Assembly (NCBI GenBank): GCA_002371695.1
Contig: DFGG01000007.1
Location: 1-7,741 of the forward strand
Length of the DNA stretch: 7,741 nt
DNA from: a bacterium UBA3756
GTDB lineage: Bacteria > Bacteroidota > Bacteroidia > Bacteroidales > Bacteroidaceae
Direction: 5' to 3'
Part shown: one piece after another, positions 1-7,741 of the stretch
Layout: every line of letters starts with the position of its first letter
Numbering within the stretch: position 1 is the stretch's first letter
The notes under the pieces: model-generated
What the model was told of the DNA's origin: nothing
Databases searched by the model: none
What the model saw: only the letters and a program-made list of their open reading frames with translations
Translations under genes and position numbers: made by a program

Positions 1-10
1 AGATTTGAGG

Positions 11-49
11 AGATTGAGAGATTGAGAGATTGAGAGATTGAGAGATTGA
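11..49. repeat. 8-bp tandem repeat, unit AGATTGAG, about 4.9 copies
   Basis: Four perfect copies of AGATTGAG (11-42) are followed by a seventh-eighths copy (43-49). A degenerate copy with an extra T precedes it at 1-8. The array lies in the leader of the HTCS-like gene and ends 19 bp before its ATG. Each unit contains TGA and the period is not a multiple of three, so the array closes all three forward frames and is not translated through. Its start may lie to the left of the window. Confidence 0.95.
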
Positions 50-68
50 ACATTGAAGATTGGACTTT

Positions 69-3000
69 ATGAGGAATATAAAGAAAATAATCATCGCACT
101 GATGCTCATGCTGCCGCTGGTAGTGGTGGCAGACTATCTGTTTAAGACATTGGACGCGCGCGACGGACTGACCAGCAGCCAGATCAACTGCATCATGAAA
201 GACTCGCGCGGATTTATGTGGTTCGGTACCCCTGCCGGACTATACCGTTACGATGGCTATGTGTTCAAGAACTTCCAGAGCGACTCGCAAGACGGCTCAT
301 CGCTGCCCAACAGCTACATCAACTCCATACAGGAGACACTCGACGGCAACCTGCTCATAGAGACCGCCTCGGGCTACTGTATCTACCACCCGCAGACAGA
401 AACCTTCGAGCGCGACATGAAGCAATACTTCGCCAGCATGGGCATTGAGACCATCCCGAGCATCGTCTATGTGGACCGTCACAAGAATCTGTGGGCAGCC
501 ATCCCTAACAAAGGCGTGATCTGTTTCAACATGCAGCAGCAGGGAACCTATGAGTTCGGCTATACCGACGATGCACACGGCGTGCCACAAGGCGTCATCT
601 GCTCCATCAGCGAGTGTAAAGACGGTGCCATACTGGTATATGACGACGGACGGCTGGTATGCTGCGACGTGATGCACCAGCAGCACACGGTATGGGCCAG
701 CAACGAGATAGCCACACGCAAACTGCGCCACTCCAAGTCGCTCAAGGCGTTTGCCGACCAGATGGACAACATCTGGCTCTACGGACAGGGCACACTCTTC
801 AAATACAACAAAAGCGCTGATCAGTGGGATACATCCATCGGCGACCGCCTGGGACTGACGAGCATCGGCGTGGACCGCAACATCAACGGGATGGCCGGTG
901 ACCGTAGCGGCAACATCTGGATCGGATCAGACCAGATGGGACTCTTGTGCTACGACGTGAACACGCATGAGATAGAATCCGTACACCCGCGCAACATCAA
1001 CGACCGCCAACTGTTCAAGGACGTGATCAGCATACAGAGCGTCTACGTGGACGACACAGACCTGCTCTGGGTGGGTACCGAGAAGTCGGGCATCGCCTAT
1101 TCAGGCAAGTATATCTACCGATTCGGTTCGGAACTCAACGGCGACATCACAGCCATTGCACAGGCCGACAGCGGAAAGGTGTGGTACGGCACGAGCGACA
1201 AGGGCGTGATCGGGTACAACGGACCACTCTCCAGCCTCAAGGTCTCGGCTATGGCATTTACCAGCGACGGAAGCCTGTGGGTGGGTTCGAAGCGCAACGG
1301 ACTGACGCGCATCAAGAACGGCACGTCGACCATCTACTCACAAGCCAAGGACAGTCTGAACAAGACACTGATAGACGACCATATCAACGATCTCTGTACA
1401 GACAAGATCGGCAACCTCTGGATAGCCACCAACGGTGGACTGCAGGTGTACAACTCCAGAATGAACTCATTCTCGACCTACACGCGAGAGAACGGAAAGC
1501 TGAACACCAACAACGTGACCTGTCTGTCGTACAACAAAGACAACAAGGCCAACAACCTGTTTATCGGAACGGCTGAGGGACTGGTGATCCTGAACCTATC
1601 CAACACGGAGAAGAAAGTGCTGACAGGAAACTCAACGAACATCAAGACCTTCACCAACCACTATATCACGCAGGTGATGCAAGACTCTCGCGGACTCATC
1701 TGGATAGGTACCCGTGAAGGACTGAACATCCTGAACCTGGACAACGACAATCTGGACTATATCACCGAGAAGCAGGGACTCTGCAACAACAACATCTGCG
1801 GCATTGCAGAAGACAAGAACCACAATATCTGGGTAACCACCAGCAGCGGTGTCTGCCGCATAGTCATCCAGCGTAACCACGAGGACGGCTCCAACAACTA
1901 CGGTCTGTACAACTACACCACAGCTGACGGTCTGCAGAGCAACGAGTTCAACCCCGGAGCCATTCTGACTCGCAAGGACGGTAATGTGCTGCTGGGTGGT
2001 CTGTTTGGCGTGAACTGGGTGCTGCAGAAGGGCAACGACGACAATGAGTCACTGCCCCGCGTGATGCTCACCCAGCTGTTCATTGGTGAGGAGGAAATCA
2101 TCACGGGACATGAATACGGAGGAAAGGTGGTGCTGTCGCAAGCCCTCAACGAAACTTCGCGATTAGACCTGAGCCACGACCAGAATACCTTCACCATCAA
2201 GTTTGGTGCAGGCAACTACAACCAGAGCGAGCGCCTGCAGTTCATGTACTGGATGGAAGGACTCGACGATGACTGGCGCAACGGTAACGCACTCACCCAC
2301 GGTGTGACCTTCCACGACCTTGGCAGTGGCAAATATACCCTGCACGTGAAGGCCGTCAGTGCAGAAGGCGCCCTCAGCAATCAGGAGCGCACGCTGGTCA
2401 TCAGTGTGCAGCGGCACTGGCTGCTCTCCTGGTGGATGATCATGGCCTACATCATCATCGCCGCTGTGGTCATCTACTTCTGGCGGATTGGCATGAAGCA
2501 GATCAAGGCAATCAGGAACCGGAAGAATGCCATCATCGCGGAGCTCATCAAACAGCGCGAAGAGATCAAGGCAGCCAGCGACGACCTGCGTCAGCCCATG
2601 GCTCGCATGACCTCCATCATCGGCAACCTCTCGGAGAAGGAGAAAAGTCTCGAGGAACGCGAGCAGCTGAACGCCCTCCACTCACAGATGCTGCAAGTGA
2701 TCACCCGCGTCAGCGACATGCAGACCAGTCTGGAGCACCCGGAGGAGAAAGCCAAGAACGCGGTACACGACCGCCTGGATCTGAACGGAAAGGGAGAAAT
2801 AGAACTGCCTGACCTGGGCGACACTCTCACCACAGAGCGCTCTATCTCAAGAGCAGCCCTTGACGCCCCGACGATGAAATTCTCGGTGGTGATGATTGAC
2901 GACAACGAGGATCTCCTGAAGTTTGCCACTACCAGGCTAAAGTATGTCTACAACTTCCATGCCTATAACGACATCATGAAGGCTGCCTCTGACATCGAGG

Positions 3001-3875
3001 AGATGCAGCCCGACCTGGTGATTTGCAAACAGAACATGCAAGGCATGACAGGCAGTGAGCTGTGCAACCACCTGAAGACAACAGAAGTGACGCAGAAGGT
3101 CAAATTCGTATTGATGACAGAGGGCGTGCTGACTCCTCACGACATGCGTACGCAGAACATTACCCTCTCTGCTGACGACTACCTGTCGAAGCCCTTCAAC
3201 CTGCAGGATGCCGTCACACGATTCAACAAGGTGCTTGGCCTAGGTCCCATCGAAATGAACAGCAATCTCATCGAAGGTGCTGAGACCCGTATGCTCGAGA
3301 ACCAGAATGCCAGTATGACAACTGCCACCGAGAGTTACAGCAACGACAATACGCGCATATCTACGACAGACCAAGTATCAGACGACGACCCCATCAACCT
3401 GGTGGATATACAGATCAAGAAAAAGCAGACGGTACAGGCCAATGAAGGTGGTGTGGTCACAGAAGGCGTGCCCACGGTGTCAGACAAGGAAAACGGCGAA
3501 GTCGAGGAGACGGCCACCCTAAGTGACTACTCGATGCTCGACGCGATGGATCAGCAGCTAATGAAGAACATCGAGCAATACGTGATGCAGAACATGAGTC
3601 GCGGACAAATCAGTCTCGAGGAGATGGCTACAGCAATGGGTATGGGACGTGTACCCTTCTTCCACAGGGTACGGACGCTGACAGGCAAGACGCCAGCAGA
3701 ACTGGTGCGCGACCTGCGACTGAAGCACTCCTGCATCCTCCTGAAACGTACGAATATCAATATGAGTGAGTTGGCTACGAACGTAGGCTTCCTGACTGCC
3801 GAGAACTATATCACGATCTTCAAGGAGAAATTCGGCATGACACCGCTCGAGTACAGACTGAAGCACAGGAAATAG
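69..3875 (+). CDS. HTCS-like sensor/AraC regulator with degenerate kinase and receiver
   Basis: This is a 1268-residue membrane-spanning transcription regulator with HTCS architecture. Numbering is from the ATG at 69; an in-frame TTG at 60 is possible, but the ATG places the signal peptide directly at the N-terminus. Order: signal peptide (about 1-21), roughly 14 propeller blades (about 34-655; recurring D-x-x-G-x-[IL]-W-[IV]-G-T), consistent with two seven-bladed propellers; Y_Y_Y domain (about 703-783); one membrane helix (about 785-805); paired helices resembling a DHp domain (about 821-889); receiver (about 937-1055); acidic Ser/Thr/Glu-rich linker (about 1060-1150); AraC-type double HTH (about 1165-1265, ending TPLEYR). 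The H-box reads SDDLRQP instead of SHELRTP (Asp838 for His), no ATPase domain follows, and Lys987 replaces the receiver's phospho-acceptor Asp. The acidic pair Asp944/Asp945, Thr1017 and Lys1041 remain. The frame is open throughout, so it is not an obvious pseudogene. The family normally senses periplasmic glycans; ligand and targets here are unknown. Confidence 0.93.
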   Translation: MRNIKKIIIALMLMLPLVVVADYLFKTLDARDGLTSSQINCIMKDSRGFMWFGTPAGLYRYDGYVFKNFQSDSQDGSSLPNSYINSIQETLDGNLLIETASGYCIYHPQTETFERDMKQYFASMGIETIPSIVYVDRHKNLWAAIPNKGVICFNMQQQGTYEFGYTDDAHGVPQGVICSISECKDGAILVYDDGRLVCCDVMHQQHTVWASNEIATRKLRHSKSLKAFADQMDNIWLYGQGTLFKYNKSADQWDTSIGDRLGLTSIGVDRNINGMAGDRSGNIWIGSDQMGLLCYDVNTHEIESVHPRNINDRQLFKDVISIQSVYVDDTDLLWVGTEKSGIAYSGKYIYRFGSELNGDITAIAQADSGKVWYGTSDKGVIGYNGPLSSLKVSAMAFTSDGSLWVGSKRNGLTRIKNGTSTIYSQAKDSLNKTLIDDHINDLCTDKIGNLWIATNGGLQVYNSRMNSFSTYTRENGKLNTNNVTCLSYNKDNKANNLFIGTAEGLVILNLSNTEKKVLTGNSTNIKTFTNHYITQVMQDSRGLIWIGTREGLNILNLDNDNLDYITEKQGLCNNNICGIAEDKNHNIWVTTSSGVCRIVIQRNHEDGSNNYGLYNYTTADGLQSNEFNPGAILTRKDGNVLLGGLFGVNWVLQKGNDDNESLPRVMLTQLFIGEEEIITGHEYGGKVVLSQALNETSRLDLSHDQNTFTIKFGAGNYNQSERLQFMYWMEGLDDDWRNGNALTHGVTFHDLGSGKYTLHVKAVSAEGALSNQERTLVISVQRHWLLSWWMIMAYIIIAAVVIYFWRIGMKQIKAIRNRKNAIIAELIKQREEIKAASDDLRQPMARMTSIIGNLSEKEKSLEEREQLNALHSQMLQVITRVSDMQTSLEHPEEKAKNAVHDRLDLNGKGEIELPDLGDTLTTERSISRAALDAPTMKFSVVMIDDNEDLLKFATTRLKYVYNFHAYNDIMKAASDIEEMQPDLVICKQNMQGMTGSELCNHLKTTEVTQKVKFVLMTEGVLTPHDMRTQNITLSADDYLSKPFNLQDAVTRFNKVLGLGPIEMNSNLIEGAETRMLENQNASMTTATESYSNDNTRISTTDQVSDDDPINLVDIQIKKKQTVQANEGGVVTEGVPTVSDKENGEVEETATLSDYSMLDAMDQQLMKNIEQYVMQNMSRGQISLEEMATAMGMGRVPFFHRVRTLTGKTPAELVRDLRLKHSCILLKRTNINMSELATNVGFLTAENYITIFKEKFGMTPLEYRLKHRK

Positions 3876-3890
3876 TGAAAAAGTGAAAAG
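3873..3890. repeat. GTGAAAA-type direct repeat at the stop codon and gap
   Basis: Two copies of a GTGAAAA-like unit (TAGTGAAAAAGTGAAAAG) cover the stop codon of the regulator gene and the start of the 50-bp gap to the phospholipase-D-like gene. The sequence resembles the reverse complement of the CACTATT repeat at 3983-4001, with one extra A, so the two could pair imperfectly in a transcript. Nothing in the gap looks like a strong intrinsic terminator. Confidence 0.6.
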
Positions 3891-3925
3891 CAAATCATAA
3901 TTTGAGAAGAGAGCGTAAAAAAGAG

Positions 3926-5170
3926 ATGAACAGTTTTCAAGGATATTTATTAAGGACAACACTGACAGTACTATTTGCTATACACTATTCACTATTCACT
4001 ACAAACGCCCAGACCAGCGACTCGCTGATTGTGCGGCAGATGAGAGAACTGGGCGTCAGATTCACCGACGACAACAAGGTGAGGCTTATCATGTCTGGAC
4101 GCGACAAGTTCGAACTGATGTTCGAGGATATCCGCAATGCCCGGCAGAGCGTTCACCTGGAGTATTTCAATTTCCGCAATGACTCCATCGCCTCGCTGCT
4201 CTTCGACATCCTGCGAGAGAAATGCAAGGAGGGCGTGGAAGTGAGAGCCATGTTCGACGGTTTCGGCAACGACTCCAACAACCAGCCGTTGAAGAAGCAC
4301 CACCTCGAGAAGCTGCGGGCCGACGGCATCAATATCATAGAATACGACCCCATCCGCTTCCCATGGGTCAACCATATCTGGCCCCGTGACCACCGTAAAA
4401 TAGTAGTCATCGACGGCAAGATTGCCTATACGGGAGGCATGAACGTGGCCGACTACTACGTCGTGGGCTCCGAGCTGGTGGGCGAATGGCGCGATATGCA
4501 CTGTAGGCTCGAGGGACCTGTGGTCAACGACTTGCAGACCATCTTCGCACGCATGTGGAGGAGGAACACTGGCGAGGACCTCTCCGCCTCGAAATACTAT
4601 CAAGGCGTCCCGGCAGGCCACAAGATGATCGGCATCATCAACCGCGAGCCAAGGGTGATGAATCAGTATATGCAGAAGTTCTATATACAAGCCATCGACG
4701 ACGCCCGCGACTCCATTAAGATCATCAATGCCTACATGACACTCACCCCAGCGTCGTGGAAGGCTCTGAAGCGAGCCATCGACCGCGGAGTGAAGGTTGA
4801 GATCATGGTGTCACAAAAGTACGACGTCAAGCTGACGCCCGACGTTGTGCTCCGCAACGTTCACAAGCTAATGAAGCGCGGTGCAAGCGTATGGCTCTAC
4901 CAGCCTGGCTTCCACCACTCCAAGATCATGATGGTCGACGGACGCTTCTGCACGGTGGGCAGTGCCAACCTCGATGCCCGCGGTTTGCGTTTTGACTTTG
5001 AAGAGAATGCCCTCATCATAGACCGTGAGACCACCCTCGAACTTGACGCGATGTTTGAACGCGACAAGCAGAAGAGCAACAAGTTGACGGATGAGGAGTG
5101 GGAACGCATCCGAACGCCCTGGCAGAAGTTCCGCGGATGGTTCGGCAGTCTGCTCACACCACTGATTTAA
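3926..5170 (+). CDS. Exported phospholipase D / cardiolipin synthase-like protein
   Basis: This 414-residue protein belongs to the phospholipase D superfamily, whose members transfer or hydrolyse phosphatidyl groups through a histidine intermediate. Two complete HxK(x)4D motifs are present: His156/Lys158/Asp163, followed by GKIAYTGGMN, and His331/Lys333/Asp338, followed by GSANLD. Both closely match bacterial cardiolipin synthases, so it should be catalytically competent. It lacks the usual paired N-terminal membrane helices of Cls (about 480 residues). Instead it has a signal peptide (1-28) with a probable cut at TNA|Q, suggesting periplasmic location. The ATG at 3926 was chosen over the in-frame TTG at 3902 because it follows an A-rich AAAAAAGAG leader and gives a conventional signal peptide. 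It lies 50 bp after the regulator gene and 3 bp before the acyltransferase gene. A cardiolipin synthase is the leading assignment; another phosphatidyltransferase or a secreted phospholipase is possible. Confidence 0.9.
   Translation: MNSFQGYLLRTTLTVLFAIHYSLFTTNAQTSDSLIVRQMRELGVRFTDDNKVRLIMSGRDKFELMFEDIRNARQSVHLEYFNFRNDSIASLLFDILREKCKEGVEVRAMFDGFGNDSNNQPLKKHHLEKLRADGINIIEYDPIRFPWVNHIWPRDHRKIVVIDGKIAYTGGMNVADYYVVGSELVGEWRDMHCRLEGPVVNDLQTIFARMWRRNTGEDLSASKYYQGVPAGHKMIGIINREPRVMNQYMQKFYIQAIDDARDSIKIINAYMTLTPASWKALKRAIDRGVKVEIMVSQKYDVKLTPDVVLRNVHKLMKRGASVWLYQPGFHHSKIMMVDGRFCTVGSANLDARGLRFDFEENALIIDRETTLELDAMFERDKQKSNKLTDEEWERIRTPWQKFRGWFGSLLTPLI
3983..4001. repeat. 7-bp tandem repeat CACTATT inside the signal-peptide coding region
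   Basis: The unit CACTATT is present in two full copies and one five-base copy. It encodes the IHYSLFT stretch in the hydrophobic core of the phospholipase-D-like signal peptide. The period of seven is not a multiple of three, so gain or loss of a single unit would shift the frame near the start of the gene. Confidence 0.85.
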
Positions 5171-5173
5171 GAT

Positions 5174-5190
5174 GTGAAGAGAGTGAAGAG
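5174..5190. repeat. 9-bp direct repeat at the acyltransferase start
   Basis: GTGAAGAGA is followed directly by GTGAAGAG. The two copies supply two in-frame GTG codons (5174 and 5183) and encode the N-terminal residues KRVKR. The repeat makes the true start ambiguous by three residues. Confidence 0.7.
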
Positions 5191-6382
5191 GGACACAACC
5201 ATATCCATCGCCAAGGGCATCGCAATCATCCTGATGGTCATCGCACATGCCGAAGCCCCCGGATGGCTGTGCAAGTTCATCTTCGAATTCCACATGCCAC
5301 TCTTCTTCATGACGGCAGGATACTTCTTTTCACTCAAATATCTTAACGATGAAGCCACCTTTATCAAGAAACGCATCAAAGGGCTCTACTGGCCCTTCTG
5401 GAAATGGTCGGTATTCTTCCTGATCATACACAACTGGATGTTTGACTTAGGGGTGCTCAATGAAGTCTACGGCAACGAGATGGGAGGCGTGACGCATCCA
5501 TACTCATGGCACGCCATACAACAGAATCTGTGGAACATCACAACTGCCATGGGAGGATACGACCAATTCCTCTGCGGAGCCTTCTGGTTCTTCCGAGGTC
5601 TCTTTGTTGCCAGTATCCTATACCTTATTATATATAAGGCTGTCGATGCAGGATTATCCAGATTAGCCGGTTTTTGCAGAATACCCGGATTTTCCGGATT
5701 TTTCGGATTTTCTGGATTATCAGGAAGAACAATCACCCCCTACCTCATCTGCCTGATCATGCTTCTGCTCTGCGGGTGGAAGACCTATGAAGGCCTGAAG
5801 GTCGTCAACCTGGTGCAGGGTGGATATCGCGACATGATGGGCTGTTTCTTCTTCGGGTGCGGATTCATCTTCAGACAGATGGTCGACAAGTATCAGCAAT
5901 TCATCTCCCGCTACTATGCCTCCGTCTGGACTACACTACTGTTTGCCGTCATCGTCTATTTCTTCTCATATTACCTGACGGCCAACATGAACTGGCGCTC
6001 CAACTTCACGCAATTTCTCTCACTGCCGTTGCCTGCCCTGCTGGGATTCCTGATGACCTACAACATCAGCCGATGGATAGACAGCCATGAAAATTGCCTG
6101 AAACGTTTCCTGGTGTATACCGGCGACCACACCCTCAACATCTTTATCTTCCACATCGTGGCCTACAAGACAGTGAGTCTGCTCAAAATCTGGTATTATG
6201 GCCTCGACCCAAGACAGATAGGTTGCCACATGGTAATCCACGAGCACTCTCAGGAGGATCTCTTCTGGATACTCTACACCATTGCAGGCGTAGGGCTCCC
6301 ATTAGCAGCCACTTGGTTGAGCGAAAGGGGAAGGTCTAAATTCAGAGAATATAAAGCATCAGCTGCATCTCAGCCTCAGTGA
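5174..6382 (+). CDS. Acyltransferase-3 family integral membrane protein
   Basis: This 402-residue multi-pass protein resembles the acyltransferase-3 family (fucose-4-O-acetylase/NolL-like group), which moves acyl groups from the cytoplasm to surface sugars or lipids. Supporting features are the N-terminal block SIAKGIAIILMVIAHA with His25, the FEFHMPLFFMTAGYFF block with His40, FWFFRGLF near 137-144, and a C-terminal GDHTLNIFIFHIVAYK block. About ten hydrophobic segments are visible. The start must be GTG: the preceding in-frame codons are GAT and the TAA of the upstream gene, and the next ATG at 5234 would cut into the conserved first helix. GTG at 5183 is the alternative. No Shine-Dalgarno site is visible, and the 3-bp gap suggests translational coupling to the phospholipase-D-like gene. 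Residues 160-183 are an in-frame repeat of Gly-(Phe/Leu)-Ser-like triplets in a loop between membrane segments. The substrate cannot be told from sequence. Confidence 0.85.
   Translation: MKRVKRDTTISIAKGIAIILMVIAHAEAPGWLCKFIFEFHMPLFFMTAGYFFSLKYLNDEATFIKKRIKGLYWPFWKWSVFFLIIHNWMFDLGVLNEVYGNEMGGVTHPYSWHAIQQNLWNITTAMGGYDQFLCGAFWFFRGLFVASILYLIIYKAVDAGLSRLAGFCRIPGFSGFFGFSGLSGRTITPYLICLIMLLLCGWKTYEGLKVVNLVQGGYRDMMGCFFFGCGFIFRQMVDKYQQFISRYYASVWTTLLFAVIVYFFSYYLTANMNWRSNFTQFLSLPLPALLGFLMTYNISRWIDSHENCLKRFLVYTGDHTLNIFIFHIVAYKTVSLLKIWYYGLDPRQIGCHMVIHEHSQEDLFWILYTIAGVGLPLAATWLSERGRSKFREYKASAASQPQ
5651..5722. repeat. 9-bp in-frame tandem repeat, eight units, consensus GGATTTTCC
   Basis: Eight consecutive 9-bp units are recognisable. 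The last four (5687-5722) are near-identical GGATTTTCC variants and the first four are diverged (GGATTATCC, AGATTAGCC, GGTTTTTGC, AGAATACCC). In the acyltransferase frame they encode GLS-RLA-GFC-RIP-GFS-GFF-GFS-GLS. Because nine is a multiple of three, changes in copy number keep the frame. The complementary strand reads as an Asn-Pro-rich repeat in one frame, which is a by-product of the same array. Confidence 0.9.
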
Positions 6383-7741
6383 TGCCTTTCTCCAGCAACA
6401 AATCCCGTTCCTTCGCGAGAATGCCAAGCGGCGTATCATCCGACTCTTTCAGATAGCGATGGAAACAGTCGGCAGCATCATCGACATGACCTCTGAGCCA
6501 CAGACAATAGCCATAGTTGAGTAAGTCTTCCGGTGCAGGATTGCCACCCAGCAGAGTGCCGTAGATCCGATCAGCCTGTTCGAACTTATCATCACAGGTA
6601 AGCGTCCATGCCAGCACACGATTGACATGTTGATCGTCTGGCATTTCATAGTTCAGGCGATAGAGATCTTTCTGAGCGTCAGCAAAACGTTTCAATTTCG
6701 AAAGACAAACAGCACGGTTTAACAGGTAATTACGCTTACCAGGCTGAATCGTCAACAACCGATCATATATTCCTAATGCCTCTTCATAGTTTTCCATTCT
6801 GAAAAGAGCACGTGCATACCCAAGCAAGGCGCGCTCGCTATCGGGTTGAAACTCCAGGGCTTTCTGATAAAAATATCGGTCTGTCAACTCCTCTCCTTCA
6901 AACTGGAAATAGCCATGCTGCACCAAATAGCCAGCCATCATGTAATAACGGAAATCCCGACGGGCCTCGCCACAATTTTCCAAAACCATTCCAGCCTCTT
7001 CATACAACTTCTGCTTGATCATGAAAGCAGCAACCTCGTTGAAATAGGGTTCCAGATGGGTTCGCATAAAGGCAGGATGCGCCATGAAGATATAATCTGC
7101 ACTTTCTCTATCGAAAGGATCGTAGAAATCGCCCCGCTTGGGATAAATACGATAAAACCGATAGATATCTTGCAGATACATACGCCGTATATAGGCAGCA
7201 CTGCGACTTTCCTCCTGCATCACTTCGGTTACAGCAGCCTCGCCAGCCTCCATCATTTGGCGCAACTGCTCTGGTATTCTCTCCATCACCTGCGAGAAAG
7301 CGAGGAGGAAGGAGTATTTGTCACTATTGCAAAAGGGACCAACACTAACTATAGTCTGCAGAAAACGGTTTTTCTGGAATCTCTCCATCAATTCGCTGAT
7401 GCCGGGATGGTCAGTATAGTAAGGCACAAACCAGTTGCATATATCCTGGAAAAAGGAGAACCGCTTCATCTGCGAGAAACCACCGAAGTAGATATCAGAG
7501 CCCTGTTTCTGCATCTGCTGCATCTTCTGGAAGCTCTCCTCCATCTGTTCCATACGGCGCTCCTCTGCGTCAGGATGCAATATATCCTCTAAAGAATCTT
7601 CCTCTATCTCCTCAATACCATGACGAGTCACCCGGAAATTGCTGTTCTTCAAGAGATCGGGCATGATGTCCTTCTGTATCGTTTGGTTGTCCTTCTCTGC
7701 ATTAATACAGAAAATAATCTGTTCCTGCAGCTGCACCAATT
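6342..7741 (-). CDS. TPR-repeat protein, N-terminus outside the window
   Basis: The frame is open to the right edge, and the only start candidate there is a TTG at 7739, so the N-terminus is probably missing. At least 465 residues are visible, numbered from that TTG codon. A Met/Gln/Glu-rich, probably coiled-coil stretch lies at about 58-80. An uncharacterised helical region follows (about 85-260), containing FFQDICNWFVPYY and HPAFMRTHLEPYFNE. Tandem TPR-like helical pairs occupy about 265-434; the clearest is at 301-334 (ALLGYARALFRMENYEEALG). No signal peptide or membrane helix is seen in the visible part. TPR domains are protein-binding scaffolds; the partner cannot be inferred. Proteins of this kind are often annotated only as hypothetical TPR proteins in Bacteroidales. 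The gene converges on the acyltransferase gene and overlaps its last 41 bp, so it belongs to a different transcription unit. Confidence 0.85.
   Translation of the reverse strand, partial: LVQLQEQIIFCINAEKDNQTIQKDIMPDLLKNSNFRVTRHGIEEIEEDSLEDILHPDAEERRMEQMEESFQKMQQMQKQGSDIYFGGFSQMKRFSFFQDICNWFVPYYTDHPGISELMERFQKNRFLQTIVSVGPFCNSDKYSFLLAFSQVMERIPEQLRQMMEAGEAAVTEVMQEESRSAAYIRRMYLQDIYRFYRIYPKRGDFYDPFDRESADYIFMAHPAFMRTHLEPYFNEVAAFMIKQKLYEEAGMVLENCGEARRDFRYYMMAGYLVQHGYFQFEGEELTDRYFYQKALEFQPDSERALLGYARALFRMENYEEALGIYDRLLTIQPGKRNYLLNRAVCLSKLKRFADAQKDLYRLNYEMPDDQHVNRVLAWTLTCDDKFEQADRIYGTLLGGNPAPEDLLNYGYCLWLRGHVDDAADCFHRYLKESDDTPLGILAKERDLLLEKGITEAEMQLMLYIL
6353..6388. terminator. Possible bidirectional hairpin in the convergent overlap
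   Basis: AAAGCATCA (6353-6361) can pair with TGATGCCTTT (6380-6389 region) with one bulged C, and CTG/CAG (6363-6365 with 6377-6379) can extend the stem after a bulge. On the minus strand the stem is followed by TTTATATT, which is T-rich; on the plus strand it is followed only by TTTCTCC. It lies within the final codons of both converging genes. Stability was judged by eye, and the T-tracts are weak. Confidence 0.3.

Follow-up and report, generated by a model that had tools for sequence, protein, structure and literature searches.

The gene that opens the window, by which we mean the whole stretch of 7,741 nucleotides analysed here, encodes an HTCS-derived regulator, and sequence comparison gives good support both to this descent and to the absence of a phosphorelay through the native sites. 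We consider it probable that the protein is a phosphate-independent transmembrane one-component regulator with a pseudo-receiver, which would be driven by geometry and would regulate its own operon. The propeller sensor, the Y_Y_Y domain and the AraC-type output are found by Pfam in a single chain, as in an HTCS, and about 130 residues separate the membrane helix from the receiver, which starts at residue 943 (Table 1). Residues are counted from TTG60; Asp838 and Lys987 of the first-pass annotation, counted from ATG69, correspond to Asp841 and Lys990.

Table 1. Features of the regulator and of the gene that follows it, in window coordinates.
Feature	Position	Strand	Residues and remarks
HTCS-derived kinase-less transmembrane regulator	60..3875	+	1271 aa, one frame, start TTG60; possible ATG69
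N-terminal hydrophobic segment (signal or anchor)	60..134	+	By eye from sequence
Reg_prop beta-propeller sensor, presumed periplasmic	135..2204	+	26-715, approximate limits; Pfam E 8.3e-33
Y_Y_Y domain	2214..2408	+	719-783; Pfam E 5.5e-9
Transmembrane helix	2430..2495	+	791-812, approximate; by eye from sequence; within a continuous helix of the model
DHp-like helical hairpin without phospho-His	2496..2774	+	813-905; sub-threshold HisKA; model helices
Degenerate H-box SDDLRQP	2577..2597	+	S840-P846; Asp841 codon (2580-2582) replaces His
Pseudo-receiver	2886..3221	+	943-1054; Pfam Response_reg 51.9 bits, cut-off 30.2; receiver fold in model
Acidic pair D947 D948	2898..2903	+	D947 in 80/80, D948 in 56/80 loci
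Lys990 at phospho-acceptor position	3027..3029	+	K in 80/80 loci
Lys1015 in place of S/CHIP motif Pro	3102..3104	+	Lys in 11/11 K-type rows
Thr1020, conserved receiver T	3117..3119	+	80/80 loci
Lys1044, conserved receiver K	3189..3191	+	80/80 loci
Linker signature IEGxETRxLExx[NS]xSMTT[AS][TS]	3270..3329	+	1071-1090, within hypervariable linker; low pLDDT
AraC-type HTH_18 DNA-binding domain	3624..3857	+	1189-1266; Pfam E 2.5e-14
cls, cardiolipin synthase-like	3926..5170	+	TIGR04265 279 bits, below cut-off 290; next gene in 80/80 loci

The phospho-accepting histidine and the ATPase domain, both described as lost in the first-pass annotation, are indeed missing. The H-box residue is Asp in 65 and Glu in 15 of the 80 related loci that were kept, and His in none. 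HATPase_c gave no Pfam match in the window at E values up to 1 and none in the 63 family members at E up to 0.005. HisKA, for which a search had been recommended together with HATPase_c and Response_reg, stays below the Pfam cut-off in this protein; across the family, 41 of the 63 members match it at E up to 0.1 and 10 at 0.005. The DHp-like part, a candidate pseudo-histidine-kinase element, can be aligned with the canonical DHp, 36 of its 93 positions have the same residue in 80 or all of 81 sequences, and the structure model contains a confident helical hairpin (model helices 3-75 and 80-108, pLDDT mostly above 80). The complete receiver fold is also modelled with good local confidence, the whole-model pTM being only 0.34, and the VIA-align rows of the model are mostly receiver (model 155-279).

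The domain detected by Response_reg has the receiver fold and no phospho-accepting aspartate, and is thus a pseudo-receiver (aspartate-less receiver). The stretch from P984 to M996 reads PDLVICKQNMQGM, in which the AAA codon at 3027-3029 encodes the Lys990 already noticed at the acceptor site in the earlier reading. Besides the 80 loci, all 120 proteins among the matches listed (1600 found) have Lys at this position. Because His is missing and the acceptor is Lys, phosphate cannot sit on either native site. The alpha3-beta4 loop does not keep the S/CHIP contact motif: the window reads QKVK, and the column of Lys1015 holds Pro in 33/33 canonical HTCSs and 5/5 E-type rows. This motif is reported to restrain the DNA-binding domain until phosphorylation (PMC11253607).

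These substitutions are not due to chance, since they are fixed in the sampled family, whereas all 33 canonical HTCSs used for comparison, a chosen set of which 20 came from four Prevotella/Xylanibacter genomes also carrying the regulator, retain both His and Asp. One long open frame is present at each of the 80 loci. The median dN/dS was 0.048 overall, 0.033 for the DHp-like part, 0.038 for the receiver and 0.018 for the HTH, and the DHp-like and receiver domains are under constraint equal to that of the sensor; the linker, with 0.125, is the fastest-changing part measured. Compared with its 99% relative L020, the window shows 42 synonymous and 6 non-synonymous differences. The first-pass annotation had argued against simple decay and had proposed looking for orthologues that retain His and Asp and for a dN/dS near one. 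No orthologue with His or Asp occurs among the 80 loci (H-box D/E, acceptor K), and dN/dS is far below one. The gene occurs in many Prevotella, including rumen members. A genus sample of 200 genomes, some of which may be incomplete, contained 79 with a match and 121 without, so the regulator looks dispensable at the genus scale. An order-level search with A1 gave matches in 8 of 393 genomes. In only two of them (G001 and G009) does the match span the DHp-like segment and the receiver; in the remaining six it covers the DNA-binding end only, in the manner of canonical HTCSs.

The regulator groups in trees with other kinase-less proteins beside the canonical HTCSs, and the K and E types cluster together. 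The acceptor residue in the kinase-less relatives is Glu (5/5), Ser (7/7) or, in L196, Asp; because this member of the clade retains Asp, phosphate may still matter there. In a second branch the receiver has been lost, and two of its proteins lack everything between the membrane and the DNA-binding domain. The sensor tree supports the kinase-less clade at 97/96 with can_L151, can_L165, can_L147 and can_L164, earlier flagged as long-branched, left out, and at an SH-aLRT of 96 with these four canonical rows included. The receiver+HTH tree including the D and S types recovers a single kinase-less clade with a bootstrap frequency of 40% (200 trees) and an AU p of 0.49, by which such a clade is neither shown nor rejected. 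As all trees were midpoint-rooted for drawing only, the derivation from HTCSs leans also on the wide spread of canonical HTCSs.

The gene order kdsD-regulator-cls is found at all 80 loci, with kdsA as well at 78. Judged from gene content, this setting is an envelope (KDO/cardiolipin) neighbourhood and not a glycan-use locus: where an HTCS would be recognised by neighbouring glycan-use genes, kdsD and cls directly flank the regulator. Around six sampled canonical HTCSs, kdsA, kdsD and cls were absent from the 19-19.5 kb fetched for each. Genomes with no match retained kdsA-kdsD-cls without the regulator in 17 of 18 regions. In-place replacement of a canonical HTCS is not supported, the close canonical HTCS in G009 lying at C1:226694 as against C1:1571861-1575817 for the regulator. 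A Bacteroidetes-type promoter pattern occurs directly upstream of kdsA at 41 or 29 of 78 loci, depending on the stretch searched and with no chance expectation set, and at 0 of 80 loci in the kdsD-regulator or regulator-cls gaps.

Since the known phosphate-handling parts have been lost from a protein that is yet carefully preserved, the signal probably reaches the DNA by shape alone. We infer that the regulator works without phosphate and that its DHp-like helices form a dimer scaffold. The 'scissor' model of HTCS sensors is the source of this picture of a geometry change. A ligand or stress sensed by the periplasmic propeller would shift the geometry of the dimer, and the DHp-like hairpin would relay the change across. 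Lys990, probably bonded to Asp947, would lock the receiver in a single state, making it a rigid adaptor and not a switch, and the spacing of the two DNA-binding domains on the target DNA would thereby be set. The simplest target would be the promoter before kdsA, through which the operon would regulate itself.

The linker signature could alternatively be a recognition or cutting site for regulated proteolysis, with a signal freeing the AraC domain from the membrane. Its core positions are kept at all 80 loci within the fastest-changing part of the protein, and it is disordered in the model, as expected of a recognition peptide. However, such a motif might just as well serve to contact RNA polymerase, the receiver or the DNA-binding domain, no protease gene was recognised among the regulator's neighbours, and the distant K-type L091 holds the signature only in part. 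Proteolysis would also leave little role for DHp-like and receiver domains that are constrained like the sensor, and we regard it as unlikely. Less likely again is phosphate acting in trans, either through a kinase or phosphodonor modifying another residue or through a canonical HTCS partner lending its kinase. Four regulator-bearing genomes also contain canonical HTCSs, and the receiver retains D947, T1020 and K1044, but the first acidic residue and the K are usually kept in Asp-less receivers too (PMC4395418), and no native site would take the phosphate. Phosphorylation or acetylation elsewhere on the protein, or a partner kinase, may play a part.

We give a still slimmer chance to a decoy role, in which the regulator would dampen a canonical HTCS through mixed dimers or by occupying the DNA sites of that HTCS. 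The sensor and output folds are common to canonical HTCSs, and G009 has a K-type regulator plus a close canonical paralogue. The recognition-helix region GMGRVPFF, however, is near-invariant among 26 aligned members and differs from the canonical rows, which points to a separate DNA site, although this region deviates in the distant K-type L186; the constant neighbours kdsD and cls are likewise not HTCS targets. Ordinary decay or an assembly error is scarcely credible. Three catalytic features are gone together, and broken copies exist in two relatives: the match in G737, one of the 79 positive genomes, is split across two frames, and an in-frame TAG interrupts the E-type copy in G094. Against this, the intact long frames at 80/80 loci, a dN/dS of about 0.05 and substitutions fixed across many species rule out decay or a local allele, and make it well supported that the family is not a decaying one.

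The regulator resembles the HTCSs of Bacteroides in its propeller, Y_Y_Y domain, membrane helix, DHp-like helices, receiver fold and AraC-type output, and differs from them in having no His, ATPase domain or S/CHIP Pro, a Lys acceptor, and kds-cls instead of glycan-use neighbours. In BT4236, an HTCS of B. thetaiotaomicron, Gln occupies the His site, and the authors suggest a phosphorylation-independent mechanism for it (PMC11253607); both proteins have lost His, BT4236 being a single protein likened here at the His site only. Pseudo-receivers and SusR-like regulators are already known kinds. Pseudo-receivers share the receiver fold without phospho-Asp and the kept first acidic residue, T and K (PMC4395418, PMC12632262), whereas here the domain is embedded in a membrane sensor whose DHp-like hairpin is degenerate; Arg, Lys and His together account for only 4% of the substitutions at the missing Asp (PMC4395418). 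SusR binds periplasmic maltose, activates transcription and is classed apart from HTCSs (PMC3878776). The likeness to it is by description, and the regulator's sensor, hairpin and receiver are HTCS-derived. No listing obtained from the open-licence PMC literature described a kinase-stripped HTCS clade.

The chances seem to us even that Bacteroidaceae have repeatedly made phosphate-free membrane regulators from HTCSs, one clade (with Asp, Ser, Glu or Lys receivers) by dropping the kinase and another by dropping first the receiver and later the kinase, so that only sensor, membrane helix, linker and DNA-binding domain are left. Should those proteins be functional, the HTCS architecture needs no more than a conformational signal and the receiver is optional. 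How bacterial pseudo-receivers are activated or inactivated is called a mystery in PMC12632262. The natural series found here, in which the acceptor is Asp, Ser, Glu or Lys, the DHp helices are present or absent and finally the receiver is gone, all with homologous sensors and outputs, makes it testable whether the HTCS phosphorelay is needed for the signal or only modulates it. HTCS counts that consider no more than the sensor and the output domain can be misleading. The regulator is a candidate for controlling how Prevotella makes KDO and cardiolipin; if our reading is true, this Lys form would couple both syntheses to an envelope signal.

The regulator is encoded by a single long gene (see the table), and in Pfam its protein matches Reg_prop, Y_Y_Y, Response_reg and HTH_18; HisKA gave a sub-cut-off match only, and HATPase_c was absent at E-values up to 1. 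The first-pass annotation had read an Asp at the H-box histidine and a Lys at the phospho-acceptor aspartate, and had found no ATPase domain. All three readings were borne out: its nucleotide coordinates were exact on the forward strand, its residue numbers (Asp838 and Lys987) follow a count from the ATG at position 69 and become D841 and K990 here, and HATPase_c was likewise found in none of 63 scanned family members at E up to 0.005 (judged on the complete list of nine families). Tandem AGATTGAG-like repeats occupy window positions 1-60 immediately 5' of the regulator start, and ATTGAARG repeats upstream of kdsA in L020, the 99% relative, resemble them.

Coordinates of the regulator gene, its replaced residues and further dismantled HTCS regulators
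Feature	Coordinates	Strand	Description
Regulator gene	60-3875	+	Single long gene, 1271 aa
D841	2580-2582	+	Occupies H-box histidine position
K990	3027-3029	+	Occupies phospho-acceptor aspartate position
Receiver-less and kinase-less regulator	L197:6139-9423	-	HisKA, ATPase and receiver gone
Receiver-less and kinase-less regulator	L198:7869-11147	+	HisKA, ATPase and receiver gone
Kinase without receiver regulator	L192:1480-5448	+	HisKA and HATPase_c kept, linker replaces receiver

Both replacements run through the sampled family. We scanned relatives at one genome per species and kept the best 80 of 253, titled Prevotella, Prevotellaceae, Xylanibacter, Bacteroidales or uncultured bacterium, with isolate names of rumen type common among them. 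In these best 80 loci, the H-box residue is D (65) or E (15), the acceptor is always K, and D947, T1020 and K1044 of the receiver are conserved throughout, so that no ortholog keeps the His or the Asp. The 120 listed of 1600 proteins found likewise carry D (74) or E (46) at the H-box and K in every case. Response_reg and HTH_18 are present in 63/63 scanned members; HisKA is matched in 41 of them with an E-value limit of 0.1 and in 10 with a limit of 0.005. As a control, both His and Asp are kept in 33/33 canonical HTCSs of our own choosing, 20 of which come from four carrier genomes (G001-G004).

Simple decay had been argued against in the first-pass annotation, and the substitution pattern agrees. 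A single open frame spans the matched length in all of the best 80 of 253 loci. Pairwise NG86 estimates for 122 pairs above 84% identity, with ratios limited to pairs of usable dS (83-100 per region), gave a median dN/dS of 0.048 overall, 0.044 for the propeller, 0.033 for the DHp-like region, 0.038 for the receiver, 0.125 for the linker and 0.018 for the HTH. The 'dead' DHp-like and receiver domains are constrained as much as the sensor. The window and L020 differ by 42 synonymous and 6 non-synonymous substitutions. Within the hypervariable, disordered linker, residues 1071-1090 (window 3270-3329; IEGxETRxLExx[NS]xSMTT[AS][TS]) are nearly invariant in the best 80 of 253 loci but only partly kept in the more distant K-type L091; they may serve as a peptide for binding or recognition.

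The regulator lies together with kdsD and a cls-like gene in 80/80 loci (best 80 of 253). Among these loci, kdsA is found in 78, the exceptions L003 and L044 beginning at a contig end; other neighbors are genes for a TPR protein (77), a lipoprotein (76), an MscS-like channel (63), a BadF-like protein (54) and an acyltransferase-like protein (47). In L020, KdsA scores 357 bits against the NCBIfam cut-off of 314 (TIGR01362) and KdsD 318 against 204 (TIGR00393, KpsF/GutQ sugar-phosphate isomerase family); KdsD fails the cut-off of the stricter KdsD model, MscS scores under its cut-off and BadF under that of Pfam. The window cls scores 279 bits, under the 290 cut-off. The counterpart of the acyltransferase-like gene in the window (5174-6382), named by eye, encodes a predicted membrane protein for which NCBIfam gave no match with an E-value of 0.01 or below. 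Because the intergenic gaps are short and, in raw counts, a Bacteroidetes-type promoter pattern stands directly upstream of kdsA in 41/78 loci and in the gaps flanking the regulator in 0/80, the arrangement suggests one operon.

The regulator is not universal. In one carrier's genus it was matched in 79/200 genomes, among them G720, with a contig-end fragment only, and G737, where the match is divided between two frames (G737:C182), possibly by assembly error. We examined 21 genomes that lacked a match, 17 of them in this genus and 4 in that of G077; 19 had a cls-like match, and 18 of these regions were fetched, G593 being cut by a contig end. The kdsA-kdsD-cls order is retained without the regulator in 17/18, and therefore the gene shows presence/absence at a single site. 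The kdsD-cls gap is ~14-204 nt in 13 of these 17 regions and ~1.6 kb in the other four, which all belong to the G077 genus. In L139 the surroundings of cls contain no kds genes, and in L142 the cls match is in two pieces.

A sister E type was found by deeper search in 2/6 sampled genomes of one genus (G077 and G094) and in five protein clusters (best 5 of 120 listed), which lack HATPase_c; their H-box residue is E (4) or Q (1), and their acceptor is E. At L089 the E-type gene is flanked by mutS2 and an XylE-like sugar transporter gene, with a cls-like gene next; the E-type gene of L090 (G094) contains an in-frame TAG, possibly an assembly error. K and E types group together with an SH-aLRT of 99 in the sensor tree and with support of 100/98 in the receiver+HTH tree; both trees are midpoint-rooted for drawing only, and in both the group adjoins canonical HTCSs of the SHELRTP kind. 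The S/CHIP motif holds back the DNA-binding domain until phosphorylation, and its deviation may accommodate phosphorylation-independent regulation, according to PMC11253607. Its His is already lost in 10/12 canonical SHELRTP-kind proteins (taken from 115 listed). We infer that a loosened restraint may have come first, followed by kinase loss.

The E-type query matched at least 30/251 family genomes, a lower bound because two candidates were scored per genome. The matching protein was examined in 18; the remaining 12 have frames of 1360-1416 aa, the length expected of canonical HTCSs. Five of the 18 are K type and two E type; L196 retains the Asp without DHp and ATPase and adjoins a cls-like gene. 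Seven (L199-L205) carry Ser at the acceptor, with neither HisKA nor HATPase_c in Pfam (0/7), and their receiver is strongly degenerate, because Response_reg falls short of its cut-off in six of them and is missing from the list for L205. Genes resembling ackA and pta (named by eye) adjoin L199 and L200, and a BadF-like gene lies near L200, L202, L203 and L205, as it does upstream in the 54 K-type loci. The last three of the 18 are L197 and L198 (~1095 aa), reduced to a propeller, a membrane helix, an acidic linker and HTH_18, and L192, which has a kinase but no receiver. Clusters of such receiver-less types are large: one related to L197 and L198 (P0294) has 2110 members, and one of the L192 kind (P0341) 13641. 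A peptide approximating QRAxxIQLxE...THxVPPExLP recurs in linkers of the receiver-less or kinase-less L192, L197, L198, P0320, P0326 and P0346, preceding the receiver in P0326. The sensor tree unites the D, S, E and K types (97/96 with four long-branched canonical rows omitted, SH-aLRT 96 with them included); the receiver+HTH tree neither supports nor rejects this wider group, which is present in 40% of its bootstrap trees (AU p 0.49). Because the receiver-less types branch apart from this group in the sensor tree, dismantling of HTCSs appears to have occurred at least twice.

Searches of open-licence papers listed no description of kinase-stripped HTCSs. Precedents are offered by SusR-like regulators (PMC3878776) and by pseudo-receivers, in which basic residues make up 4% of Asp substitutions (PMC4395418); 2.0% of receivers lack the Asp, and 0.9% of HisKA domains lack the His (PMC12632262). 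A further precedent is the HTCS BT4236, in which Gln replaces the His (PMC11253607). Taken together, the sequence evidence shows an HTCS-derived protein, incapable of native phosphorelay and maintained by selection. It would signal by conformation, K990 may bond D947, and the regulator would control the kds-cls operon.
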